A stretch of DNA of 64,000 nt from Bacteroidales bacterium (GTDB lineage: Bacteria; Bacteroidota; Bacteroidia; Bacteroidales; Marinilabiliaceae): contig JAKSLF010000003.1 of assembly GCA_024401355.1 (NCBI GenBank), forward strand, positions 1 through 64,000. Reading direction: 5' to 3'. How positions within the stretch are numbered: the stretch's first letter is position 1; each line of letters starts with the position of its first letter. Below the pieces are notes generated by a model that was not told the origin of the DNA, ran no database searches, and saw only the letters and a list, made by a program, of their open reading frames with translations. Of this stretch, positions 1 to 64,000 are shown one piece after another. The position numbers were made by a program, and so were the translations under genes.

Positions 1-47
1 GGCGCCGATGGTACTGCGATGAAATGTGGGAGAGTAGGTAGCCGCCC
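1..47 (+). rRNA. rrf: 5S ribosomal RNA, 3' end (partial)
   Basis: The first bases match the conserved 3' half of bacterial 5S rRNA: the GATGGTACTGCG segment, then GGGAGAGTAGGT and a closing GCCGCC that would pair with the missing 5' end. Only the 3' part lies in the window, so an rRNA operon ends here. The exact 3' end is approximate. A strong terminator follows about a dozen bases later. Confidence 0.93.
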
Positions 48-58
48 TTTTAAAATAG

Positions 59-95
59 AGAGTTCTCTAGGATAAAACCTGGAGAACTCTTTTTG
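59..95 (+). terminator. rho-independent terminator of the rRNA operon
   Basis: AGAGTTCTC (59-67) pairs perfectly with GAGAACTCT (82-90). The stem continues inward through CTAGG/CCTGG with one G-T pair around an ATAAAA loop, and it is followed by a run of T. It lies directly after the 5S rRNA, as expected for the end of an rrn operon. Confidence 0.9.
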
Positions 96-126
96 TGCGT
101 GTAGTACAATGAATTGCAATATTCAT

Positions 127-134
127 TATATTTG
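127..134 (+). promoter_or_regulatory. putative Bacteroidetes -7 box upstream of the yjbQ-like gene
   Basis: TATATTTG fits the TAnnTTTG consensus of the Bacteroidetes primary sigma factor and lies 18 bases before the start codon. No convincing -33 TTTG is seen at the usual 19-21 base spacing, so the call rests on the -7 box and its position after a terminator. Confidence 0.45.
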
Positions 135-151
135 CATATTATTATAATGCC

Positions 152-562
152 ATGATTGTCCAGACAGAATTTTCATTGAGTGCGAAATCGCGAGGTTGTC
201 ATTTAGTGACATCTGAAATATTATCTAAGTTGCCATCTCTTCCAGAGACGGGGCTTTTAAATTTGTTTGTAAAGCACACCAGTTGTGCATTGACAATCAA
301 TGAAAACTTTGATCCGGATGTTAGACGAGATATGAATGCTATATTCAATAAACTTGTACCTGATGGTGATACGATGTATTATCATGTGGACGAAGGTGAT
401 GATGACATGCCAAGTCATTTTAAATCGAGCATAACAGGAGTGTCTTTGACAATACCGATATCCAATGGGCGTTTGAATTTAGGCACTTGGCAAGGTATAT
501 ATCTGTGTGAGTTCCGAGACTATGGTGGAAGCAGAAAAATTGTGGCAACAGTAATGGGCTGA
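152..562 (+). CDS. YjbQ / UPF0047 family protein (secondary thiamine-phosphate synthase type)
   Basis: The 136-residue product has the full length and hallmarks of the YjbQ/UPF0047 family: the central HTSCALTINEN segment, a DGD loop, the SHFKSSI stretch and a C-terminal LGTWQGIYLCEFRD block with the conserved TWQ and E/R/D residues. Family members form small trimers. E. coli YjbQ has weak thiamine-phosphate synthase activity, but the true physiological role is uncertain, so no symbol is assigned. It is the first gene after the rRNA operon and is followed after 5 bases by the PHP phosphatase, so the two are probably cotranscribed. The start is the ATG 18 bases after a -7-like box. Confidence 0.88.
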   Translation: MIVQTEFSLSAKSRGCHLVTSEILSKLPSLPETGLLNLFVKHTSCALTINENFDPDVRRDMNAIFNKLVPDGDTMYYHVDEGDDDMPSHFKSSITGVSLTIPISNGRLNLGTWQGIYLCEFRDYGGSRKIVATVMG

Positions 563-567
563 AGAAT

Positions 568-1410
568 ATGAATTTGACTAATTATCATTGTCATTCTTTG
601 TTTTGTGATGGTCATTCATCAATGGAGGACTTTGTACTTGCTGCGATAAATGATGGATTCACTTCATTTGGATTTTCATCTCATGCGCCACTGCCGTATC
701 ACACTAGGTGGAATATGGACGTTGACAAACTTAATTCATACTTGTCGGAATTCTCGAGGCTTAAGGATAAATATAGAAAACAGATAGAGTTGTATGTAGG
801 TCTTGAGATTGATTATTTGACAACTGAATATAATCCATCTTCAGAGTGTTTTAGAGAATTGCCATTGGATTATAGGATTGGTTCAGTTCATACTATAACA
901 GATGAGTATGGTAATATTTATGAAATAGATTGTTCGATTGAGAAGTTCAGATCGATTGTTGATGATGTGTTTGAATCGGACGTAAAACATGTTACAGAGA
1001 GATATCTGGACAGACTAGTGGCAATGGTAGAGGCTGGAGGATTTGATATAGTAGGTCATGCGGATAAAATGCATTCGTTGGCAGATATCATAAAGCCTGG
1101 TCTCAGTGGTGAGCAGTGGTATAATGACAGAATCATGGAATACTTTGAAAAGATAGCAAAGCATGGTTATCTGGTAGAGATGAATACCAAAAAGTATCTT
1201 GATAAAGGCTTGGTGTTTCCTGATGAAAAATTATATCCATTATTGAGAGAAATGGGTGTGAAAATAGTAGTTAATTCGGACTCGCATTATACTGACAAGA
1301 TAAATAGCGGCAGACGTGAAGGTCTTGAAATATTAATGAAGTCGGGTTACGAAACAGTATGTGAGCTTCATAATGGTCATTGGACAGAAGTAGAAATAGA
1401 ATTATCATGA
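568..1410 (+). CDS. PHP-domain histidinol-phosphatase family protein
   Basis: The 280-residue product is a PHP metal-dependent phosphoesterase of the HisJ/HisK type. The N-terminal YHCHSLFCDGH carries the first metal-binding histidines. SSHAPLP, GLEIDY, GSVH, DIVGHADK and the C-terminal NSDSHY supply the remaining conserved His, Glu and Asp ligands. In this family the enzyme removes phosphate from L-histidinol phosphate in histidine biosynthesis, although some PHP proteins act on other phosphoesters and no other his gene is nearby. Its stop codon overlaps the start of the following sensor gene in an ATGA arrangement (1407-1410), which implies translational coupling of a metabolic enzyme to a regulator that looks unrelated. 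Confidence 0.85.
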   Translation: MNLTNYHCHSLFCDGHSSMEDFVLAAINDGFTSFGFSSHAPLPYHTRWNMDVDKLNSYLSEFSRLKDKYRKQIELYVGLEIDYLTTEYNPSSECFRELPLDYRIGSVHTITDEYGNIYEIDCSIEKFRSIVDDVFESDVKHVTERYLDRLVAMVEAGGFDIVGHADKMHSLADIIKPGLSGEQWYNDRIMEYFEKIAKHGYLVEMNTKKYLDKGLVFPDEKLYPLLREMGVKIVVNSDSHYTDKINSGRREGLEILMKSGYETVCELHNGHWTEVEIELS

Positions 1411-4400
1411 TGATGAAATATATACATATAATAGTTCTCATGTTTATTGCATCATTTGCGATGGCATCGGAAAAATATTGCTTTGACCATTTGACAATGG
1501 ACAAAGGATTGTCGCATAATCAGGTCAATGATGTATATAAGGATGAGGATGGGTTTATATGGTTTTCAACAGCATGGGGACTTGACAGATATGACGGATA
1601 TGAGATGAAAGTGTTTCTGCATACGCAGGACAGCACATCGATTCCTGATAATTATGTGGAATGGGTGAGGGATATTGACGACAATAAAATGCTTATTTAT
1701 GGGAATAGGGAAGTTCTGGTGATGGATAAATCAAAGGAGCATTTTATGACATTTGAGTCATATCTTAGAAAAGCGACTAAATTGGGTAAGGATAAATTGG
1801 AACTAGGATGGATAAAGGATATAACAAAGGCATTTGTTGACAGCAGAAAAAACATTTGGATGTTGTGTTCGAATGTTTGTCGAGTTTATTCTTGTGAAAA
1901 GGGAGTAATGGCGGTATCGGAATTGAAAATTTCATCGGATGGTGTAGACATTACCTCGATGTATGATGATGGGAACACCATCATGATGACAGACTATGAG
2001 GGTGGGCTATATAGAGTGATATTGGATGATGATAACAAGATAGAAGTAGTAGAAAAAATAGAAACTCCAGCTGGCAAAGGAAAGCACAGAGTGTTCTGTG
2101 ATTCTTCTGGTGACTGTTGGATAGTGACTAGCAGTACATATGGATTGTGGTATTATGACGTCAGAAACAAACATTGGGAGCATTGCCAGAATAGTGATGA
2201 CTCGTATTATAAAGTGCCTGATTTCATAACGAACGGAGTTGCAGAAGATGGAACGGGAAAAATATGGATAACAAGTGACCATGGCGGAATCAATATAATA
2301 GACAAAGCGACACGAAAAGTCATAGAAGTCAGGAGCATAAAGAATGACAGTAGAAGTTTGATGACAAACTGTATCCGCAACATATACTACGACAGGTGTG
2401 GTGTGATGTGGGTTGGAGAAGTGCGTGCAGGCATATCATTGTATAATGAGTCAATATTCAAGTTTAATATTGATGATCTTGACATGGATAGAATAGATCA
2501 GGGTTTTGTCGGTCAGATAAATACAATCGAGGAGGATAAACGAGGAAACTTGTGGTATGGAACGAATGGTAGTGGTTTGTTGATGGTAAGTCCGGATGGC
2601 AAAAAGAAGATGTTTAAGCATAAGGAGGGAGATGCGTTATCACTACCTAATGACATAATAGTTGATATTGTTGCAACGACTAGTGGTGATATGTGGATAG
2701 GCACCTATATAGGTGGTTTGACACGATTTGACGGGCAGAAATTTGAGAACTTTAAGTCGAAGACGAACGTTCCGCCTAGTGTGTCGGCGTCAAATATCTG
2801 GTCGGTAAATGAAGATGCAAATGGAAATGTTTGGGTTGGTTCCTTGGGAAAGGGACTAGCCAAGAGAGACAAAAAGACTGGAGAGTGGACCGCATACGAC
2901 ATGAATAACTGTGAGTTGAAGTCGAATTATATATCGCAGATATTCCCAGTTCACGATGGACGAGTATTGGTTTCTACATCATTGGGAGTAGTAGTAATTA
3001 ACACGCAGGGAAAAGTTACGCCAATAGGTGAGGGAGAAGAAGGAGATCTTATTGGTGGTAATGTAAATGACGTATATGTGGATAGCAGAGGACTGGTGTG
3101 GGTCGGTCTTGATGCGGGGCTTGCGGTGCTTGATGGTGAAACATATAAAGTGAAAGAACATTTTAATACATCATCGGGCTTGGCGAATGACGTTGTGACA
3201 AGTATAGTAGAAGATTCAGATAGAAATATGTGGGTGACAGCGACAAGCGGCATCACAAACATTATAGTGAATCCAAATCCAAGAACGTCAGAATATACTT
3301 TTACGATATATAACTATAATGCACAGGATGGATTTTTGGCAGGTTCAGTTAATGTCCGATCGATAAAGAGACTTTCGACAGGAGAAATACTAATAGGTGG
3401 GAATCCTGGTGTGGCAAGATTCAATCCGATAGGGATAAAATATAACAGGGAAACGCCTCCGGTAAGGTTTACTGAATTGTCGGTGTTGGGAAAGAAAGTG
3501 AAGATAGGAGAAAGACATGAAGGGAACGTTATTTTAGACAAAGCCCTTCAGTATAAAGACCGAATAGAACTCCCTTACTCGGACAATATGTTTGCAGTGT
3601 CATTCTCTGTGTTGAGCCATATATTGCCAAGTAAAGTGACATACTCATATATGCTTGAAGGGTTCAATGACAACTGGATGTCAGATGGTGGACATTCGGT
3701 TACGTATACCAATTTGGCACCTGGAACATATATATTGAAAGTAAAAGCGGCAAACTGTGATGGTTTTAGCAACGATGAAATATCGGAATTGAGGATAACG
3801 ATATTGCCTCCATGGTGGAAATCAAAAATGGCATACGGTGCCTATGCTTTGATAATGGCATTGATTATCTGGGTAATAATGCGACAAGTAGCCTATAAGG
3901 AGCGAGAAAAATATAAATTGCAAAAAATAGAGACGGAGATTCAGAAGAAATATGAGATGGACGACATGAAGATGAGTTTCTTCACAAACGTGTCGCATGA
4001 ACTTCGAACCCCATTGAGTCTGATTATCTCACCGATAGAAAACTTGATGCAGACATCTAAAGATGAGAAGCTAAAAAGCAAATTGGAGATAATGCACCGA
4101 AATGCGTTGAAATTACTAAATATAGTAAATCAATTGCTGGACTTCAGAAAGATGGACGTAAATGGGATGTCGTTAAATGTATCTGAAGGTGACATCGTGT
4201 CGTTTGTCAGGACATGTAATGAATCATTTGCAACATTGTCGGAGAAGAACATCAGTTTTGAGTTCAGTTCAGGAATAGACTCATTGTATGTGAAATTTGA
4301 CAAAGATAAAATAGGTAAGGTTATCAACAACCTGTTATCTAATGCGTTTAAGTTTACTCCGGAAGGCGGAAGCATTAAAACAAGAGTCGAGGCAAATGAA

Positions 4401-5489
4401 GGTGAAATAGTAATAAAAGTGTCGGATACGGGAATAGGAATCTCTGATGAGCATAAAAAGCATATTTTCGACAAATTCTATCAAGTTCCACAGACCGATA
4501 GCTCGTATAGTGGAAGTGGTATAGGTTTGTTCTTGGTCAAGGAATTTGTAGAGATGCATGGAGGAAGCATAAGTGTAGCAGACAATAAGGACAAAGGTTC
4601 GATATTTACGATAGTAATGCCACTATCGAAAGTAGAACAGCAAGAGGATGAAGAGAGAGCCGATAATGAAGAAGTGCCATCTAGCGGACGTATGAAGATA
4701 GTGGTTGTCGACGACAATGCAGACTTCAGGACAATGCTGGTAGATGCACTTATTGGTGAGTATGATGTAGTTGTGGCTAAAAATGGTGAAGAAGCACTTG
4801 AAGTGATAATCAAAGAACTGCCAGACCTGATAATTACAGACGTTATGATGCCGGTAATGGATGGTAATGAACTGTGCAAGAGAGTGAAAAATGACGTCAG
4901 GATATCTCATATACCTCTAATAATGCTTACTGCTAAATCGGCAGAAGAGCATAAGATAGAGGGATTGTCAAATGGTGCAGACGATTACATAACAAAACCA
5001 TTTAACTTGCAGATATTGCAATTGAAAGTTGCGAAACTGATAGAGCGAGGCAAGAGAAACCAAGACACCTTCAAGCGTCAGATAGAGCCTGAGCCGAGTG
5101 AGATTACTATTACTCCTCTTGACGAGCAGCTTATACGCAAGGCGATCAAATATGTCGAAGATAACATATCAGACAGCAATCTGTCGGTTGAGGAGATGAG
5201 TAGGAACTTGGGTATGAGCCGCGTTCACCTGTATAAGAAAATGATGTCGATAACAGGTCGTTCGCCGATAGAATTTATTAGAGTTATCAGGTTGAAGAGA
5301 GCAGCTCAGCTGCTTAAAGACAAACAACAGAATGTAGCAGACGTTGCATATTCGGTCGGTTTTAATAACCCGAAGTATTTCAGTCGCTACTTTAAAGAAG
5401 AATTTGGTGTTTTGCCATCAGTATATCAAAACAATGTTGATGGCATCAGCAACGATATAAAAATAGCAAACATGTCGTCAGACGAATAA
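1407..5489 (+). CDS. hybrid two-component system sensor/response regulator (HTCS) with AraC output
   Basis: This one-piece signalling protein has about 1360 residues. In order: a signal peptide or N-terminal anchor; two seven-bladed periplasmic propellers built from repeats such as DGFIWFSTAWGLDRYDG; a Y_Y_Y domain ending near residue 800; a membrane segment (YGAYALIMALIIWVIM); a HisKA domain with phospho-acceptor His864 in SHELRTPL; an HATPase with the NNLLSNAFKFTP N-box and DTGIG; a receiver with Asp1145 in ITDVMMP; and an AraC-type helix-turn-helix at the C-terminus. HTCS proteins sense oligosaccharides and switch on neighbouring polysaccharide-utilisation genes, but no susC/susD pair is present in this window. 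The start at 1407 was preferred to an upstream in-frame codon because it gives an ATGA overlap with the PHP gene and a clean signal sequence. Confidence 0.93.
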   Translation: MMMKYIHIIVLMFIASFAMASEKYCFDHLTMDKGLSHNQVNDVYKDEDGFIWFSTAWGLDRYDGYEMKVFLHTQDSTSIPDNYVEWVRDIDDNKMLIYGNREVLVMDKSKEHFMTFESYLRKATKLGKDKLELGWIKDITKAFVDSRKNIWMLCSNVCRVYSCEKGVMAVSELKISSDGVDITSMYDDGNTIMMTDYEGGLYRVILDDDNKIEVVEKIETPAGKGKHRVFCDSSGDCWIVTSSTYGLWYYDVRNKHWEHCQNSDDSYYKVPDFITNGVAEDGTGKIWITSDHGGINIIDKATRKVIEVRSIKNDSRSLMTNCIRNIYYDRCGVMWVGEVRAGISLYNESIFKFNIDDLDMDRIDQGFVGQINTIEEDKRGNLWYGTNGSGLLMVSPDGKKKMFKHKEGDALSLPNDIIVDIVATTSGDMWIGTYIGGLTRFDGQKFENFKSKTNVPPSVSASNIWSVNEDANGNVWVGSLGKGLAKRDKKTGEWTAYDMNNCELKSNYISQIFPVHDGRVLVSTSLGVVVINTQGKVTPIGEGEEGDLIGGNVNDVYVDSRGLVWVGLDAGLAVLDGETYKVKEHFNTSSGLANDVVTSIVEDSDRNMWVTATSGITNIIVNPNPRTSEYTFTIYNYNAQDGFLAGSVNVRSIKRLSTGEILIGGNPGVARFNPIGIKYNRETPPVRFTELSVLGKKVKIGERHEGNVILDKALQYKDRIELPYSDNMFAVSFSVLSHILPSKVTYSYMLEGFNDNWMSDGGHSVTYTNLAPGTYILKVKAANCDGFSNDEISELRITILPPWWKSKMAYGAYALIMALIIWVIMRQVAYKEREKYKLQKIETEIQKKYEMDDMKMSFFTNVSHELRTPLSLIISPIENLMQTSKDEKLKSKLEIMHRNALKLLNIVNQLLDFRKMDVNGMSLNVSEGDIVSFVRTCNESFATLSEKNISFEFSSGIDSLYVKFDKDKIGKVINNLLSNAFKFTPEGGSIKTRVEANEGEIVIKVSDTGIGISDEHKKHIFDKFYQVPQTDSSYSGSGIGLFLVKEFVEMHGGSISVADNKDKGSIFTIVMPLSKVEQQEDEERADNEEVPSSGRMKIVVVDDNADFRTMLVDALIGEYDVVVAKNGEEALEVIIKELPDLIITDVMMPVMDGNELCKRVKNDVRISHIPLIMLTAKSAEEHKIEGLSNGADDYITKPFNLQILQLKVAKLIERGKRNQDTFKRQIEPEPSEITITPLDEQLIRKAIKYVEDNISDSNLSVEEMSRNLGMSRVHLYKKMMSITGRSPIEFIRVIRLKRAAQLLKDKQQNVADVAYSVGFNNPKYFSRYFKEEFGVLPSVYQNNVDGISNDIKIANMSSDE

Positions 5490-5505
5490 CGAATAAAAAA
5501 GAAAA

Positions 5506-5811
5506 ATGGAAGTGTTTGAAAATTATCATTTTGATGGATTGTTATTGGGACTTGTGACGTTTCTGACTATAGGTCTGTTTCATCCGATAGTCATCAAGTC
5601 TGAGTATTATTTTGGTGTCAAGTGTTGGTGGTGGTTTTTGCTGGCAGGAATAGGATTCTCGATATGGTCGATGATGGTTGAATCGATTTTTTGTGGTGCT
5701 ACGTTGGGCGTTGTCGCATTTTCTTGCTTCTGGTCGATACTTGAGATATTTGAGCAGCGTGAAAGAGTCAGAAAAGGGTGGTTCCCCAAGAATCCAAAAA
5801 GAAAAGATTAG
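5506..5811 (+). CDS. DUF4491 family small membrane protein
   Basis: The 101-residue hydrophobic protein has about three membrane segments and a charged tail ending in KRKD. The N-terminal pattern (GLVTFLTIGLFHPIVIKSEYYFG) and the WWWFLLAGIGF segment match my memory of DUF4491, a Bacteroidetes family of unknown function. It starts 16 bases after the HTCS stop and may be read through from it. A 141-base gap with a promoter separates it from the division cluster. No function is proposed. Confidence 0.72.
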   Translation: MEVFENYHFDGLLLGLVTFLTIGLFHPIVIKSEYYFGVKCWWWFLLAGIGFSIWSMMVESIFCGATLGVVAFSCFWSILEIFEQRERVRKGWFPKNPKRKD

Positions 5812-5914
5812 GGTGGAGTGATACCTCTTGATAGAAAATTACGCGCGTAAATATAGTAAAAAAAAAGAATAAGCAGTTGGGAATAAAAGAAAAGTTATAA
5901 AGAAATAAAAAGTG

Positions 5915-5946
5915 GTTGCAAGAAGAGGAACTAAATTGTATTTTTG
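5915..5946 (+). promoter_or_regulatory. promoter of the division/cell-wall cluster, abutting the rsmH start
   Basis: GTTG (5915-5918), a 20-base spacer and TATTTTTG (5939-5946) fit the Bacteroidetes -33/-7 pattern. The -7 box ends only 6 bases before the rsmH ATG at 5953, so transcription would begin at or next to the start codon and the mRNA would be leaderless or nearly so. Confidence 0.6.
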
Positions 5947-5952
5947 TGGGCT

Positions 5953-6873
5953 ATGAGTGAAGTAGTGCAGACATATCACACGCCGGTGCTTTTGAAGGAG
6001 TCGGTAGATGGCTTGAATATAAAGCCAGACGGCACATACGTGGATGTCACCTTTGGAGGAGGTGGACATTCTCGTGAGATATTGCGCAGGCTTGGTGAGA
6101 ATGGCAGGCTCATAGTATTTGACCAGGACGAACAGGCTTATGCCAATAGACCAGATGACGACAGATTAATATTTGTCCGTCATAACTTTAGGTATATAGC
6201 CCAGTTTATGAAATATCTTGGCATAGAGGAAGTTGATGGGATATTGGGGGATTTGGGTGTGTCTAGTCACCATTTTGATGCTCCTGAGAGGGGATTTTCA
6301 TTTAGGTTTGATGCTCCTCTGGACATGAGAATGGGACAGGGAATGGAGATGACAGCAGCAACGGTTGTCAATGAATATGACGAGCGTCGGTTGATGATGG
6401 TTTTGTCAGAATATGGTGAAATAAAACAGGCGTCAAAATTGGCGAGACTGTTATGCCAGAAGAGGGCTGTGAAGCGAATCGAAACGACATTCGAACTCAA
6501 GGATATCGTTGCCTCGACAGTTATTCCTCCTGAGCAGAACAAGCTGTTGACGAAAGTGTTCCAAGCGTTGAGGATAGAAGTAAATGGCGAGATGGATGCT
6601 CTGAAGGAAATGCTCAGCAGGACACCAGGTCTGTTGTGCAAAGGCGGTCGATTGAGCATTATTGCATATCACAGCCTTGAGGACAGGATGGTGAAGAACA
6701 TAATGAAGAGTGGAGACCCTATGAAAGCTGAGGCTGACAGGGACGACATATATGGCAATTGTGATGTGCCGTTTGAAGCAGTCACAAGGAAGCCGATAGT
6801 ACCAACGCCCGAGGAGATAGCAATCAACAGCAGGGCGCGAAGTGCGAAACTGAGAGTTGCAGTACGTATATAG
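5953..6873 (+). CDS. rsmH: 16S rRNA (cytosine1402-N4)-methyltransferase RsmH
   Basis: The 306-residue protein starts with YHTPVLLKESVDGL and has the SAM-binding DVTFGGGGHSREIL motif, followed by DGILGDLGVSSHHFD, RGFSF and PLDMRM, and a C-terminal YHSLEDRMVKN. These are the signature blocks of RsmH (MraW), which methylates C1402 in the ribosomal P site. It opens the dcw cluster, where mraZ would usually precede it; the 141 bases upstream hold no mraZ. A TTG at 5944 extends the frame but lies inside the -7 promoter box, so the ATG at 5953 is preferred. Confidence 0.96.
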   Translation: MSEVVQTYHTPVLLKESVDGLNIKPDGTYVDVTFGGGGHSREILRRLGENGRLIVFDQDEQAYANRPDDDRLIFVRHNFRYIAQFMKYLGIEEVDGILGDLGVSSHHFDAPERGFSFRFDAPLDMRMGQGMEMTAATVVNEYDERRLMMVLSEYGEIKQASKLARLLCQKRAVKRIETTFELKDIVASTVIPPEQNKLLTKVFQALRIEVNGEMDALKEMLSRTPGLLCKGGRLSIIAYHSLEDRMVKNIMKSGDPMKAEADRDDIYGNCDVPFEAVTRKPIVPTPEEIAINSRARSAKLRVAVRI

Positions 6874-6887
6874 AAGAAGGAAGTAGT

Positions 6888-7211
6888 ATGGCATTTTGGG
6901 ATGTAATATTAAAGAACACGTCAGATATTGCCCAGGGTCGATTTGATACATTCAAATACACCTCTTGGGGATATGTGACATTCCTGTTGGTGCTAGTGCT
7001 TCTGTATATGTCGCACAACAACTGTGTGGAGCGAGACTATAGGCGTATCTCTGAACTTTCAAAAGAGATAAAGGAGTTGCGTTATGAGGACATAACGACT
7101 TCGGCAGAGTTGATGAATATGAGCAAGCAGAGTGAAGTGTTACGGAGAGTAACTGACGAAGGCCTTCAGTTGAAGGAGTTGACAGAACCTCCGAGGATAA
7201 TTGTAAAGTGA
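6888..7211 (+). CDS. ftsL: FtsL-like cell division protein
   Basis: The 107-residue protein has a cytoplasmic N-terminus, one membrane segment at about residues 26-42 (WGYVTFLLVLVLLYMSH) and a periplasmic part with coiled-coil character (RRISELSKEIKELRYEDITTSAELMNMSKQSE). Size, topology and position between rsmH and the septal transpeptidase are those of FtsL, which scaffolds FtsQ/FtsB and activates FtsW/FtsI. Sequence conservation in this family is low, so the call depends largely on context. No separate ftsB is seen in the cluster. Confidence 0.8.
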   Translation: MAFWDVILKNTSDIAQGRFDTFKYTSWGYVTFLLVLVLLYMSHNNCVERDYRRISELSKEIKELRYEDITTSAELMNMSKQSEVLRRVTDEGLQLKELTEPPRIIVK

Positions 7212-7261
7212 AGTGTGGGAGAAAGCGACGGAGCAAAAGTAAGATAGTAGAATAGAATAAA

Positions 7262-7278
7262 GAATATAAGCAACATAG
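7262..7278 (+). other. recurring dcw leader motif, copy before ftsI
   Basis: GAATATAAGCAACATAG lies about 50 bases before the ftsI ATG. Closely similar blocks occur before murE (9480), ftsA (18156) and ftsZ (19511), and a shorter form precedes murC (15966). The function is unknown; it could be an A-rich translation enhancer or a recognition site on the mRNA. Confidence 0.45.
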
Positions 7279-7326
7279 TAGTGCAGATTGCGATGCTGCA
7301 GTCGGCATTACGAGAATGATGGAAAG

Positions 7327-9432
7327 ATGGCTGATCCGAGAAAGAGGTCATATAAAATCGCGGTCGCATTTTACCTGTTGGTAATAGTGTGCATGATAGC
7401 TATATGTATCAAGGTATTTTCCTTGAAACTTGTAGCCGGTGATGACTATGACAAAAAAATCACGGAGAACCTAAAAGAAAAAATCAAACCTGCCATAAGA
7501 GGAAACATTTTGGCGAGAGACGGCAGGACACTAGCATGTTCGTTCCCGCAGTACAGAATAAGAATGGACCCTTGTGCAGATGGTCTTACAGATGAAGTGT
7601 TTGATGCAGAAATTGGCGAATTGTCAAGATGTCTGGCAGACTTTTTCAAGGACCATGATGCAACATATTACAGAAACAAGATATCAATGGCCCGACATAA
7701 GCGCAACGATCGAAATCTTGCGTTAGGTCGTCCTATTACCTATACCGAACTGCAGAAAGTACGTGAATTCCCAATATTCAAAAGAGGCAGAAACAGAGGT
7801 GGATTTATGACCGAAGAGTCGAATACCAGAAAAATGCCTTTTGGTTATCTTGCAGGACGAACAATTGGAACATTGCAAGGTGGAACGGGAAATGTCGGAA
7901 TCGAATTGACATACAACAAAGAGCTTCAGGGCAAAAATGGTACATATTGTACCCGACGAATAACAGCTGCAGCAGTTGATGAGGAGATAATAGCTCCAGA
8001 AGACGGCAAGGATGTATTGACGACAATAGACATCGACATTCAGGATGTTGCAGAAAATGCCTTGATGCAGCAATTGAAGAAATATGAAGCGGACCATGGT
8101 GTTGCGATACTGATGGAAGTAAAGACAGGAGCCGTAAGAGCGATAGTGAATCTTGAAAAGACATCAGACGGACGATTCCTTGAAAGATACAACTATGCGA
8201 TAGGAGAAGCGTCGGAGCCAGGTTCGACATTCAAATTGGCTACTGTGATGGCGATGCTGGAAGATGGCAAGATAAAAGATGTAGACAACGACACAATCAA
8301 TATCTTCCAAGGAGAGTTCAGGATACATGACCAGGTCATGCGAGATTCGCATGTAGAGCCCAATCCTATTGTCAGCATATCGAAAGCCTTCCAGGTGTCA
8401 TCAAATATCGCCTTTTCGAGGTTGGCAATGCGATATTATCAGGATGACCCTCAGCGATTTATCGACAATCTCAAAAACTTAGGATTATGCGATTCGTTGG
8501 GCATAGAGCTTAAGGGTGAAGGAAAGACTAACATAAAGAACTATTCCAAAGATGGAAAAAACGGTTGGAGTGGAACGTCATTGCCATGGATGTCGATAGG
8601 CTATGAAGTGCAGATAACCCCGTTGCATTTGCTGACACTATATAATGCAGTTGCAAACGGAGGAACAATGATGAGACCGATGTTTGTCGAAGGAATAATG
8701 GATCATGGCGAAATAGTAGAGCGTAAGCGTCCGGTTGTCTTGAGAAACTCGATAGCATCAAGGAGGACAATAGAGACAGTTAAGAAAATGCTGGAATCTG
8801 TGGTCCAGGTCGGTACAGCAAAGAACATAAGTGGAACCAAGGGATATGCGATAGCAGGCAAGACAGGAACAGCTCAGATAGCATCCAAGGGTCAGTATTC
8901 AGGAAAACACTTGGCATCATTTGCTGGTTACTTTCCTGCAGAATCGCCAATGTACAGCTGCATAGTGTCGGTATCAGGTCCTAACAACGTGTATTATGGA
9001 AACATAGTAGCAGGAAGCGTAGTGAAAGCAATAGCAGACCGCGTGTATTCTGCCGAATTCAGAAAAGGAAATATAACTCAGAAGAAACAGGAACAGATAG
9101 CTGGAGTCTATCCATACTCTAAAGGTGGAAGGATAAAAGATATAAAAACCGTTTTCAGCAAGTTGAACCTAAGCCATAATGTGGATGTTACATCAGCATG
9201 GGTATCCACATCGGCCCAAGAAAACAGCATAAAAATATCATCAAGGCATGTCGTTGATGGTATGATGCCAGATGTCAAGGGTATGGGAGCATCGGATGCA
9301 GTTAGCCTGCTCGAGAGCAAGGGACTGAAAGTCCAGATAACAGGTTTTGGTAAAGTTGTCAGTCAGTCAATTCCTCATGGAGAAAGATATATAAAAGGTT
9401 CGACCGTGTTGCTCGAATTGAGGAATGGATAG
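7327..9432 (+). CDS. ftsI: septal peptidoglycan transpeptidase FtsI (PBP with PASTA domain)
   Basis: The 701-residue class B penicillin-binding protein has a short cytoplasmic tail, one membrane anchor (YKIAVAFYLLVIVCMIAICIKVF, residues 8-30), a PBP dimerisation region and a transpeptidase domain. Catalytic Ser300 lies in EPGSTFK, the SxN motif in SSNIAF and the KTGT motif at about residues 512-515. One PASTA domain (MPDVKGMGASDAVSLLESKG) closes the protein, as in Bacteroidetes and Gram-positive FtsI/SpoVD. It cross-links septal peptidoglycan together with FtsW. An upstream in-frame codon at 7288 would add 13 residues that do not look like an FtsI tail, so the ATG at 7327 is preferred. Confidence 0.95.
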   Translation: MADPRKRSYKIAVAFYLLVIVCMIAICIKVFSLKLVAGDDYDKKITENLKEKIKPAIRGNILARDGRTLACSFPQYRIRMDPCADGLTDEVFDAEIGELSRCLADFFKDHDATYYRNKISMARHKRNDRNLALGRPITYTELQKVREFPIFKRGRNRGGFMTEESNTRKMPFGYLAGRTIGTLQGGTGNVGIELTYNKELQGKNGTYCTRRITAAAVDEEIIAPEDGKDVLTTIDIDIQDVAENALMQQLKKYEADHGVAILMEVKTGAVRAIVNLEKTSDGRFLERYNYAIGEASEPGSTFKLATVMAMLEDGKIKDVDNDTINIFQGEFRIHDQVMRDSHVEPNPIVSISKAFQVSSNIAFSRLAMRYYQDDPQRFIDNLKNLGLCDSLGIELKGEGKTNIKNYSKDGKNGWSGTSLPWMSIGYEVQITPLHLLTLYNAVANGGTMMRPMFVEGIMDHGEIVERKRPVVLRNSIASRRTIETVKKMLESVVQVGTAKNISGTKGYAIAGKTGTAQIASKGQYSGKHLASFAGYFPAESPMYSCIVSVSGPNNVYYGNIVAGSVVKAIADRVYSAEFRKGNITQKKQEQIAGVYPYSKGGRIKDIKTVFSKLNLSHNVDVTSAWVSTSAQENSIKISSRHVVDGMMPDVKGMGASDAVSLLESKGLKVQITGFGKVVSQSIPHGERYIKGSTVLLELRNG

Positions 9433-9449
9433 AGACTGCGATTCCATAG

Positions 9450-9470
9450 GGATACCGTAAGGATACCGTA
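9450..9470 (+). repeat. 11-bp tandem duplication in the ftsI-murE gap
   Basis: GGATACCGTA occurs twice in direct order with an 11-base period (9450-9459 and 9461-9470) in the 75-base gap after ftsI. It may be a slippage product or a protein-binding site; nothing else supports either reading. Confidence 0.5.
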
Positions 9471-9479
9471 GAGATAAAA

Positions 9480-9503
9480 GAATATAGGCAATAAAAAGCA
9501 TAG
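9480..9503 (+). other. recurring dcw leader motif, copy before murE
   Basis: GAATATAGGCAATAAAAAGC, followed by ATAG, lies a few bases before the murE start. It differs from the ftsA copy by a single base over the first 15 positions. Confidence 0.45.
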
Positions 9504-9507
9504 AACT

Positions 9508-10965
9508 ATGCAGAAGAAGATAAATGACATAGTAGTTGACTTGAAAGAAGTCAGGATAATCGGTGATGCTTCACGCATTGTAGAGGGAGTGGAGCTTGAC
9601 AGCCGTAAGTGTGGTCCGGCATCAATGTTTGTAGCTCAGAAAGGAGAAACCGTTGATGGCCACAACTTCATCTCAAAAGTATTTGAGCAAGGTTGTAGAG
9701 CGGTATTGTGTGAGAAGGAGCCAGAGAATTATCCAAGTGATGCAACAATAGTTGTGTGTCCAGACACGCATGTAGCACTTGGTCTTGTAGCATCGGCATT
9801 TTATGACTATCCATCAAAGAAGATGAAGCTTGTGGGTGTTACAGGAACCAATGGCAAGACAACCACAGCGACATTGCTATATAAGCTCATGATGAAAATG
9901 GGACATAAGTCGGGACTGTTTTCTACAGTTGCGAACTATGTTGGTGAAGAACGTGAAGATGCGAAGCAGACAACGCCAGATTCTGTGACATTGGCAAGGC
10001 AGATGGCGGAGATGGTTGATAAAGGATGTGAGTATTGCTTCATGGAAGTAAGTTCGCATAGTGTTGTACAGCATCGTATTTCGGGTCTTGACTTTGACGG
10101 TGCGATATTTACCAACATAACACATGACCACCTTGACTATCACAAGACATTTGACAATTATATAGAAGCAAAGAAAGGATTCTTTGACGGACTGAAGAAG
10201 GGTGCCTTTGCAATAACCAACGTTGACGACAAGAACGGCATGAAGATGTTGCAGAACACAAAAGCAGACAAGAAAACATGCTCGTTGCGAACAATGGCAG
10301 ACTTCAAGGCGAAGATAGTAGAGCACACATTCGAGGGAATGCTGATAGACTTTGATGGCCAGGAAGCATTCATGCAGTTTGTCGGAAAATTCAATGCTTA
10401 TAACCTGTTGGGAATATATGGAGCAGCAGTTTGTCTTGGATTTGACAAGCAGGAAGTGCTTACGGCATTGAGTGCGTTGACACCAGTCGATGGACGATTT
10501 GAGACAATCAGGTCGAAAGACGGAAAAACAGCGATAGTAGACTATGCGCATACTCCAGATGCATTGTTGAATGTAATTGGAACGATAAACGAAATACGCA
10601 AGAAAGATCAGAAGCTGATATGTGTCGTAGGTTGTGGTGGTGACAGAGACAAGACAAAGCGTCCTGAAATGGCAAAAGAGGCAGCCAAAGGGTGTACAAA
10701 CGTAATATTGACAAGCGATAATCCTCGAAGCGAAGAGCCAGAACAGATATTGGCGGACATGCAGGCAGGATTGGACGCAGAAGATATGAAGAGAACACTT
10801 ACTATAGCAGACAGACGTGAAGCTATACGTACAGCCTTGACACTTGCACAGGCCGGAGATATAGTCTTGATAGCAGGCAAGGGTCATGAACCATATCAGG
10901 AAGTGAAAGGCGTCAAACATCATTTTGATGACCGAGAAGAAGTCAAGAAAGTATTTGGAATATAG
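9508..10965 (+). CDS. murE: UDP-N-acetylmuramoyl-tripeptide synthetase MurE (meso-DAP type)
   Basis: The 485-residue Mur ligase has the ATP loop [10 protein letters not shown] (residues 111-120), the central [10 protein letters not shown] segment and C-terminal DYAHTPDA and [14 protein letters not shown] blocks. DNPRSEEP near residue 404 is the motif that reads the amino acid; Arg in DNPR is typical of enzymes adding meso-diaminopimelate rather than lysine, so the wall is predicted to be A1-gamma DAP type. It acts in the cytoplasm as the third amino-acid ligase step of peptidoglycan precursor synthesis. MurF, the next enzyme, is not in this cluster. Confidence 0.96.
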
Positions 10966-10987
10966 TAGAACAAAAAAAGACAAAGCG

Positions 10988-12223
10988 ATGTTATATTATT
11001 TGTTTCAGTATCTAAAAGAAATAGGAATGCCTGGTGCAGGCTTGTTTCAGTACATATCATTCCGTGCTGGTCTTGCAGCCATCATATCTTTGATAATGGC
11101 GACAGTTATCGGCAGACGCATAATACACTTGTTGCAGAAGCAGCAGATAGGTGAAATCGTCAGAGACCTTGGTCTTGAAGGACAGTTGCAAAAGAAAGGC
11201 ACACCAACAATGGGTGGTGTTATAATTATAGCATCAATATTGTTGCCAGTTCTTTTGTTCAATCGCCTAGACAACGTGTATGTGATATTGATGATAGTCG
11301 CTACATTGTGGTTGGGAACACTAGGATTCTTGGATGACTATATCAAAGTGTTCAAGAAAGACAAGGAAGGTTTGGCAGGTAGATTCAAGATTGTCGGCCA
11401 GGTGGGTATAGGTCTTATTATTGCGGGAACGATGTACTTCAATAGCGACGTCATGGTGCGTGAAAAGACATCAATAGAAGTAGTGTCGGAGAACGTACAG
11501 GATGAAAGTCAGACCATAATAAAGACCAAGAGTCATGATGTGAAAGCTCCGATGACCTCGGTGCCATTTTTCAAGAACAACAAATTTGACTATCGTTCAC
11601 CATTCTTCTGGGCAGGTGATGCACAGGATGCATTGGGTTGGCTCTTTTATGCATTTGTTATAATATTCGTACTTACAGCCGTCAGCAATGGTGCAAACAT
11701 GACAGATGGATTGGATGGACTGGCGGCGGGAGTCTCTGCAATAATAGGCACCGCATTAGGCATCTTTGCATACGTGTCGAGTCATACAGAATATGCGAAC
11801 TATTTGAATATAATGTATATACCAAATTCGTCGGAACTGGTTATTTATATAGCAGCCTTTATAGGAGCAACCGTGGGATTCTTGTGGTACAACTCATATC
11901 CTGCACAGGTGTTCATGGGCGATACAGGAAGTTTGACACTTGGTGGAATAATTGGTTTGTTTGCAATCCTCATAAGGATAGAGTTGCTGCTGCCAATACT
12001 ATGTGGCATATTCCTCGTTGAAAACTTGTCTGTAATGTTGCAGGTGAGCTACTTCAAATATACGAAAAAGAAGTATGGAGAAGGAAGACGTATATTCCGC
12101 ATGGCTCCATTGCATCACCATTATCAGAAAAAGGGATATGTTGAGCCTAAGATAGTGACTAGATTCTGGCTGGTAGGAATAATATTGGCCATCCTGACAC
12201 TTGTGACACTCAAGATACGATAA
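10988..12223 (+). CDS. mraY: phospho-N-acetylmuramoyl-pentapeptide transferase MraY
   Basis: The 411-residue polytopic membrane enzyme has the family motifs [37 protein letters not shown] and [12 protein letters not shown], plus the late [10 protein letters not shown] histidine cluster. It moves phospho-MurNAc-pentapeptide onto undecaprenyl phosphate to give lipid I. A loop at about residues 158-215 ([16 protein letters not shown] region) makes it longer than the roughly 360 residues of E. coli MraY, as is common in Bacteroidetes. The reading frame extends upstream into murE, but the ATG at 10988 gives a normal N-terminus. Confidence 0.96.
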
Positions 12224-12237
12224 ACGCAAAACACGAT

Positions 12238-13587
12238 ATGGCTATGAAGAAACTTATAATATTGGGAGGTGGCGAGAGTGGAGTAGGCACAGCTTTGCTC
12301 GGCCAGATGAAAGGCTTTGACGTTTTTTTGTCGGATAGTGGGCAGTTGAAGCCTAACTTGAAGGAAGAACTCGACAAGGCAGGCATAAAATATGAAGAGG
12401 GCGGACACACGGAAGAGACAATATTGTCAGCAGATGAAGTGGTGAAAAGTCCGGGTATCCCAGAAAAGGCGCCAATCATCAAAGCATTGCGTGCAAAGGG
12501 AGTACATATAGTTTCTGAAATAGAATTTGCTGCGCGTTATACTAAAGCAAAAAAGATATGTATAACAGGTTCAAACGGAAAGACAACAACAACATTGTTG
12601 ACTCACCACTTGCTTAAGGAATCTGGAATCAGAGCCGAATTGGCAGGTAATGTGGGCACGAGTCTTGCACGTCAGATAGCAGCAGGAAATGAGCCAGACT
12701 GGTATGTTATTGAGTTGAGCAGTTTCCAGTTGGATGACATGTATGAGTTCAAGGCCGACATTGCCATATTGAACAACATAACACCAGATCATCTTGACAG
12801 ATACGAATATAAATTCGAGAACTATATACGCTCGAAATTCCGTATCACGCAGAATCAGACGAAAGAGGAAGCCTTTATATTTAATATCGACGACCCAGTA
12901 ACCGAAGAGTGGCTTCCAAAGATAAAGACAGGCGGAAGAAACTACGCAGTCACGACAAAAAGTACGACGACATCGATATATACACAGAGTGGTGTGATGC
13001 ATGTAGGTGCACGCGAAGGAGCCAATCTGTTGTTTGTCGCCGAAAATTTGCCAATTAAGGGAATCCACAACATCTACAATGCGATGCAGGCATGTGCGGC
13101 AGCGCAGCTCGTCGGCATAGATGATGCTTCGATAGCAGCAGCACTCATTACCTTTGTCAACGCCCATCATCGTCTGGAGTATGTAGGAACCGTTGCAGGA
13201 GTGGATTACATTGATGACTCAAAGGCAACAAACGTGGATGCTGCATGGTATGCACTAGAATGCCAGAAGAAGCCAGTAGTATGGATTGCAGGTGGAACAG
13301 ATAAGGGCAATGACTATTCGGCTCTTAATGACATAGTAAAAGAAAAAGTAAAGACACTTGTATGTCTTGGATTGGACAACGAGAAACTCATCAAGGCATT
13401 CTCGGGTATAGTACCAGTGATTGTTGAGGCAAAGAGCATGGAAGAGTGCATCAGCAAGTGTCATTCTGCAGCACAAGAAGGCGATGTCGTATTGCTGTCG
13501 CCATGTTGTGCAAGCTTTGACCTGTTCAACAGCTATGTCCACAGGGGCAACCTTTTTAGAGAATGTGTAAACAATCTTGAGAAGTAA
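12238..13587 (+). CDS. murD: UDP-N-acetylmuramoylalanine--D-glutamate ligase MurD
   Basis: The 449-residue product has an N-terminal Rossmann-like nucleotide domain (ILGGGESGVGTALLG), the ATP loop ITGSNGKTTTT, the ELSSFQLDD and NNITPDHLDRY segments and C-terminal DDSKATN and SPCCASFDLF, all MurD signatures. It adds D-glutamate to UDP-MurNAc-L-Ala in the cytoplasm. It starts 14 bases after mraY and ends 6 bases before ftsW, within one operon. Confidence 0.96.
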   Translation: MAMKKLIILGGGESGVGTALLGQMKGFDVFLSDSGQLKPNLKEELDKAGIKYEEGGHTEETILSADEVVKSPGIPEKAPIIKALRAKGVHIVSEIEFAARYTKAKKICITGSNGKTTTTLLTHHLLKESGIRAELAGNVGTSLARQIAAGNEPDWYVIELSSFQLDDMYEFKADIAILNNITPDHLDRYEYKFENYIRSKFRITQNQTKEEAFIFNIDDPVTEEWLPKIKTGGRNYAVTTKSTTTSIYTQSGVMHVGAREGANLLFVAENLPIKGIHNIYNAMQACAAAQLVGIDDASIAAALITFVNAHHRLEYVGTVAGVDYIDDSKATNVDAAWYALECQKKPVVWIAGGTDKGNDYSALNDIVKEKVKTLVCLGLDNEKLIKAFSGIVPVIVEAKSMEECISKCHSAAQEGDVVLLSPCCASFDLFNSYVHRGNLFRECVNNLEK

Positions 13588-13593
13588 TAGAAG

Positions 13594-14850
13594 ATGGTAG
13601 AGCACCTTAAGAAATATATACGTGGTGACAAGTACATGTGGACCTTCATTATGATGCTTGTTATTGCCTCCATTATTGCTGTGTTCAGTACAGCAACGGT
13701 GTTGGCATACAGCCAGCATGGTGGTGATATTGTCGGTACGGTATTGCGTCATGTATGTCTTTTGGCATTTGGCGTTGGCGTAATGATTGTCATGAGCAAT
13801 ATTCCGCCCAAATATATAAGTGGATGGGCTCCGTTGGCGCTTCTTGCCGGCATCGGAATGCTTGTCATGGTGCTTGCCTTTGGTACGTCTCGTAATGGAT
13901 CTTCACGATGGCTGTCGCTCGGCATAGTTCAGTTTCAGCCTTCGGAATTTGCAAAGATGGCATTGATTGTATTTGTTGCGAGACAACTGGCTTTGAATTT
14001 GATGAATCCAAACAATGCACTGAAGAGTGCGGGCATTGCAATTGTACTGGTGGCGGGTTTGGTCGTATTGGAGAACTTGTCAACATGTCTGCTGATTGTT
14101 ATGTCATGTTGTGTTCTTTTGCTGATAGGCAGAGTCTCTTTTTATTGGATTGCTACTGCAGGCGTTGTAGTTGCATGCTTCTTTGCATTGCTTATATTCC
14201 TTGCTCCATATCCTCCGGTCAAAAACATCTTCCCTCGTGCGACGACATGGCGTGCACGTGTTGAGAGATTTGCTGATGTGGATGATTCTGAAAAGACAGG
14301 AAAAGGAGATAACTATCAGGCGGAACAGTCAAAAATTGCGATAGCAGTTGGTGGAATCAACGGCAAGGGACCTGGTAACAGTCAGATGAAGAACTATTTG
14401 CCGATGGCGTTCAGTGACTTTATCTTTGCGATAATCCTTGAAGAATTTGGCATTTGGGGAATGTTTTGGATAATCATTGCCTATGCTGGATTGATGGGTC
14501 GTGCGGTGGTATTGTCGCGGCATTGCGTGAAACCATTTCATACGTATGCGATGCTTGGGTTGTCATTCTTATTGACGATACAGGCAATAATAAATATGTT
14601 TGTTGCAGTTGGTCTTATGCCAGTAACAGGTCAGACGTTGCCGCTTGTAAGTATGGGTGGAACATCCAATGTATTGACTGGTTTGGCATTCGGTATAATA
14701 TTATCTATCTCTGCCGATGTCAATGAAAACCTTGAAAAGACAACTTCAAGTGCGGTGGCGCAGGACAACGTACAGACAAGAAAAAGCAAAGAGTCGGCAT
14801 CAGAAGAGTTTGACGAAGCTGATGCAGTTACATATAGTGAAGACAATTAA
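13594..14850 (+). CDS. ftsW: FtsW, SEDS-family septal peptidoglycan polymerase
   Basis: The 418-residue SEDS membrane protein has about ten helices. The FSTATVLAYS start, RWLSLGIVQFQPSEFAKMALI, a periplasmic loop with AIAVGGINGKGPGNSQMKNYLP, then DFIFAIILEEFG and LPLVSMGGTSNV are the standard FtsW/RodA blocks. It polymerises glycan strands at the septum with FtsI, which lies upstream in the same cluster. The cytoplasmic tail after GIILSISADVNE is long and acidic. Confidence 0.94.
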   Translation: MVEHLKKYIRGDKYMWTFIMMLVIASIIAVFSTATVLAYSQHGGDIVGTVLRHVCLLAFGVGVMIVMSNIPPKYISGWAPLALLAGIGMLVMVLAFGTSRNGSSRWLSLGIVQFQPSEFAKMALIVFVARQLALNLMNPNNALKSAGIAIVLVAGLVVLENLSTCLLIVMSCCVLLLIGRVSFYWIATAGVVVACFFALLIFLAPYPPVKNIFPRATTWRARVERFADVDDSEKTGKGDNYQAEQSKIAIAVGGINGKGPGNSQMKNYLPMAFSDFIFAIILEEFGIWGMFWIIIAYAGLMGRAVVLSRHCVKPFHTYAMLGLSFLLTIQAIINMFVAVGLMPVTGQTLPLVSMGGTSNVLTGLAFGIILSISADVNENLEKTTSSAVAQDNVQTRKSKESASEEFDEADAVTYSEDN

Positions 14851-14853
14851 AAT

Positions 14854-14859
14854 AGGAGG
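14854..14859 (+). promoter_or_regulatory. canonical Shine-Dalgarno site of murG
   Basis: AGGAGG ends 8 bases before the murG ATG at 14868. This is worth noting because most genes in the window lack any Shine-Dalgarno sequence, as is usual in Bacteroidetes. Confidence 0.65.
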
Positions 14860-14867
14860 ATATTAAG

Positions 14868-15965
14868 ATGCGAGTTATAATAAGTGGAGGTGGTACAGGT
14901 GGACACATATTCCCTGCCATATCTATAGCAAATGCTCTTAAGGAGGCTGATCCAACGATAGAGATATTGTTTGTTGGTGCCAAGGGCAAGATGGAGATGG
15001 AAAAAGTGCCAGCTGCGGGATATAAGATAATAGGACTGCCAGTAGCGGGATTTCATAGAAAGCTGAACTTGCGTAATATATGTAGAAATATATTATTCCC
15101 ATTCCGTCTGCTTAGCAGTATGATCAAGGCGAGCAGCGTGGTATCTGACTTCAAGCCAGACGTAGCAGTTGGTGTTGGTGGTTATGCCAGTGGTCCAGTT
15201 CTCAGAAGAGCAGCGAAGAAAGGCGTACCTTGTCTTGTTCAGGAGCAGAACTCGTATCCTGGTGTGACGAATAAAATATTGGCAAAAGACGCGAAGAAAA
15301 TATGCGTAGCATATCCTGATATGGACAGATTCTTCCCAGCAGAGAAGATTATCATGACAGGTAATCCTGTCAGACAATCATTGTTGGCGGCTGTGGATAA
15401 ATCTGAGGCCTATAAAGCGTTTGGACTAGAGGAAGGAAAACCAGTAGTCCTTGTCATAGGAGGTAGTCTTGGTGCACGTTCCATTAACCAGGGAATAATG
15501 GCATCTTTGAATGATTTGCCAGATGACGTCCAGTTGTTGTGGCAGACAGGTAAGATATATTATGACGACATCAAGGATGCCCTTGACAAGAATCCACGTC
15601 AGAATGTGAAAGCGTCAGACTTCATCAAGCGAATGGACTTGGCATTTGGCATAGCAGACATCGTCATATCTCGTGCAGGAGCAAGCAGTATTTCGGAATT
15701 GGCACTTCTTGGAAAGCCATCGATACTTGTTCCATCACCAAACGTCAGTGAAGACCATCAGACGAAAAATGCCTTAGCTCTGGTTAATGAGGGAGCTGCA
15801 TTGATGGTGAAAGATGCAGACACTTCAAGCTTGATAAAAGAAAGTATCAAAGCATTGTCGGATCGGGAATCGCTGGCAAAACTTGGAGAAAACGTGAAGA
15901 AATTCTCCAGACCAAATGCAGCAAAGGATATTGCTCGTGAGGTAATGGCGTTGGCAAAAAAATAA
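14868..15965 (+). CDS. murG: UDP-N-acetylglucosamine--lipid I GlcNAc transferase MurG
   Basis: The 365-residue GT28 enzyme has the glycine-rich SGGGTGGHIFPAI loop at its start, GVGGYASGPVL, EQNSYPGVTNK, VIGGSLGARSIN and the C-terminal SRAGASSISELALLGKPSILVP block that binds UDP-GlcNAc. It converts lipid I to lipid II on the inner face of the membrane. It is one of very few genes here with a full Shine-Dalgarno sequence. Confidence 0.96.
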   Translation: MRVIISGGGTGGHIFPAISIANALKEADPTIEILFVGAKGKMEMEKVPAAGYKIIGLPVAGFHRKLNLRNICRNILFPFRLLSSMIKASSVVSDFKPDVAVGVGGYASGPVLRRAAKKGVPCLVQEQNSYPGVTNKILAKDAKKICVAYPDMDRFFPAEKIIMTGNPVRQSLLAAVDKSEAYKAFGLEEGKPVVLVIGGSLGARSINQGIMASLNDLPDDVQLLWQTGKIYYDDIKDALDKNPRQNVKASDFIKRMDLAFGIADIVISRAGASSISELALLGKPSILVPSPNVSEDHQTKNALALVNEGAALMVKDADTSSLIKESIKALSDRESLAKLGENVKKFSRPNAAKDIAREVMALAKK

Positions 15966-15983
15966 CAAGTAACATAGTAGGAT
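15966..15983 (+). other. recurring dcw leader motif, short form before murC
   Basis: AAGTAACATAGTAG in this murG-murC gap differs by one base from AAGCAACATAGTAG before ftsI (7268-7281). It lacks the preceding ATAT part of the motif. Confidence 0.35.
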
Positions 15984-17366
15984 ATGGCGGAGTTTAAAAA
16001 TATATACTTTGTAGGCATTGGTGGCATTGGAATGAGTGCCCTGGCTCGTCATTTCAAGGCGTTGGGATATAATGTGTCTGGTTACGACAAGACAAGAACA
16101 CGATTGACAGACGAAATAGAGGCCGAGAATATATCAGTGACCTTTGATGATGAGGTTGGCTCTATTCCGGAGACCTTCAAAGACAAGGAGCAGACGAAAG
16201 TAGTATTTACGCCAGCCATACCTAAAGACAACAAGATATTGTCATATTTCGTGGACAACGGGTATGACGTGATGAAGAGAGCTGCTATGCTAGGCGAATT
16301 GACATCAAAGTCGGACGCAATATGTATAGCAGGAACTCATGGCAAGACGACGACATCTACATTGACCGCTCATATACTTAAGAACTCGTCGGTGGGATGC
16401 TCTGCCTTTTTGGGTGGCATATCGACAAACTATGACACCAACTATTGGAGTAACACACAATCTCAGTTTGTTGTTACAGAGGCAGATGAATTTGACAGGT
16501 CGTTTCTTCATCTTCATCCATACTTGGCATTGATAACAGCCATGGATGCAGATCACCTTGACATATATGGAACCAAAGAGGAAGTAGTGAAAGCATTTCG
16601 TCAGTTTGCGTCTCAAACAACTGTTGGCGGTTCATTGGTGTATAAGTTGGGATTGCCATTAAGTGAGAAAGATGTTGATGAAGACGTTGAGTTATTCTCT
16701 TACTCGGTAGACAATGCGGATGCGGACTTCTATGCATTCGACATCAAATTGAGTTGTGGGCGATATAAATTTTCGGTATCCACACCATTTGGAATAGTCC
16801 GTAACATAACCTTAGGCCTGCCGGGTCGTCATAATGTGGAAAATGCAGTAGCAGCCACAGCATTGGCAATGTTGGCAGGAGCGGAAGAGGACGAAGTGCG
16901 TGATGCGATGAAGACATTCAAGGGAAACCGACGAAGATTCCAGTATCGCATAGAGCAGCCGAAGCTGGTACTCATAGATGATTATGCTCATCATCCGGAA
17001 GAGATACGCACCATGTTGACATCGGTGAAGGAGATGTATGATGATAGGAAAGTGACAGTAGTATTCCAGCCGCATCTTTATACAAGAACGAGGGATTTTG
17101 CAGACGGCTTTGCCAAATCGTTGTCGATAGCAGATAGAGTATTGCTGCTGGACATATATCCGGCTAGGGAGCAGCCAATACCGGGTGTCACAAGCCAGAT
17201 GCTTGCGCAGAAAATAAAAGGCAGCAAAGTGTCTCTGACAACAGCTGAAACGTTGTTGGACGATTTGCTGAGCGAATCAGTGGACGTAGTGATAATGATG
17301 GGTGCCGGCAACATAGATGCCATGGTGCCAACAGTAGAGAAAAGGCTATTGGAATTGAACAAATAA
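15984..17366 (+). CDS. murC: UDP-N-acetylmuramate--L-alanine ligase MurC
   Basis: The 460-residue Mur ligase has the N-terminal FVGIGGIGMSALARH nucleotide motif, the ATP loop IAGTHGKTTTST, FVVTEADEFDRSFL, DADHLDIYG, the RRRFQYR segment and DDYAHHPEEIR. AGTHGKTTT and HHPEE are diagnostic for MurC, which adds the first amino acid, L-alanine, to UDP-MurNAc. It lies between murG and ftsQ. Confidence 0.96.
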   Translation: MAEFKNIYFVGIGGIGMSALARHFKALGYNVSGYDKTRTRLTDEIEAENISVTFDDEVGSIPETFKDKEQTKVVFTPAIPKDNKILSYFVDNGYDVMKRAAMLGELTSKSDAICIAGTHGKTTTSTLTAHILKNSSVGCSAFLGGISTNYDTNYWSNTQSQFVVTEADEFDRSFLHLHPYLALITAMDADHLDIYGTKEEVVKAFRQFASQTTVGGSLVYKLGLPLSEKDVDEDVELFSYSVDNADADFYAFDIKLSCGRYKFSVSTPFGIVRNITLGLPGRHNVENAVAATALAMLAGAEEDEVRDAMKTFKGNRRRFQYRIEQPKLVLIDDYAHHPEEIRTMLTSVKEMYDDRKVTVVFQPHLYTRTRDFADGFAKSLSIADRVLLLDIYPAREQPIPGVTSQMLAQKIKGSKVSLTTAETLLDDLLSESVDVVIMMGAGNIDAMVPTVEKRLLELNK

Positions 17367-17375
17367 CAACAAGAA

Positions 17376-18146
17376 ATGGCACAAGGGAGTGGAAATATAA
17401 GTAAAGGCAATGGATTGCAGAGAGTGCTACGCATGTTTATATGGGTAGTAGCGATAGCCTATTTCCCTGTCATGATGTCGTTTATTGCGGTTGAGAAATC
17501 GGACTTGGTATGTTCATCTTATGAGGCCAAAATATGCAACGAGTCGGATGATATAATGATAACGAGAGAGCAATTGCGAAACATTGTACGTCAGACATGG
17601 CCAGACATAGAGGGTAAGCCATATTCGGAGATGAACCTTCATGAGATGGAACAGACAATCGAGCGTTTGCCAGTAGTCAAGAATTGTGAGATATACACGA
17701 CACCTGGAGGTAAGTTGCATGTAGAAGTGCTTCAGAGAGAACCGGTGATGCATGTGTTTACTTCGGCGAGTTCGTTCTATATGGACAAGGAGCAGTATCG
17801 TGTTGTAGCGCAGCGCGACATGCAGGCGAATGCAGTAGTAGTGAATGGTCATGTCAATAGTGCCCTTGACTCGTCGGATCTTGTTGAATTGTGTCTGTTT
17901 ATCCGTGGTGATTCGTTTTGGCGTTCGCAGATAGAGCAGATATATGTCACCGAGAAGCATGAATATATACTTGTTCCCCGTGTTGGCGACCATATTATAG
18001 AGTTTGGTGGCATAGAAGACATGGAGACGAAATTTGAGAATCTCTATACATTGTACCATAAGGGATGGCAACCGCATGAATGGAACTTGTATAAGAAGAT
18101 AAACTTGAAATACAAAGGTCAAGTGATTTGTACGAAACGCAGTTAA
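17376..18146 (+). CDS. ftsQ: cell division protein FtsQ
   Basis: The 256-residue protein has a short basic cytoplasmic tail, one membrane segment (VLRMFIWVVAIAYFPVMMSFIAV, about residues 19-41) and a periplasmic POTRA-like region with TREQLRNIVRQTWPDIEGKP and IERLPVVKNCEIYTTPGGKLHVEVLQREPVM. The last block, in which the product of each step is aligned with a bitopic partner, is typical of FtsQ. It links early cytoplasmic and late periplasmic divisome proteins. Placement between murC and ftsA is the usual one. Overall sequence conservation is weak, which limits certainty slightly. Confidence 0.88.
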   Translation: MAQGSGNISKGNGLQRVLRMFIWVVAIAYFPVMMSFIAVEKSDLVCSSYEAKICNESDDIMITREQLRNIVRQTWPDIEGKPYSEMNLHEMEQTIERLPVVKNCEIYTTPGGKLHVEVLQREPVMHVFTSASSFYMDKEQYRVVAQRDMQANAVVVNGHVNSALDSSDLVELCLFIRGDSFWRSQIEQIYVTEKHEYILVPRVGDHIIEFGGIEDMETKFENLYTLYHKGWQPHEWNLYKKINLKYKGQVICTKRS

Positions 18147-18155
18147 TGAGAAGTC

Positions 18156-18170
18156 GAATATAAGCAATAA
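18156..18170 (+). other. recurring dcw leader motif, copy before ftsA
   Basis: GAATATAAGCAATAA lies a few bases before the ftsA start at 18177. It shares its first 12 bases with the ftsI copy. Confidence 0.45.
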
Positions 18171-18176
18171 ATTATT

Positions 18177-19511
18177 ATGGAAAACTATATTATAGCCCTA
18201 GACTTGGGTACAGAGAGTACAAGCATTATTGGTGCAATGGTTGATGAATATGAGCCATACGGCATCAGGGTTATTCATCAGGAAACCGTGACTTCTCAGG
18301 GTATGAGACGAGGCATTGTTGACAATACGGAGAAAGTGAAAGCCATAGTCAATAATCTTGTTCTTGGTGCCGAGCGCAAGCTAAAGAAGCCCAACAACAT
18401 TCGTAAGTGGTATATATGCAGCATCGGTGGACGCAACTATCGATGTGAGACAGTACGATATGACAGAAATACGGCAGGTCAGTCGATTTCAGACATTACA
18501 GTAAATCAGTTGTGCATGGAAGCTCACAACAGAGTTATGGTATCGATGGATGAGGAGTTGACAAGATTTGCGCCTACATATTATTCGCTTGATTCGCAAC
18601 CATTCGTAAAGAATCCTGTAGGCTTTAGTGCCAACAAGATGGAAGGATACTTCATGGCGACAATAACATCAAGAGATGCAATAGCAAATCTTAATTCGAT
18701 ACTTCCTCGAACCTCAAAAGCGTCATTTGAGCAGGTATATCCATCAGCCTCAGCAAAGGCGGCGATATTACTTCCTGAAGAAGACCGAAATGGAACCGTG
18801 CTGGTTGACCTGGGTGCAGGAACAACGAATGTGGCAGTCACATATAAAGGATCGGTATGTTACGATGTGTCAATACCATTTGGTTCAGACACCATAACCC
18901 GTGACATAGCAGCAGGAATGTCCTTGTCAATGGAAAAGGCAGAAATGCTAAAGCGTGCATTTGGAATGCATGCTCCAGTCAAGGATTCAAAAGTTGTCAA
19001 TGTAAACATGGGAGATGAGACATATTCATGTAACATCAACAAGCTGGAGTTCATCATCAGGGCGCGAGTAGAGGAGATAGTAAAGTATGTGGACTCAGTA
19101 ATAGTAAAGACAAGATCGATAGCAAAAGTAAGCAACATAGTTCTTGCAGGTGGCGGATCTCAGCTCAAGGGCATAGAAGAAGTATTTGCAGAAGGCTTGG
19201 CATTGCCAACAAGAGTAGCTAGTATGCCGAAGACTAAGATAGATGCGACAGAGAGTCTATCAGCAGTACTTGGTATGGCATCACTTTTTGCCCGTGAGTA
19301 TAAGCCAAAATTTGACAAAGAAAAAGAGTCGGATTTGTTTAGTCAGCCAGAGGTGCCAGAGGTTTTGCCGCAGCAACCGCAGCAACCTCAGCAGCCTCAG
19401 CAGCCGGCAGAGCAGCCGGCAAAAGAGAAGAAGAAATGGTATTCTTCACTCTCAGATTTTGCAAGCAAGATAATGGATGATGGTCCGGCATTTGGTGAAG
19501 AAAAGAAATAA
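18177..19511 (+). CDS. ftsA: cell division protein FtsA
   Basis: The 444-residue actin-fold ATPase has a phosphate-1 loop at ALDLGTES, a 1C region, VLVDLGAGTTNVAVT as phosphate-2 and VLAGGGSQLKGI as the adenosine motif. A Pro-Gln-Gln repeat (four units, 19368-19406) forms a flexible linker before the terminal KKKWYSSLSDFASKIMDD helix, which fits the amphipathic membrane-targeting helix of FtsA. It tethers FtsZ to the membrane and recruits later division proteins. It lies directly upstream of ftsZ. Confidence 0.95.
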   Translation: MENYIIALDLGTESTSIIGAMVDEYEPYGIRVIHQETVTSQGMRRGIVDNTEKVKAIVNNLVLGAERKLKKPNNIRKWYICSIGGRNYRCETVRYDRNTAGQSISDITVNQLCMEAHNRVMVSMDEELTRFAPTYYSLDSQPFVKNPVGFSANKMEGYFMATITSRDAIANLNSILPRTSKASFEQVYPSASAKAAILLPEEDRNGTVLVDLGAGTTNVAVTYKGSVCYDVSIPFGSDTITRDIAAGMSLSMEKAEMLKRAFGMHAPVKDSKVVNVNMGDETYSCNINKLEFIIRARVEEIVKYVDSVIVKTRSIAKVSNIVLAGGGSQLKGIEEVFAEGLALPTRVASMPKTKIDATESLSAVLGMASLFAREYKPKFDKEKESDLFSQPEVPEVLPQQPQQPQQPQQPAEQPAKEKKKWYSSLSDFASKIMDDGPAFGEEKK

Positions 19512-19528
19512 AATATAAGCAATCATAG
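19511..19528 (+). other. recurring dcw leader motif, copy before ftsZ
   Basis: AAATATAAGCAATCATAG begins on the last base of the ftsA stop codon and ends 14 bases before the ftsZ ATG. AATATAAGCAA is identical to the ftsI and ftsA copies. Confidence 0.45.
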
Positions 19529-19542
19529 AAAACCTAATCATT

Positions 19543-20847
19543 ATGGATGAAACGTCAATAGATATAAGCAGCGGGTTTGTAGACAACTCGTCGCAGCTGA
19601 CTTCGATAATACGCGTCATAGGTGTAGGTGGAGCCGGTAGCAATGCCGTCAACAACATGTATGAGATTGGTATAGAAGGAGTCAACTATGTAATATGCAA
19701 TACAGACAGTCAGGCATTGGCAGACAGTCATGTGCCTGTGAAAGTGCAGTTGGGAAAGAAGCTTACCGAAGGACTTGGTGCAGGCAACCGTCCAGAGAGA
19801 GGCCGAGAGAGTGCATTGGAAGCCATAGATGAGATAAAAGAAGTCTTGGTAGGCTGTAAGATGGCATTTGTCACAGCAGGCATGGGTGGTGGAACAGGAA
19901 CAGGTGCGGCTCCTGTAATAGCCAAGACAGCCAAGGAGATGGGAGTATTGACCATAGGCATTGTTTCCATTCCATTCCTTGACGAAGGTATTCCTCGTAT
20001 CAACAAGGCGGTCGAAGGATTGTTGGAGATGGAGAAGTGTGTGGATTCACTTTTGGTCATCAACAGTCAGAGGATATTGGAGATGTATGGCGACCTCGAC
20101 ATAGACGAGGCGATGATGAAAGCCGACAATATTCTGGCGTTGGCGGCCAAGGGTCTTGCAGAAATCATATCGGTTCATGCGAGGTACAACGTCGACTTTG
20201 CGGACTTGCAGTATGCCATGACAAACAGTGGTGTAGCAGTAATCGGATTGGGTTCGGCCGAAGGTCCAAATAGAGCGCTTGATGCGGTAAAGATGGCGTT
20301 GAGTTCGCCATTGTTGAACAATAGTGACATACGTGGTGCGAAGCATCTTATAGTTAATGTCATGAGTGGCACAAGCAACAAGCTCAAGATGTCGGAAAAG
20401 GGCAAGATAACCAATTTCTTGAGAGAGATATCAGGCTATAGCAACCAGGAAGAGTTGATATGGGGAGCGGGCTTTGATGAAACGCTTGGTGAAAGTATCA
20501 GAGTGACAGTAGTTGCGACAGGTTTTGCAACAGACGTCATCTTGAAGAATTCAAATATAGAGCCGCAGATACCATCAATAAACATCTATCCAGACAGCAC
20601 AGTGGATTCTCCTAGTGACGAAGAGTCGAGAGTCATAGATCTCACTCCACAGGAGCCAGGGAAGTATGACAATGAGATAGAGCAACTGTATAGTAATCGT
20701 CCGGCATCGCCATTTGAAGAAGAGGAGTATTCGACCAAGAACCTTGCTGACCCTATCAGCATATCTCTGGAAGAGCTCCGTTCGGAAGAGGTGATAAGCA
20801 ATATAGAGAATATACCAGCATACGAAAGAAGAGCAATAAAAAACTAA
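19543..20847 (+). CDS. ftsZ: cell division GTPase FtsZ
   Basis: The 434-residue tubulin homologue has GVGGAGSNAVNNM, the GTP signature GMGGGTGTGAAPVIAK, the NTDSQAL contact loop and the T7 synergy loop with NVDFADLQ. After the core (about residue 335) comes an acidic linker and the C-terminal IENIPAYERRAIKN, the short conserved tail that binds FtsA. It polymerises into the Z ring. Some residues of the linker are rich in Ser, Asp and Glu. Confidence 0.98.
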   Translation: MDETSIDISSGFVDNSSQLTSIIRVIGVGGAGSNAVNNMYEIGIEGVNYVICNTDSQALADSHVPVKVQLGKKLTEGLGAGNRPERGRESALEAIDEIKEVLVGCKMAFVTAGMGGGTGTGAAPVIAKTAKEMGVLTIGIVSIPFLDEGIPRINKAVEGLLEMEKCVDSLLVINSQRILEMYGDLDIDEAMMKADNILALAAKGLAEIISVHARYNVDFADLQYAMTNSGVAVIGLGSAEGPNRALDAVKMALSSPLLNNSDIRGAKHLIVNVMSGTSNKLKMSEKGKITNFLREISGYSNQEELIWGAGFDETLGESIRVTVVATGFATDVILKNSNIEPQIPSINIYPDSTVDSPSDEESRVIDLTPQEPGKYDNEIEQLYSNRPASPFEEEEYSTKNLADPISISLEELRSEEVISNIENIPAYERRAIKN

Positions 20848-20860
20848 TAAAAAAAATACT

Positions 20861-21310
20861 ATGAGCTTATTTGATCAGATTAGCAAAGATATCATGGCGG
20901 CAATGAAAGCTCGCGAGCAGGTGAGACTAGAAGCATTGCGTGGTGCCAAGAAAGAACTTTTGGAGGCAAAGACAGCAAAGCCTCAGAGTGAGGACCTCAG
21001 CGATGCAGAGGCAGTAAAGATAATCAAGAAGATGGTGAAGCAGCGCAAGGATGCTGCTCAGATCTTTACAGAGCAGAACCGTGCAGATCTTGCAGAGGGT
21101 GAGCTGGCTCAGGCAGCAGTTTTGGAAGAATATCTTCCAGCATCAATGTCGCCAGAACAGCTTGAGGCAGCAGTCAAGGAGATTATCGCCCAGACAGGTG
21201 TTACAAGCATCAAAGAGATGGGCAAGGTAATGGGATTGGCTAACAAGCAGCTTGCAGGTCAGGCTGATGGCAAGGACATCTCGGACTGCGTGAAGCGTCT
21301 TTTGGCTTAA
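20861..21310 (+). CDS. yqeY: GatB/YqeY domain protein
   Basis: The 149-residue helical protein has the YqeY pattern: ISKDIMAAMKAREQVRLEALRGAKKELLEA, KMVKQRKDAAQIF and LEEYLPASMSPEQLEAAVKEII, then GKVMG. The domain resembles the tail of GatB, the amidotransferase subunit, but the role of the stand-alone protein is unclear. It follows ftsZ by 13 bases and is the last gene before the cluster's terminator; a YqeY gene after ftsZ is often seen in Bacteroidetes. Confidence 0.9.
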   Translation: MSLFDQISKDIMAAMKAREQVRLEALRGAKKELLEAKTAKPQSEDLSDAEAVKIIKKMVKQRKDAAQIFTEQNRADLAEGELAQAAVLEEYLPASMSPEQLEAAVKEIIAQTGVTSIKEMGKVMGLANKQLAGQADGKDISDCVKRLLA

Positions 21311-21331
21311 TATCCAATAGAGAGAATAAGA

Positions 21332-21370
21332 GGCTCGTGTTGCAGTATGCGACGCGGGCTTTTTTTGTTT
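21332..21370 (+). terminator. rho-independent terminator closing the dcw cluster
   Basis: GGCTCGTGTTGCA (21332-21344) pairs with TGCGACGCGGGCT (21348-21360) over 13 positions, several of them G-T, followed at once by TTTTTTGTTTT. It ends the cluster after yqeY. Confidence 0.9.
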
Positions 21371-21501
21371 TCGGACAATGGTCGGACAACTTTCTGACGG
21401 TTGTCGGGTTGGTGGATGGACAGATGAAATATGTCAAGAAGTTTTGTGTTGTATATTGAATTTGATTAATTTTGTTGTGATTTTTATATGGTTTGATAAA
21501 T

Positions 21502-23112
21502 ATGATTAATACCAAATATATTCATTTTATATCTTGCTTTATAATTCTCATGATGTGTATTGCGGTAGGAGGATGCAGGCAAGCGGTTTCTGGAATACAG
21601 AAAACATTATTGTTGGTGGATTCTGCGTTGAGGTTTGATGCTGATACATTGGCATTTGAAATGCTAGATGCCATAGGTGAAGCAGAAATTGCAGGCATGT
21701 GTGATGCGGATGTGGCGCTTTATGCGGTGCTGGTGACTCAGGTGCTTGACAGGATGAATTGTGCGATGGATGATTCGCTGGTTCAGCTGGCGGTAGACTA
21801 TTATCAGACGCAAGATGCAGACGACGAGTATCATGAGGGATTGGCGTATTATTATATGGGGCATTTGCTGATGGAGAGGAATGATATATCGTCGTTAATA
21901 TGGTATGCAGAGGCTAAAGAGAAATTTGTAAAATGTCAGAACTTGCGTTATGAATTTCTGTGCTGGAACTTTATGGGATATGTGACAAACAGGCAGCGAG
22001 ACTTGGTGGATGCAATAAACTTCTACAGGGAAGGGCTAAAAAGGGCTAGAGAAATAAACAATAATCATTACGTTTTTTCTGAGTGCACAGCTCTGGCAAG
22101 ATGCTATTCGTTGATGGGGAATACAGACAGTGCTCATTATTATCTTGACCCAGTTGAATTGGACCAGAGCGATGTTGAAGAGTGGATGTGGTATGTGTAT
22201 ACGATAAAGGGGCAGATCTCATTGTCAGAGAAGAATTATAAAGACGCCATTGCGTATTGTGACAGTGCGGAAATAAAAAAGACATCAAACGGGTTCCTTA
22301 GTTCAATAATGGCGGAGTTATATCTGAATATAGGCAAATATGCAGAAGCGTTGAAATGTGTAAGGAGACATGAGGCCGAAGATGTTTATGAGTTGGCCTT
22401 GATGTATGAGCAATTGTCGGATATCTATGAGGCAAGGGGAAGTATAGATTCGTCATTGTACTACAACAAACTATATGTTGCCCTATGTGATTCTATAGAA
22501 ATTATGGAAGGAAACACATCTGCTGCGGTAACAGCCATAAAAAACAGGAAGACGATTGTTAAGGAAGAGCGTCAAGAACTATTGGTTATAGTGATGGCAT
22601 TGGTTGTCATGCTGGGTGTAGTTGTCGCAGTGATGTATTTGAGACAAAAAAGAAGCACGAAACAATCGGAAAGGGAGATAATGTGTTTGAAGGACAAACT
22701 ATTCCTTCAGATACAAAATGCCAATGTGCAACGAGAGTATATAAATGATTCGGTAGATCTTATACTAAAGATGATAGGAAGAGAAGTGGTTGTGTCGATT
22801 TCTAAGGATGAACTGTTAACCCAAAGGCAGAAGGTCAAAATAATATATACATCCCTCGACAAATATCTTCCGAATGTATCCAAACATATAGTTGATTATT
22901 ACGATACATTTAATGAAGATGACGTAGTTTGTTTGGTTGGCAACGCCTTGAAGTTGTCATATTCCAATATAGCTTCTATAATAATCAAGTCGGAATCTTG
23001 CGTAAATATGAAACTGCGAAGGATGTATGAGAAAATGTCAGAGCAGGGTATCAATAAGTGCGATTATGTAATAAAACAGTATATTTTTGATACTATAGGA
23101 GTGTCTGGTTGA
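21502..23112 (+). CDS. membrane-anchored TPR regulator (lipoprotein-type N-terminus, C-terminal helix-turn-helix-like region)
   Basis: The roughly 536-residue protein has an N-terminal signal with lipobox AVGGC, a periplasmic array of helical repeats resembling TPRs (for example YYMGHLLMERNDISSLIWYA), one membrane segment at about residues 358-380 (VMALVVMLGVVVAVMYL), a cytoplasmic coiled coil, and a C-terminal domain where ALKLSYSNIASIIIKSES, then KLRRMYEKM, has the look of a LuxR-like or HTH segment. Bacteroidetes have many such TPR-TM-HTH regulators with unknown signals. A lipidated N-terminus together with an inner-membrane helix is unusual; the Cys may not be processed. It lies upstream of the C10 peptidase and may control it. 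Start ATG 21502 is preferred to a TTG at 21493. Confidence 0.7.
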   Translation: MINTKYIHFISCFIILMMCIAVGGCRQAVSGIQKTLLLVDSALRFDADTLAFEMLDAIGEAEIAGMCDADVALYAVLVTQVLDRMNCAMDDSLVQLAVDYYQTQDADDEYHEGLAYYYMGHLLMERNDISSLIWYAEAKEKFVKCQNLRYEFLCWNFMGYVTNRQRDLVDAINFYREGLKRAREINNNHYVFSECTALARCYSLMGNTDSAHYYLDPVELDQSDVEEWMWYVYTIKGQISLSEKNYKDAIAYCDSAEIKKTSNGFLSSIMAELYLNIGKYAEALKCVRRHEAEDVYELALMYEQLSDIYEARGSIDSSLYYNKLYVALCDSIEIMEGNTSAAVTAIKNRKTIVKEERQELLVIVMALVVMLGVVVAVMYLRQKRSTKQSEREIMCLKDKLFLQIQNANVQREYINDSVDLILKMIGREVVVSISKDELLTQRQKVKIIYTSLDKYLPNVSKHIVDYYDTFNEDDVVCLVGNALKLSYSNIASIIIKSESCVNMKLRRMYEKMSEQGINKCDYVIKQYIFDTIGVSG

Positions 23113-23294
23113 GCTTGTGCAGTTTGATAAGAGTGTTAATTTGGTTAATGAATTGATTGTTAGTATGATGTAGTGTTGATTATGAGGCTTTTGTGCACCT
23201 TTTTATATCTGAATTGACTTTGCTTTTTTGTTATTTTGCTGCGGATTTGGACGAAGATAGTCCAGATGAATAACAGATAAAACAAAGTAAAGAA
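23113..23294. other. gap between the TPR regulator and the small secreted protein gene
   Basis: The 182 bases are AT-rich with several TTTG-like runs near 23215-23245 but no clear TAnnTTTG box at a sensible distance. The end (AGATGAATAACAGA, near 23267) resembles AGATGAATAACGGA at 38644 before another secreted-protein gene. Confidence 0.3.
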
Positions 23295-23630
23295 ATGAAT
23301 GTAAAAAGAACAATTAATGCATTATTGATTGCGATGTTATTTGCATATCCTTTAGTGGAGGCAAATGCAGCTAAAAGAATCAAGGCTACAGCAAGTACAA
23401 AAACTAGTCCAGACAGTCGATTAAAGAGATGTTATGTGCCAGGTGAGTTTTATGTCACAACTAACGGTGTGATATTCGAGTGCTGGACTACTGGCGTGTG
23501 GAATATCGAACTGACAGATGATTATGGTGAGGTGATTTATAGTGGAACAATAAGTGCGGTGGCAAATGAGAGTTATTTTCTGTATGTGCCGGGATTGGAC
23601 CCAGATGAAGATGAAATAGATGGACTGTAA
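23295..23630 (+). CDS. small secreted protein, DUF3244-like
   Basis: The 111-residue protein has a signal peptide (TINALLIAMLFAYPLVEANA) and a mature part of about 85 residues that reads as a small beta sandwich, with VWNIELTDDYGEVIYSGTIS and YFLYVPGLD. The pattern resembles DUF3244, small Bacteroidetes secreted domains often found next to C10 peptidases; I am unsure of the family. It sits 31 bases before the C10 peptidase gene, so joint expression is likely. Its role could be as a partner, inhibitor or chaperone of the peptidase, but nothing in the sequence proves this. Confidence 0.55.
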   Translation: MNVKRTINALLIAMLFAYPLVEANAAKRIKATASTKTSPDSRLKRCYVPGEFYVTTNGVIFECWTTGVWNIELTDDYGEVIYSGTISAVANESYFLYVPGLDPDEDEIDGL

Positions 23631-23661
23631 TGCAATAAGATTAATTATATAAATATACGTA

Positions 23662-25017
23662 ATGAATAAATTATTTAAAATAGTATTGTCGTGTGTGGTG
23701 TTTTCTCAAATGTCGTGCACAGATGAAATATTGGACTCTCATGTTATAATACATGATGATGTGATTTCAAGTTGTTCAAATATGCATATATCTCAGGCTG
23801 TTGCATATGCTCAATTGTTTCAGCCTGCTCTAGATAAAAATGATCAAAATCCATCACATAATAAATCAGAAAGAATTCCTCCAGTTGTGCATGATGTTGA
23901 TGTTTTGGTTGAAAATGGCGATACCTTGTTGTTTGCAATAAATTATGGAGATAATGAAGGCTATGTTTTGATCTCAGGTGATAATAGTATGTTTCCGATA
24001 CTGGGTCATAGTAGTGAGGGCGCTATTCATTTTTGTGACATGGATAAATCTCATCCGATGAATTATTTTATTCAACGGAATAAAGATAGAGTTATCGAAT
24101 CTAGAAAAAATGGCCAAATTAATGAATATTATGAAAACTGGAAAGATTTGGGCAACGATGAGTATGAGTATACTGTAGAGATTCAGAATTCTGAACCTTT
24201 TGATTTGAGTGAGGGCAATAAAAGAAGAACGGAGTCGTCAGGAAAGGCTTCTATATATCCATATACAGGAAAGGAACTTGATGCGTGGTGTCAAGTTGGT
24301 GGTTATAATTATAATGCAAAAAATAGGGCATGTGTTGGATGCCCAGCATTGTCAATAGCCATGCTTATGTATGACACTTCAAATCGATTCGATGGTTATA
24401 ATATTCGAACAACTCCATCTTTTGACTATTCAGACCATTATGACATTTATTATTTAGACAGGGAAACTCATTTGTCCAAGAATTTAAGAATAATTGGTGA
24501 TAATATTCCGAATTATAATTGGGGTAAAAGCAGAGATATGGAAACAGGTGCTAGTGCTAATGATATTAAATCAGGACTTGTTAAGTTGGGTTATAAGAAA
24601 GCTAATTATGTCACTTATAATCTTGATGCTGTATATGAGAATTTGTCTTTTGATGGTATAGACTATTTTGGAAATAAAACAAAATTTCATAGAGGGGTTT
24701 TAATAGCTGGTTTTAGTTCATATGGGGGGCATATATGGTTTTGTGACGGATATTATGAACAAGGTTATATTATTACAAAAAAGAAAAAGAATATATTTGG
24801 AAAGGTCAAGGAGATAAAGACGTGGAATGAATATGATGATATGTTGTATATGAATTGGGGTTGGGGAAATGAAGGTAATTTTAATAAGACAAAATCCAAT
24901 GGGTGGTTTTCTGCAAATGATGAAATATGGAAGTCCATTGATTCTAATGTAAGGAATGTTAATTATAAAAACAAAACTATAGTATTTGTAAATCTTAATT
25001 ATTATGAGAACAATTAG
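23662..25017 (+). CDS. C10 family (streptopain/SpeB-like) cysteine peptidase, lipoprotein precursor
   Basis: The 451-residue product has a signal with a lipobox-like SQMSC, a propeptide of about 180 residues that includes GYVLISGDNSMFPILGHSSEG (the Inhibitor-type SpeB pro-domain pattern) and a papain-fold catalytic domain. Cys227 in RACVGCPALSIA and His357 in GGHIWFCDGY match the SpeB catalytic pair, and NWGWGNEGNF carries the Trp/Asn block that follows. Both catalytic residues are kept, so it is probably active, maturing by loss of the propeptide. C10 peptidases in Bacteroides and Prevotella are secreted proteases active on host or dietary protein. Codon use is AT-rich compared with the division genes. 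The 3' end overlaps the next gene by 14 bases. Confidence 0.88.
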   Translation: MNKLFKIVLSCVVFSQMSCTDEILDSHVIIHDDVISSCSNMHISQAVAYAQLFQPALDKNDQNPSHNKSERIPPVVHDVDVLVENGDTLLFAINYGDNEGYVLISGDNSMFPILGHSSEGAIHFCDMDKSHPMNYFIQRNKDRVIESRKNGQINEYYENWKDLGNDEYEYTVEIQNSEPFDLSEGNKRRTESSGKASIYPYTGKELDAWCQVGGYNYNAKNRACVGCPALSIAMLMYDTSNRFDGYNIRTTPSFDYSDHYDIYYLDRETHLSKNLRIIGDNIPNYNWGKSRDMETGASANDIKSGLVKLGYKKANYVTYNLDAVYENLSFDGIDYFGNKTKFHRGVLIAGFSSYGGHIWFCDGYYEQGYIITKKKKNIFGKVKEIKTWNEYDDMLYMNWGWGNEGNFNKTKSNGWFSANDEIWKSIDSNVRNVNYKNKTIVFVNLNYYENN

Positions 25018-25516
25018 TTCAGTAGTAGTTGGTGCCGTTATGTTGGCATTGGTGGGTTGTAAGGATGATGAATTTGTATATAATTCATCGAGAATGCCAT
25101 ACGACGATTACTCGGTATCGGTATATGTTTCTGAAGGAGGTAAAAGTGTTGTAGGAGAATCTTTTCTGCAGAAGTTCTCAGTGTCAAGTGAGGAGTCGCG
25201 AGCTAAGTGTGCAGTGGAGATAGAAGATGATCATTTTGTTGTTGTTCCGGATGCTCCAGACGTGAAGCATTTAGTAGTTTCGGAGTCTGACTCTGTAGTG
25301 ATTCAGCGTGGTTCGGCAACAACGGACTTTACAATAGAGGGGCAGCGCTATAAGATAGTTGTTGATTTTGTTCGTTCGGCTCCCAAGGGGATGTATGTAG
25401 ACAGTAAACTGAATATAGTTGCTTTGAAGTGTGACGGTGTGACATGGGAGTGTGATGACAAACAACCTTCAATTCATTTTATCAAAGAGAATGGAGTATA
25501 CAAGATAGAGGATTGA
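25004..25516 (+). CDS. putative lipoprotein of unknown function, coupled to the C10 peptidase
   Basis: The 170-residue product has a signal with lipobox ALVGC followed by KDDE, an acidic stretch that in Bacteroidetes often directs lipoproteins to the surface. The mature part is beta-rich and shows no family I recognise. Its start overlaps the end of the peptidase gene by 14 bases in another frame, so translation is likely coupled. Streptopain loci elsewhere encode small inhibitors that resemble the propeptide; I see no clear similarity to the propeptide here, so that role is only a possibility. Confidence 0.6.
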   Translation: MRTISSVVVGAVMLALVGCKDDEFVYNSSRMPYDDYSVSVYVSEGGKSVVGESFLQKFSVSSEESRAKCAVEIEDDHFVVVPDAPDVKHLVVSESDSVVIQRGSATTDFTIEGQRYKIVVDFVRSAPKGMYVDSKLNIVALKCDGVTWECDDKQPSIHFIKENGVYKIED

Positions 25517-25545
25517 TTTGTTAAAATAGTGTTAAGAAAATCGAG

Positions 25546-25579
25546 AAATTGAGTTTGACAACTTTGACCATGACCATTG
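25546..25579 (-). repeat. imperfect inverted copy of the 49-bp element
   Basis: Read on the plus strand, TTTGACAACTTTGACCATGA, continuing CCATT, matches the reverse complement of the middle of the 49-bp repeat with a two-base insertion and one substitution. It retains three TGAC(C/A) half-sites. Confidence 0.6.
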
Positions 25580-25794
25580 TTAAAGTGGGTTAAAGAAATG
25601 CTTTTTTTAATGGAGTCAGAAAGGTATGGTAAGGGTACGGTAAGGTACCGTTATCCCTCCGAGAAAAGTGTCTGAAGTCGAGACCGCCTAAAGTGCAAAA
25701 GAATGCTAAATATTATTAAACAAAGGATGCTCGAATTAACATGGAAGGTTGTTGTTTTAACTAATAAGAATACAAATTATTTGGAGTATAACGC

Positions 25795-25843
25795 AGAAAA
25801 CGTGGAATGGTCACGGTCAAAGGTCAAAGTTGAATTTTGGGGG
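25795..25843 (+). repeat. 49-bp perfect direct repeat, left copy
   Basis: The 49 bases from AGAAAACGTGG to TTTTGGGGG are identical to 30646-30694. Three GGTCA half-sites lie inside at 25809, 25815 and 25822. The two copies bracket a module of four genes; the unit of module plus one copy is 4851 bases long. Confidence 0.95.
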
Positions 25844-25963
25844 AGGTAAATTCGTTTATATATTAATTTTATACATCTTTGCATGTTTTTTTATTGTAGT
25901 TGTTGCTTTTTTTTATTTTTATTATCTTACTTTGCAAAAAAAATAAATAAACATCAAAATATT

Positions 25964-26932
25964 ATGAATAAAAACTCATTATTTGTTGCTGTTGTTGCTG
26001 TGGTTGCATCTTCTTGTAATGAAGATAATGCTCTTGTAGATTCTAGATTATGTGATACAAACACTGATGTTGAAAATGTTTGTGGTACTTTACATTTTGC
26101 AAATGCGGATGCTTTTTTTTCAACAAGCGAAAAGATTATGAAGATGAGCTATGAGGAGCGTGAATCATGGGAGGAAAAGATTGGTTTTACATCACTGAAT
26201 ACATTTTTGAGAAGACTGTCTGAACAATATGAATACACAGACACACTTGTCGCTCTTTATCCACAATATTTCGACGTAGAAGATAGTATTACTGTCTGTA
26301 TTGTCCCTGAGTTTTATTCATACTTGGCTGATGAAAAAGGTTTTTTTTACGTTCAAGATGCAATTCACATGGTAGACGGAAGGAAGGTGGCTTTTGGGGA
26401 AAACGGCTCAACAGATTTGATTCGCAAAGTAATGATGGGGGAAGTTATTCCTAATTATGAAGTGCTTAGTTTTAAGAAAAAAAGCATGCTAAAATCAACA
26501 CAAAATGGAGTGCCGATATATAGTTGTGGTGAATATGGTGGTAAAAAGAACAAATATAAAAGTATTTTTACAACAAAGATTTACATTGCAGCTATACATG
26601 AGTCGAACAATACATATTACCAGTATGAGATTGAAACTAAGATTGAAAACCGTCAATACAAACTTGGAAAATACCGTGAACACCATTCAGAGGAAAGCGG
26701 TTGGACTGATATAGCTATTTCATATACAAATTATTTTAACAACCCGATGGTTACGACTTCCGGTTATATATATAGTCGATATGGCTATGACAGAGTTACG
26801 GTTTCATCCACGACAAAGTTAGGTAACCGTTATTTATCAGAATCTAAAGTTCCTGCTTTTCTCCAAATATCAGGCACGGCTTCTAGCAGTGATGTAGGTG
26901 ATTTTCAATTATATTATGACTATAGGAAATAA
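25964..26932 (+). CDS. putative secreted lipoprotein of unknown function
   Basis: The roughly 322-residue product has a lipoprotein signal (VAVVAVVASSC) followed by NEDN. The mature part has a mixed helical N-terminal half and a beta-rich C-terminal half with many Tyr and Ser residues (TTSGYIYSRYGYDRVTVSS). No family is recognised. The frame extends upstream to 25883, but that part would give a Cys/Phe-rich extension and the ATG at 25964 gives the signal peptide. It is the first gene of the repeat-bracketed module, followed by another lipoprotein and the receptor. Confidence 0.62.
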   Translation: MNKNSLFVAVVAVVASSCNEDNALVDSRLCDTNTDVENVCGTLHFANADAFFSTSEKIMKMSYEERESWEEKIGFTSLNTFLRRLSEQYEYTDTLVALYPQYFDVEDSITVCIVPEFYSYLADEKGFFYVQDAIHMVDGRKVAFGENGSTDLIRKVMMGEVIPNYEVLSFKKKSMLKSTQNGVPIYSCGEYGGKKNKYKSIFTTKIYIAAIHESNNTYYQYEIETKIENRQYKLGKYREHHSEESGWTDIAISYTNYFNNPMVTTSGYIYSRYGYDRVTVSSTTKLGNRYLSESKVPAFLQISGTASSSDVGDFQLYYDYRK

Positions 26933-26959
26933 TTTTCATTTACAAAGATATATTTAAAT

Positions 26960-27490
26960 ATGATGAGATTTTTGATTTATTTTAATGTCTTACTTGTTGT
27001 GGCGTTGTCTTTTTCATCTTGTGAGAAAGACGAGGAGGTAATACACTTCGACAAACATATATATGTCAATCAATGTGATTCAGATATAACCCTAAGGGCT
27101 TTGGGGCTTAGTTATGATTCCTCATCTAATTGCTATATTGATTCTACTGATATAAATATCAACAAAGGGGGGATTGCCTCTCAAGTGACAGCTCATGGAA
27201 AGCCTTGGACAATGAACAATGAATTCATTCCGTTTTCATATTCATTTAGGATACTTGCCGGTGATTCAATTGTAAGCTGTGTTACACGAGATTATGACAA
27301 CCGAGTAACAGAGGGTGTTGGTTTGACATATATATTAGTAGAATCAGGTTGGTGTGATAGCGACTTGTATGATTACAGTGTATCAGCAGATACTGCAATT
27401 TATTCGTATACAATCACCAACGAAAAAATTCAAAGTCTATCGAATTATTTTATCAATCACTTTGGAATTCATCCCCAAATAATCCAATAG
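26960..27490 (+). CDS. putative lipoprotein of unknown function
   Basis: The 176-residue product has a lipobox FSSC followed by EKDEE, an acidic export-type signal. The mature part contains repeated Asp/Ser-rich segments and a C-terminal NYFINHFGIHPQ. No family is recognised. It lies 27 bases after the preceding lipoprotein and 17 bases before the receptor start, so a single transcript is likely. Confidence 0.6.
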   Translation: MMRFLIYFNVLLVVALSFSSCEKDEEVIHFDKHIYVNQCDSDITLRALGLSYDSSSNCYIDSTDININKGGIASQVTAHGKPWTMNNEFIPFSYSFRILAGDSIVSCVTRDYDNRVTEGVGLTYILVESGWCDSDLYDYSVSADTAIYSYTITNEKIQSLSNYFINHFGIHPQIIQ

Positions 27491-27507
27491 CATCTTAGAC
27501 ATTCTTG

Positions 27508-29847
27508 ATGAAGCACAGAATTTATGTTTTGTGGGTTTATGTAATTCTGATGTTTGTTGAAATATCAGTATATCCACAAAGCAATTTAATCACGGGGCAT
27601 GTATGTGATGTTTCAAATGGTGAATCTATACCATACGTGTCATGTGTTGACATTACATCAGGTCGTGGAACAACCACCAATTTATATGGTTATTTTTCCT
27701 TACAAGCAGACAAATCGTCACGACTGCAATTTTCATGTGTTGGCTATGAAAGCAAAACAATAGATAGCATATCATTATCTGACACCGTGGTGGTTGTGAC
27801 ACTTAATCCCACGCACACGACATTGGACGAAGTTGTAGTTTCTGCATATATCCCTGAGAGGGAACAAGTGCAGATGGGGAAGAATACCGTTCCTGTGGAA
27901 ATAATAAAAAACATTCCGTCGCTATCAGGAGAAGCTGATTTGATAAAATCGGTATCATATCTACCAGGTATAAATTTAGGGAAGGAAGGATATGCCAACT
28001 TGTATGTAAGAGGTGGAGATAGAGGACAAAATCTGGTTCTTCTAGATGGTATAAAAATATATAATACGAGCCATGTTGGTGGATTCTTGTCACTTTTTAA
28101 TACGGATGTCGTGAAACATGTTGATGTCTATAAAGGTGGTTTTCCTGCTCAATATGGTGGAAGAGCATCGTCAATAATTGATGTTATCACAAAGGATGGA
28201 AACAGAGAACGTTTAGGAGGGAAAGTCAGTTTAGGTTTGATATCATCTAGTCTTTTTGTTGAATCCCCGATAGGGAATAAACTTTCTTTTTATCTAGCTT
28301 GCCGTTCTTCATACTATGCGCTTTTTCAAATCAGATCAAGAAAAAAAATAAACAATGGGCAAGATGGTGAATACACGAACTACACGTTTTATGATATTAA
28401 TTGCAAACTAAATTGGCGAATCACAGAACGAAGCAATTTAGTGCTTAGTATGTTTAATGGGCATGACATGACGAGTTTTGCCAATCTTTATAGAAAAGAA
28501 ACAGGGACTTCCAATGAGTATAAAATGTACAACAAATCACGACTCTCCATAAATAATAAGGGAGTGTCTCTTTCTCATTTGGCTGGTCTTGGAAAGATTT
28601 TTATGAAGAATACAATGTCCTTTTCCAAATATTCTAATTTATACAAAAATGTCATTGATGAGATAGAAAACAAAATAGAACGGCAAGAAGAAAACAAGAC
28701 AAAGTCGTCAATTAACGATATCACCTTTATAAATAGAAATGAGATTAGTATACAGAGACATGAAATAAAAGGAGGTCTTGAGTTGTCGTGTTATATGTTT
28801 GTTCCTGGAATGACGTCTTGGAGTCTGTCGAGTGACGCGTCTCAAGCTAGATGTGATACGCTATATGGATACACAAGAACTAATTATTCAACAGAAATGA
28901 GTGTATATGCCAATGATGAATACGAAATAAATAACAAAGCAAAGGCAAGTGTTGGCTGCCGTGCTACGATCTACAAATGCAAGGGTGCGACATATCGACG
29001 TATAGAACCAAGATTCTCATTTCGTTATATGTTGACAGATAATTTATCTGTTAAAGCTAACTATACAATGATGAATCAGTATAATCATGTAGTTGTAACG
29101 TTGCAAGACGAATTTGAAAAAGAAATATGGCTAGCTTGTACTAAAAATCTCAGACCACAGCATTCCAACCAGACATCCATAGGTTTTTTCTATGGAAATG
29201 ACAAGTTGAAACTAAATGTGTCAGTAGAAAGTTTTTATAAGACTATGAATAATCTAATAGATTACCGTTCAGCACTTAATGATGGTGAAGTGTTGACTAG
29301 TATTGAGGAGTCTGTGATAAGGGACGGACAAGGACGTTGTAGGGGATTGGAATTCATGTTTTCAAAGGATATAAAAAATATAAGTCTTTGTGCATCGTAT
29401 ACGATTTCAAATAATGAAAGACGATTTAGCGAAATTAATGATGCAAAATGGTATCCATTTCTATATGACAAAAAACACGACTTCAATCTTCTTGCTACAT
29501 GTAAAGTGAACAAAAAATGGAGCTTTTCAGGTAATTTTGCGTTGGCATCTGGTGCACCAGTCACGTTGCCAGTCTCTTATGTCAAAAGAGATGGCTATTT
29601 TGGAGGATATTATATTTATGATGGAATCAATAACAAACGGTTGCCTCTATACCACCGACTTGACATTGCTGCTAATTATTGCAGAACAACAAGGAAGGGA
29701 CACCAGTCGGAATGGTCTTTGAACATTTTTAATGTTTATGCTCATCAGAACGCCTCGACAATCTATTATGACTCAAGAACAGGTAAGATTAAGCAAGTCG
29801 CATTGTTTTCTATTGTTCCTTCACTTAGCTATACATACAAATTCTAG
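27508..29847 (+). CDS. TonB-dependent receptor with N-terminal carboxypeptidase-regulatory-like domain
   Basis: The 779-residue outer-membrane protein has a signal peptide, a CarboxypepD_reg-like domain (GHVCDVSNGESIPYVSC, then TTTNLYGYFSL), a plug domain (VKSVSYLPG-type segment with NLYVRGGDRGQNLVLLDGI, then FPAQYGGRASSIIDV) and a 22-strand-type barrel ending in aromatic YTYKF. It is of the smaller FecA-like class rather than SusC type. Together with DUF4249 downstream it may take up a peptide, siderophore or metal chelate, but the substrate is unknown. A TTG three bases upstream (27505) is less likely than the ATG. Confidence 0.9.
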   Translation: MKHRIYVLWVYVILMFVEISVYPQSNLITGHVCDVSNGESIPYVSCVDITSGRGTTTNLYGYFSLQADKSSRLQFSCVGYESKTIDSISLSDTVVVVTLNPTHTTLDEVVVSAYIPEREQVQMGKNTVPVEIIKNIPSLSGEADLIKSVSYLPGINLGKEGYANLYVRGGDRGQNLVLLDGIKIYNTSHVGGFLSLFNTDVVKHVDVYKGGFPAQYGGRASSIIDVITKDGNRERLGGKVSLGLISSSLFVESPIGNKLSFYLACRSSYYALFQIRSRKKINNGQDGEYTNYTFYDINCKLNWRITERSNLVLSMFNGHDMTSFANLYRKETGTSNEYKMYNKSRLSINNKGVSLSHLAGLGKIFMKNTMSFSKYSNLYKNVIDEIENKIERQEENKTKSSINDITFINRNEISIQRHEIKGGLELSCYMFVPGMTSWSLSSDASQARCDTLYGYTRTNYSTEMSVYANDEYEINNKAKASVGCRATIYKCKGATYRRIEPRFSFRYMLTDNLSVKANYTMMNQYNHVVVTLQDEFEKEIWLACTKNLRPQHSNQTSIGFFYGNDKLKLNVSVESFYKTMNNLIDYRSALNDGEVLTSIEESVIRDGQGRCRGLEFMFSKDIKNISLCASYTISNNERRFSEINDAKWYPFLYDKKHDFNLLATCKVNKKWSFSGNFALASGAPVTLPVSYVKRDGYFGGYYIYDGINNKRLPLYHRLDIAANYCRTTRKGHQSEWSLNIFNVYAHQNASTIYYDSRTGKIKQVALFSIVPSLSYTYKF

Positions 29848-29849
29848 AT

Positions 29850-30647
29850 ATGATTAAAAGTATAAAATTTTATTTTGGGGTGCTATCTCTTTTGTTGACA
29901 GCCTGTGAAATAGAAAAATATATTGACTATGAAAAATATTATGATGGTGACAAGATAGCAGTACATGCATACCTATCATCAAGCAGAGGAATGGTAGCTT
30001 CTATCCATAAGACATTGCCTCCTGATAATCCCAACGGCAATGACAAACTTCAAGATGCAAGGCTGTTTCTTCTGTCAGGTGGCCATCGAATAGCCGAGGC
30101 AACAACCGAAAATGGCGAAAAGTATATCATAAAAGCCAATGAACTTTGTTTGAGCAATGATGCCTTATATTCTATTGAAGTAGAATGCTCTGGCTTTGAG
30201 GTGATTTCGTCTGATGCCATGAGACTTCCAGCAGAAGTTAAGATTGACTCTCTTGTCTCTGATGAATTGTTTTGTTACTTGTATATAAACAATCCATCGG
30301 CATCAAATGGATATTCATTGACAAAGCATCGCTTTCGTCACGCAAAAGAACAAGGAAGGTCGAGTCTGTATTATTTAAATCCTCAATATGAAACATTACC
30401 TGCAGGTGTTTATCAATGGAATTTGGCAATCGATGAGTATTATGACAGCATTTGTTATGATTTGTTTCTATATTCTCCTGAATTAATAGAGATGATGGAT
30501 AGCCGACAGGCTTATAATGACAGCTATGACGATGTGTTTGCGGAATATCCTAATTTTATCAAGAGTAACATTCACGGTGGTTATGGGCTATTTGCAACAT
30601 ATTCGGTATCGTCTGCCACTTGGAGGAAATATGAGGTTGGGGAATAG
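29850..30647 (+). CDS. DUF4249 family lipoprotein
   Basis: The 265-residue product has lipobox LLTAC, the KIAVHAYLSS N-terminal beta strand, an internal IHKTLPP and a C-terminal NIHGGYGLFATYSVS block, all typical of DUF4249. These lipoproteins regularly follow TonB-dependent receptors in Bacteroidetes and are thought to form a surface partner. It begins 2 bases after the receptor stop. Its own TAG stop (30645-30647) falls on the first two bases of the right 49-bp repeat, so the gene is complete and ends exactly at the repeat. Confidence 0.82.
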   Translation: MIKSIKFYFGVLSLLLTACEIEKYIDYEKYYDGDKIAVHAYLSSSRGMVASIHKTLPPDNPNGNDKLQDARLFLLSGGHRIAEATTENGEKYIIKANELCLSNDALYSIEVECSGFEVISSDAMRLPAEVKIDSLVSDELFCYLYINNPSASNGYSLTKHRFRHAKEQGRSSLYYLNPQYETLPAGVYQWNLAIDEYYDSICYDLFLYSPELIEMMDSRQAYNDSYDDVFAEYPNFIKSNIHGGYGLFATYSVSSATWRKYEVGE

Positions 30648-30694
30648 AAAACGTGGAATGGTCACGGTCAAAGGTCAAAGTTGAATTTTGGGGG
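30646..30694 (+). repeat. 49-bp perfect direct repeat, right copy
   Basis: It is identical over 49 bases to 25795-25843. It fills the short space between the convergent DUF4249 and thioesterase genes, overlapping the stop codon of the former and ending 3 bases before the stop of the latter. No promoter is expected here, which argues against a simple operator role. Confidence 0.95.
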
Positions 30695-30697
30695 TGG

Positions 30698-31453
30698 TTA
30701 AGATTGCCAGATGGTAAGGCCGATGCAGTGGGTGATTTGGTGGTCTTCTGACATTAGTTTGTGATAGACTTTGATGCCGTTGTCAGTTTTTTCTTCTTTG
30801 ATTAGTGAGAGGATAGTATTGCCTGGCAGTATTTCGCGCATGTAGATGACTTGTGCTTCGGCGAGTCTGTATTTATCGTTGTATGTTTTTGACATGGTGT
30901 TGGCGAGCCATTGGAGATAGGTGGCTTGTGTGACATGACCATTGAAGTCGATATCGGAGTCGGAAGCGATGTAGTGAGTCGCTTCTTTCATGTCTTGAGG
31001 CATTTCTGTGGTCACTAAATCACCGATGGGCATATCTTGGGGAAGTTGCAGTCCGGCATTGAGAGTGACGATAGCGGGAGTTGGTCTGACAGGTCGGCGA
31101 CGGCTGACATCGATCTGCATCCATCGGGACGATGCTTTTGCTATTTGGTTGCCTTGTGAGTTTTTTATTTCGTAGCATCGCAGGGCGAAGAGTCTGTCGA
31201 GCCCGGATGGGAAAGTGTCAATTTCGAGAGTGTCGTTGATGTGTGGCCATTGGTTTATTGTGAGGTGAATGCTATGAAGCATCCATGTGAGTCCGATTTT
31301 GCTCATGGCATCCATGTCGACGCCGAGTATCTTGGTGTGTCCAATGGCGACGTCGGAGAGGAACTGGCTCATGGCGCCCTCTTTGAGCGTGCCGGAGGCG
31401 TTGGTCAGTTCATGAGTGATAACGATTTGCTCGTGATGAATCGGATATTGCAT
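30698..31453 (-). CDS. acyl-ACP thioesterase family protein
   Basis: The 251-residue product has two hot-dog folds of the FatA/FatB type. TWMLHSIHLTINQWPHINDTLEIDTFPSG and ASSRWMQIDVSRRRPVRPTP are the central blocks, and DSDIDFNGHVTQATYLQWL in the second half carries the conserved Asn and His of the catalytic region. Such enzymes release fatty acids from acyl carrier protein. It lies 4 bases from the foldase gene on the same strand, so the two are probably cotranscribed, although no functional link is obvious. Confidence 0.85.
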   Translation of the reverse strand: MQYPIHHEQIVITHELTNASGTLKEGAMSQFLSDVAIGHTKILGVDMDAMSKIGLTWMLHSIHLTINQWPHINDTLEIDTFPSGLDRLFALRCYEIKNSQGNQIAKASSRWMQIDVSRRRPVRPTPAIVTLNAGLQLPQDMPIGDLVTTEMPQDMKEATHYIASDSDIDFNGHVTQATYLQWLANTMSKTYNDKYRLAEAQVIYMREILPGNTILSLIKEEKTDNGIKVYHKLMSEDHQITHCIGLTIWQS

Positions 31454-31457
31454 AGTA

Positions 31458-33311
31458 TTACTTCAGTTTGCCAACGATCTTTGGTTTGTATTTGTCGGTC
31501 AGTTGCTTAATGTATTCAGCTTCGTAGTGTTGCTGGTAGTCAGTAACGAGTTGTGTCTTTACGGAATCGTATGGGAGTGTTTCTCCGTTGGTGTAGGTGC
31601 CGCAGACAACGACATACCTTGATGGTATGTTTGGCCAGAGGTATTCGTCGTATTGGCCGCCTTTAGTCTGCTTGCCGTTAACGACCTTGTCAGCTAGCTT
31701 TGTTGCCTTTGCGACGTTGTTGTGTGCGAGCTTTGAGACCTTGGCGGCGGTCTTTTCGTCCTTGCAGAAGAAGATATTACCATCGAAAGAAGAATCCTGT
31801 GAGTATCTTGATGGATTGTCGTTGTAGAGTTTGACAAGTGCGGTAGTGTCGAGGTTGCTTGTGTTCCAGATAGTTTTCTTGTTCACCTCGAAGACGAGCA
31901 GTCCGTCGTAGTATTCCTGAATAGTATATCTGAAATCGGCATATTTGTTGGTCAGAGCCTGTTTGTCATAGTCGGCAATGATAGAAGTGGCGATGTTGTT
32001 GAAAATGTCATCGGGGTAGGCGTTGGGCTGCCAAAATGAGAGGATATGTTGGTCGTTGATGATGAGTTTTTCGCCCTTGTCGAAAGTGGCGACAGGTGTT
32101 GTGATATTGTTGATCATTTCGAATTTGACGCTGTCGGGTTTAGGGCTCATCATTATACCTATAATATCCTGCTTGACCTTGTCGTTCCATTGGATGTTGT
32201 ATTCCTTGAGTAGCTTGTGTGCATAGCTATTGAAACCAGCGGAAGCGACAGGGTGCCCTTGTCGTTTGACATTGGTGATGATATGGTTGAATTCGTCGTT
32301 GGTGCGTTCGGTTTTCTTTTCGATGTGCTTGACGATATGCCAACCGAATCCGGTCTGGAAGACCTTTGAGAAGTCGCCATTGTTAGTGAGTGCGAACGCC
32401 TGTCGTCCGTATTCGCGGAACTGAGGATTGAGTTGGCCTTCGGATATCCAAGGCATCATTCCACCGTTGGCGGCAGTCTGTGTGTCGTCGGAGTAGAGGC
32501 TAGCCATTAGTGCGAAATCGGCACCTTGTTGGAGTTGGGTATAGACGCTGTCGATAGATGCCTTGAGGCTATCCTTTTGTTGCTGGCTGCAGTTACGAGG
32601 AAAAATCTTCATGATGTGAGCAGTCAGTACCTCACCAGGATATGGTCGGCGGTCGTGGACGATGATGAAGTGGTAGCCGAACTGAGTGCGGAAGACATTG
32701 GAGAGAGAGTCGACAGGGGTGTTGTATGCGGCATCCTCGAACTCCTTAACCATCTGGAAAGCGGTGAAAAAGCCGAGTCGTCCTCCGTTTTGCTTTGCGG
32801 AAGGGTCGTCGGAGACTCTTTGGGCCACAGCGGCGAAGTTGGCGCCATTGATAATTTCCTGTCGAGCTCTAAGAGCCTTGTAGTAAGCATTAAGGGTGTC
32901 GGCAGGAGTGGCATTGCCTGGAAGGCGTATCAGGATGTGGCTGGCATCAATTTCTTCGTTGAGGCGAGCCTTGAGGACATCTTCTGCAGCCTTTTGTGCA
33001 GTTGTGTCGTTCTGGTAGGGCTTGGCGAGTTCTTCGAAATAATATGTGCTTTCGTTCTTGTATTGTCTAGTAGTGTCGATACCCATAGCGTGTGCCTCTT
33101 CTGCCTTGAGCTTATAGTTGATGAAGAGGTCGAGATATTCGCGTTTGGAGATAGGTGTTTGTGCGGCAGAATTGTTTTTGTTGTATATGTAGTTGAACTC
33201 CTCGGCAGAGATAGTCTTGCCGTTGATTTTGAGAAGTGGAGTTTCTTTTATCTGGGCCATTGTGACGATAGAAAAAGTCATCAATGTGAGTGCTGCAAAA
33301 ATCCTATTCAT
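31458..33311 (-). CDS. SurA-like periplasmic peptidyl-prolyl isomerase/foldase
   Basis: The 617-residue exported protein has a signal peptide (FAALTLMTFSIVTMA), an N-terminal chaperone module, and two PpiC rotamase domains (ASHILIRLPGN to YHFIIVHDRRP; AHIMKIFPRN to FGWHIVKHIEKK). The remaining C-terminal part (about residues 330-617) has no catalytic motif that I recognise and may bind clients. It probably assists outer-membrane protein folding in the periplasm. A second, membrane-anchored isomerase (ppiD-like) lies at 57534. Confidence 0.87.
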   Translation of the reverse strand: MNRIFAALTLMTFSIVTMAQIKETPLLKINGKTISAEEFNYIYNKNNSAAQTPISKREYLDLFINYKLKAEEAHAMGIDTTRQYKNESTYYFEELAKPYQNDTTAQKAAEDVLKARLNEEIDASHILIRLPGNATPADTLNAYYKALRARQEIINGANFAAVAQRVSDDPSAKQNGGRLGFFTAFQMVKEFEDAAYNTPVDSLSNVFRTQFGYHFIIVHDRRPYPGEVLTAHIMKIFPRNCSQQQKDSLKASIDSVYTQLQQGADFALMASLYSDDTQTAANGGMMPWISEGQLNPQFREYGRQAFALTNNGDFSKVFQTGFGWHIVKHIEKKTERTNDEFNHIITNVKRQGHPVASAGFNSYAHKLLKEYNIQWNDKVKQDIIGIMMSPKPDSVKFEMINNITTPVATFDKGEKLIINDQHILSFWQPNAYPDDIFNNIATSIIADYDKQALTNKYADFRYTIQEYYDGLLVFEVNKKTIWNTSNLDTTALVKLYNDNPSRYSQDSSFDGNIFFCKDEKTAAKVSKLAHNNVAKATKLADKVVNGKQTKGGQYDEYLWPNIPSRYVVVCGTYTNGETLPYDSVKTQLVTDYQQHYEAEYIKQLTDKYKPKIVGKLK

Positions 33312-33409
33312 AGTCGTTAGTAAATAAAACTCATCAAAATTAACTGATTCTTTCTAATTATGCAATAAAAAAAGGCCCTGACATCACGTCGGCGCCTACC
33401 CAATCGATC

Positions 33410-33465
33410 AAAAATGAAAATCTTATCTATGAAATCACTTATAGTTACGTAACTTCATAGATAAG
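33410..33465 (-). terminator. hairpin/terminator after the POT transporter gene
   Basis: CTTATCTATGAA (33422-33433) and TTCATAGATAAG (33454-33465) form a perfect 12-bp stem with a 20-base loop. Read on the minus strand it is followed by a T-rich run, so it fits a rho-independent terminator of the transporter, though the loop is long. Confidence 0.7.
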
Positions 33466-33513
33466 GTTTCGTGTAAGTCGTTATTTTTCAATTAAAAAAA
33501 GTGAAAAACCATT

Positions 33514-35139
33514 TTACTGAACGCCCTTCATCATCTTCTTGAGGAGAGGACAGAGAGCGAAGAGGATAATGGAAGCTATGCCTGCCATGACAGCGAAGAG
33601 AGTGAAGAACTCGGTGAGGTTAGTAATCTCGAATCCGAGGAAGCTCTTGGGAGTGCCATCGGCGTCAGGGAGCAGAGTGGCCAATTTGCCAGCAAGGATA
33701 TTGGCAGCGGCATTGCTCATGAACCATACACCCATAAGGAGAGACGCGAGGCTAGCAGGTGAGAGCTTGTTGACCATCGAGAGTCCGATAGGTGAGAGGC
33801 TAAGTTCGCCGATAGTATGAATAAAGTAGAGAGCGAAGAGCCAGAACATAGAGACCTTCATGCCAGGCTCGAGACCGCTAGTAGCGAAAGCGATGACGAC
33901 ATAGCCAATAGAGAGGAGTGCGAGTCCGATAGCCTGCTTGGCAGGTGAGAAAGGCTCAGCGTTGTGCTTGTTGAGGAAATCCCAGAGAGCGGCCATGACA
34001 GGTGCGAAAGTGACAACCACGATAGGGTTGATAGACTGGAACCAAGTAGTTGGCATTTCCCAGTCGCCAATAGTTCTGTCGCATTGCTGGTCGGCGAAGA
34101 TAGTAAGAGACGAGCCAGCCTGTTCGAAAGCGCTCCAGAAGAAGATTACGAAAACAGCGATGATGTAGATCACGCCGATGCGGCATTTCTCGACAAAAGT
34201 GAGTCCGCGGTCAGTAATGATAAATACGGGAAGTGCTATTGACAAAGCGTAGATAGCGGCCGAGATATAGTCGTTGAAAGAGTCGACCTGAATAGAGATG
34301 CCGTTGTCGAAATTTAAGATAAAGAGGAAGAAAAGTGCGACAGCTCCGAAGATGCATCCCCAAAGACGGAGAGGAGAGTTAGGCGTAGAAGCCGCAGATT
34401 CTTCGAGATGAGCGGCAGCATTCTTCTCCTTGAGGAGTTGGCTCTGCGAAGGAGCGAGACCAATCTGCAGACCTTCTGGAGTCTTGAGGAAACGGTCCTT
34501 GAAGAGGTGGAACACGACAACAGAGATAACCATTGCTATGCCAGCGCAGAAGAAACCCCACTTGAAATTGCCAGGATTAGACCAGTTGCCATTTCCGAGA
34601 GAGCCGCAGATGAGTGGAGCGATGAACGCTCCGGTGTTGATGCCCATGTAGAAAATGGTGAAAGCGGAATCCTTGCGGTGGTCGGTTGGTTCGTAGAGAT
34701 CGCCTACCATAGTAGAGATATTTGGCTTGAAGAAACCGTTGCCAAAGATGAGAGCGGCGAGTCCGGCGAACATGAGGACAGTCGAAAGAGTATTATCGAC
34801 AGAAGTATCCATCACCAGTTTGCCGTCGACATCGAAAATAGACTGGTTGACAGTACAAGCAGATGCGAACATGAGGAACTGTCCGACAGCCATAGTTATG
34901 CCTCCGAACATGATAGAACGTCGGTTGCCCCAATACTTGTCGGCGATGTATCCACCTAGGAGTGGAGTGAGGTAGACGAGACCTGTGTATGAACCATAGA
35001 TCTGTGAAGCCATTTCGTTGTCGTAGAAAGCAGCGACAAGATAGAGGACGAAGAGCGCCCTCATGCCGTAGTAGCTGAAACGTTCAGCCATTTCGGTGAC
35101 GAACAGGAGGTAGAGTCCTTTAGGATGTTTATTGCTCAT
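33514..35139 (-). CDS. proton-dependent oligopeptide transporter (POT/PTR family)
   Basis: The 541-residue MFS protein has the PTR signature at its start (EMAERFSYYGMRALFVLYLV), the ExxER-type motif EMAERF, GGYIADKYWGNRRSIMFGG, FKPNISTMVGDLYEPTDHRKDSAFTIFYMGINTGAFIAP and a late FIHTIGELSLSPIGLSMV. It has about 14 helices including a bundle linked by the Ala/Glu-rich loop near residue 250. It imports di- and tripeptides with protons across the inner membrane. It is separated from the foldase by a hairpin. Confidence 0.93.
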   Translation of the reverse strand: MSNKHPKGLYLLFVTEMAERFSYYGMRALFVLYLVAAFYDNEMASQIYGSYTGLVYLTPLLGGYIADKYWGNRRSIMFGGITMAVGQFLMFASACTVNQSIFDVDGKLVMDTSVDNTLSTVLMFAGLAALIFGNGFFKPNISTMVGDLYEPTDHRKDSAFTIFYMGINTGAFIAPLICGSLGNGNWSNPGNFKWGFFCAGIAMVISVVVFHLFKDRFLKTPEGLQIGLAPSQSQLLKEKNAAAHLEESAASTPNSPLRLWGCIFGAVALFFLFILNFDNGISIQVDSFNDYISAAIYALSIALPVFIITDRGLTFVEKCRIGVIYIIAVFVIFFWSAFEQAGSSLTIFADQQCDRTIGDWEMPTTWFQSINPIVVVTFAPVMAALWDFLNKHNAEPFSPAKQAIGLALLSIGYVVIAFATSGLEPGMKVSMFWLFALYFIHTIGELSLSPIGLSMVNKLSPASLASLLMGVWFMSNAAANILAGKLATLLPDADGTPKSFLGFEITNLTEFFTLFAVMAGIASIILFALCPLLKKMMKGVQ

Positions 35140-35170
35140 ATCTTATATATATGTATAAGTCTTGTTCGTA

Positions 35171-35683
35171 TTAGTTGAGTTTAGGAAGATTCTCGAGATC
35201 CTCTGGTGTAGCCTCTCTGCGGCCGACCTCCTTATCTTCTGGGAGTTTATCCTTGTCGAAGAGAGGGAAGAAATCCATGATAGCAGTCTCCATGACCATG
35301 TTGACCTCGAAATCGTCGGTGTCGCCATTCATGCCAGCGATAGTCTTATCGACAGCATCCTTGACATCGGAAGCGAGGACGAGAATCATCTGTGAAACGC
35401 GCTTCTCGCGTCCGGAAGCCTCGTCGACCATGAGGAAAGAAATCTTGACCTTGTACCAACGATCGCCGTCGTCGGAAGGGAGGACCTCGGCATATTTAGC
35501 CTTGCGGATGCTAGCGATAGCGAATTCGCCGCTTATGTATTGTGGCATTTCCTTGTAGACGCGTTCTTCGGCCTCGGTATAAGTGATAGCGTCGAAGAGA
35601 TAAGCTTCAGTTACTCGTTTGTCCTTTCCGCTACGTTCGTCAGGCTTCATATAGCGTATCTTGCATTCGAAGAGTGTAAGCAT
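35171..35683 (-). CDS. DUF4494 domain protein
   Basis: The 170-residue cytoplasmic protein begins LFECKIRYMKPDERSGKDKRVTEAYLFDAITYTEAEERVYKEM, the typical DUF4494 opening, and has an acidic C-terminal tail. The family is common in Bacteroidetes and its function is unknown. It lies 32 bases upstream of the POT gene on the same strand, and a divergent promoter region separates it from the SPFH gene. Confidence 0.83.
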   Translation of the reverse strand: MLTLFECKIRYMKPDERSGKDKRVTEAYLFDAITYTEAEERVYKEMPQYISGEFAIASIRKAKYAEVLPSDDGDRWYKVKISFLMVDEASGREKRVSQMILVLASDVKDAVDKTIAGMNGDTDDFEVNMVMETAIMDFFPLFDKDKLPEDKEVGRREATPEDLENLPKLN

Positions 35684-35729
35684 ATTACGTATTTGTTGAG
35701 AATTGATGATATTTTTCTTTTTTTACGAT

Positions 35730-35761
35730 TGCAAAATTAATATTTATTTCGCTATCTTCGT
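35730..35761 (+). promoter_or_regulatory. promoter of the SPFH lipoprotein gene; overlaps a -7 box for DUF4494 on the minus strand
   Basis: On the plus strand, TTG (35730-35732), a 21-base spacer and TATCTTCG (35754-35761) match the -33/-7 pattern with one substitution. On the minus strand, TAATTTTG (35733-35740) matches TAnnTTTG for the divergent DUF4494 gene, so the two promoters overlap. Confidence 0.5.
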
Positions 35762-35795
35762 AACGAAAAACAATTAATATCCAAAAACTGAAAAA

Positions 35796-36617
35796 ATGAG
35801 AAACTTAAAAATCATTTTGGCTACCGCTGCAGCAGCATTGACTCTTACAAACTGTACTACTATAGATTCGGGTTCGGTAGGTATCCGCTTCTTCAAATGG
35901 TCGAGCAACGAAGATGCTCAGGGTGGTGTCATCGAAACATGTAAAGGTTGGGTGTGGTATAATCCGATCACCCAGGACGTGTTTGAATATCCTATATATG
36001 TACAGAGAAAAGACTTCAAGGCATTTAGTGTCAATGCCAAGGATGCGTCGACATTTACGATGGACCCAACATTGGCATACAGACTTGACCAGTCGAAAGC
36101 AACAGAAGTGTTTGTGAAATATCGTCGCTCACTTGCAGAGATAGAGGATGGATATATCCGCACTTGTATCTATGAAGCATACAGAACATGTGCAAACCAG
36201 TATACATCGGACTACCTGATGGCCAACAGAGGAGAGTTTGAGGGTGAAGTGCGCAAGCGTCTTGAGCAGTCGCTTTCGTCAGAGGGCTTTATAGTAGAAG
36301 AATTCACATCGCAGATAACACCTCCAGCAACCTTGTCGGCAGTAATCAACGCCAAGAACGAAGCCGTTCAGAACGCATTGAAGGCAGAGAACGAAGTGAA
36401 AGAAGCAGAGGCAAAGGCAAAGATAGAGATAGCCAAAGCCGAAGGTGAGGCGAAAGCATTGAAGATAAAGGGTGATGGTGAGGCATACTATAACAGAGTA
36501 GTTGCCATGTCGCTCAACCAGCTTCTTGTTGACCAGTATGCGATAGAGAAGTGGGATGGTAAGTTGCCAGAGTACTATGGCGGTTCGAATGGTCTGCCAT
36601 TTGTGAAAATGAAGTAA
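35796..36617 (+). CDS. SPFH/Band 7 domain lipoprotein (prohibitin-like)
   Basis: The 273-residue product has a lipobox (LTLTNC) followed by an SPFH domain (GSVGIRFFKW, QRKDFKAFSVNAKDASTFTMDPTLAYRLD) and a long Ala/Glu/Lys-rich coiled coil (EAVQNALKAENEVKEAEAKA). Prohibitin-like proteins assemble into membrane rings that scaffold or protect other membrane proteins. Here the Cys suggests lipid anchoring in place of the usual membrane helix. No protease partner such as FtsH or NfeD is nearby. Confidence 0.87.
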   Translation: MRNLKIILATAAAALTLTNCTTIDSGSVGIRFFKWSSNEDAQGGVIETCKGWVWYNPITQDVFEYPIYVQRKDFKAFSVNAKDASTFTMDPTLAYRLDQSKATEVFVKYRRSLAEIEDGYIRTCIYEAYRTCANQYTSDYLMANRGEFEGEVRKRLEQSLSSEGFIVEEFTSQITPPATLSAVINAKNEAVQNALKAENEVKEAEAKAKIEIAKAEGEAKALKIKGDGEAYYNRVVAMSLNQLLVDQYAIEKWDGKLPEYYGGSNGLPFVKMK

Positions 36618-36808
36618 GAGATTTTTGAGTCTTAGATAGTGGCCTGCCATACGCGCAATATCTTGTCATGATGGTATTGTGGGAGAAAGACAACAGAGTA
36701 GTGTCGGAGATTACCGAGCTGCTACGTCTGGAGACAAACTTATAGGGACGTTGGAGAGAGAGTCGCTACTTGAAGACAAAAAACGATAGCGGTAACTGAA
36801 ATAAGTAT

Positions 36809-36816
36809 TATATTTG
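36809..36816 (+). promoter_or_regulatory. -7 box upstream of the SH3-domain protein
   Basis: TATATTTG matches TAnnTTTG and lies 14 bases before the ATG. No -33 TTTG is found at the expected distance. The 213-base gap that contains it holds nothing else I can support. Confidence 0.45.
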
Positions 36817-36830
36817 CGAAAAAAAAGGCA

Positions 36831-37589
36831 ATGAAGAGACTGTTGGCATTGATTTCAGTTATGGTGATTGCAGCAGAGGCAATCGCTGGGATTCACATAG
36901 TGAATGTGAAGCAGACGCAATTGTATAAGGAGCCGGATGCGAACTCGGATGTTATAGTGAACGTGCAGTATGGCACGCAGGTGAAGATAATGGAGACATC
37001 GGGTGACTGGTGCAGAGTGCAAGTTGGCAAGAAGCAGAAAGGATGGATGTGGGGAAAATATATTGAAGAAGTACCAGAATGGAAGAAAGTGAAGTTGAGG
37101 ACGGGCGACATGCCGAAGAAATATGCGATCAAGCCAATATATGACAAGACGATAGATAATTATCTGAAAGTGTCGACCTCGGCCAGGACGGAAGTGATAG
37201 TGAAACTGATGAAGATGTCGGCAGAGACAGTCAGTTTTGCAGACACATGTGTGAGAGTGGCGTATGTGGCAGCAGGCTCGTCATATGAAATAGAGAATGT
37301 TCCTCAGGGACGCTATTATCTGAAAGTGGCATACGGAAGAGAATATAGCAAGACGACAATCAACGGAGCGGAGCATGAAGGCTTCAAGCAGTATCCGCTG
37401 TTTGAGTTGGTGCAGTCATTTTATGACTTTAAAGTTGAACGGGTGACAGAAGAAGATGGAAGTGTGTCGGAGAGCATATCGTCATATAGTGTAGACCTCA
37501 CCTTGGAAGTTGCTGAGGAAGAAGAGGAGAATGCAGAGTCGGTGTATAACAACCACAGCTTAATAACAGAAGACGTATTCAGCAGATGA
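36831..37589 (+). CDS. secreted SH3-domain protein
   Basis: The 252-residue product has a signal peptide (LLALISVMVIAAEAIA) and an SH3b domain at about residues 22-80 (HIVNVKQTQLYKEPDANSD, then VNVQYGTQVKIMETSGDWCRV and GWMWGKYIE). The rest, starting around residue 85, has no family I recognise; it ends in an acidic region (EVAEEEEENAES) with a short basic tail. SH3b domains often bind peptidoglycan, so a periplasmic wall-related role is possible. Confidence 0.7.
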   Translation: MKRLLALISVMVIAAEAIAGIHIVNVKQTQLYKEPDANSDVIVNVQYGTQVKIMETSGDWCRVQVGKKQKGWMWGKYIEEVPEWKKVKLRTGDMPKKYAIKPIYDKTIDNYLKVSTSARTEVIVKLMKMSAETVSFADTCVRVAYVAAGSSYEIENVPQGRYYLKVAYGREYSKTTINGAEHEGFKQYPLFELVQSFYDFKVERVTEEDGSVSESISSYSVDLTLEVAEEEEENAESVYNNHSLITEDVFSR

Positions 37590-37612
37590 TGCTGGATGGT
37601 TGGGGATAAGAA

Positions 37613-37642
37613 AGCCTGCCACAACTTTGTGGCGGGCTTTTT
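37613..37642 (+). terminator. rho-independent terminator after the SH3-domain gene
   Basis: AGCCTGCCACAA (37613-37624) pairs with TTGTGGCGGGCT (37627-37638) over 12 bp with one G-T pair, followed by TTTTT. Confidence 0.92.
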
Positions 37643-37741
37643 CTGTTTTTGTGGGGGCGGAAGATGCTTGTGGAGAGGGGTAGAATAGTGGTATGGGTAG
37701 CATAGAGGTAGGTCGAAAGTACGTGTTTCGAATTTTTTTAT

Positions 37742-37749
37742 TATCTTTG
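37742..37749 (+). promoter_or_regulatory. -7 box upstream of the basic orphan gene
   Basis: TATCTTTG, an exact TAnnTTTG match, lies 36 bases before the start codon and directly after an isolated terminator. The -33 element is unclear. Confidence 0.5.
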
Positions 37750-37785
37750 CAGTCGAATAGTGAAACTTGAAAAACGAGGTACGAA

Positions 37786-38289
37786 ATGGCACGGATAGAA
37801 TTGGTTGAAGGAGTGACCTTGAAAGGCGCGAGGAGAATATTGTCCAAGCGAGGCGGTGCTTTTGGTATAACCAAGAGGCATGGCAGGCTTTATACGTTCA
37901 AGAAATTCAAGTGCGTGCAGCCAAATACGGAAGCTCAGATGGAGTGCAGGGAGAAGTTGCGGAGAGCGAATGAGTTGGCGAGAGAAGACTTGGCGAGAGA
38001 GGGGAGGAGAGAATATTGGAAGAAGAAAGCAGAGGAGATGGGGTATAAGACGGCGGTTGGTTGTGCGAGAGCGTGGTACATGGCGAAATTGAGGGGAAGA
38101 GTGCTAGTGGAGAAGGAGAGAGAAGTAGTGGTGAAGGAAGAAGTGAAGGAGGCTGGGATGGTGGCAGAGGCGAGGGCGGATGTTGGTGGAGTTGGAGTTA
38201 TCAGGATAGGGAGAGTGTGGAAGAAAGTGGGGAAGAGGCGGAGGAGAGTGAGGGAAGGTGAAAAAGTGAGGGATTGGAGTAACCTTTGA
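37786..38289 (+). CDS. basic protein of unknown function
   Basis: The 167-residue protein is rich in Arg and Lys, has no signal peptide, and is mostly helical between residues 45 and 115. The N-terminus (IELVEGVTLKGAR to PNTEAQ) recalls small hypothetical Bacteroidetes proteins that start with a short ELVEG motif and a PNTEAQ turn, but I cannot name a family. The C-terminus carries a KVGKRRRRVREG cluster, as in nucleic-acid binders. The coding strand is strongly purine-rich from about 37940 to 38280. It stands alone between a terminator and a long noncoding stretch. Confidence 0.55.
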   Translation: MARIELVEGVTLKGARRILSKRGGAFGITKRHGRLYTFKKFKCVQPNTEAQMECREKLRRANELAREDLAREGRREYWKKKAEEMGYKTAVGCARAWYMAKLRGRVLVEKEREVVVKEEVKEAGMVAEARADVGGVGVIRIGRVWKKVGKRRRRVREGEKVRDWSNL

Positions 38290-38680
38290 GGTTGTTGTAC
38301 GTAAAATGCTATATGCTTCCACGCTGCGGGCATAGTTCGAAGGAGCGGTGTGGGTGTGGGAGTATGCTTTATACATAAGAAATGGCGCTGTTTTCGCCTG
38401 TCGGTTAACATTTCAGAACTACCACTTCAGAAAAAGCAATAATCGGCAAGGTAGAGATAGACGTCACGGGATGGTATATGCCTCCTGAGGGTGTGCTGTG
38501 GGCATTTTAATGCTTATGGTGCACCTGTGGGAGTACATGTATACTTATCAGCGTGGATGTCTCTCTGTATCTGTCTGTTGCTTTGGGCTGTGGTAGGCCT
38601 TGAAATGTGGACGGTCAGAGATTGACTCCACGTTTTTGTGTGTAGATGAATAACGGATTAGTTAAATTAAATAACATTCA
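38290..38680. other. 391-base noncoding stretch
   Basis: I see no reading frame worth calling. It contains two imperfectly similar blocks (GTGGGAGTA followed by TATAC/TATAC-like sequence at 38355-38375 and 38526-38550), a GTGGA/TCCAC hairpin at about 38608-38632, and ends in the short leader AGATGAATAACGGA before the next gene. A small RNA or a decayed gene is possible but unsupported. Confidence 0.4.
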
Positions 38681-39193
38681 ATGAAAAAGAAACTACTATT
38701 GTTGCTCCTGATGTGTGCGGTGCATGTTGGGGCTATGGCGGATGAGGTTCCGGGCGTGATCGTTGAGTACATTGACGAGAATAGTGACTCGTATGTTCAG
38801 GCGATTAGTGCCATTGGGCGTATTGAGTTCAAGGGTGGTAATGCGACAATCGTCTTCAAGGATGCCGAGGCAGGTGCGGAAGAGCTTGGCGCCATTTCGG
38901 GCATCAAGAAAATCTCCTTCGGGCCAGTCAGCGAAAGCGACATCACCAAAGACGACGACACACCAACCTCTGTCGCAGCAGAGCGCAAAGTGAGCATTAG
39001 TGCGTATCCAAATCCGACGGCTGACCATGTGCATATCAGCGGCATGGAGGATGGTCAGCAGGTGCGTATGTTCACTTCTGACGGTCGTCTGACATACGTC
39101 GGACGGGAGTCGGACATAGACCTTTCGGGTATGCCATCGGGTGTTTACCTGTTGCAGGTGGGCAAAGAGGTCATCAAGGTGATTAAGAAATAA
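38681..39193 (+). CDS. secreted protein with type IX secretion C-terminal sorting domain
   Basis: The 170-residue product has a signal peptide (LLLLLLMCAVHVGAMA), a short mid-region and a C-terminal domain with SISAYPNPTADHVHISG, then VRMFTSDGRLTYVG and SGMPSGVYLLQVGKEVIKV, which is the T9SS type A pattern. It would be exported by the type IX system and anchored at the cell surface. The passenger part before the sorting domain is only about 80 residues, so it may be a small adaptor. It precedes the variable lectin-like gene, separated by the palindrome cluster. Confidence 0.82.
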   Translation: MKKKLLLLLLMCAVHVGAMADEVPGVIVEYIDENSDSYVQAISAIGRIEFKGGNATIVFKDAEAGAEELGAISGIKKISFGPVSESDITKDDDTPTSVAAERKVSISAYPNPTADHVHISGMEDGQQVRMFTSDGRLTYVGRESDIDLSGMPSGVYLLQVGKEVIKVIKK

Positions 39194-39206
39194 AAGACCA
39201 ATTGGT

Positions 39207-39230
39207 GTAGAGACGTCGCATGCGTCGTCT
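39207..39230. repeat. REP-like palindrome 1
   Basis: The core AGACG-TCGCATGCGT-CGTCT (39211-39230) is a near-perfect 20-base inverted repeat with one mismatched pair. It is preceded by GTAG, the complement of the CTAC that follows the two later copies. Confidence 0.75.
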
Positions 39231-39256
39231 TGAAAAATAAGGCGCAATGTGGTTGA

Positions 39257-39280
39257 AGACGTTTTATAAAACGTCTCTAC
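39257..39280. repeat. REP-like palindrome 2
   Basis: A perfect 20-base palindrome, AGACGTTTTATAAAACGTCT (39257-39276), followed by CTAC. It shares the outer AGACG/CGTCT with copies 1 and 3 but has a different self-complementary centre. Confidence 0.8.
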
Positions 39281-39308
39281 GAAACGTGGTGGATGCCAAT
39301 GGGTTATA

Positions 39309-39332
39309 AGACGGTGTGCACACCGTCTCTAC
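39309..39332. repeat. REP-like palindrome 3
   Basis: A perfect 20-base palindrome, AGACGGTGTGCACACCGTCT (39309-39328), followed by CTAC. It keeps AGACG/CGTCT and again has a different matched centre. Confidence 0.8.
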
Positions 39333-39366
39333 GCACAAAATGTAAAAACAATAAAACGAAAATACA

Positions 39367-41502
39367 ATGAAGAAGATTATTCTTTCGGCTCTCGCCTTGA
39401 TGGGTGTGGGGGCAATGATGCCAGCTGAGGTCAGCGCGCAGTTTCGCGTTGTGAAAGATGGCAAGGCAATTCTCGTCATGGAGGATGAAGTGCCGGACTA
39501 TGTTGATTTTGAAGTTGGAGCACAAGAGGATGGTCACCTGACATTGGAGGAGCTGATGTCTATGACAACGGTTAGAGTTGATAAGACGGCAGATGGGAAG
39601 AATGGTAATGTGCTTACTTGTTCTACTACAGCTCCGGTAAGTGTGAAGTGGAGTATTCCTGGTTATTTTGCTTTGAATAGTAATCATTTTACAAGAAAGA
39701 TGGATGTGGGTGAGTATAAGGTCATACTCGATGCCTTATGTGCTGACGGTACAAAGCTCAAGGCAGAATATACAGTAAAGTGTGATGTTGTTACTAATCC
39801 AAGGAAGACAGTAGAGTGGATCTATGGTGGCCCTGACAGGCCGGATCAAAAGCCATTCTCTCCTGGGGCATGGGATGCTGCTGAGATGCGTTTCAGCGAT
39901 ATCAATGGCAAGCGCTTCCCTTTCCTTTCGGATGAAGTGTATTTTGATAATATGGTTCTTGTCTTCGATATATCGGATGCCACCGACGATTGTGAAGGTC
40001 GTGTGATGAACGGCTGGTGGTCGGCACGCTATGATGATGATCAAGACGTTAAGTTTACTAATGGTTTGTGGAGGCTTAATATAACAGATGCCATTGCCTA
40101 TGATTGTGCGCGTGGCAATGGTGGCGGAGGCAGGGATCTTGACCTCATGATAACTTCGGGTAGTTGTACTATCAATTCGGTCCGTTGTGAGGAAAATGGC
40201 ATTATGCACGATGCTCCAACAGTAGGTGAAGCAGTAGACTTGGGGCTTTCTGTTAAGTGGTCGAGCATTAATGTAGGCGCAACGTCTCCGGAACAGGCAG
40301 GTGACTATTTTGCGTGGGGCGAAACAAAGACCAAGAAGAACTGCACTTGGAATACATACAAATATGGAAACAGCTGGAATATCAATAAATATACGATAGA
40401 TGACGGTCAGAGTGGTTCTATTTGGTACGATAAGGAATACGGTGAATTTATAGGTGATGGAAGAACTGTTCTTGGTAGTTCGGATGATGCGGCATCAGTC
40501 AACTGGGGAGGTGATTGGGAGATGCCAACAATAAATGACTGGATGGAACTGAAAAATTATTGTTCATACGAGTGGACTGATAACTATAATAATACAAAGA
40601 TTTCTGGATATATTATAACGAGCAAGGCGGAAGGAAACCATAATTCAATCTTCCTTCCTGCCGCAGGCTTTCGCAGCTACGACTACCTCTACTACGAGGG
40701 CTCCGGCTACTACTGGTCGTCGTCGCTCTACGAGTACAGCTCGGACAGCGGCCGTGACCTGGACTTCGGCTCGGGCGCCTTCGGCCCTTGGAGCAGCAAC
40801 TACCGTTGCAACGGTCAGTCGGTTCGCCCAGTGTGCCCTTCCGCAGGATATACCAATGGTCGTGTGGCCGTGGACCTTGGCCTGCCAAGTGGCAAGCTGT
40901 GGGCTACATGCAACGTAGGTGCCGATGCTCCAGAAAGCTATGGCGACTATTTCGCGTGGGGTGAGACTGAGAGTAAGAGTTACTATGACTGGAGCACATA
41001 CAAGCACATGCAGAGTGGAAAATCGGACTGGCATTATATAACAAAGTACCAACGTGAGGATAAGACTCAATGGAAAACTTGGTATGATGAGAGTGGAGAG
41101 TTTGTTGGTGACAATAAAACCACTTTGGAAGCATCTGACGACGTAGCGACAGCAACATGGGGCAAAGAGTGGAGGATGCCTACAGTTGAGGAGTGGAAAG
41201 AACTTGACGAGAATACAACCAAAGAGTGGACCAACGATTATTTCGGAACAGGTGTCAGTGGATATATCCTTACAAGCACAAAGCCTGGATATGAAAATGC
41301 ATATATCTTCCTTCCAGCAGCTGGTAGACGAGACGACGGCGGCCTCGACGACGAGGGCACGCGCGGTTACTACTGGTCGTCGTCGCTCAGCGAGTACTAC
41401 TCGAGCAGCGGCTGTTACCTGTACTTCTACTCGGGCGACTTCGACCCTTGGTACAACGGCCGTCACTGCGGTCAGTCGGTTCGCCCTGTGTGCACTAAAT
41501 AA
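39367..41502 (+). CDS. secreted protein with two C-type-lectin-like repeats carrying putative DGR variable regions
   Basis: The 711-residue product has a signal peptide (ALALMGVGAMMPAEVSA), an N-terminal part of about 280 residues with no family I recognise, and two tandem repeats of the Fibrobacter succinogenes major paralogous (FGE/C-type-lectin-like) kind. Each repeat has VDLGL, NVGA, GDYFAWGET, a WRMPT-like (WEMPT/WRMPT) turn, FLPAAG, YYWSSSL and GQSVRPVC. The second ends two residues before the C-terminus. Within each, the segment between FLPAAG and GQSVRPVC differs sharply between the two repeats at Tyr/Asp/Ser/Gly/Asn/His/Cys/Arg positions. Such folds serve as hypervariable ligand binders in diversity-generating retroelements. 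The protein lacks a T9SS tail; a surface or secreted binding role is inferred. Confidence 0.85.
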   Translation: MKKIILSALALMGVGAMMPAEVSAQFRVVKDGKAILVMEDEVPDYVDFEVGAQEDGHLTLEELMSMTTVRVDKTADGKNGNVLTCSTTAPVSVKWSIPGYFALNSNHFTRKMDVGEYKVILDALCADGTKLKAEYTVKCDVVTNPRKTVEWIYGGPDRPDQKPFSPGAWDAAEMRFSDINGKRFPFLSDEVYFDNMVLVFDISDATDDCEGRVMNGWWSARYDDDQDVKFTNGLWRLNITDAIAYDCARGNGGGGRDLDLMITSGSCTINSVRCEENGIMHDAPTVGEAVDLGLSVKWSSINVGATSPEQAGDYFAWGETKTKKNCTWNTYKYGNSWNINKYTIDDGQSGSIWYDKEYGEFIGDGRTVLGSSDDAASVNWGGDWEMPTINDWMELKNYCSYEWTDNYNNTKISGYIITSKAEGNHNSIFLPAAGFRSYDYLYYEGSGYYWSSSLYEYSSDSGRDLDFGSGAFGPWSSNYRCNGQSVRPVCPSAGYTNGRVAVDLGLPSGKLWATCNVGADAPESYGDYFAWGETESKSYYDWSTYKHMQSGKSDWHYITKYQREDKTQWKTWYDESGEFVGDNKTTLEASDDVATATWGKEWRMPTVEEWKELDENTTKEWTNDYFGTGVSGYILTSTKPGYENAYIFLPAAGRRDDGGLDDEGTRGYYWSSSLSEYYSSSGCYLYFYSGDFDPWYNGRHCGQSVRPVCTK
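40675..40836 (+). other. putative DGR variable region 1
   Basis: The 162 bases (residues 437-490) have 102 G+C by hand count, far more than the surrounding gene. The variable codons TAC, GAC, AGC, GGC, GCC, AAC and CGT are all one or two substitutions from AAC or AAT. The frame codons (TGG TCG TCG TCG CTC, CTG, TTC, TCG GGC, CCT TGG) match region 2. Confidence 0.65.
41332..41493 (+). other. putative DGR variable region 2
   Basis: The 162 bases (residues 656-709) are of the same length as region 1 with compensating one-codon gaps. After the shared TGG codon, about 14 codons differ from region 1 and all differ only at positions 1 and 2, with the third base unchanged. GGTCAGTCGGTTCGCCC closes both regions. 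It sits at the C-terminus, the usual place for a DGR target. Confidence 0.65.
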
Positions 41503-41565
41503 AATGTTGATGTGCGGAACTTCTGCTGTGGGCGAAGCTTGCGGCGGATTGAGATATTGATAATT

Positions 41566-41602
41566 GGGGGTGCGTTTGGGGGCGCACTCCCATTATTTTG
41601 TG
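41566..41602 (+). terminator. terminator after the lectin-like gene
   Basis: GGGGGTGCG (41566-41574) pairs with CGCACTCCC (41583-41591) over 9 bp with one G-T pair, followed by ATTATTTTG. The T-run is weak. Confidence 0.6.
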
Positions 41603-41664
41603 ATGTGGGTAGAGATGGGGGATGCATTTAGACGTGGATAGGTGGAAGTTTGATAATAAATATG

Positions 41665-41672
41665 TATCTTTG
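41665..41672 (+). promoter_or_regulatory. -7 box upstream of the following lipoprotein
   Basis: TATCTTTG exactly matches TAnnTTTG, 44 bases before the start codon and after a terminator. No -33 at the proper spacing. Confidence 0.5.
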
Positions 41673-41716
41673 TCGCAAAGAAAAAATGGGAAGATACCCT
41701 TATTGAAGTTATCAAA

Positions 41717-42454
41717 ATGGAAATGAAAAAGATTTTGACATTAGTCGTGTTGTGTGGGATGTTGGCAGGATGTGCTAACCAGGCCAGCAACAATACCACT
41801 CAGTCGAACGACCAGGTAGCCGAGAGCTCGTCGGCAATTGATGAGGCAGATGAGGTGACGGGAGAGGATAAGTATGAGTATCAGTACTTCTATGAGCAAT
41901 ACAACAAACCTTTTAAGGTGAGTGGTGGAATCGGGATAGAGCAGTTTATATCGGCGCTGGGGATAGAGGGAGAGTATGGATGGTCTACAGATCCGACCTT
42001 TGACAAGATAAATGGCTATTTTGAGTATAGCGAGGAAGGTGATGGCGCATATCGTCTTAAAGCCTCATATTGGAACAGGACAGACGGCAAGAAGATGTTT
42101 ATTCTCTGCTTCAACATCAGTGAATGGGCAGAAGCGAGCGCATGTGCAGGAGTTGAGCGTGTGACAGACTGGTATGAAGTGCGAGTGGGGCATCCGAATC
42201 CGGAGAGCAAAGAGTCGTGTGTGATAAGGGAGTCGGGAGTCGTGGCATACCTTTATAATGCAGAGACAGAGACTCTGGAGCCGATGATGGCGAGACCATT
42301 TAACAACATACCGGCAACGAGCGACATGATGTCATTCTGTCCTCCTCAGAAAGGGAAGGACATAGAGATATGTCAGTATGGTGTGGATGAATTTGAGGAA
42401 TCGGAATACCATACGCTCAAATTCAACGGACAGACCTTTGACTATGTGAAATAA
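41717..42454 (+). CDS. putative lipoprotein of unknown function
   Basis: The 245-residue product has lipobox LAGC, a Ser/Asn/Gln/Glu-rich spacer of about 40 residues and a globular part (YGWSTDPTFDKINGYFEY, SYWNRTDGKKMFILCFNISEW) with five or so Cys and many aromatic residues. No family is recognised. It stands alone, converging with miaB across a shared hairpin. The start could be the first or second Met (41717 or 41723). Confidence 0.65.
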   Translation: MEMKKILTLVVLCGMLAGCANQASNNTTQSNDQVAESSSAIDEADEVTGEDKYEYQYFYEQYNKPFKVSGGIGIEQFISALGIEGEYGWSTDPTFDKINGYFEYSEEGDGAYRLKASYWNRTDGKKMFILCFNISEWAEASACAGVERVTDWYEVRVGHPNPESKESCVIRESGVVAYLYNAETETLEPMMARPFNNIPATSDMMSFCPPQKGKDIEICQYGVDEFEESEYHTLKFNGQTFDYVK

Positions 42455-42491
42455 AAAAGGGGGAGGGTGCTGGCGAAGACGTCAGCACTCC
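42453..42491 (-). terminator. terminator of miaB, in the convergent gap
   Basis: GGGTGCTGGCG pairs with CGTCAGCACTCC (42480-42491) with two G-T pairs. Read on the minus strand it is followed by a CCCCCTTTTTT run; it overlaps the last codons of miaB. Confidence 0.7.
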
Positions 42492-43813
42492 TTGCCTATG
42501 AGAGTGGCCTGTGTGGCGTCGAGAATTTCGACCATTACGAGGTCGCCCTTCTTGTGTCCGTTGGCAGGGAACACGACAGCCTTGTTCTGGGATGTGCGTC
42601 CCATGAGGTCGTCGTGTGACTTCTTGGAGTAGCCCTCGACGAGGACCTCGAAACGCTTGCCGATGTCGCGCTTGTTGCTTTCGGCGGAGAGGCGGTTCTG
42701 AAGGTCGATAATCTCCTTGAGGCGTCGTCCCTTGACCTCGTCGCTGACGTTGTCAGGAAGGTGCTTGGCGGCGAACGTTCCAGGACGCTCGGAGTAGCGG
42801 AACATGAAAGAAGAGTCGAACTGAGCCCATTCCATGAGGCTGAGCGTATCGGCATGATCCTCTTCAGTTTCGGAGTGGAAACCGCAGAAAACATCAGTAG
42901 TGATGCCGCAGTCGGGGATGATGCGACGGATGGCAGAGATGCGATCCATGTACCATTCGCGAGTATACTTACGGTTCATCACCTCGAGAATGCGAGTGCT
43001 GCCGGACTGCATAGGGAGGTGGATATGTCGGCATATATTTTTATGCTTGGCGATAACCTCGAGAGTCTCGTCGGTCATATCCTTAGGGTGTGACGTAGTG
43101 AAGCGGATGCGCATCTCGGGGAAAGCGAGAGCGACCGTCTCGAGCAGTTTAGGGAAAGAGACCGGTTGGCTACCATCCTGGCAATACTTATATGAATTGA
43201 CATTCTGTCCGAGGAGAGTGACCTCCTTGTATCCGCGAGCCTGAAGGTCGCGTATTTCGGCGATGATGCTGTCGACCTCACGGCTTCTTTCGCGTCCGCG
43301 AGTGTAAGGCACGATGCAGTAGGTGCAGAAATTGTTGCAGCCACGCATGATAGAGACGAAGCCGCTCACAGCGCCATGAGTGATTCTCTGAGGCAGGATA
43401 TTGGCGTAAGTCTCGGTAGTAGAGAGTTCGACATTGATAGCCTTGTGACCGAGTTCGGCTTCGGCGATGAGGTGGGGCAGCTCGAGGTAGGAGTCCGGTC
43501 CGACGACAACATCGGCTCCAGCCTCGAAGAGCTTCTCCTTCATACGTTCGGCCATGCATCCGATGATGCCGACGATGAGCTTTCTCTGTTTCTTGTGTGA
43601 CGAAATGTCGGCGATGCGTCCGGCGACGCGTTGTTCGGCATTGTCTCTGACGGAGCAAGTATTAATAAGTACAACATCGGCGATGTTGATATCTTCGGTC
43701 AGTTCGTATCCGATAGTCTGCATTACGGAAGCGACGACCTCGCTGTCGGCGACATTCATCTGGCAACCGTATGTTTCGATAAACAGCAGTTTATTTGATT
43801 CTTTATTATTCAT
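42482..43813 (-). CDS. miaB: tRNA-2-methylthio-N6-dimethylallyladenosine synthase MiaB
   Basis: The 443-residue radical-SAM methylthiotransferase has an N-terminal UPF0004 domain with TYGCQMN, NTCSVRDNAEQ and GIIGCMAER (three Cys for one cluster) and the radical-SAM motif RGCNNFCTYCIVPYTRGRERSR, followed by a C-terminal TRAM domain (RFEVLVEGYSKKSHDDLMGR). CxxxCxxC is intact. It adds the methylthio group to A37 of tRNAs reading U-starting codons. The start is placed at 43813, because the frame's extra 14 residues upstream do not resemble the family and the promoter follows. Confidence 0.95.
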   Translation of the reverse strand: MNNKESNKLLFIETYGCQMNVADSEVVASVMQTIGYELTEDINIADVVLINTCSVRDNAEQRVAGRIADISSHKKQRKLIVGIIGCMAERMKEKLFEAGADVVVGPDSYLELPHLIAEAELGHKAINVELSTTETYANILPQRITHGAVSGFVSIMRGCNNFCTYCIVPYTRGRERSREVDSIIAEIRDLQARGYKEVTLLGQNVNSYKYCQDGSQPVSFPKLLETVALAFPEMRIRFTTSHPKDMTDETLEVIAKHKNICRHIHLPMQSGSTRILEVMNRKYTREWYMDRISAIRRIIPDCGITTDVFCGFHSETEEDHADTLSLMEWAQFDSSFMFRYSERPGTFAAKHLPDNVSDEVKGRRLKEIIDLQNRLSAESNKRDIGKRFEVLVEGYSKKSHDDLMGRTSQNKAVVFPANGHKKGDLVMVEILDATQATLIGKEC

Positions 43814-43832
43814 GTCTGTTTGTTTTCGATTG

Positions 43833-43840
43833 CAAAGATA
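43833..43840 (-). promoter_or_regulatory. -7 box for miaB on the minus strand
   Basis: On the minus strand TATCTTTG lies 20 bases before the miaB start codon and exactly fits TAnnTTTG. Confidence 0.5.
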
Positions 43841-43894
43841 ATTACAACTCGTCAAAAAATATCTTTAATGCGCAAACATTTCCATCAAAATAAC

Positions 43895-43902
43895 TATATT
43901 TG
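43895..43902 (+). promoter_or_regulatory. -7 box for the SPOR-domain gene
   Basis: TATATTTG exactly fits TAnnTTTG, 64 bases before the ATG at 43966. Together with the miaB box it makes this a divergent promoter region. Confidence 0.5.
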
Positions 43903-43965
43903 CATCGCAAAGCGTCGAGCTCTGGAAGGAGAAGGAGCGGCGGGCGTTTTGCTTACCATAGTAAT

Positions 43966-44379
43966 ATGATGGACAAAACAATAGCAATACTCTTTGCTGC
44001 CTTGCTGGGAACAGGAAGCTTGGCTGCGCAGACGAAAAAGGCTGAAGTGGAATATTCTTCGGTTCAGCTAGACTCGCTTGTGAATTCTTTTGTGCGCGAC
44101 AATAGTGAGATGCAGACAATCGACGGATATCGCATCCAGATATACTCCGGCTCGGGTGTAAAGGCGAAGTCGGAAGCGCAAGATGTCAAGAACAAATTTG
44201 TAAGTGCCTTTCCGACTGAGAGAGTCTATGTGGTCTACAACGCGCCGTTCTGGCGAGTGAGGACCGGGGACTTCAGGTTCAGGTCGGAAGCATTACCGTT
44301 GCTAGACAAGGTGAAGCGTCAGTTTCCGGGATGCTATACCGTCAGGGACAATACAGTAAGAAAGAAATCATTTAAATAA
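43966..44379 (+). CDS. exported SPOR-domain protein
   Basis: The 137-residue product has a signal peptide (AILFAALLGTGSLAAQ) and a C-terminal SPOR domain with YRIQIYSGSG, AQDVKNKFVSAFP, WRVRTGDFRFRSEALPLLDKVKRQFPGCYTV. SPOR domains bind denuded glycan strands at the division site. An upstream TTG lies inside the -7 box, so the ATG at 43966 (or 43969) is the start. Five bases separate it from the PurF-type gene. Confidence 0.87.
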   Translation: MMDKTIAILFAALLGTGSLAAQTKKAEVEYSSVQLDSLVNSFVRDNSEMQTIDGYRIQIYSGSGVKAKSEAQDVKNKFVSAFPTERVYVVYNAPFWRVRTGDFRFRSEALPLLDKVKRQFPGCYTVRDNTVRKKSFK

Positions 44380-44384
44380 AGAAG

Positions 44385-46292
44385 ATGAGCGAGCAGATTA
44401 AACATGAGTGTGGCATTGTCCTCATCAGACTGCTGAAGCCACTAGAATACTATCAGGAAAAGTATGGTACGTGGCAATATGGCCTCAACAAACTCTATCT
44501 CCTCATGGAGAAGCAGCACAACCGTGGACAGGATGGTGCGGGTGCTGTAGGACTCAAACTTGACCAACCTTCGGGAAAGAAGTATCTAGACAGAGCACGA
44601 TCGAACGGTGCCAATCCTATTCAGGATGTCATAGACTACATTCATTCGGGCATAGCGAAAGCCAAGGCGGAGCATGGTGACCTGGTGAATGACGCGAAGT
44701 GGGCGAAAGACAACGTGCCTTTTGCGAGTGAGCTCTACCTAGGACACTTGCGCTATGGAACATTCGGCAACAACAACATAGACTATGTGCACCCAGTGAT
44801 GCGCGAGAACAACTGGCGTTCGCGAACACTGGCGATGGCCGGAAACTTCAACTTGACAAACGTAGATGAGATATTCAATGCGCTCATCGAACTAGGCCAG
44901 CATCCAAAAGACTATTCAGACACCGTAACAATACTGGAAAACGTAGGTCACTTCCTTGATGAGGAGGTGCAGTTGTTATTCCGTCAGTATAAAAACGAAG
45001 GACTGCCAAACACCGAGATATCGAAATGCATCGAGAAAGACCTTGACGTCAGGAAGATACTTGAGCGTTCGTCACGCAAGTGGGATGGTGGTTATGTCAT
45101 AGCTGGCACGATGGGTCATGGTGATGCCTTCGTGACACGAGACCCATGGGGAATACGTCCGGCATATTATTATTATGACGACGAGATAGCCGTAGTAGCA
45201 TCGGAGCGTCCGGTGATACAGACAGCCATCAACGTGCGTGCATGCCAGGTGGAGGAGTTGAAGCCGGGTCATGCCATCATAATCAAGAAAGACGGCAAAG
45301 TGAGTGTAGAGCTAGTGAGAGTGCCTCAGGAACGTCGTTCATGTTCGTTTGAGCGTATCTACTTCTCGCGTGGTTCGGACCGCTATATATATAAGGAACG
45401 CAAGAAACTGGGATTCCTCCTTGCTCCGATGTTGCTCGAGAAAGTGAACTATGACATAGATAACACAGTATTCTCGTATATACCGAATACGGCAGAGACA
45501 GCATTCTTTGGTCTCACCGAAGGCGTTTCACACTATGCCAAAGAGATGCAGAAGGCAAAGATAAAAAAGGAACTCGAAGCAGGAACATTGACACCGGAGA
45601 AGATAGACGACATAATGGGGTCGCGTCCGCGCTTTGAGAAGATAGCCGTGAAAGACGTGAAGATGCGTACGTTCATTGCTGCAGATTCGGGTCGTGATGA
45701 CATGGTGGGTCATGTGTATGACGTGACATACGGCATCGTGCAGAACCAGAAAGACACCTTGGTAGTCATCGACGACTCCATAGTGCGTGGTACGACGCTG
45801 AAGAAGAGCATACTCCGCATAATCGACCGTCTGCATCCGAAGAAGATAATCATCGTATCGTCGGCTCCACAGATACGTTATCCGGACTGCTATGGTATCG
45901 ACATGGCAAAGTTGGGTGACTTCTGTGCCTTTGCGGCAGCCATTGAACTGCTCAAGGAGACTGGCAGAGGCGACATAATAGACGACGTCTACAAGCGTTG
46001 CAAAGAGCAGCAGTTCCTGCCAAAGGAGGAGATAGTCAACTGCGTGAAGGACATATATCGTCCGTTCACCGTAGACCAGATATCGGCCAAGATAGCAGAG
46101 ATGTTGAATCCGGGCGACATAGATGCCGAAGTAGAGATAGTATACCAGACAATCGAGAACCTGCATGAAGCATGTCCGAACGACAATGGTGACTGGTACT
46201 TCACAGGCAACTATCCGACACCTGGTGGCAACAAAGTAGTCAACACCTCGTTTATCAACTACATCGAAGGTCGTAATCAACGAGCATATTAA
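44385..46292 (+). CDS. amidophosphoribosyltransferase-type enzyme, long form
   Basis: The 635-residue enzyme has an N-terminal Ntn glutaminase domain with Cys9 in HECGIVL and a C-terminal phosphoribosyltransferase domain with VVIDDSIVRGTTLK near residue 460, the PRPP loop of PurF. It is about 130 residues longer than E. coli PurF, with extra stretches near residues 70-110 and 360-420. If it is PurF it makes phosphoribosylamine, the first step of purine synthesis. Bacteroidetes also encode a standard-size PurF, so this may be a paralogue with a different role; no symbol is therefore given. An eight-residue leader before the Cys would have to be removed. Confidence 0.82.
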   Translation: MSEQIKHECGIVLIRLLKPLEYYQEKYGTWQYGLNKLYLLMEKQHNRGQDGAGAVGLKLDQPSGKKYLDRARSNGANPIQDVIDYIHSGIAKAKAEHGDLVNDAKWAKDNVPFASELYLGHLRYGTFGNNNIDYVHPVMRENNWRSRTLAMAGNFNLTNVDEIFNALIELGQHPKDYSDTVTILENVGHFLDEEVQLLFRQYKNEGLPNTEISKCIEKDLDVRKILERSSRKWDGGYVIAGTMGHGDAFVTRDPWGIRPAYYYYDDEIAVVASERPVIQTAINVRACQVEELKPGHAIIIKKDGKVSVELVRVPQERRSCSFERIYFSRGSDRYIYKERKKLGFLLAPMLLEKVNYDIDNTVFSYIPNTAETAFFGLTEGVSHYAKEMQKAKIKKELEAGTLTPEKIDDIMGSRPRFEKIAVKDVKMRTFIAADSGRDDMVGHVYDVTYGIVQNQKDTLVVIDDSIVRGTTLKKSILRIIDRLHPKKIIIVSSAPQIRYPDCYGIDMAKLGDFCAFAAAIELLKETGRGDIIDDVYKRCKEQQFLPKEEIVNCVKDIYRPFTVDQISAKIAEMLNPGDIDAEVEIVYQTIENLHEACPNDNGDWYFTGNYPTPGGNKVVNTSFINYIEGRNQRAY

Positions 46293-46304
46293 AAAATAGA
46301 TATC

Positions 46305-46347
46305 CATACTCTCTGCATTCCCGTGGAGTGCAGAGAGTATGCTTTTT
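46305..46347 (+). terminator. rho-independent terminator between the PurF-type gene and coaX
   Basis: CATACTCTCTGCA (46305-46317) pairs perfectly with TGCAGAGAGTATG (46329-46341) and is followed by CTTTTTATA. It ends 15 bases before the coaX ATG. Confidence 0.92.
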
Positions 46348-46362
46348 ATATCAAGGCAGACA

Positions 46363-47145
46363 ATGCGAACACTTATAGTAGACATAGGCAACACGAGAGC
46401 CAAGATAGCCATCTATGCGGATGTGGTCAGAGAGAGTCAGATAGTGGCCGTCGACTATACGGACCTGGACAGCGAAGCATTGAGACTATGTGCGGAGCAG
46501 GGAATCGGTGCGTGTATGATCTCGTCGGTTGGCAATCCGTCGATAGCCGATAGTCTGGAGAGTGCGTTGAGCATTGCTGGTGTGAGAGTGGCCAGGCTAA
46601 CTCCTCAGTCGCCAGTGCCATCGTATCTTGGTCCGATACATGCTCAGTTGGGAGCGGACCGTCTGGCGGCCGTAGTAGCAGCAGTTACGGAATTTCCGGG
46701 AAGTGAAATCATGGTGGTAGATGCAGGAACAGCAGTTACCTATGAATATATATCGTCGGAAGGTCGTTACTATGGTGGCAACATATCGCCAGGTCTGACA
46801 ACAAGATTCCGGTCGCTTCATGAATTCACGAGTCTTCTGCCGATGGTGTCGGCTGAGGACTATGCAGGTCCTGTAGGCTTCTCGACAAAATCGGCCATTG
46901 CGGCAGGAGTGCTTGATGGATTCAGGTATGAGATAGCAGGTGCAATCGACGCATTCATGGCTGGAAATGGCGAAAATGGGTGTGATGGCGAAGAAAAAAG
47001 TCAGAAAAAAATAGTAATATTGACTGGTGGAGACCATAAATATTTGGTATTGAAAGTTAAAAGTTGTATCTTTGCACGTCCAAATTTAGTGCTCGATGGA
47101 GCTGCTGTAGTGGCGACAAGAGTGTTTGGCACGCATTTTGATTGA
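46363..47145 (+). CDS. coaX: type III pantothenate kinase CoaX
   Basis: The 260-residue ASKHA-fold kinase has the phosphate-1 motif VDIGNTRAKI, the GADR block (LGADRLAAVVAA), VVDAGTAVTYEYI and GGNISPGL with the catalytic Asp, and ends with TGGDHKYL. It phosphorylates pantothenate in the first step of CoA synthesis; type III enzymes are not inhibited by CoA. The start at 46363 is used because an upstream in-frame codon (46339) lies in the terminator stem. Confidence 0.93.
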   Translation: MRTLIVDIGNTRAKIAIYADVVRESQIVAVDYTDLDSEALRLCAEQGIGACMISSVGNPSIADSLESALSIAGVRVARLTPQSPVPSYLGPIHAQLGADRLAAVVAAVTEFPGSEIMVVDAGTAVTYEYISSEGRYYGGNISPGLTTRFRSLHEFTSLLPMVSAEDYAGPVGFSTKSAIAAGVLDGFRYEIAGAIDAFMAGNGENGCDGEEKSQKKIVILTGGDHKYLVLKVKSCIFARPNLVLDGAAVVATRVFGTHFD

Positions 47146-47218
47146 CACTAGACAGAGGGTGTTATTGATGACATCTTCGTCGAAGTTCACTGAGTAAATA
47201 ATTAAAATACAGATAACG

Positions 47219-48613
47219 ATGAAGAAATTAGTATTGGCTGCAGCGATGCTTTTTACAACCGGAGCATTTGCGCAGATGACAACTAAGCAAATTGTTGAGG
47301 CAAAGAAGTGGGACTTCAGTATAGTATCTGACTCTACTGAGTGTATGAACAGCCTTATGCTCTATGCGGATGCGCTCAAGGCAAACAACCTCGAGACAGC
47401 ATTCGAGCCATGGTACAAGGTGTTCAACGAGTGCCCAAAAGCCAGCAAGGCGAAACTCTATACAGATGGTGTCAAGATCGTGAAGGGTCTTTACAAGAAG
47501 ACAAAGGACGAGAAGTACTATGACATCCTTCTTAAGATCTACGATCAGCGTTCGAAGTATTTCGGCAACGACAAGAGCTATCCAACATCGTACCTCAAGG
47601 GTATGAAGGCTCTTGATATGCTTACATACAAGACAGGTGATGCAGTAGATAAAGAGGCGGTAGCATTGTTCGAGGAGTCGTTCAAGGGCGACGCCAAGAC
47701 AGTAGACCCTGCATTCACAGTGAAGTACATGGCATCTACAGTCAACCTCTTCAAGTCGAAGGTGTTCACAGCAGAGAACGTAGTGAACAACTACATCAAC
47801 GCAGGCAACACAATCACAGCCATCGTAAACTCTGGCAAGACATTCACAGGCAAGACAGAGCAGGAGAAGGCAGACAAGAAGGCAAAGTTTGACGAGAGCG
47901 TAGCAGCTTCGAAGGACAATGTAGACCAGATCTTTGCACAGAGTGGTGCAGCCGATGTTGAGACACTCAACAACGTATTTGCTCCACAGCTCGAGGCAAA
48001 CAAGGGCAACGTAGACTGGCTCAAGAAAGTCAATAAGTTCCTCTCTAAGTCGAAGGGTGGTGACGAAAGCGAGCTCTTCTTCTCTACATCAGAGTATCTC
48101 CACAAGATTGAGCCAGCGGCTTCATCGGCACGTGGTCTTGCTCGTATGAGCATCAAGAAGAACGACACAGAGGCAGCCATCTCATACTACAAGCAGGCAA
48201 TTGAGCTTGAGGAAGATGCAGCAGACAAGGGCAAGTACTACTATGAGCTTGCAATTGTACAGTTCTCACAGAAGAGCTACTCAGCAGCTAAGGCATCGGC
48301 TCTTGCAGCAGCAGGTCTCAAGGAAGGTTGGGGCGATCCATATCTTCTCATCGGTAAGATCTATGCAGCAGGTTCATCAAGCATCGGTTCTGAGGACTGG
48401 GAGAAGAAGGCAGGTTACTGGGCAGCAGTAGACAAGTTCTACAAGGCAAAGTCAGTAGACGAAAGTTGTGCAGCAGAGGCTCAGCAGCTCATCAACCAGT
48501 ACTCTCAGTACTTCCCAGGCAAGGAAGACCTCTTCATGCATGGTATGAAAGTTGGTGACAGCTATACAGTAGGTGGCTTCATCGGTGAGTCTACAAAGAT
48601 TCGCGCAAAATAA
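47219..48613 (+). CDS. exported TPR-type protein, highly expressed
   Basis: The 464-residue product has a signal peptide (LVLAAAMLFTTGAFAQ) and an almost all-helical mature chain with TPR-like pairs, clearest near residues 325-400 (DTEAAISYYKQAIELEEDAADKGKYYYELAIVQFSQKSY). Codon choice is strongly biased to AAG, GCA, ATC and TAC, unlike the ATA-rich genes around it, so high expression is likely. The family name is not certain. It lies upstream of lptC and may serve the envelope, but no specific role can be read out. Confidence 0.75.
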   Translation: MKKLVLAAAMLFTTGAFAQMTTKQIVEAKKWDFSIVSDSTECMNSLMLYADALKANNLETAFEPWYKVFNECPKASKAKLYTDGVKIVKGLYKKTKDEKYYDILLKIYDQRSKYFGNDKSYPTSYLKGMKALDMLTYKTGDAVDKEAVALFEESFKGDAKTVDPAFTVKYMASTVNLFKSKVFTAENVVNNYINAGNTITAIVNSGKTFTGKTEQEKADKKAKFDESVAASKDNVDQIFAQSGAADVETLNNVFAPQLEANKGNVDWLKKVNKFLSKSKGGDESELFFSTSEYLHKIEPAASSARGLARMSIKKNDTEAAISYYKQAIELEEDAADKGKYYYELAIVQFSQKSYSAAKASALAAAGLKEGWGDPYLLIGKIYAAGSSSIGSEDWEKKAGYWAAVDKFYKAKSVDESCAAEAQQLINQYSQYFPGKEDLFMHGMKVGDSYTVGGFIGESTKIRAK

Positions 48614-48631
48614 TTAAAACACTATTCGTTG

Positions 48632-49225
48632 ATGAGTACATCAGCATTTAGGTACATATACAATGCAGCAAGCGGCACGAAAGTGCAGCTTGCTGTCGTT
48701 GTTTTCCTATCGTTAGCGTTCTCGTCGTGCATCCACAACACACAGGAGGAGATTAGGGACGTCGAGGACATGCAGCAGATGGCGTCGTTGGCAGTCAGGG
48801 ATCTTCATACAGTTGTCACAGACTCGGGATTCTTCAAGTATGAATTTGAGACACCAGAGTTGGCTCAATATGACAATGCGGAGGAACCTTATATAGACTT
48901 CCCTCAGGGACTCAAGTTCAAGATGTATTCTGAGAAAGGAACACTTGAGAAGAGTCGCATACGTTGCAACAATGCGAAATACTATAAGGACAAGAACCTG
49001 TGGGAGCTCAACAATGATGTTGAGGCCGTGACCCAGAAAGGTGAGATTCTCAATACGGAGCAGTTGTTCTGGGACACCAAAGAACACACTATACAATCAG
49101 ACAAATTTGTCAAGATAACAACAAAGAACCAAGTCATCACGGGCTATGGCTTTGAGAGTGACGAGAAACTCTCGAAATATGAGATCAAGCATCCGGGTGG
49201 CGAGATAGAAGTCGACAACGACTGA
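48632..49225 (+). CDS. lptC: LPS export protein LptC (lipoprotein form)
   Basis: The 197-residue product has a lipobox (LAFSSC) and a beta-jellyroll OstA-like region with YIDFPQGLKFKMYSEKG, then ARYNNAK-like NNAKYYKDKNLWELNNDVEAV, EILNTEQLFWDTKEHTIQS and ITGYGFESDEKLSKYEIKHPGG. This is the LptC fold that lifts LPS from LptB2FG to LptA. In Bacteroidetes the protein is commonly a lipoprotein rather than a single-pass membrane protein. Start ATG 48632 was chosen over a TTG three bases earlier. A LptF/G gene starts at 63912. Confidence 0.88.
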   Translation: MSTSAFRYIYNAASGTKVQLAVVVFLSLAFSSCIHNTQEEIRDVEDMQQMASLAVRDLHTVVTDSGFFKYEFETPELAQYDNAEEPYIDFPQGLKFKMYSEKGTLEKSRIRCNNAKYYKDKNLWELNNDVEAVTQKGEILNTEQLFWDTKEHTIQSDKFVKITTKNQVITGYGFESDEKLSKYEIKHPGGEIEVDND

Positions 49226-49247
49226 TATTCATAAATAGAAACATTAT

Positions 49248-50525
49248 ATGACCTCGAGTATAATATTGATATGTGCAATGTTGTTGCTGTCGGCCTTCTT
49301 TTCGGGAGGCGAGATGGCATTTCTTGCATCCAACAAACTTGTGATGGAGATAAATCGCAGGCGATTCCCAAGGATGTCGAAGATAACAGACATATTCATG
49401 GCCAACTCGGGAGTACTGATATCGACCATCCTTGTTGGCAACAACGTGGCGATGGTCATCTATGGCCTTGCCTTTTCTGACGTGTTTGGTCCGTTCTTCA
49501 CCTCGCGGTTTACAGACAGCGCGTCGGTGCTATTGTTTTTCCAGACTCTGGTGTCGACCATAATAATCATAGTCACAGCAGAATTTCTTCCTAAGACACT
49601 CATACAGATAAATCCGTCGGTGATGCTCAACGTATTGGCATTGCCGCTGATGTTCTTCTACATCATATTCTATCCTATAGGGCGTGGTATGCAGATGGCG
49701 GCTCACTTCTTCATCACCAAAGTGTTCCGCTCGAAAGCCGCAACGAACGTAGATCCGTTGATGCCAGGACGAATAGACCTCGACAACCTCTTGAGCAAGC
49801 AGGCGGAGAATGAAAATACATCGGACGGACGTCATGTGGCCGACGGTAGTCAGGAAGCCAAGCTCATGAAAAATGCGCTCGACTTCTCAAAGATCAAAGT
49901 GCGTGACTGCTTTGTGCCTCGTACGGAGATTGCAGCGATAGACATCAACGACTCGGTGGAAGAGTTGGACAAGATGTTTATCGACTCGGGCTATTCAAAG
50001 ATACTAGTCTATGAGGACTCTATAGACAACATCATCGGCTATGTGCATGTCTCGGCAATGTTCAAAGGCATCAAGAATATCAAGGAGATGATGACTCCGA
50101 TAGTTGTCGTGCCAGAGACCATGGGTGCCCAGATGCTGCTAAAGCTCTTCACCGGACAGCATAAGAGCATAGCGCTCGTTGTCGATGAATTTGGTGGTAC
50201 AGCTGGCATGATCACAATAGAAGATGTTCTCGAGGAGATATTCGGTGAGATAGACGATGAGCATGATACAGTAGAATATGTAGAGAAGGAGATAGGCGAG
50301 AATGAGTATGTCTTCTCGGCTCGTCTGGAAATAGACTATCTCAACGAGAAATATGACCTTGGTCTGCCTGTGGCCGACGAGTATGAGACACTTGCCGGAC
50401 TTATTCTCAGCGAGACACAGTCGATACCAGAACGTGGCGAAGTGGTCAACATAGATGGATTTGAATTCCGCATACTCGTCATGTCTGGAGCCAAAGTTGA
50501 GAAAGTAAAGGTCAAGAAGCTGTAA
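49248..50525 (+). CDS. CNNM/CorC-type transporter-associated protein (DUF21, CBS pair, CorC_HlyC)
   Basis: The 425-residue product has an N-terminal DUF21 membrane domain (SAFFSGGEMAFLASNKLVMEI, NSGVLISTILVGNNV), a CBS pair (VRDCFVPRTEIAAID, then the second CBS with MMTPIVVVPE, FTGQHKSIALVVDEFGGTAGMITIEDVLEEIFGEIDDEHD) and a C-terminal CorC_HlyC domain (ARLEIDYLNEKYDLGLP). The family is linked to magnesium/cobalt efflux; in Bacteroidetes a gliding-associated member is called GldE. The sequence alone does not decide between them. It shares one base (TAATG) with recG. Confidence 0.85.
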   Translation: MTSSIILICAMLLLSAFFSGGEMAFLASNKLVMEINRRRFPRMSKITDIFMANSGVLISTILVGNNVAMVIYGLAFSDVFGPFFTSRFTDSASVLLFFQTLVSTIIIIVTAEFLPKTLIQINPSVMLNVLALPLMFFYIIFYPIGRGMQMAAHFFITKVFRSKAATNVDPLMPGRIDLDNLLSKQAENENTSDGRHVADGSQEAKLMKNALDFSKIKVRDCFVPRTEIAAIDINDSVEELDKMFIDSGYSKILVYEDSIDNIIGYVHVSAMFKGIKNIKEMMTPIVVVPETMGAQMLLKLFTGQHKSIALVVDEFGGTAGMITIEDVLEEIFGEIDDEHDTVEYVEKEIGENEYVFSARLEIDYLNEKYDLGLPVADEYETLAGLILSETQSIPERGEVVNIDGFEFRILVMSGAKVEKVKVKKL

Positions 50526-52636
50526 TGGATCTGTCTCGTAAAGACATAAAATATCTCATTGGCGTAGGTCCGAAGAGGGCCGAGATGTTTGCCTCTGACA
50601 TGGACATCACAACATACGATGACCTGATGCAGCTGTATCCCTATAAGTATGTAGACCGAAGCCACATCTACCGCATCTCCGAATTGCGTTCCGACATGCC
50701 GTACGTTCAGATCTGTGGGCGTTTTGTTTCGCTTCAGACCGTTGCCGGACGTCAGCCACGACTGTCGGCACAGTTTTCTGACGGGTCGGGTTATGTGGAA
50801 CTGGTATGGTTCAAGGGTATCGACTACATCAAATCGCAAATCAACTCGACCGACGAGTATGTCATATTCGGCAAGCCTACAATCTTCAACCAGCACTTCA
50901 ATATAACGCATCCTGAGATGGAGAAAGTAGGCTCGGCATCGATGCAGGCAGGCACACTTCAGCCATTCTACAACACATCAGAGAAAATGAAGAAAGCCGG
51001 GTTCAACTCCCGTGCCATACAGAAACTGATCAGAAACTTGTTTGCGGAAGTGCCACCAACTGAGATAGAGGAGACCTTGCCTCAGAGTGTCGTCGGTTCG
51101 TGCGGACTGCTCAGCAAAGCCGAAGCCCTTCTTCAGATCCACTTTCCGCAGAACACACCGATGCTTGAGAGAGCGCGCTATCGACTCAAGTTCGAAGAGC
51201 TGTTCTACATCCATCTGTCACTCTTGCGTAACCGCAACATAAACCGAAGTCGTCAGGCTGGAATACCATTTCCGAAGGCTGGTGTGCATCTTAATAAATT
51301 CTACAGAGAGTGTCTGCCGTTTGAGCCTACAAATGCTCAGAAACGAGTAGTGCGTGAGATGTGTGCCGACATGGCATCTGGACGTCAGATGAACCGTCTG
51401 TTGCAAGGTGACGTAGGATCTGGAAAGACACTTGTCGCATTGATGGTGATGCTTGTAGCCATAGGCAATAGCTCTGCTGATGGTATGCCATATCAGGCAT
51501 GTATCATGGCGCCGACTGAAATATTGGCCAACCAGCATTACGACAGCATATCACGCATGCTTGAAGGAATGGACCTTCGTGTTGAACTCCTGACGGGTTC
51601 GACCAAAAAGAAACAGCGCACGCCGATATTGGCAGGAATAGCCGATGGAAGCGTCAACATAGTCGTAGGCACGCATGCCTTGATAGAGGACACCGTCGTC
51701 TTTCGCAATCTAGGATTGGCGGTAGTCGACGAGCAGCACCGATTTGGTGTGGCCCAGAGAGCCAGGTTGTGGGCAAAGGCTGCAGTTCCTCCACATGTGC
51801 TTGTCATGACAGCAACACCTATACCACGTACGTTGGCCATGACAGTCTATGGCGACCTTGACGTGTCGGTAATCGACGAACTGCCGCCTGGTCGTAAGCC
51901 AGTGCAGACAGAGCATTATTTCCACAACAGCCGTAACTCGCTCAACCGTTTCATCCGTGAGCAGCTCCAGCTGGGTCGTCAATGTTATGTAGTCTATCCG
52001 CTGATAGACGAGTCGGAGAAGATGGACTTCAAGAACCTCACTGAGGGATTTGAATATATGAAAGAAGCCTTCAGCGAATACAAAGTGTGCATGGTCCATG
52101 GTCGCATGCCGGCAGACGAAAAAGATGAGGCGATGCGCCAATTTGTTAGTGGCGAGGCTCATATAATGGTGGCAACAACAGTGATAGAAGTAGGAGTCAA
52201 CGTGCCCAATGCTTCGGTCATGATAATCGAGAGTGCCGAACGCTTTGGCCTTTCGCAGCTTCACCAGTTGAGAGGACGTGTCGGACGTGGTGCCGACCAG
52301 AGCTATTGTGTTCTGATGACAGACTATAAACTGTCAGACGACACACGCAAGCGCATGGAAGTGATGGTTGGGACGACAGATGGCTTTGAGATAGCCGAAG
52401 CAGACATGCGTCTGCGTGGTCCGGGCAACATTGAGGGCACCCAGCAGAGTGGACTACCTTTCACATTGCACATATCTGACCTTGCCCGCGATGCCCAGCT
52501 CGTTCAGTTTACACGAGACAAGGCAATAGAACTGCTGGCTGATGATCCGCTGCTGTCGTCGCCAGTCAATGGCATAGCGCTGAAGCGTCTATCGCAATTG
52601 TCGAAAGAACATGTCAACTGGAGCAATATAAGTTGA
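50525..52636 (+). CDS. recG: ATP-dependent DNA helicase RecG
   Basis: The 703-residue SF2 helicase has an N-terminal wedge/OB domain (YIRISELRSD-type), Walker A GDVGSGKTLVAL near residue 295, the DEQH box (DEQHRFGVAQR), TATPIPRTLAMT, VHGRMPADEKD and QLRGRVGRG. It reverses stalled forks and branch-migrates Holliday junctions. The start overlaps the preceding stop by a single base. Confidence 0.96.
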   Translation: MDLSRKDIKYLIGVGPKRAEMFASDMDITTYDDLMQLYPYKYVDRSHIYRISELRSDMPYVQICGRFVSLQTVAGRQPRLSAQFSDGSGYVELVWFKGIDYIKSQINSTDEYVIFGKPTIFNQHFNITHPEMEKVGSASMQAGTLQPFYNTSEKMKKAGFNSRAIQKLIRNLFAEVPPTEIEETLPQSVVGSCGLLSKAEALLQIHFPQNTPMLERARYRLKFEELFYIHLSLLRNRNINRSRQAGIPFPKAGVHLNKFYRECLPFEPTNAQKRVVREMCADMASGRQMNRLLQGDVGSGKTLVALMVMLVAIGNSSADGMPYQACIMAPTEILANQHYDSISRMLEGMDLRVELLTGSTKKKQRTPILAGIADGSVNIVVGTHALIEDTVVFRNLGLAVVDEQHRFGVAQRARLWAKAAVPPHVLVMTATPIPRTLAMTVYGDLDVSVIDELPPGRKPVQTEHYFHNSRNSLNRFIREQLQLGRQCYVVYPLIDESEKMDFKNLTEGFEYMKEAFSEYKVCMVHGRMPADEKDEAMRQFVSGEAHIMVATTVIEVGVNVPNASVMIIESAERFGLSQLHQLRGRVGRGADQSYCVLMTDYKLSDDTRKRMEVMVGTTDGFEIAEADMRLRGPGNIEGTQQSGLPFTLHISDLARDAQLVQFTRDKAIELLADDPLLSSPVNGIALKRLSQLSKEHVNWSNIS

Positions 52637-52666
52637 TGTATTATAAAGAGTAATAGAAAAACAGGA

Positions 52667-54901
52667 ATGAAGTTCGTTTCCACATATATGACATTGTTAA
52701 GTCTTCTTTTTCTGTCGCTGGTGGTGCATGCCCAGGTGATAGGCAAAGTAGATGCTGATACGGTGCTTGTTGACCATGAATTGCAGAACATCAACGTAGT
52801 GGGACAGAAAGGAAGAGAGTCATTCCAATCGGTTGATGCATCGGCAGCACTCAACACGGCAGGCGTTGGTGGTGGCATCGAAGGTGTTGTTAAATCGCAG
52901 ATGGGTGTGACAAGCAACTCGGAGTTGTCTTCTCAGTATCGAGTGCGTGGTGGCAACTTCGACGAAAACCTTGTCTATGTCAACAACATCGAAGTGTTCA
53001 AACCCATGCTCATCCGTAGTGGAGAACAAGAAGGTCTGAGTTTTGTCAATCCCGACATGGTCGACAGAGTCAACTTCTCGTCGGGTGGCTTCAACGTATC
53101 GTTTGCAGACAAGATGTCGTCGGTACTAGACGTGAAATATAAAGTGCCTCGTGAGTGGCATGCCAGTGCCCGTGCCAGTCTTCTCGGTGCGTCGGCTCAT
53201 GTCGAGGGAAAAGCAGGACAATTGTATTCGCAGATTACTGGTGTTCGCTACAAGACGAACAAATATGTGCTTGGTTCGATGGATACCAAGGGAGAATATG
53301 ACCCGACATTTCTCGACGTACAGTCGTTGCACAACTTCAACTTCTCAAGCAATGTGCGTCTCAACCTTCTGGGATACTATGCGTCAAACAAATATGACTT
53401 CGTGCCTAAAAATCGAGAGACGACATTTGGCACAATGGCAGATGCTCGCAAGTTTACTATTTACTTTGATGGTAATGAGGCAGACCGCTATAAGACGGGA
53501 ATGTTTGCAGGCTCGCTTCTGGTTTCGCCATTGCAGGAGCATACCTTTTATATCAACGCGTCACATTATCGCAGCAATGAGCAGGAGAACTATGATGTGT
53601 TGGGTGAATACTGGCTTCAGCAGGCAGGGGACAGCGAGACGAACATAGGTGTCGGTGGCTACATGGAACATGCCCGCAACGAACTTCTGAGCATCATCAG
53701 CACAGTCGCTCTTCGTGGAACAGACTACGTAGGAACACATAAGTGGACCCCAAGAGGAACATCCATAACGCCTCATCGCCTTACGTGGGAATTGAAATTG
53801 CAGCATGAGCATTTCGACGACTACATGAACGAATGGTCGTATAGCGACTCGGCAGGCTATATGGCATCTCCAGACAACGGCTTGATACGCATGGACCGCT
53901 ATGTATATTCTGACAACAAGCTCGACACTCGACGTTTAATGGCATTCCTGATGGATGAGATCGACTTTTATTCTGGAGACAACCATTATGAACTATGCTA
54001 TGGAGTCCGTGTCTCTAATAATAATGTAGGCAACGACAACGGAGTCTCTGAGACTATAGTCAGCCCCCGGCTTTCATTTTCAATGTCGCATGACAGGTGG
54101 CAACATCGCATAAGTGGTGGACTCTATTCCCAGTCGCCAATGCTACGTGAACTCAGGAGGAATGACGGCACGCTTAATACTGACGTCAAAGCTCAGCGAT
54201 CGTGGCAGATAGTGATAGGCAACGACCTCTATTTTGAGGCTGGTGACGGAGAAAGGCGTCCATTCAAGTTTACTGTCGAAGCATACTACAAGAACTTCTC
54301 TCGCCTAAACCCCTACAGCATCGAGAACGTCCGCATCAGGTACATGGCATCCAACTGTGCCAAAGGATATGCGTATGGCATCGATGCCAAGATAAACGGT
54401 GAACTTGTCGAAGGTGTCGAATCGTGGGCATGTTTGTCGTTCATGAAGACAGCAGAAGACATAGAAGGTGACGGACATGGGTGGATAGCGCGTCCGTCTG
54501 ACCAGCGAGTCAACTTCTCTATGATGTTCAACGACTATATACCGACCAACAAATCGATGGGAGCCAATCTGAACTTCGTGTTTGGAAGTGGTCTGCCATT
54601 TGGCCCGCCAAACAGTCAGCGCTACAAGCAGACCTCACGCATGCCTGGCTATAAGAGAGTAGACCTCGGACTATTCAAGGATTTTGCAAAAAACAAAGAA
54701 GGCAAGCAGAAGTGGGAAGTAGTGAAGTCGGCGCGTCTTGGTGTTGAAGTGCTGAACCTATTCGACTCTAACAATACAATATCGCATTTCTGGGTGAACG
54801 ATGTCAACTACAACTATAGCGAAGGCAAGGGTGGGCAATATGCCGTGCCTAACTACCTTACGTCTAGACGCATCAACGTCAAATTGAGCTTCGAGATGTA
54901 G
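52667..54901 (+). CDS. TonB-dependent-receptor-like outer-membrane protein
   Basis: The 744-residue product has a signal peptide (LLSLLFLSLVVHAQ), then an LQNINVVGQKGRESFQSV segment (TonB-box-like region), a plug domain (VVKSQMGVTSNSELSSQYRVRGGNFDENLVYVNNIEVFKP) and a beta barrel that ends in RINVKLSFEM. The N-terminal CarboxypepD_reg-like domain seen in the 27.5-kb receptor is absent. It may be a transport receptor or one of the plug-barrel proteins involved in envelope work; the substrate is unknown. Confidence 0.85.
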   Translation: MKFVSTYMTLLSLLFLSLVVHAQVIGKVDADTVLVDHELQNINVVGQKGRESFQSVDASAALNTAGVGGGIEGVVKSQMGVTSNSELSSQYRVRGGNFDENLVYVNNIEVFKPMLIRSGEQEGLSFVNPDMVDRVNFSSGGFNVSFADKMSSVLDVKYKVPREWHASARASLLGASAHVEGKAGQLYSQITGVRYKTNKYVLGSMDTKGEYDPTFLDVQSLHNFNFSSNVRLNLLGYYASNKYDFVPKNRETTFGTMADARKFTIYFDGNEADRYKTGMFAGSLLVSPLQEHTFYINASHYRSNEQENYDVLGEYWLQQAGDSETNIGVGGYMEHARNELLSIISTVALRGTDYVGTHKWTPRGTSITPHRLTWELKLQHEHFDDYMNEWSYSDSAGYMASPDNGLIRMDRYVYSDNKLDTRRLMAFLMDEIDFYSGDNHYELCYGVRVSNNNVGNDNGVSETIVSPRLSFSMSHDRWQHRISGGLYSQSPMLRELRRNDGTLNTDVKAQRSWQIVIGNDLYFEAGDGERRPFKFTVEAYYKNFSRLNPYSIENVRIRYMASNCAKGYAYGIDAKINGELVEGVESWACLSFMKTAEDIEGDGHGWIARPSDQRVNFSMMFNDYIPTNKSMGANLNFVFGSGLPFGPPNSQRYKQTSRMPGYKRVDLGLFKDFAKNKEGKQKWEVVKSARLGVEVLNLFDSNNTISHFWVNDVNYNYSEGKGGQYAVPNYLTSRRINVKLSFEM

Positions 54902-54957
54902 ATGATTGTTGTGATTTGGAAAAAAATAATTAATTTAGCGGAGTTGTAAATTAACAC

Positions 54958-57306
54958 ATGAAAAACGATAATTTGAAAAAGATATTAGCTTTGAGTGCTA
55001 TTGCTTTGGCCGGTTGTTCCGGAATTAATAAGGAAGCTTCGTCGGAGGCTGACATGTTTGGTGAGATGAAGATTGACGATGTTGTCGCTCGCATGACTCT
55101 CGAACAGAAAGTGAGCCTTGTTCTGGGACGTCATCGTGGATTCGCTACACCGCCAGATGCAGCTCCTGGAATGCCTGATAGATATGAAGAACAGCGTCGT
55201 TACATGGCTGAACATGCAGACGAAATTGCAGAACAGAATAAGCAGGAGAAACCTACTGATGACGAAGTCAAAGTTGTGACTGCATTTACTGAAGGACGTG
55301 TTGCTGGTGCCGCCGCAGATGGATATTCCATCGACGAACTCAACATCCCTGTTGTCATTTATGCCGACGGACCTGCTGGACTTCGCATCGATCCTACCCG
55401 CAAGAACGATACCACTACATATTATTGTACCGCATTCCCTACAGGAACAATCCTTGCAGCCAGCTGGGACGAAGAACTCGTCAAGACGCAGACTCGCAAC
55501 CTTGGCAACGAAGTGAAGGAGTATGGTGCCGATATTCTTCTGGCGCCTGCCATCAACATTCACAGAAATCCACTTTGTGGCCGTAATTTCGAATATTTCT
55601 CTGAAGATCCACTGCTCTCGGGCAAAATAGCTGCAGCATACGTCAACGGCATCCAGGAAAATGGCGTTGGAACATCCGTAAAACACTATGCAGCCAACAG
55701 CCAGGAGACAATGCGCAACGGCATCGACTCACGAGTGAGTGAACGTGCATTGCGTGAAATTTATCTCAAAGGATTTGAAATAGCTGTCAAGGAGTCTTCC
55801 CCTTGGACTATCATGTCATCTTATAATAAGGTAAATGGCACTCTCGCCTCAGAAAACAAGTGGCTGCTCACCGACGTCCTTCGCAATGAGTGGGGCTTCG
55901 ACGGTGTCGTTATGACAGACTGGTGGGCAGAGCAGAATGGTGCTAGACAAACCGCTGCGGGCAACGACCTTCTGATGCCTGGAACTCAGCGTCAGCACGA
56001 TGAGATTATTGCCGCTATCAACGATGGTACACTCGACATAGCTCTTCTCGACCGCAATGTAAAGAACATTCTCCGCATGATAGCCAAGACTCCTGCATTT
56101 AAGGGGTACAAGTATAGCAATACGCCCGACCTAGAAGGTCATGCAAAAGTGGCTCGTGAGGTCGCTACACAGGGCATGGTTCTGCTAGAAAACAAAGATC
56201 AGGTGCTTCCACTTGCAGACAAAGCCAAGGTTGCTCTCTTTGGTATCGCTTCATACGACACCAACGTGGGAGGTAGCGGTAGTGGCTATGTGAACAGAAA
56301 ATACAAAGTTAACATTAACGAGGGACTTAAGAATGCAGGCTATACTGTCGACGCAGCTCTCGAGGCAGAATACAATAAATATATAGAAAGCGAAAAGTCA
56401 AAGTTCTCTACAAAGGAGTATTTCTGGATTATCCCTGTTGTTGAGGAAAAGGCCATAGCCAAAGCAACAGTTGACAAAGCCGTAAAGGAGGCCGACGTTG
56501 CAATCGTTACTATCGGTCGTATGGCTGGCGAGGGTGGTGACCGCAAGCTCACCAAGGGCGACTATTACCTCAGCGAAACAGAGATGGCCAACTTCAACAT
56601 GGTTAGTGAAGCTGCCAAGAAATATGGCAAGAAGGTCATCATGCTCCTCAACATGGGTTCTATTGTAGACCTCAATGGCGTAGCAGAAAACGTCGATGGT
56701 CTCCTTCATATCTGGATGCCAGGTCAAGAGGCAGGTAATGCCGTAGCCGATGTCATTTCTGGCAAGGTTAATCCTTCTGGCAAGTTGCCTCTTACATGGG
56801 CCAAGAACTACAGCGACTATTCGTCGGCCAACGACTTTCCATTGTCAGAGGGTGAAGATGGTGCTGTTATATATAAGGAAGATATCTACGTTGGCTACCG
56901 TCATTTTGATAAGAAGAGCATCGCGCCTCTCTATCCATTTGGTTTCGGATTGAGCTATACCGAATTTGGTCATCAGCGCATAGGAGTCAAAAATGTAAAT
57001 GGCGAAATAACAGTCAACATCATGGTTGAGAACAAAGGCAATGTGGCTGGAAAGGAAATCGTACAGCTTTATGTGGCCGCTCCACAGTCTGCATTTGATA
57101 AGCCAGTCAAGGAGTTGAGAGCGTTTGGCAAGACACCGATCCTTCAGCCAGGTGAGACTTGCGAGGTTGTGATGCATCTCAGGGCGAGCGACCTTGCATC
57201 GTTTGACGAAGCAACACACAGCTGGAAGGTCGATTCAGGCGTTTATGAGTTCATGTCGGGCGCTTCGGCAACCGACATTCGCATAAAAACTACCATTAAC
57301 TTATAG
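54958..57306 (+). CDS. glycoside hydrolase family 3 (beta-glucosidase-type) lipoprotein
   Basis: The 782-residue product has lipobox ALAGC, a GH3 N-terminal TIM barrel (ARMTLEQKVSLVLGR, YADGPAGLRI, PAINIHRNPLCGRNFEYFSEDPLLSG, VKHYAANSQETMRN) with the nucleophile Asp in FDGVVMTDWW, a C-terminal alpha/beta sandwich (GMVLLENKDQVLPL, then AIVTIGRMAGEGGDR) and a fibronectin-III-like tail (KPVKELRAFGKT, LQPGETCEV). It would cleave beta-linked terminal glucose or a related sugar from oligosaccharides at the cell envelope. Codon use (many C-ending codons) suggests good expression. No SusC/SusD genes accompany it. Confidence 0.92.
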   Translation: MKNDNLKKILALSAIALAGCSGINKEASSEADMFGEMKIDDVVARMTLEQKVSLVLGRHRGFATPPDAAPGMPDRYEEQRRYMAEHADEIAEQNKQEKPTDDEVKVVTAFTEGRVAGAAADGYSIDELNIPVVIYADGPAGLRIDPTRKNDTTTYYCTAFPTGTILAASWDEELVKTQTRNLGNEVKEYGADILLAPAINIHRNPLCGRNFEYFSEDPLLSGKIAAAYVNGIQENGVGTSVKHYAANSQETMRNGIDSRVSERALREIYLKGFEIAVKESSPWTIMSSYNKVNGTLASENKWLLTDVLRNEWGFDGVVMTDWWAEQNGARQTAAGNDLLMPGTQRQHDEIIAAINDGTLDIALLDRNVKNILRMIAKTPAFKGYKYSNTPDLEGHAKVAREVATQGMVLLENKDQVLPLADKAKVALFGIASYDTNVGGSGSGYVNRKYKVNINEGLKNAGYTVDAALEAEYNKYIESEKSKFSTKEYFWIIPVVEEKAIAKATVDKAVKEADVAIVTIGRMAGEGGDRKLTKGDYYLSETEMANFNMVSEAAKKYGKKVIMLLNMGSIVDLNGVAENVDGLLHIWMPGQEAGNAVADVISGKVNPSGKLPLTWAKNYSDYSSANDFPLSEGEDGAVIYKEDIYVGYRHFDKKSIAPLYPFGFGLSYTEFGHQRIGVKNVNGEITVNIMVENKGNVAGKEIVQLYVAAPQSAFDKPVKELRAFGKTPILQPGETCEVVMHLRASDLASFDEATHSWKVDSGVYEFMSGASATDIRIKTTINL

Positions 57307-57405
57307 TGTTGTAGTTGCAGAATCGGCAAAAACATCAAAAAATGGCGTTATTTGAGGTTGAAAAACCAATAAATGCGCCTTGTGGAAAAAAAATGTAAAT
57401 GCAAA

Positions 57406-57437
57406 TTTGTATGTAAAATAATATCTGTGTAAATTTG
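57406..57437 (+). promoter_or_regulatory. promoter of the ppiD-like gene
   Basis: TTTG (57406-57409), a 20-base spacer and TAAATTTG (57430-57437) match both Bacteroidetes elements exactly. The predicted 5' leader is about 90 bases. The rest of the 227-base gap shows nothing else I can support. Confidence 0.8.
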
Positions 57438-57533
57438 CGCGCTGATTGCGGGGTGTGTTCACTTCAAAATAGACATCAAAAGAAGTAACTACCTTGGCAT
57501 ATTAAAGTAGAAATAAAAAAAACAGATAAATAA

Positions 57534-59579
57534 ATGGCAGCATTACAATCACTTAGAAACAAGGCTGGTGTAGCTATTACAATATTGATAGCTATCGCAC
57601 TCTTGTCTTTCATCCTGACTGACCTTCTTGGTCAGAATAGTATTTTCTCTTCAACTGACGAAATCGGCGAGATCGATGGTGAGGCAGTGAAGGTTCAGGA
57701 ATATCAGCAGAGGGTTGATGAACTCGAAAGTTTCACAAAGATGAACCAGGGCACTATGTCTCTCACAGAGGAAACTCAGAACCAGATTCGTGAGCAGGTA
57801 TGGCGTCAGATGATTCAGGAAAAGGCATTTGGCAAGGTTTATGAGAATGCTGGTATCGAAGTTACAGCAGACGAGCTTGTTGATATGGCTATTGGTAATC
57901 ATATCTCTCCTGCTTTGCGTCCTCTCTTTACAAATCCTCAGACTAATGCGTACGACCGCCAGATAGCTGAGAATTTCTTGAGAAACAAGAATCAGGACCC
58001 ACAGGCTGCATTCTACTGGCAGTTTGTAGAGAAGAGCCTCAAGCAGGATCGCCTTGCTAACAAGTATATGTCTCTTCTCAAGAAGAGCCTCTACTGCACA
58101 GGTGCTCAGGCAAAGGTCGACGCTGGCAAGCGTTCAAATGAGGTTGACCTCGCATTTGTTGGTGTTCGTTACAACACTATTCCTGATTCGACAATCAAGG
58201 TTACTGATTCAGAAATCAACGCACGCTATAAGAAGAACAAGGAACTTTATAAAGTAGATGCTACTCGTGACATCGAGTATGTTTCTTTCCCTATCAAACC
58301 AACTGATCTCGACCGTGAGGAGACAATGAAGGCTGTTGCAGATCTTAAGGCAGACTTTGCAGCTGCTGAGACTGATGCATTCCGCTTCGCTCAGATGAAC
58401 TCTGAGAATCCTACTCCACAGCGTTATGTCAGCAAGGCACAGCTCGCTCCTGCAGTCGCTGCATTTGTTGAGACTGCCAAGGTAGGTGATGTTACTGATC
58501 CATACCGTGAGGGTGACTCATATAAGATTAGCCGTCTTGTTGAGGTTGTTCAGCGTCCAGATTCAGTTAAGGCTCGTCACATTCTTATCCGTGACAACGA
58601 GCAGTTGGCCGACAGCCTTTTCGAAGTCTTGAAGAAGGGTGCTAACTTTGCTGATGCAGCTCGCAAGTATAGCGAGGATCCAGGTTCTGCTATCAACGGC
58701 GGTGATCTCGACTGGTTCAATGATGGTGTGATGGTTCCTGAGTTCAATGAGGCATGCTTCAACAACGCAAAGGGCAGCATTGTTAAGATTCAGAGCAACT
58801 ATGGTGTTCATATCATCAACGTTCAGGACAAGGGTGTCGCTACTACTAAGTATAGCGTCGCTACAATCGACAAGTCTATCCAGTTTAGCTCACGCACTCA
58901 GCAGGAGGTTTATGCTCAGGCTAATGCTTTCGCATCACAGGTAAAGGATCAGGCTTCATTTGAGGCTCAGGTTGACAGCGCTAATCTTGTTAAACGTTAT
59001 GGCAACGGCATCCGTTCAAATGCTCATAGCATCAATTCACTTCGTTCAGCTCGTGAGATTGTAAAGTGGATCTACAAGGCTGACGTAGGTGAGGTCTCTG
59101 AAATCTTCGAGGCAAACGATGAGTTTATTATTGCTGTTCTCGTTAGAGAGCAGGAGAAGGGCTATGCAAAGGTTGAGGATGTAAAGCAGAGCATCACTCG
59201 TGAACTCCTCAACGAGAAGAAGGTGGCTTCAGTAGCATCTGCTGCTGCAGGCAAGAGCCTCAGCGATATCGCTGCAATGTACAACGCAAAAGTTGACTCG
59301 GCTCACCATGTGTCACTCGCTTCAAATGTTGTTAGCGGTGCAGGTAACGAGCCAGCACTTGTTGGCAAGGCTGTTGCAACAGACAAGGGTGCACGCATTG
59401 ATGCCCTTCAGGGTAACAACGCTGTATACTTCGCTGAAGTTACTAACGTAGAGACTAAGGAGGCTGACGAAGAAACAGCTCGCGTGGCTTACATGCAGCA
59501 GTTCCAGAGCCTCGAATACATCGTTACAAACTACATTAGCGATGTTGAAGTAGAAGACAATCGTATTAAGTTCTATTAA
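57534..59579 (+). CDS. ppiD: PpiD-type membrane-anchored peptidyl-prolyl isomerase
   Basis: The 681-residue product has an N-terminal membrane helix (AGVAITILIAIALLSFILTDLLG), a SurA/PpiD-type N-domain (GEIDGEAVKVQEYQQRVDEL to QVWRQMIQEKAF), and a PpiC rotamase domain with VKARHILIRDNEQL, SEDPGSAINGGDLDWFNDGVMVPEF and YGVHIINVQDKG (about residues 345-435), then a helical C-terminal region. It is a periplasmic foldase anchored in the inner membrane. It has a strong promoter and codon bias toward GCT, AAG and ATC, fitting high expression. Confidence 0.93.
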   Translation: MAALQSLRNKAGVAITILIAIALLSFILTDLLGQNSIFSSTDEIGEIDGEAVKVQEYQQRVDELESFTKMNQGTMSLTEETQNQIREQVWRQMIQEKAFGKVYENAGIEVTADELVDMAIGNHISPALRPLFTNPQTNAYDRQIAENFLRNKNQDPQAAFYWQFVEKSLKQDRLANKYMSLLKKSLYCTGAQAKVDAGKRSNEVDLAFVGVRYNTIPDSTIKVTDSEINARYKKNKELYKVDATRDIEYVSFPIKPTDLDREETMKAVADLKADFAAAETDAFRFAQMNSENPTPQRYVSKAQLAPAVAAFVETAKVGDVTDPYREGDSYKISRLVEVVQRPDSVKARHILIRDNEQLADSLFEVLKKGANFADAARKYSEDPGSAINGGDLDWFNDGVMVPEFNEACFNNAKGSIVKIQSNYGVHIINVQDKGVATTKYSVATIDKSIQFSSRTQQEVYAQANAFASQVKDQASFEAQVDSANLVKRYGNGIRSNAHSINSLRSAREIVKWIYKADVGEVSEIFEANDEFIIAVLVREQEKGYAKVEDVKQSITRELLNEKKVASVASAAAGKSLSDIAAMYNAKVDSAHHVSLASNVVSGAGNEPALVGKAVATDKGARIDALQGNNAVYFAEVTNVETKEADEETARVAYMQQFQSLEYIVTNYISDVEVEDNRIKFY

Positions 59580-59602
59580 TTGAATAGACTGATAAGATAT
59601 TG

Positions 59603-59635
59603 GCGGAGGCTGCTATGAGCAGTCTCCGCTTTTTA
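59603..59635 (+). terminator. terminator between ppiD and mfd
   Basis: GCGGAGGCTGCT (59603-59614) pairs with AGCAGTCTCCGC (59618-59629) with one G-T pair and an ATG loop, followed by TTTTTAT. Confidence 0.9.
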
Positions 59636-59668
59636 TCTGAAAAGGAACCATATATTATAATTTGGCAA

Positions 59669-62600
59669 ATGAACGAGTCAGAGTCGTCTTCAGCACTTGT
59701 TAATCTATATAAGAATGATGAGCGAATAGCCCACATTCGGAACTTCTGGTCGAGCAACCATCGGGTTCTGAATGTAAAGGGTCTCGGTACATCTGCTCGT
59801 TCGTTGGTGTTCGCTTTGGGCGGCAAGCGGGTCAACCTGATTGTTTGCTCCGAGCGCGAAGATGCTCCTTATGTCTATTTCGACCTCGTTAAGCTCATTG
59901 GTGAAGATTCTGTGTATCTTCTGCCGTCATCGTTCAAGCATAGAGCTGAGGCTTCAGGATATGATGCTCGTGGTATTCAACTACGTACCGAAGCTCTGAG
60001 CAAAATTGTCGAAGCCAGAGATGTCGAGTCGCAGAGGCTATTTGTTGTGACTTATCCAGAGGCGTTGGCTGAGAAGGTAGTGTCGTCTGAGCAGTTCGAG
60101 AGCCAGAGCATGTCTGTCAAAGTTGGCGATAAGCTAAGCATGTCATTTGTAGTTGATGTGTTGATAGAATATGGATTCGAACGTGTCGAGTTTGTCTTCC
60201 AACCTGGTCAGTTTTCTGTGCGAGGCAGCATCATCGATGTCTTCTCATACGCTTCAGATGCTCCGTTTCGTATAGATTTCTTTGGTGATGAGGTTGATAC
60301 TATCCGTCTCTTCGATCTTGAGTCGCAGCTGTCGACCGACAATGTCGAACTGGTGACCATTGTTCCTGACTTGGGGCAGTCGCAGTCTGACGGCGTCCTG
60401 ATACCTCTCTCAGAGATGATCTCCGACGACTGTGCAGTATGGATTGAAAATCCACAGATGACGAAAGATATAATTGACCGTTTCTGCGACAATGTCAAGG
60501 AGGGTGTTGACGAGCAGAAGTCTGTTTCGTTGTCTTCGTTCTGTAGTGGAGAAATCTGGATGGCGGCTCTTCGCAACAAATATGTTGCACTCACTAGTGG
60601 AGTTGCCGATGATGTTATGACATCAGGCGAGACGGACAATCTGTCGATGGGCATTCTTTCACAACCTGTCTTCCGAAAGAATTTCGACTTGCTTGAGGAT
60701 GACATATTCTTCAAGACAGAAGATGGTTATAGAGTCTATATACTGGCGGAGAATACACGTCAGCTTGAGCGTATTCACGATATTCTGAAAGAACGCAAGA
60801 GAAAACTGAAATATGGCGAACTTAACATAGCGGTACATGAAGGTTTTGTCGATACGAAGGCAAAGATCTGCATCTATACCGATCATCAGATATTCGAACG
60901 TTATCACAAATGCAGTCTGCGTAACGACAAGATGCGTAGCGCCCAGCAGTCGATAACTCTGCGAGAACTCAGCATGCTCAATGTGGGTGACTATGTCGTC
61001 CATGTCGATCATGGTATAGGCGTATTCAGTGGACTTGTGACAACAACGGCCAACGGCAAAACCTTTGAAGCCATACGCCTAACATTCCGTGATAACGACA
61101 CGCTTCTTGTCAATGTACAGTCGCTTCATAAGATAAGTAAATATAGAGGGAAGGAAGGATCTGAGCCTAAAATAAACAAACTGGGGACCGGTGCATGGAC
61201 ACGTCTGAAAGAAAAGACCAAGAGCCATGTCAAGGATATCGCCAAGGAACTAATCGCACTTTATGCCAAGCGCAAAGACGAGCAGGGTTTCGCATATTCG
61301 CCCGACTCATTCCTGCAGACAGAGCTTGAAGCGTCGTTCCTCTACGAAGATACTCCTGACCAGATGAAAGCTACTCAGGCCATCAAGGCAGACATGGAAA
61401 AGCCGATGCCGATGGACAGACTTGTCTGTGGTGATGTGGGTTTTGGTAAGACAGAGCTGGCGATAAGAGCGGCGTTCAAGGCGGTGTGCGACAACAAGCA
61501 AGTTGCTGTGTTGGTGCCTACGACAGTTCTGGCTTTCCAGCATTATAATACCTTTGTTCACCGTCTGAAAGATTTGCCATGCAAAGTTGAGTATCTGAGC
61601 CGTCTGCGTAAGACGTCGGAGGTTCGTGATGTTGTCAAGCGTGTGGCTTCGGGTGAGGTTAATATAGTTATAGGTACTCATCGCTTGATAGGCAAGGATG
61701 TCAAATTCAAGGACCTTGGTCTGCTTATTATTGATGAGGAACAGCGTTTCGGTGTCGGCGTCAAGGAAAAACTGCGTGAGATGAAGGTTAATGTCGATAC
61801 TCTAACCTTGTCTGCTACTCCAATACCGCGAACTCTGCAATTCTCACTTATGGGAGCTCGCGACCTTAGTGTGCTCAATACTCCGCCAGCCAATCGTCAG
61901 CCTATAGTGACAGAAGTACAGACGTTCAGTGAAGATGCAATGAAGAATGCGATAAGCTATGAGGTTGAACGTGGAGGTCAGGTCTTCGTGATCAACAACA
62001 GAATACCGCATCTTTACGAACTCGAGCGCATCATCAACAAGATGCTTCCCGATGTCAAGACGATTGTGGCACATGGCCAAATGGATGGCGGACAGCTCGA
62101 AAGCATTATGCTTGACTTTATGAGTGGCGACTATGATGTACTCATTGCAACTACAATTATCGAGAGTGGACTCGACATACCTAATGCCAATACTATAATC
62201 GTCAACAATGCACATCAGTTTGGCCTCAGCGAGCTTCATCAGCTACGTGGTCGTGTAGGACGAAGCAATACCAAAGCATTCTGCTATCTGTTTGCACCTC
62301 CGATGAGCGTACTCACGCCCGAGGCACGTCGTCGACTCAAGATTATAGAGGAATATTCTGACCTTGGTAGTGGATTCTCCATAGCAATGCAGGACCTCGA
62401 CATACGTGGTACAGGTGATGTTCTTGGAGCAGAACAGAGCGGCTTTATCAGCGATATTGGTTACGAGACTTACCAGAAGATTCTTGCTGAAGCTCTTGTC
62501 GAGCTCAAGCAGAATGAATATAAGAAACTCTTTGAAGACGAACAGATAGAAAAGCCTGAAGATGGTTTCGTCTTTGTCAGTGATACAGCTATCGAAACCG

Positions 62601-63070
62601 ACGAAGAGATTGTCTTCCCTGAGTCGTATATAAGCAGTATTTCTGAACGCATGAAACTATATAAGGAACTCGACAGCATTCAGGATGAGGCACAGATTGA
62701 TGTCTTCAGGTCTCAACTTGAAGACCGCTTCGGTAAGTTGCCGACTCCTAGTGAAGAACTCCTTAATGTGGTTAAGCTCAGGCTTATGGCGCAGCGTCTT
62801 GGTATTGAGCGTGTTGTGTTCAAAAATAAGACAGCCAATTTTTATTTTGTCTCTGATGCTGAATCGGCATTTTATAAATCTCCTGTATTTACTGGCATTA
62901 TCGGCTGGTACCAGAGTAACTCGCGCAAAGCGAAGCTCTCTGAGGGCAATGGCAAGTTGAAAATGTCGCCTGTAGGCGTCGATTCTTTGAGTGGGCTGCT
63001 CAGTATTATGGCTGAGATTGAGATTGCTTCGTCGGCTGTTGTTGGGCAGTTTTTGACTGAAAAATGCTAA
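59669..63070 (+). CDS. mfd: transcription-repair coupling factor Mfd
   Basis: The roughly 1133-residue protein has an N-terminal UvrB-like part (FVFQPGQFSVRGSIIDVFSYA), an RNA-polymerase-interacting domain (LNVGDYVVHVDHGIGVF), a translocase with Walker A GDVGFGKTELAI near residue 590, DEEQRFGV, TLSATPIPRTLQFSLMGARD, VAHGQMDGGQLE and QLRGRVGR, and a C-terminal Mfd domain (LPTPSEELLNVVKLRLMAQRLG). It removes stalled RNA polymerase and recruits UvrA. The frame extends 23 residues further upstream, but those codons run through the terminator; start ATG 59669 gives a normal length. Confidence 0.96.
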   Translation: MNESESSSALVNLYKNDERIAHIRNFWSSNHRVLNVKGLGTSARSLVFALGGKRVNLIVCSEREDAPYVYFDLVKLIGEDSVYLLPSSFKHRAEASGYDARGIQLRTEALSKIVEARDVESQRLFVVTYPEALAEKVVSSEQFESQSMSVKVGDKLSMSFVVDVLIEYGFERVEFVFQPGQFSVRGSIIDVFSYASDAPFRIDFFGDEVDTIRLFDLESQLSTDNVELVTIVPDLGQSQSDGVLIPLSEMISDDCAVWIENPQMTKDIIDRFCDNVKEGVDEQKSVSLSSFCSGEIWMAALRNKYVALTSGVADDVMTSGETDNLSMGILSQPVFRKNFDLLEDDIFFKTEDGYRVYILAENTRQLERIHDILKERKRKLKYGELNIAVHEGFVDTKAKICIYTDHQIFERYHKCSLRNDKMRSAQQSITLRELSMLNVGDYVVHVDHGIGVFSGLVTTTANGKTFEAIRLTFRDNDTLLVNVQSLHKISKYRGKEGSEPKINKLGTGAWTRLKEKTKSHVKDIAKELIALYAKRKDEQGFAYSPDSFLQTELEASFLYEDTPDQMKATQAIKADMEKPMPMDRLVCGDVGFGKTELAIRAAFKAVCDNKQVAVLVPTTVLAFQHYNTFVHRLKDLPCKVEYLSRLRKTSEVRDVVKRVASGEVNIVIGTHRLIGKDVKFKDLGLLIIDEEQRFGVGVKEKLREMKVNVDTLTLSATPIPRTLQFSLMGARDLSVLNTPPANRQPIVTEVQTFSEDAMKNAISYEVERGGQVFVINNRIPHLYELERIINKMLPDVKTIVAHGQMDGGQLESIMLDFMSGDYDVLIATTIIESGLDIPNANTIIVNNAHQFGLSELHQLRGRVGRSNTKAFCYLFAPPMSVLTPEARRRLKIIEEYSDLGSGFSIAMQDLDIRGTGDVLGAEQSGFISDIGYETYQKILAEALVELKQNEYKKLFEDEQIEKPEDGFVFVSDTAIETDEEIVFPESYISSISERMKLYKELDSIQDEAQIDVFRSQLEDRFGKLPTPSEELLNVVKLRLMAQRLGIERVVFKNKTANFYFVSDAESAFYKSPVFTGIIGWYQSNSRKAKLSEGNGKLKMSPVGVDSLSGLLSIMAEIEIASSAVVGQFLTEKC

Positions 63071-63118
63071 TGAAATAGAAAAAGACGGGTAAAAATGCTT
63101 GATTACAATTTTTATTCT

Positions 63119-63126
63119 TATCTTTG
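63119..63126 (+). promoter_or_regulatory. -7 box upstream of the SiaC-like pair
   Basis: TATCTTTG exactly matches TAnnTTTG, 29 bases before the start. TTG at 63099 gives only a 17-base spacer, shorter than the usual 19-21. Confidence 0.5.
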
Positions 63127-63155
63127 TGAAAGTGAAATTTTAACTTGCAAGCAAA

Positions 63156-63518
63156 ATGAATACACTAATTCCAGGCTCTGACAGAACACCGACCATTTCA
63201 ATGCAGGACGGGGTTTTCTCAATAACAGGCCGTTCATATATGGAGAACTCTGTTGAGTTTTATGCTCCAGTCAAGAAATTGGTTGAGGAGCATGAGGGTG
63301 CTTTGCACGTAGAAATCGGTTTGGATTTCTTCAACACAAGTAGCTCTAAGTGTCTGATGGACCTTCTTTTTATTGTCGACAAGAAAGTGATGGCTGGCAA
63401 CGAATGCTCAATCAAGTGGTCTTACAAGACCGATGATGAGGACATGCGTGATGCTGCGGAGGAGTTCCGCGAGCTTCTTAAGCATGTTAATGTTGAGCTT
63501 GAAGAAATTGACGATTAA
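63156..63518 (+). CDS. SiaC-like regulatory phosphoprotein (DUF1987), first copy
   Basis: The 120-residue product has ITGRSYMENSVEFY, LDFFNTSSSKCLMDLLFIV and WSYKTDDEDM. NTSSSKCL is the conserved segment that in P. aeruginosa SiaC carries the phosphorylated Thr68. SiaC is governed by the SiaA phosphatase and SiaB kinase and in turn modulates a diguanylate cyclase; none of these partners is in this window. The next gene is a paralogue of the same length, 11 bases downstream. Confidence 0.85.
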   Translation: MNTLIPGSDRTPTISMQDGVFSITGRSYMENSVEFYAPVKKLVEEHEGALHVEIGLDFFNTSSSKCLMDLLFIVDKKVMAGNECSIKWSYKTDDEDMRDAAEEFRELLKHVNVELEEIDD

Positions 63519-63528
63519 TAGAGGTGCT

Positions 63529-63891
63529 ATGGTTGTTATAGCTGAGGAAAGCGAAAAGAGCCCGTTGATAACACTCGACGGTGATGTGCTTAGTATTTCG
63601 GGTCGTTCCTATATGAATGACGCCGTTGACTACTATCGCCGTATTCTTAACATCATTACTGATATACAGACTGTTAGCTTGCAGGTTGTTGTAGCTATGG
63701 AGTATTTTAATACCAGTAGCTCCAAGTGCTTGCTCGAATTGTTCAAGCTCGTCCGTAAAAAGGCTGAGGCTGGACAAAAGGCAAGTATCGTTTGGAAATA
63801 TTCTTCTAAGAGTCCGGAGATGCAAGAAACAGGTGAGGATTATCGCGACCTTCTTGGTGGCATTCCTTTCGATATCGTCCAGGAAGACTAA
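63529..63891 (+). CDS. SiaC-like regulatory phosphoprotein (DUF1987), second copy
   Basis: The 120-residue product has ISGRSYMNDAVDYYRRIL and VAMEYFNTSSSKCLLELFKLVRKK, the same scaffold as the first copy, so the pair probably arose by tandem duplication. The two differ strongly outside the NTSSSKC core. An extended frame upstream (63433) overlaps the first copy and is not used; ATG 63529 gives the family start. Confidence 0.85.
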   Translation: MVVIAEESEKSPLITLDGDVLSISGRSYMNDAVDYYRRILNIITDIQTVSLQVVVAMEYFNTSSSKCLLELFKLVRKKAEAGQKASIVWKYSSKSPEMQETGEDYRDLLGGIPFDIVQED

Positions 63892-63911
63892 GTGATTTTT
63901 TTTCTGGGCGG

Positions 63912-64000
63912 ATGAAGAAACTTCATAAGTTCATATTGAAGAGTTATGCCGGACCTCTGGCAATGACATTTTTTATCTCGGTCTTCATTCTTGTGATGCA
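63912..64000 (+). CDS. LptF/LptG (YjgP/YjgQ) family permease, N-terminal part
   Basis: Only 29 residues are present, cut by the window's end. They read MKKLHKFILKSYAGPLAMTF and continue as a hydrophobic segment, the typical opening of Bacteroidetes YjgP/YjgQ permeases with a first membrane helix. Such proteins form the LptB2FG lipopolysaccharide extractor, which works with LptC (gene at 48632). The identification rests on a short stretch. Confidence 0.6.
   Translation, partial: MKKLHKFILKSYAGPLAMTFFISVFILVM

What the first reader, a model, noticed from the sequence alone, without database searches (positions are those of the whole stretch)
40675..41493. Two tandem segments with the signature of diversity-generating-retroelement variable regions in one gene
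The ends of the two lectin-like repeats (40675-40836 and 41332-41493, both 162 nt) keep the same constant codons almost base for base, such as TGGTCGTCGTCGCTC and GGTCAGTCGGTTCGCCC, while the codons in between differ. After the shared Trp, about 14 codons differ; all the changes are at codon positions 1 and 2, with the third base (C or T) unchanged. The residues are Tyr, Asp, Ser, Gly, Ala, Asn, His, Cys and Arg, all reachable from AAC/AAT by changing adenines. The first region is about 63% G+C (hand count 102 of 162), while the neighbouring sequence is not. This is what reverse-transcriptase-driven adenine mutagenesis of a template repeat leaves. Two variable regions in one polypeptide would be unusual, giving two separate hypervariable faces. 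No reverse transcriptase or template is in the window, so they may be trans targets or frozen copies.
Basis: partly seen in the sequence, partly recalled or inferred. Interest (0 to 1): 0.9.

Follow-up and report, generated by a model that had tools for sequence, protein, structure and literature searches.

The report
Two hypermutable lectin regions, one gene
A gut Bacteroidales gene for a secreted lectin-like protein carries two tandem stretches bearing the fingerprint of diversity-generating retroelements, which rewrite chosen codons; the template was not found, and only the tail of such a rewriting enzyme's gene is present in this genome assembly.

Summary
Both 162-nt segments exist (63.0% and 63.6% G+C; 42-47% around them). 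After the shared Trp 14 codons differ: 21 changes at positions 1-2, one at position 3, in the last Pro codon. Third-base divergence between the two domains is 92/138 codons in the scaffold, 3/52 in the segments (p=5.1e-15).

The diversity-generating retroelement (DGR) reading is well supported. Genomes of the same genus hold DGRs (reverse transcriptase RT, AAC-rich template, target). Adjacent variable repeats (VRs) differ from their templates at 24/52, 24/52 and 25/54 adenines but 0/131, 1/131 and 2/132 other bases. The window's own genome contains the last 100 residues of such an RT, cut by a contig end.

Not shown: a template matching the window's VRs (none found) and present activity. Double-VR genes recur in four species of the genus, the window's included, and in another family, there without a match to this RT profile.

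Tandem VRs and trans targets are already published, so this is a new member of a known kind.

The parts
39367..41502 (+). Target gene, 711 aa: N-terminal leader-like part and two tandem Lcl_C/FISUMP-like domains
   Evidence: ORF; weak Lcl_C match E=0.00016 and Fib_succ_major match E=4.9e-5, both below curated cut-offs; leader judged by eye
40651..40833 (+).
41308..41490 (+). VR2: FLPAAG...SVRPV segment of domain 2
40228..40650 (+). Scaffold of domain 1 (not hypervariable)
40867..41307 (+). Scaffold of domain 2 (not hypervariable)
38681..39193 (+). Partner gene, 170 aa, with type IX secretion sorting tail; homologues lie directly before VR genes in other loci
   Evidence: Por_Secre_tail above cut-off; tblastn hits in 6 of 23 loci tested

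Best explanation
The two segments are variable repeats (VRs) of a diversity-generating retroelement. In a DGR a reverse transcriptase copies an AAC-rich template RNA, misreading adenines, and the mutated cDNA replaces the end of a lectin-like domain. The window holds a remote (trans) target: a secreted protein with two tandem VR domains next to a type IX-secretion partner, one of several VR-bearing genes scattered in this genome. Shown: the VR signature; DGRs in the same genus with homologous targets and linked templates; the 3' end of a DGR-type RT gene in the window's own genome at a contig end. Inferred: that this RT or a sister served the window's VRs; that the template is in the unassembled part or has been lost since; that the variable faces bind ligands outside the cell.
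For: Third bases 92/138 against 3/52 diverged between the two domains. Linked template-VR pairs in the genus: A mismatches 24/52, 24/52, 25/54 against 0/131, 1/131, 2/132 at other bases; remote targets in the same genome G011 25/54 and 27/54 against 5/132 and 4/132. DGR-type RTs with IGNLTSQLFSN and YVDD. Own-genome RT tail: 50 of 88 aligned residues identical to the G010:C33 RT. Own-genome VRs C34a and C34c fit the template of G011:C10 (27/54 A against 12/132; 28/54 against 9/132). First-base spectrum at variable codons as in 7 proven template-VR pairs (p=0.75). Orthologues hypervariable only in the segment.
Against: No template of the window's VR type found: the best of eight templates leaves 32/129 and 37/130 non-adenine mismatches. 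The own RT is a 100-aa tail without catalytic motifs; NCBIfam gives it no family, PHROGs a weak RT match (1.1e-5). The second-base spectrum differs from proven pairs (p=0.008). One-codon shifts between the two VRs are not what a single template would give. G011 (97% complete) has window-type VRs without such a template; G088 (99%) has them without a match to the RT profile. The fold could not be confirmed.
Confidence: 0.9

Rival explanations
1. Frozen or orphan targets. The VRs were made by a DGR, but template and RT for this VR type have been lost, or never came along with the gene; the double-VR gene now spreads by horizontal transfer and ordinary recombination.
For: No template of this type in any genome searched. 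G088, of another family and 99% complete, carries a double-VR gene with scaffold 131/147 identical to G011 but no match to the DGR RT profile. G011:C25 holds a 48-residue RT tail remnant.
Against: Between species the VR frame is far better kept than the scaffold (third bases 2/53 against 91/146 for window domain 2 and G012 domain 2), which long-frozen copies would not show. The own genome does hold part of a DGR RT. Assemblies are incomplete (own 85%, G012 86%, G008 74%).
Confidence: 0.3
2. No retroelement: diversifying selection and gene conversion among paralogous lectin-like domains produce the pattern.
For: The genome has many paralogous stretches (20 matches, the window's own two among them).
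Against: Changes fall on positions 1-2 while third bases stay; linked AAC-rich templates explain homologous targets at adenines only. Selection on the protein would not spare third bases.
Confidence: 0.03

Closest known systems
DGRs with DUF1566-type target proteins (Yan et al. 2019, PMC6642488; section 13 read, other passages seen)
   Same: Lectin-like DUF1566 (Pfam Lcl_C, equivalence recalled) targets with C-terminal VRs; several VRs served by one template; 31 of 271 multi-VR DGRs have VRs in one ORF
   Different: No template found for the window's VR type; Lcl_C match of the window protein is below the curated cut-off
Thiohalocapsa PB-PSB1 DGR 4 and 5 (PMC10907252; passages) and Marichromatium purpuratum three-VR ORF (PMC3521204; passages)
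   Same: One target gene with tandem VR-bearing lectin-like domains; remote targets rewritten in trans
   Different: There the targets carry vWA domains of a conflict system; here the gene sits beside a type IX-secretion partner in a gut Bacteroidales genome, with two VRs
   Same: Homologous target domain; order target gene, accessory ORF, template, RT; partner gene before the target in G010:C33
   Different: Single-VR adjacent targets; their template differs from the window's VRs at many constant codons

Membership tests
DGR variable repeat | Variation confined to codons that are AAC/AAT in a template, i.e. positions 1-2, third base kept | tested here: met
   by comparison among VRs, without the template
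DGR variable repeat | A template repeat in the genome matching the VR at non-adenine bases | tested here: not met
   None in the 85% complete assembly; best template from relatives leaves 32/129 mismatches. The claim is therefore 'VR of DGR origin', not 'complete DGR'
DGR variable repeat | A DGR-clade reverse transcriptase in the genome | tested here: inconclusive
   Only the last 100 aa, at a contig end, closest in C-terminal alignment to DGR RTs of the genus; catalytic motifs off the contig
DGR variable repeat | Mutagenic homing, or A-specific variation among cells of one population | not testable with these tools
   No reads and no further strains of this species at hand
DGR loci of the same genus (the comparison set) | RT with SQ-type motif, linked AAC-rich template, VR differing at adenines only | tested here: met
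   G010:C33, G011:C27, G011:C10; G002:C28 has RT and template, its own VR was not among those compared
C-type-lectin-like target domain (Lcl_C / FISUMP) | Sequence family match and fold | tested here: inconclusive
   Lcl_C and Fib_succ_major matches below cut-off; 6 of 11 aligned relatives match Lcl_C; model pLDDT 58, pTM 0.61, no fold match at E<=0.001

The most novel reading that the evidence does not exclude
The double-VR gene with its secreted partner is a horizontally moving receptor module that travels without a DGR of its own and is rewritten in trans by whatever compatible reverse transcriptase and template its host holds; in hosts without one it persists as an already diversified, frozen receptor.
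Probability: 0.2. Interest if true: 0.65.

Novelty: new member of a known kind. Interest (0 to 1): 0.5.

Why it matters
It is a clear case in gut Bacteroidales of a secreted protein with two variable lectin-like segments, apart from its mutagenesis machinery and shared across species and at least one other family. Closing one such genome would show whether one template feeds many remote tandem targets, so it makes trans action of DGRs directly testable. The finding itself is a good instance of known biology rather than a new system.

Tried and rejected
Own-genome RVT_1 match on C69: not a DGR RT by eye (IPQGSEILN in place of the SQ motif; 554-aa ORF beside a helicase-like gene). RT at G012:C195, where I hoped for the template: PQGAPTSP motif, no AAC-rich repeat in the locus. 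Template by similarity: window VR against own genome, genus (15 genomes), family (71) and an order sample (393) gave no template of this type; only part of the candidates of several genomes was scored (e.g. 11 of 40, 2 of 12), so a template there could have been missed. Viral contigs: no match for the two window domains and no relative of the RT tail; four viral contigs hold related DGRs with another template type. Order sample with the RT tail: 2 of 393 genomes, the own one included. Structure: model weak, no fold match; the fold test says nothing for or against. Solved structures for the domain family: nothing at E below 0.1.

Rows left out and circular steps. The 13-VR set leaves out G008_C1_1 and G008_C40_2 (too diverged) and G088's two (found later). 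The 22 variable columns were chosen by eye, so the 265 of 281 third-base C and the Fisher value are descriptive; the fair tests are, which use all aligned codons. In one search one of eight listed pairs (own C34a) was skipped because its alignment has a gap.

Full report
What was claimed and what is there. The window gene 39367-41502 codes for 711 residues with two tandem domains weakly related to Lcl_C and FISUMP domains, below the curated cut-offs. Each ends in a segment running FLPAAG...YYWSSSL...SVRPV (40651-40833 and 41308-41490). After the Trp 14 codons differ, with 21 changes at positions 1 and 2 and one at position 3, in the last Pro codon. The equal lengths hide two compensating one-codon shifts.

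Is it more than chance? Over all aligned codons the two domains have diverged at 92 of 138 scaffold third bases but at 3 of 52 third bases in the segments (p=5.1e-15), while positions 1-2 show 103 and 31 changes. The same holds between species: window domain 2 against G012 domain 2, 91 of 146 against 2 of 53 third bases; third-base divergence was lower in the segment in each of the nine pairs computed. In five pairs of second domains whose scaffolds are 87-89% identical (G088, G012 and G011 copies) the segments differ at 35-45% of residues, with 29-37 changes at positions 1-2 and 3-5 at position 3. For G088_2 and G011_4, for instance, 13 and 34 changes fall in 147 scaffold codons and 29 and 5 in 54 segment codons. 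So the frame of the segments is kept while chosen codons vary, which ordinary divergence or selection on the protein does not give. Third-base differences among 13 VRs of this type are fewest in the middle (0.089 and 0.098) and more frequent at both ends (0.27-0.28).

The retroelements. RVT_1 matches occur in 7 of 15 genomes of the genus. Those in G002:C28, G010:C33, G011:C27 and G011:C10 are of DGR type (IGNLTSQLFSN, YVDD), and beside each lies an AAC-rich template whose translation reads like the target domain end with Asn at the variable places. For 32 VRs against eight templates, the adjacent VRs differ at 24/52 (G010:C33), 24/52 (G011:C27) and 25/54 (G011:C10) adenines but only at 0/131, 1/131 and 2/132 other bases. 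Remote targets exist in the same genome: G011:C43 and C21 differ from the C10 template at 25/54 and 27/54 adenines against 5/132 and 4/132 other bases. In G010:C33 and G011:C27 the order is target gene, 185-aa accessory ORF, template, RT. In the genus the accessory ORF was found in 3 of 15 genomes, G002, G010 and G011, the three with these RTs. Relatives were found in 7 of the 10 Bacteroidales records brought in by the RT (not in L107, L110, L130), in 4 of 4 viral contigs and in none of the other 17 records, L113-L129. It matches MutS domain I only weakly (PF01624, E=0.053); PF01624 is given as the Pfam of the known DGR accessory protein MSL in PMC10053308 (passage seen).

The window's own genome. 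The assembly is 85% complete, in 69 contigs. The G011:C27 RT found the last 100 residues of a related RT at C22:34639-34938, where the contig (34940 bases) ends; a profile of seven DGR RTs found the same place and no other at E<=10. In local alignments 50 of 88 residues are identical to the G010:C33 RT, 48 of 90 to G002:C28, 43 of 87 to G011:C27 and 29 of 60 to G011:C10. The catalytic motifs lie in the missing part. The contig also codes for what look by eye like GroEL and cysteine synthase, so the element is probably chromosomal. Whatever lies upstream of the RT, where templates and accessory ORFs lie in the relatives, is off the contig. The genome has other VR-like genes: C56 with two, C34 with three, C52 and C12 with one each. 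C34a and C34c fit the template of G011:C10 (27/54 A against 12/132 others; 28/54 against 9/132), C34b less well (29/54 against 34/129), C56a and C12 poorly (27/131 and 30/130 non-adenine mismatches).

The unsolved point. The window's VRs belong to another type: against eight templates the best fit leaves 32/129 and 37/130 non-adenine mismatches. By inspection of translations, VRs of this type occur in the own genome, G008, G011 and G012 (4 of 71 family genomes; 5 of 71 had a DNA match at E<=1e-6, that of G004 being short and of another type) and in G088 of another family (4 of 393 genomes matched, the own one and G088 with this type). No template of this type was seen in any of them, though not all candidates were scored. 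G011 is 97% and G088 99% complete; G088 has no match to the RT profile at E<=1e-5. G011:C25 carries a 48-residue tail of a further RT. Against the frozen-copy reading stand the third-base data: long-frozen VRs would have diverged like the scaffolds. Against full activity stand the missing template and the one-codon shifts. I hold rewriting by a template that is missing from, or was lately lost by, these genomes to be likelier than long-frozen copies, without proof.

Mutation spectrum. At 151 AAY codons of seven template-VR pairs the first base is now T49 A45 G42 C15 and the second A98 G33 T19 C1. At 22 variable columns of 13 window-type VRs the counts are A90 T89 G82 C20 and A169 G92 T15 C5. 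The first-base spectra do not differ (p=0.75), the second-base ones do (p=0.008).

The module. The gene before the window's target (38681-39193) has a type IX secretion sorting tail. Homologues were found in 6 of 23 loci tested, seven hits in all: directly before VR genes in own C56 and C12, both G011:C46 genes, G088 and the DGR locus G010:C33, and about 1.6 kb before one in G012:C150. Double-VR ORFs with the two YWS motifs 219-223 residues apart are found in own C56, both G011:C46 genes, G008:C1, G008:C40, G012:C10 and G088, behind different N-terminal parts; in some of these one of the two VRs is of another or a diverged type (C56a, G008_C1_1, G008_C40_2). That suggests shuffling of a receptor unit; secretion and binding are inferred.

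What is known. Multiple VRs are common in DGRs, and VRs sharing one ORF are reported: 31 of 271 multi-VR DGRs (PMC6642488, section 13 read), three FGE-sulfatase paralogues in one ORF of Marichromatium (PMC3521204, passages), three tandem lectin-like domains in Thiohalocapsa, with trans rewriting of remote targets (PMC10907252, passages). DUF1566 is called the most common Pfam domain of DGR targets (PMC6642488, passages). A search of the held library for DGR with type IX secretion listed one review on rumen viruses (listing only); DGR with the FISUMP name gave none; DGR with Prevotella and surface listed 15 of 17 papers (listing only). So the kind is known; the secreted tandem target with its partner gene and its spread without a template are details that I did not see described in these searches.

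Names. The window's genome is of the same genus and is not named. The best solved relative of the G011:C27 RT is chain 8ub7_A, 'Reverse transcriptase' (2.7e-36), which I recall to be the Bordetella phage DGR enzyme.

Noticed in passing
window 38681-39193: Partner gene with type IX secretion tail before the VR gene; homologues directly before VR genes in own C56 and C12, G011:C46 (two), G088 and G010:C33.
   Followed up: partly
L085 4962-7388 (own genome C34): 809-aa ORF with three VR-like domains of the SSTP type, two of them (first and third) fitting the template of G011:C10 at non-adenine bases.
   Followed up: partly
L180 (G011:C25 30595-30738): 48-residue tail of a further DGR-type RT beside a REP-associated-transposase-like ORF (named by eye), perhaps a decayed DGR.
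   Followed up: no
L104 833-1390: 185-aa ORF between target and template in several Bacteroidales DGRs; weak MutS domain I match, perhaps the accessory protein MSL.
   Followed up: partly
L001 1075-2739 (own genome C69): 554-aa reverse transcriptase of another kind beside a helicase-like ORF, resembling defence reverse transcriptases by eye; not tested.
   Followed up: no
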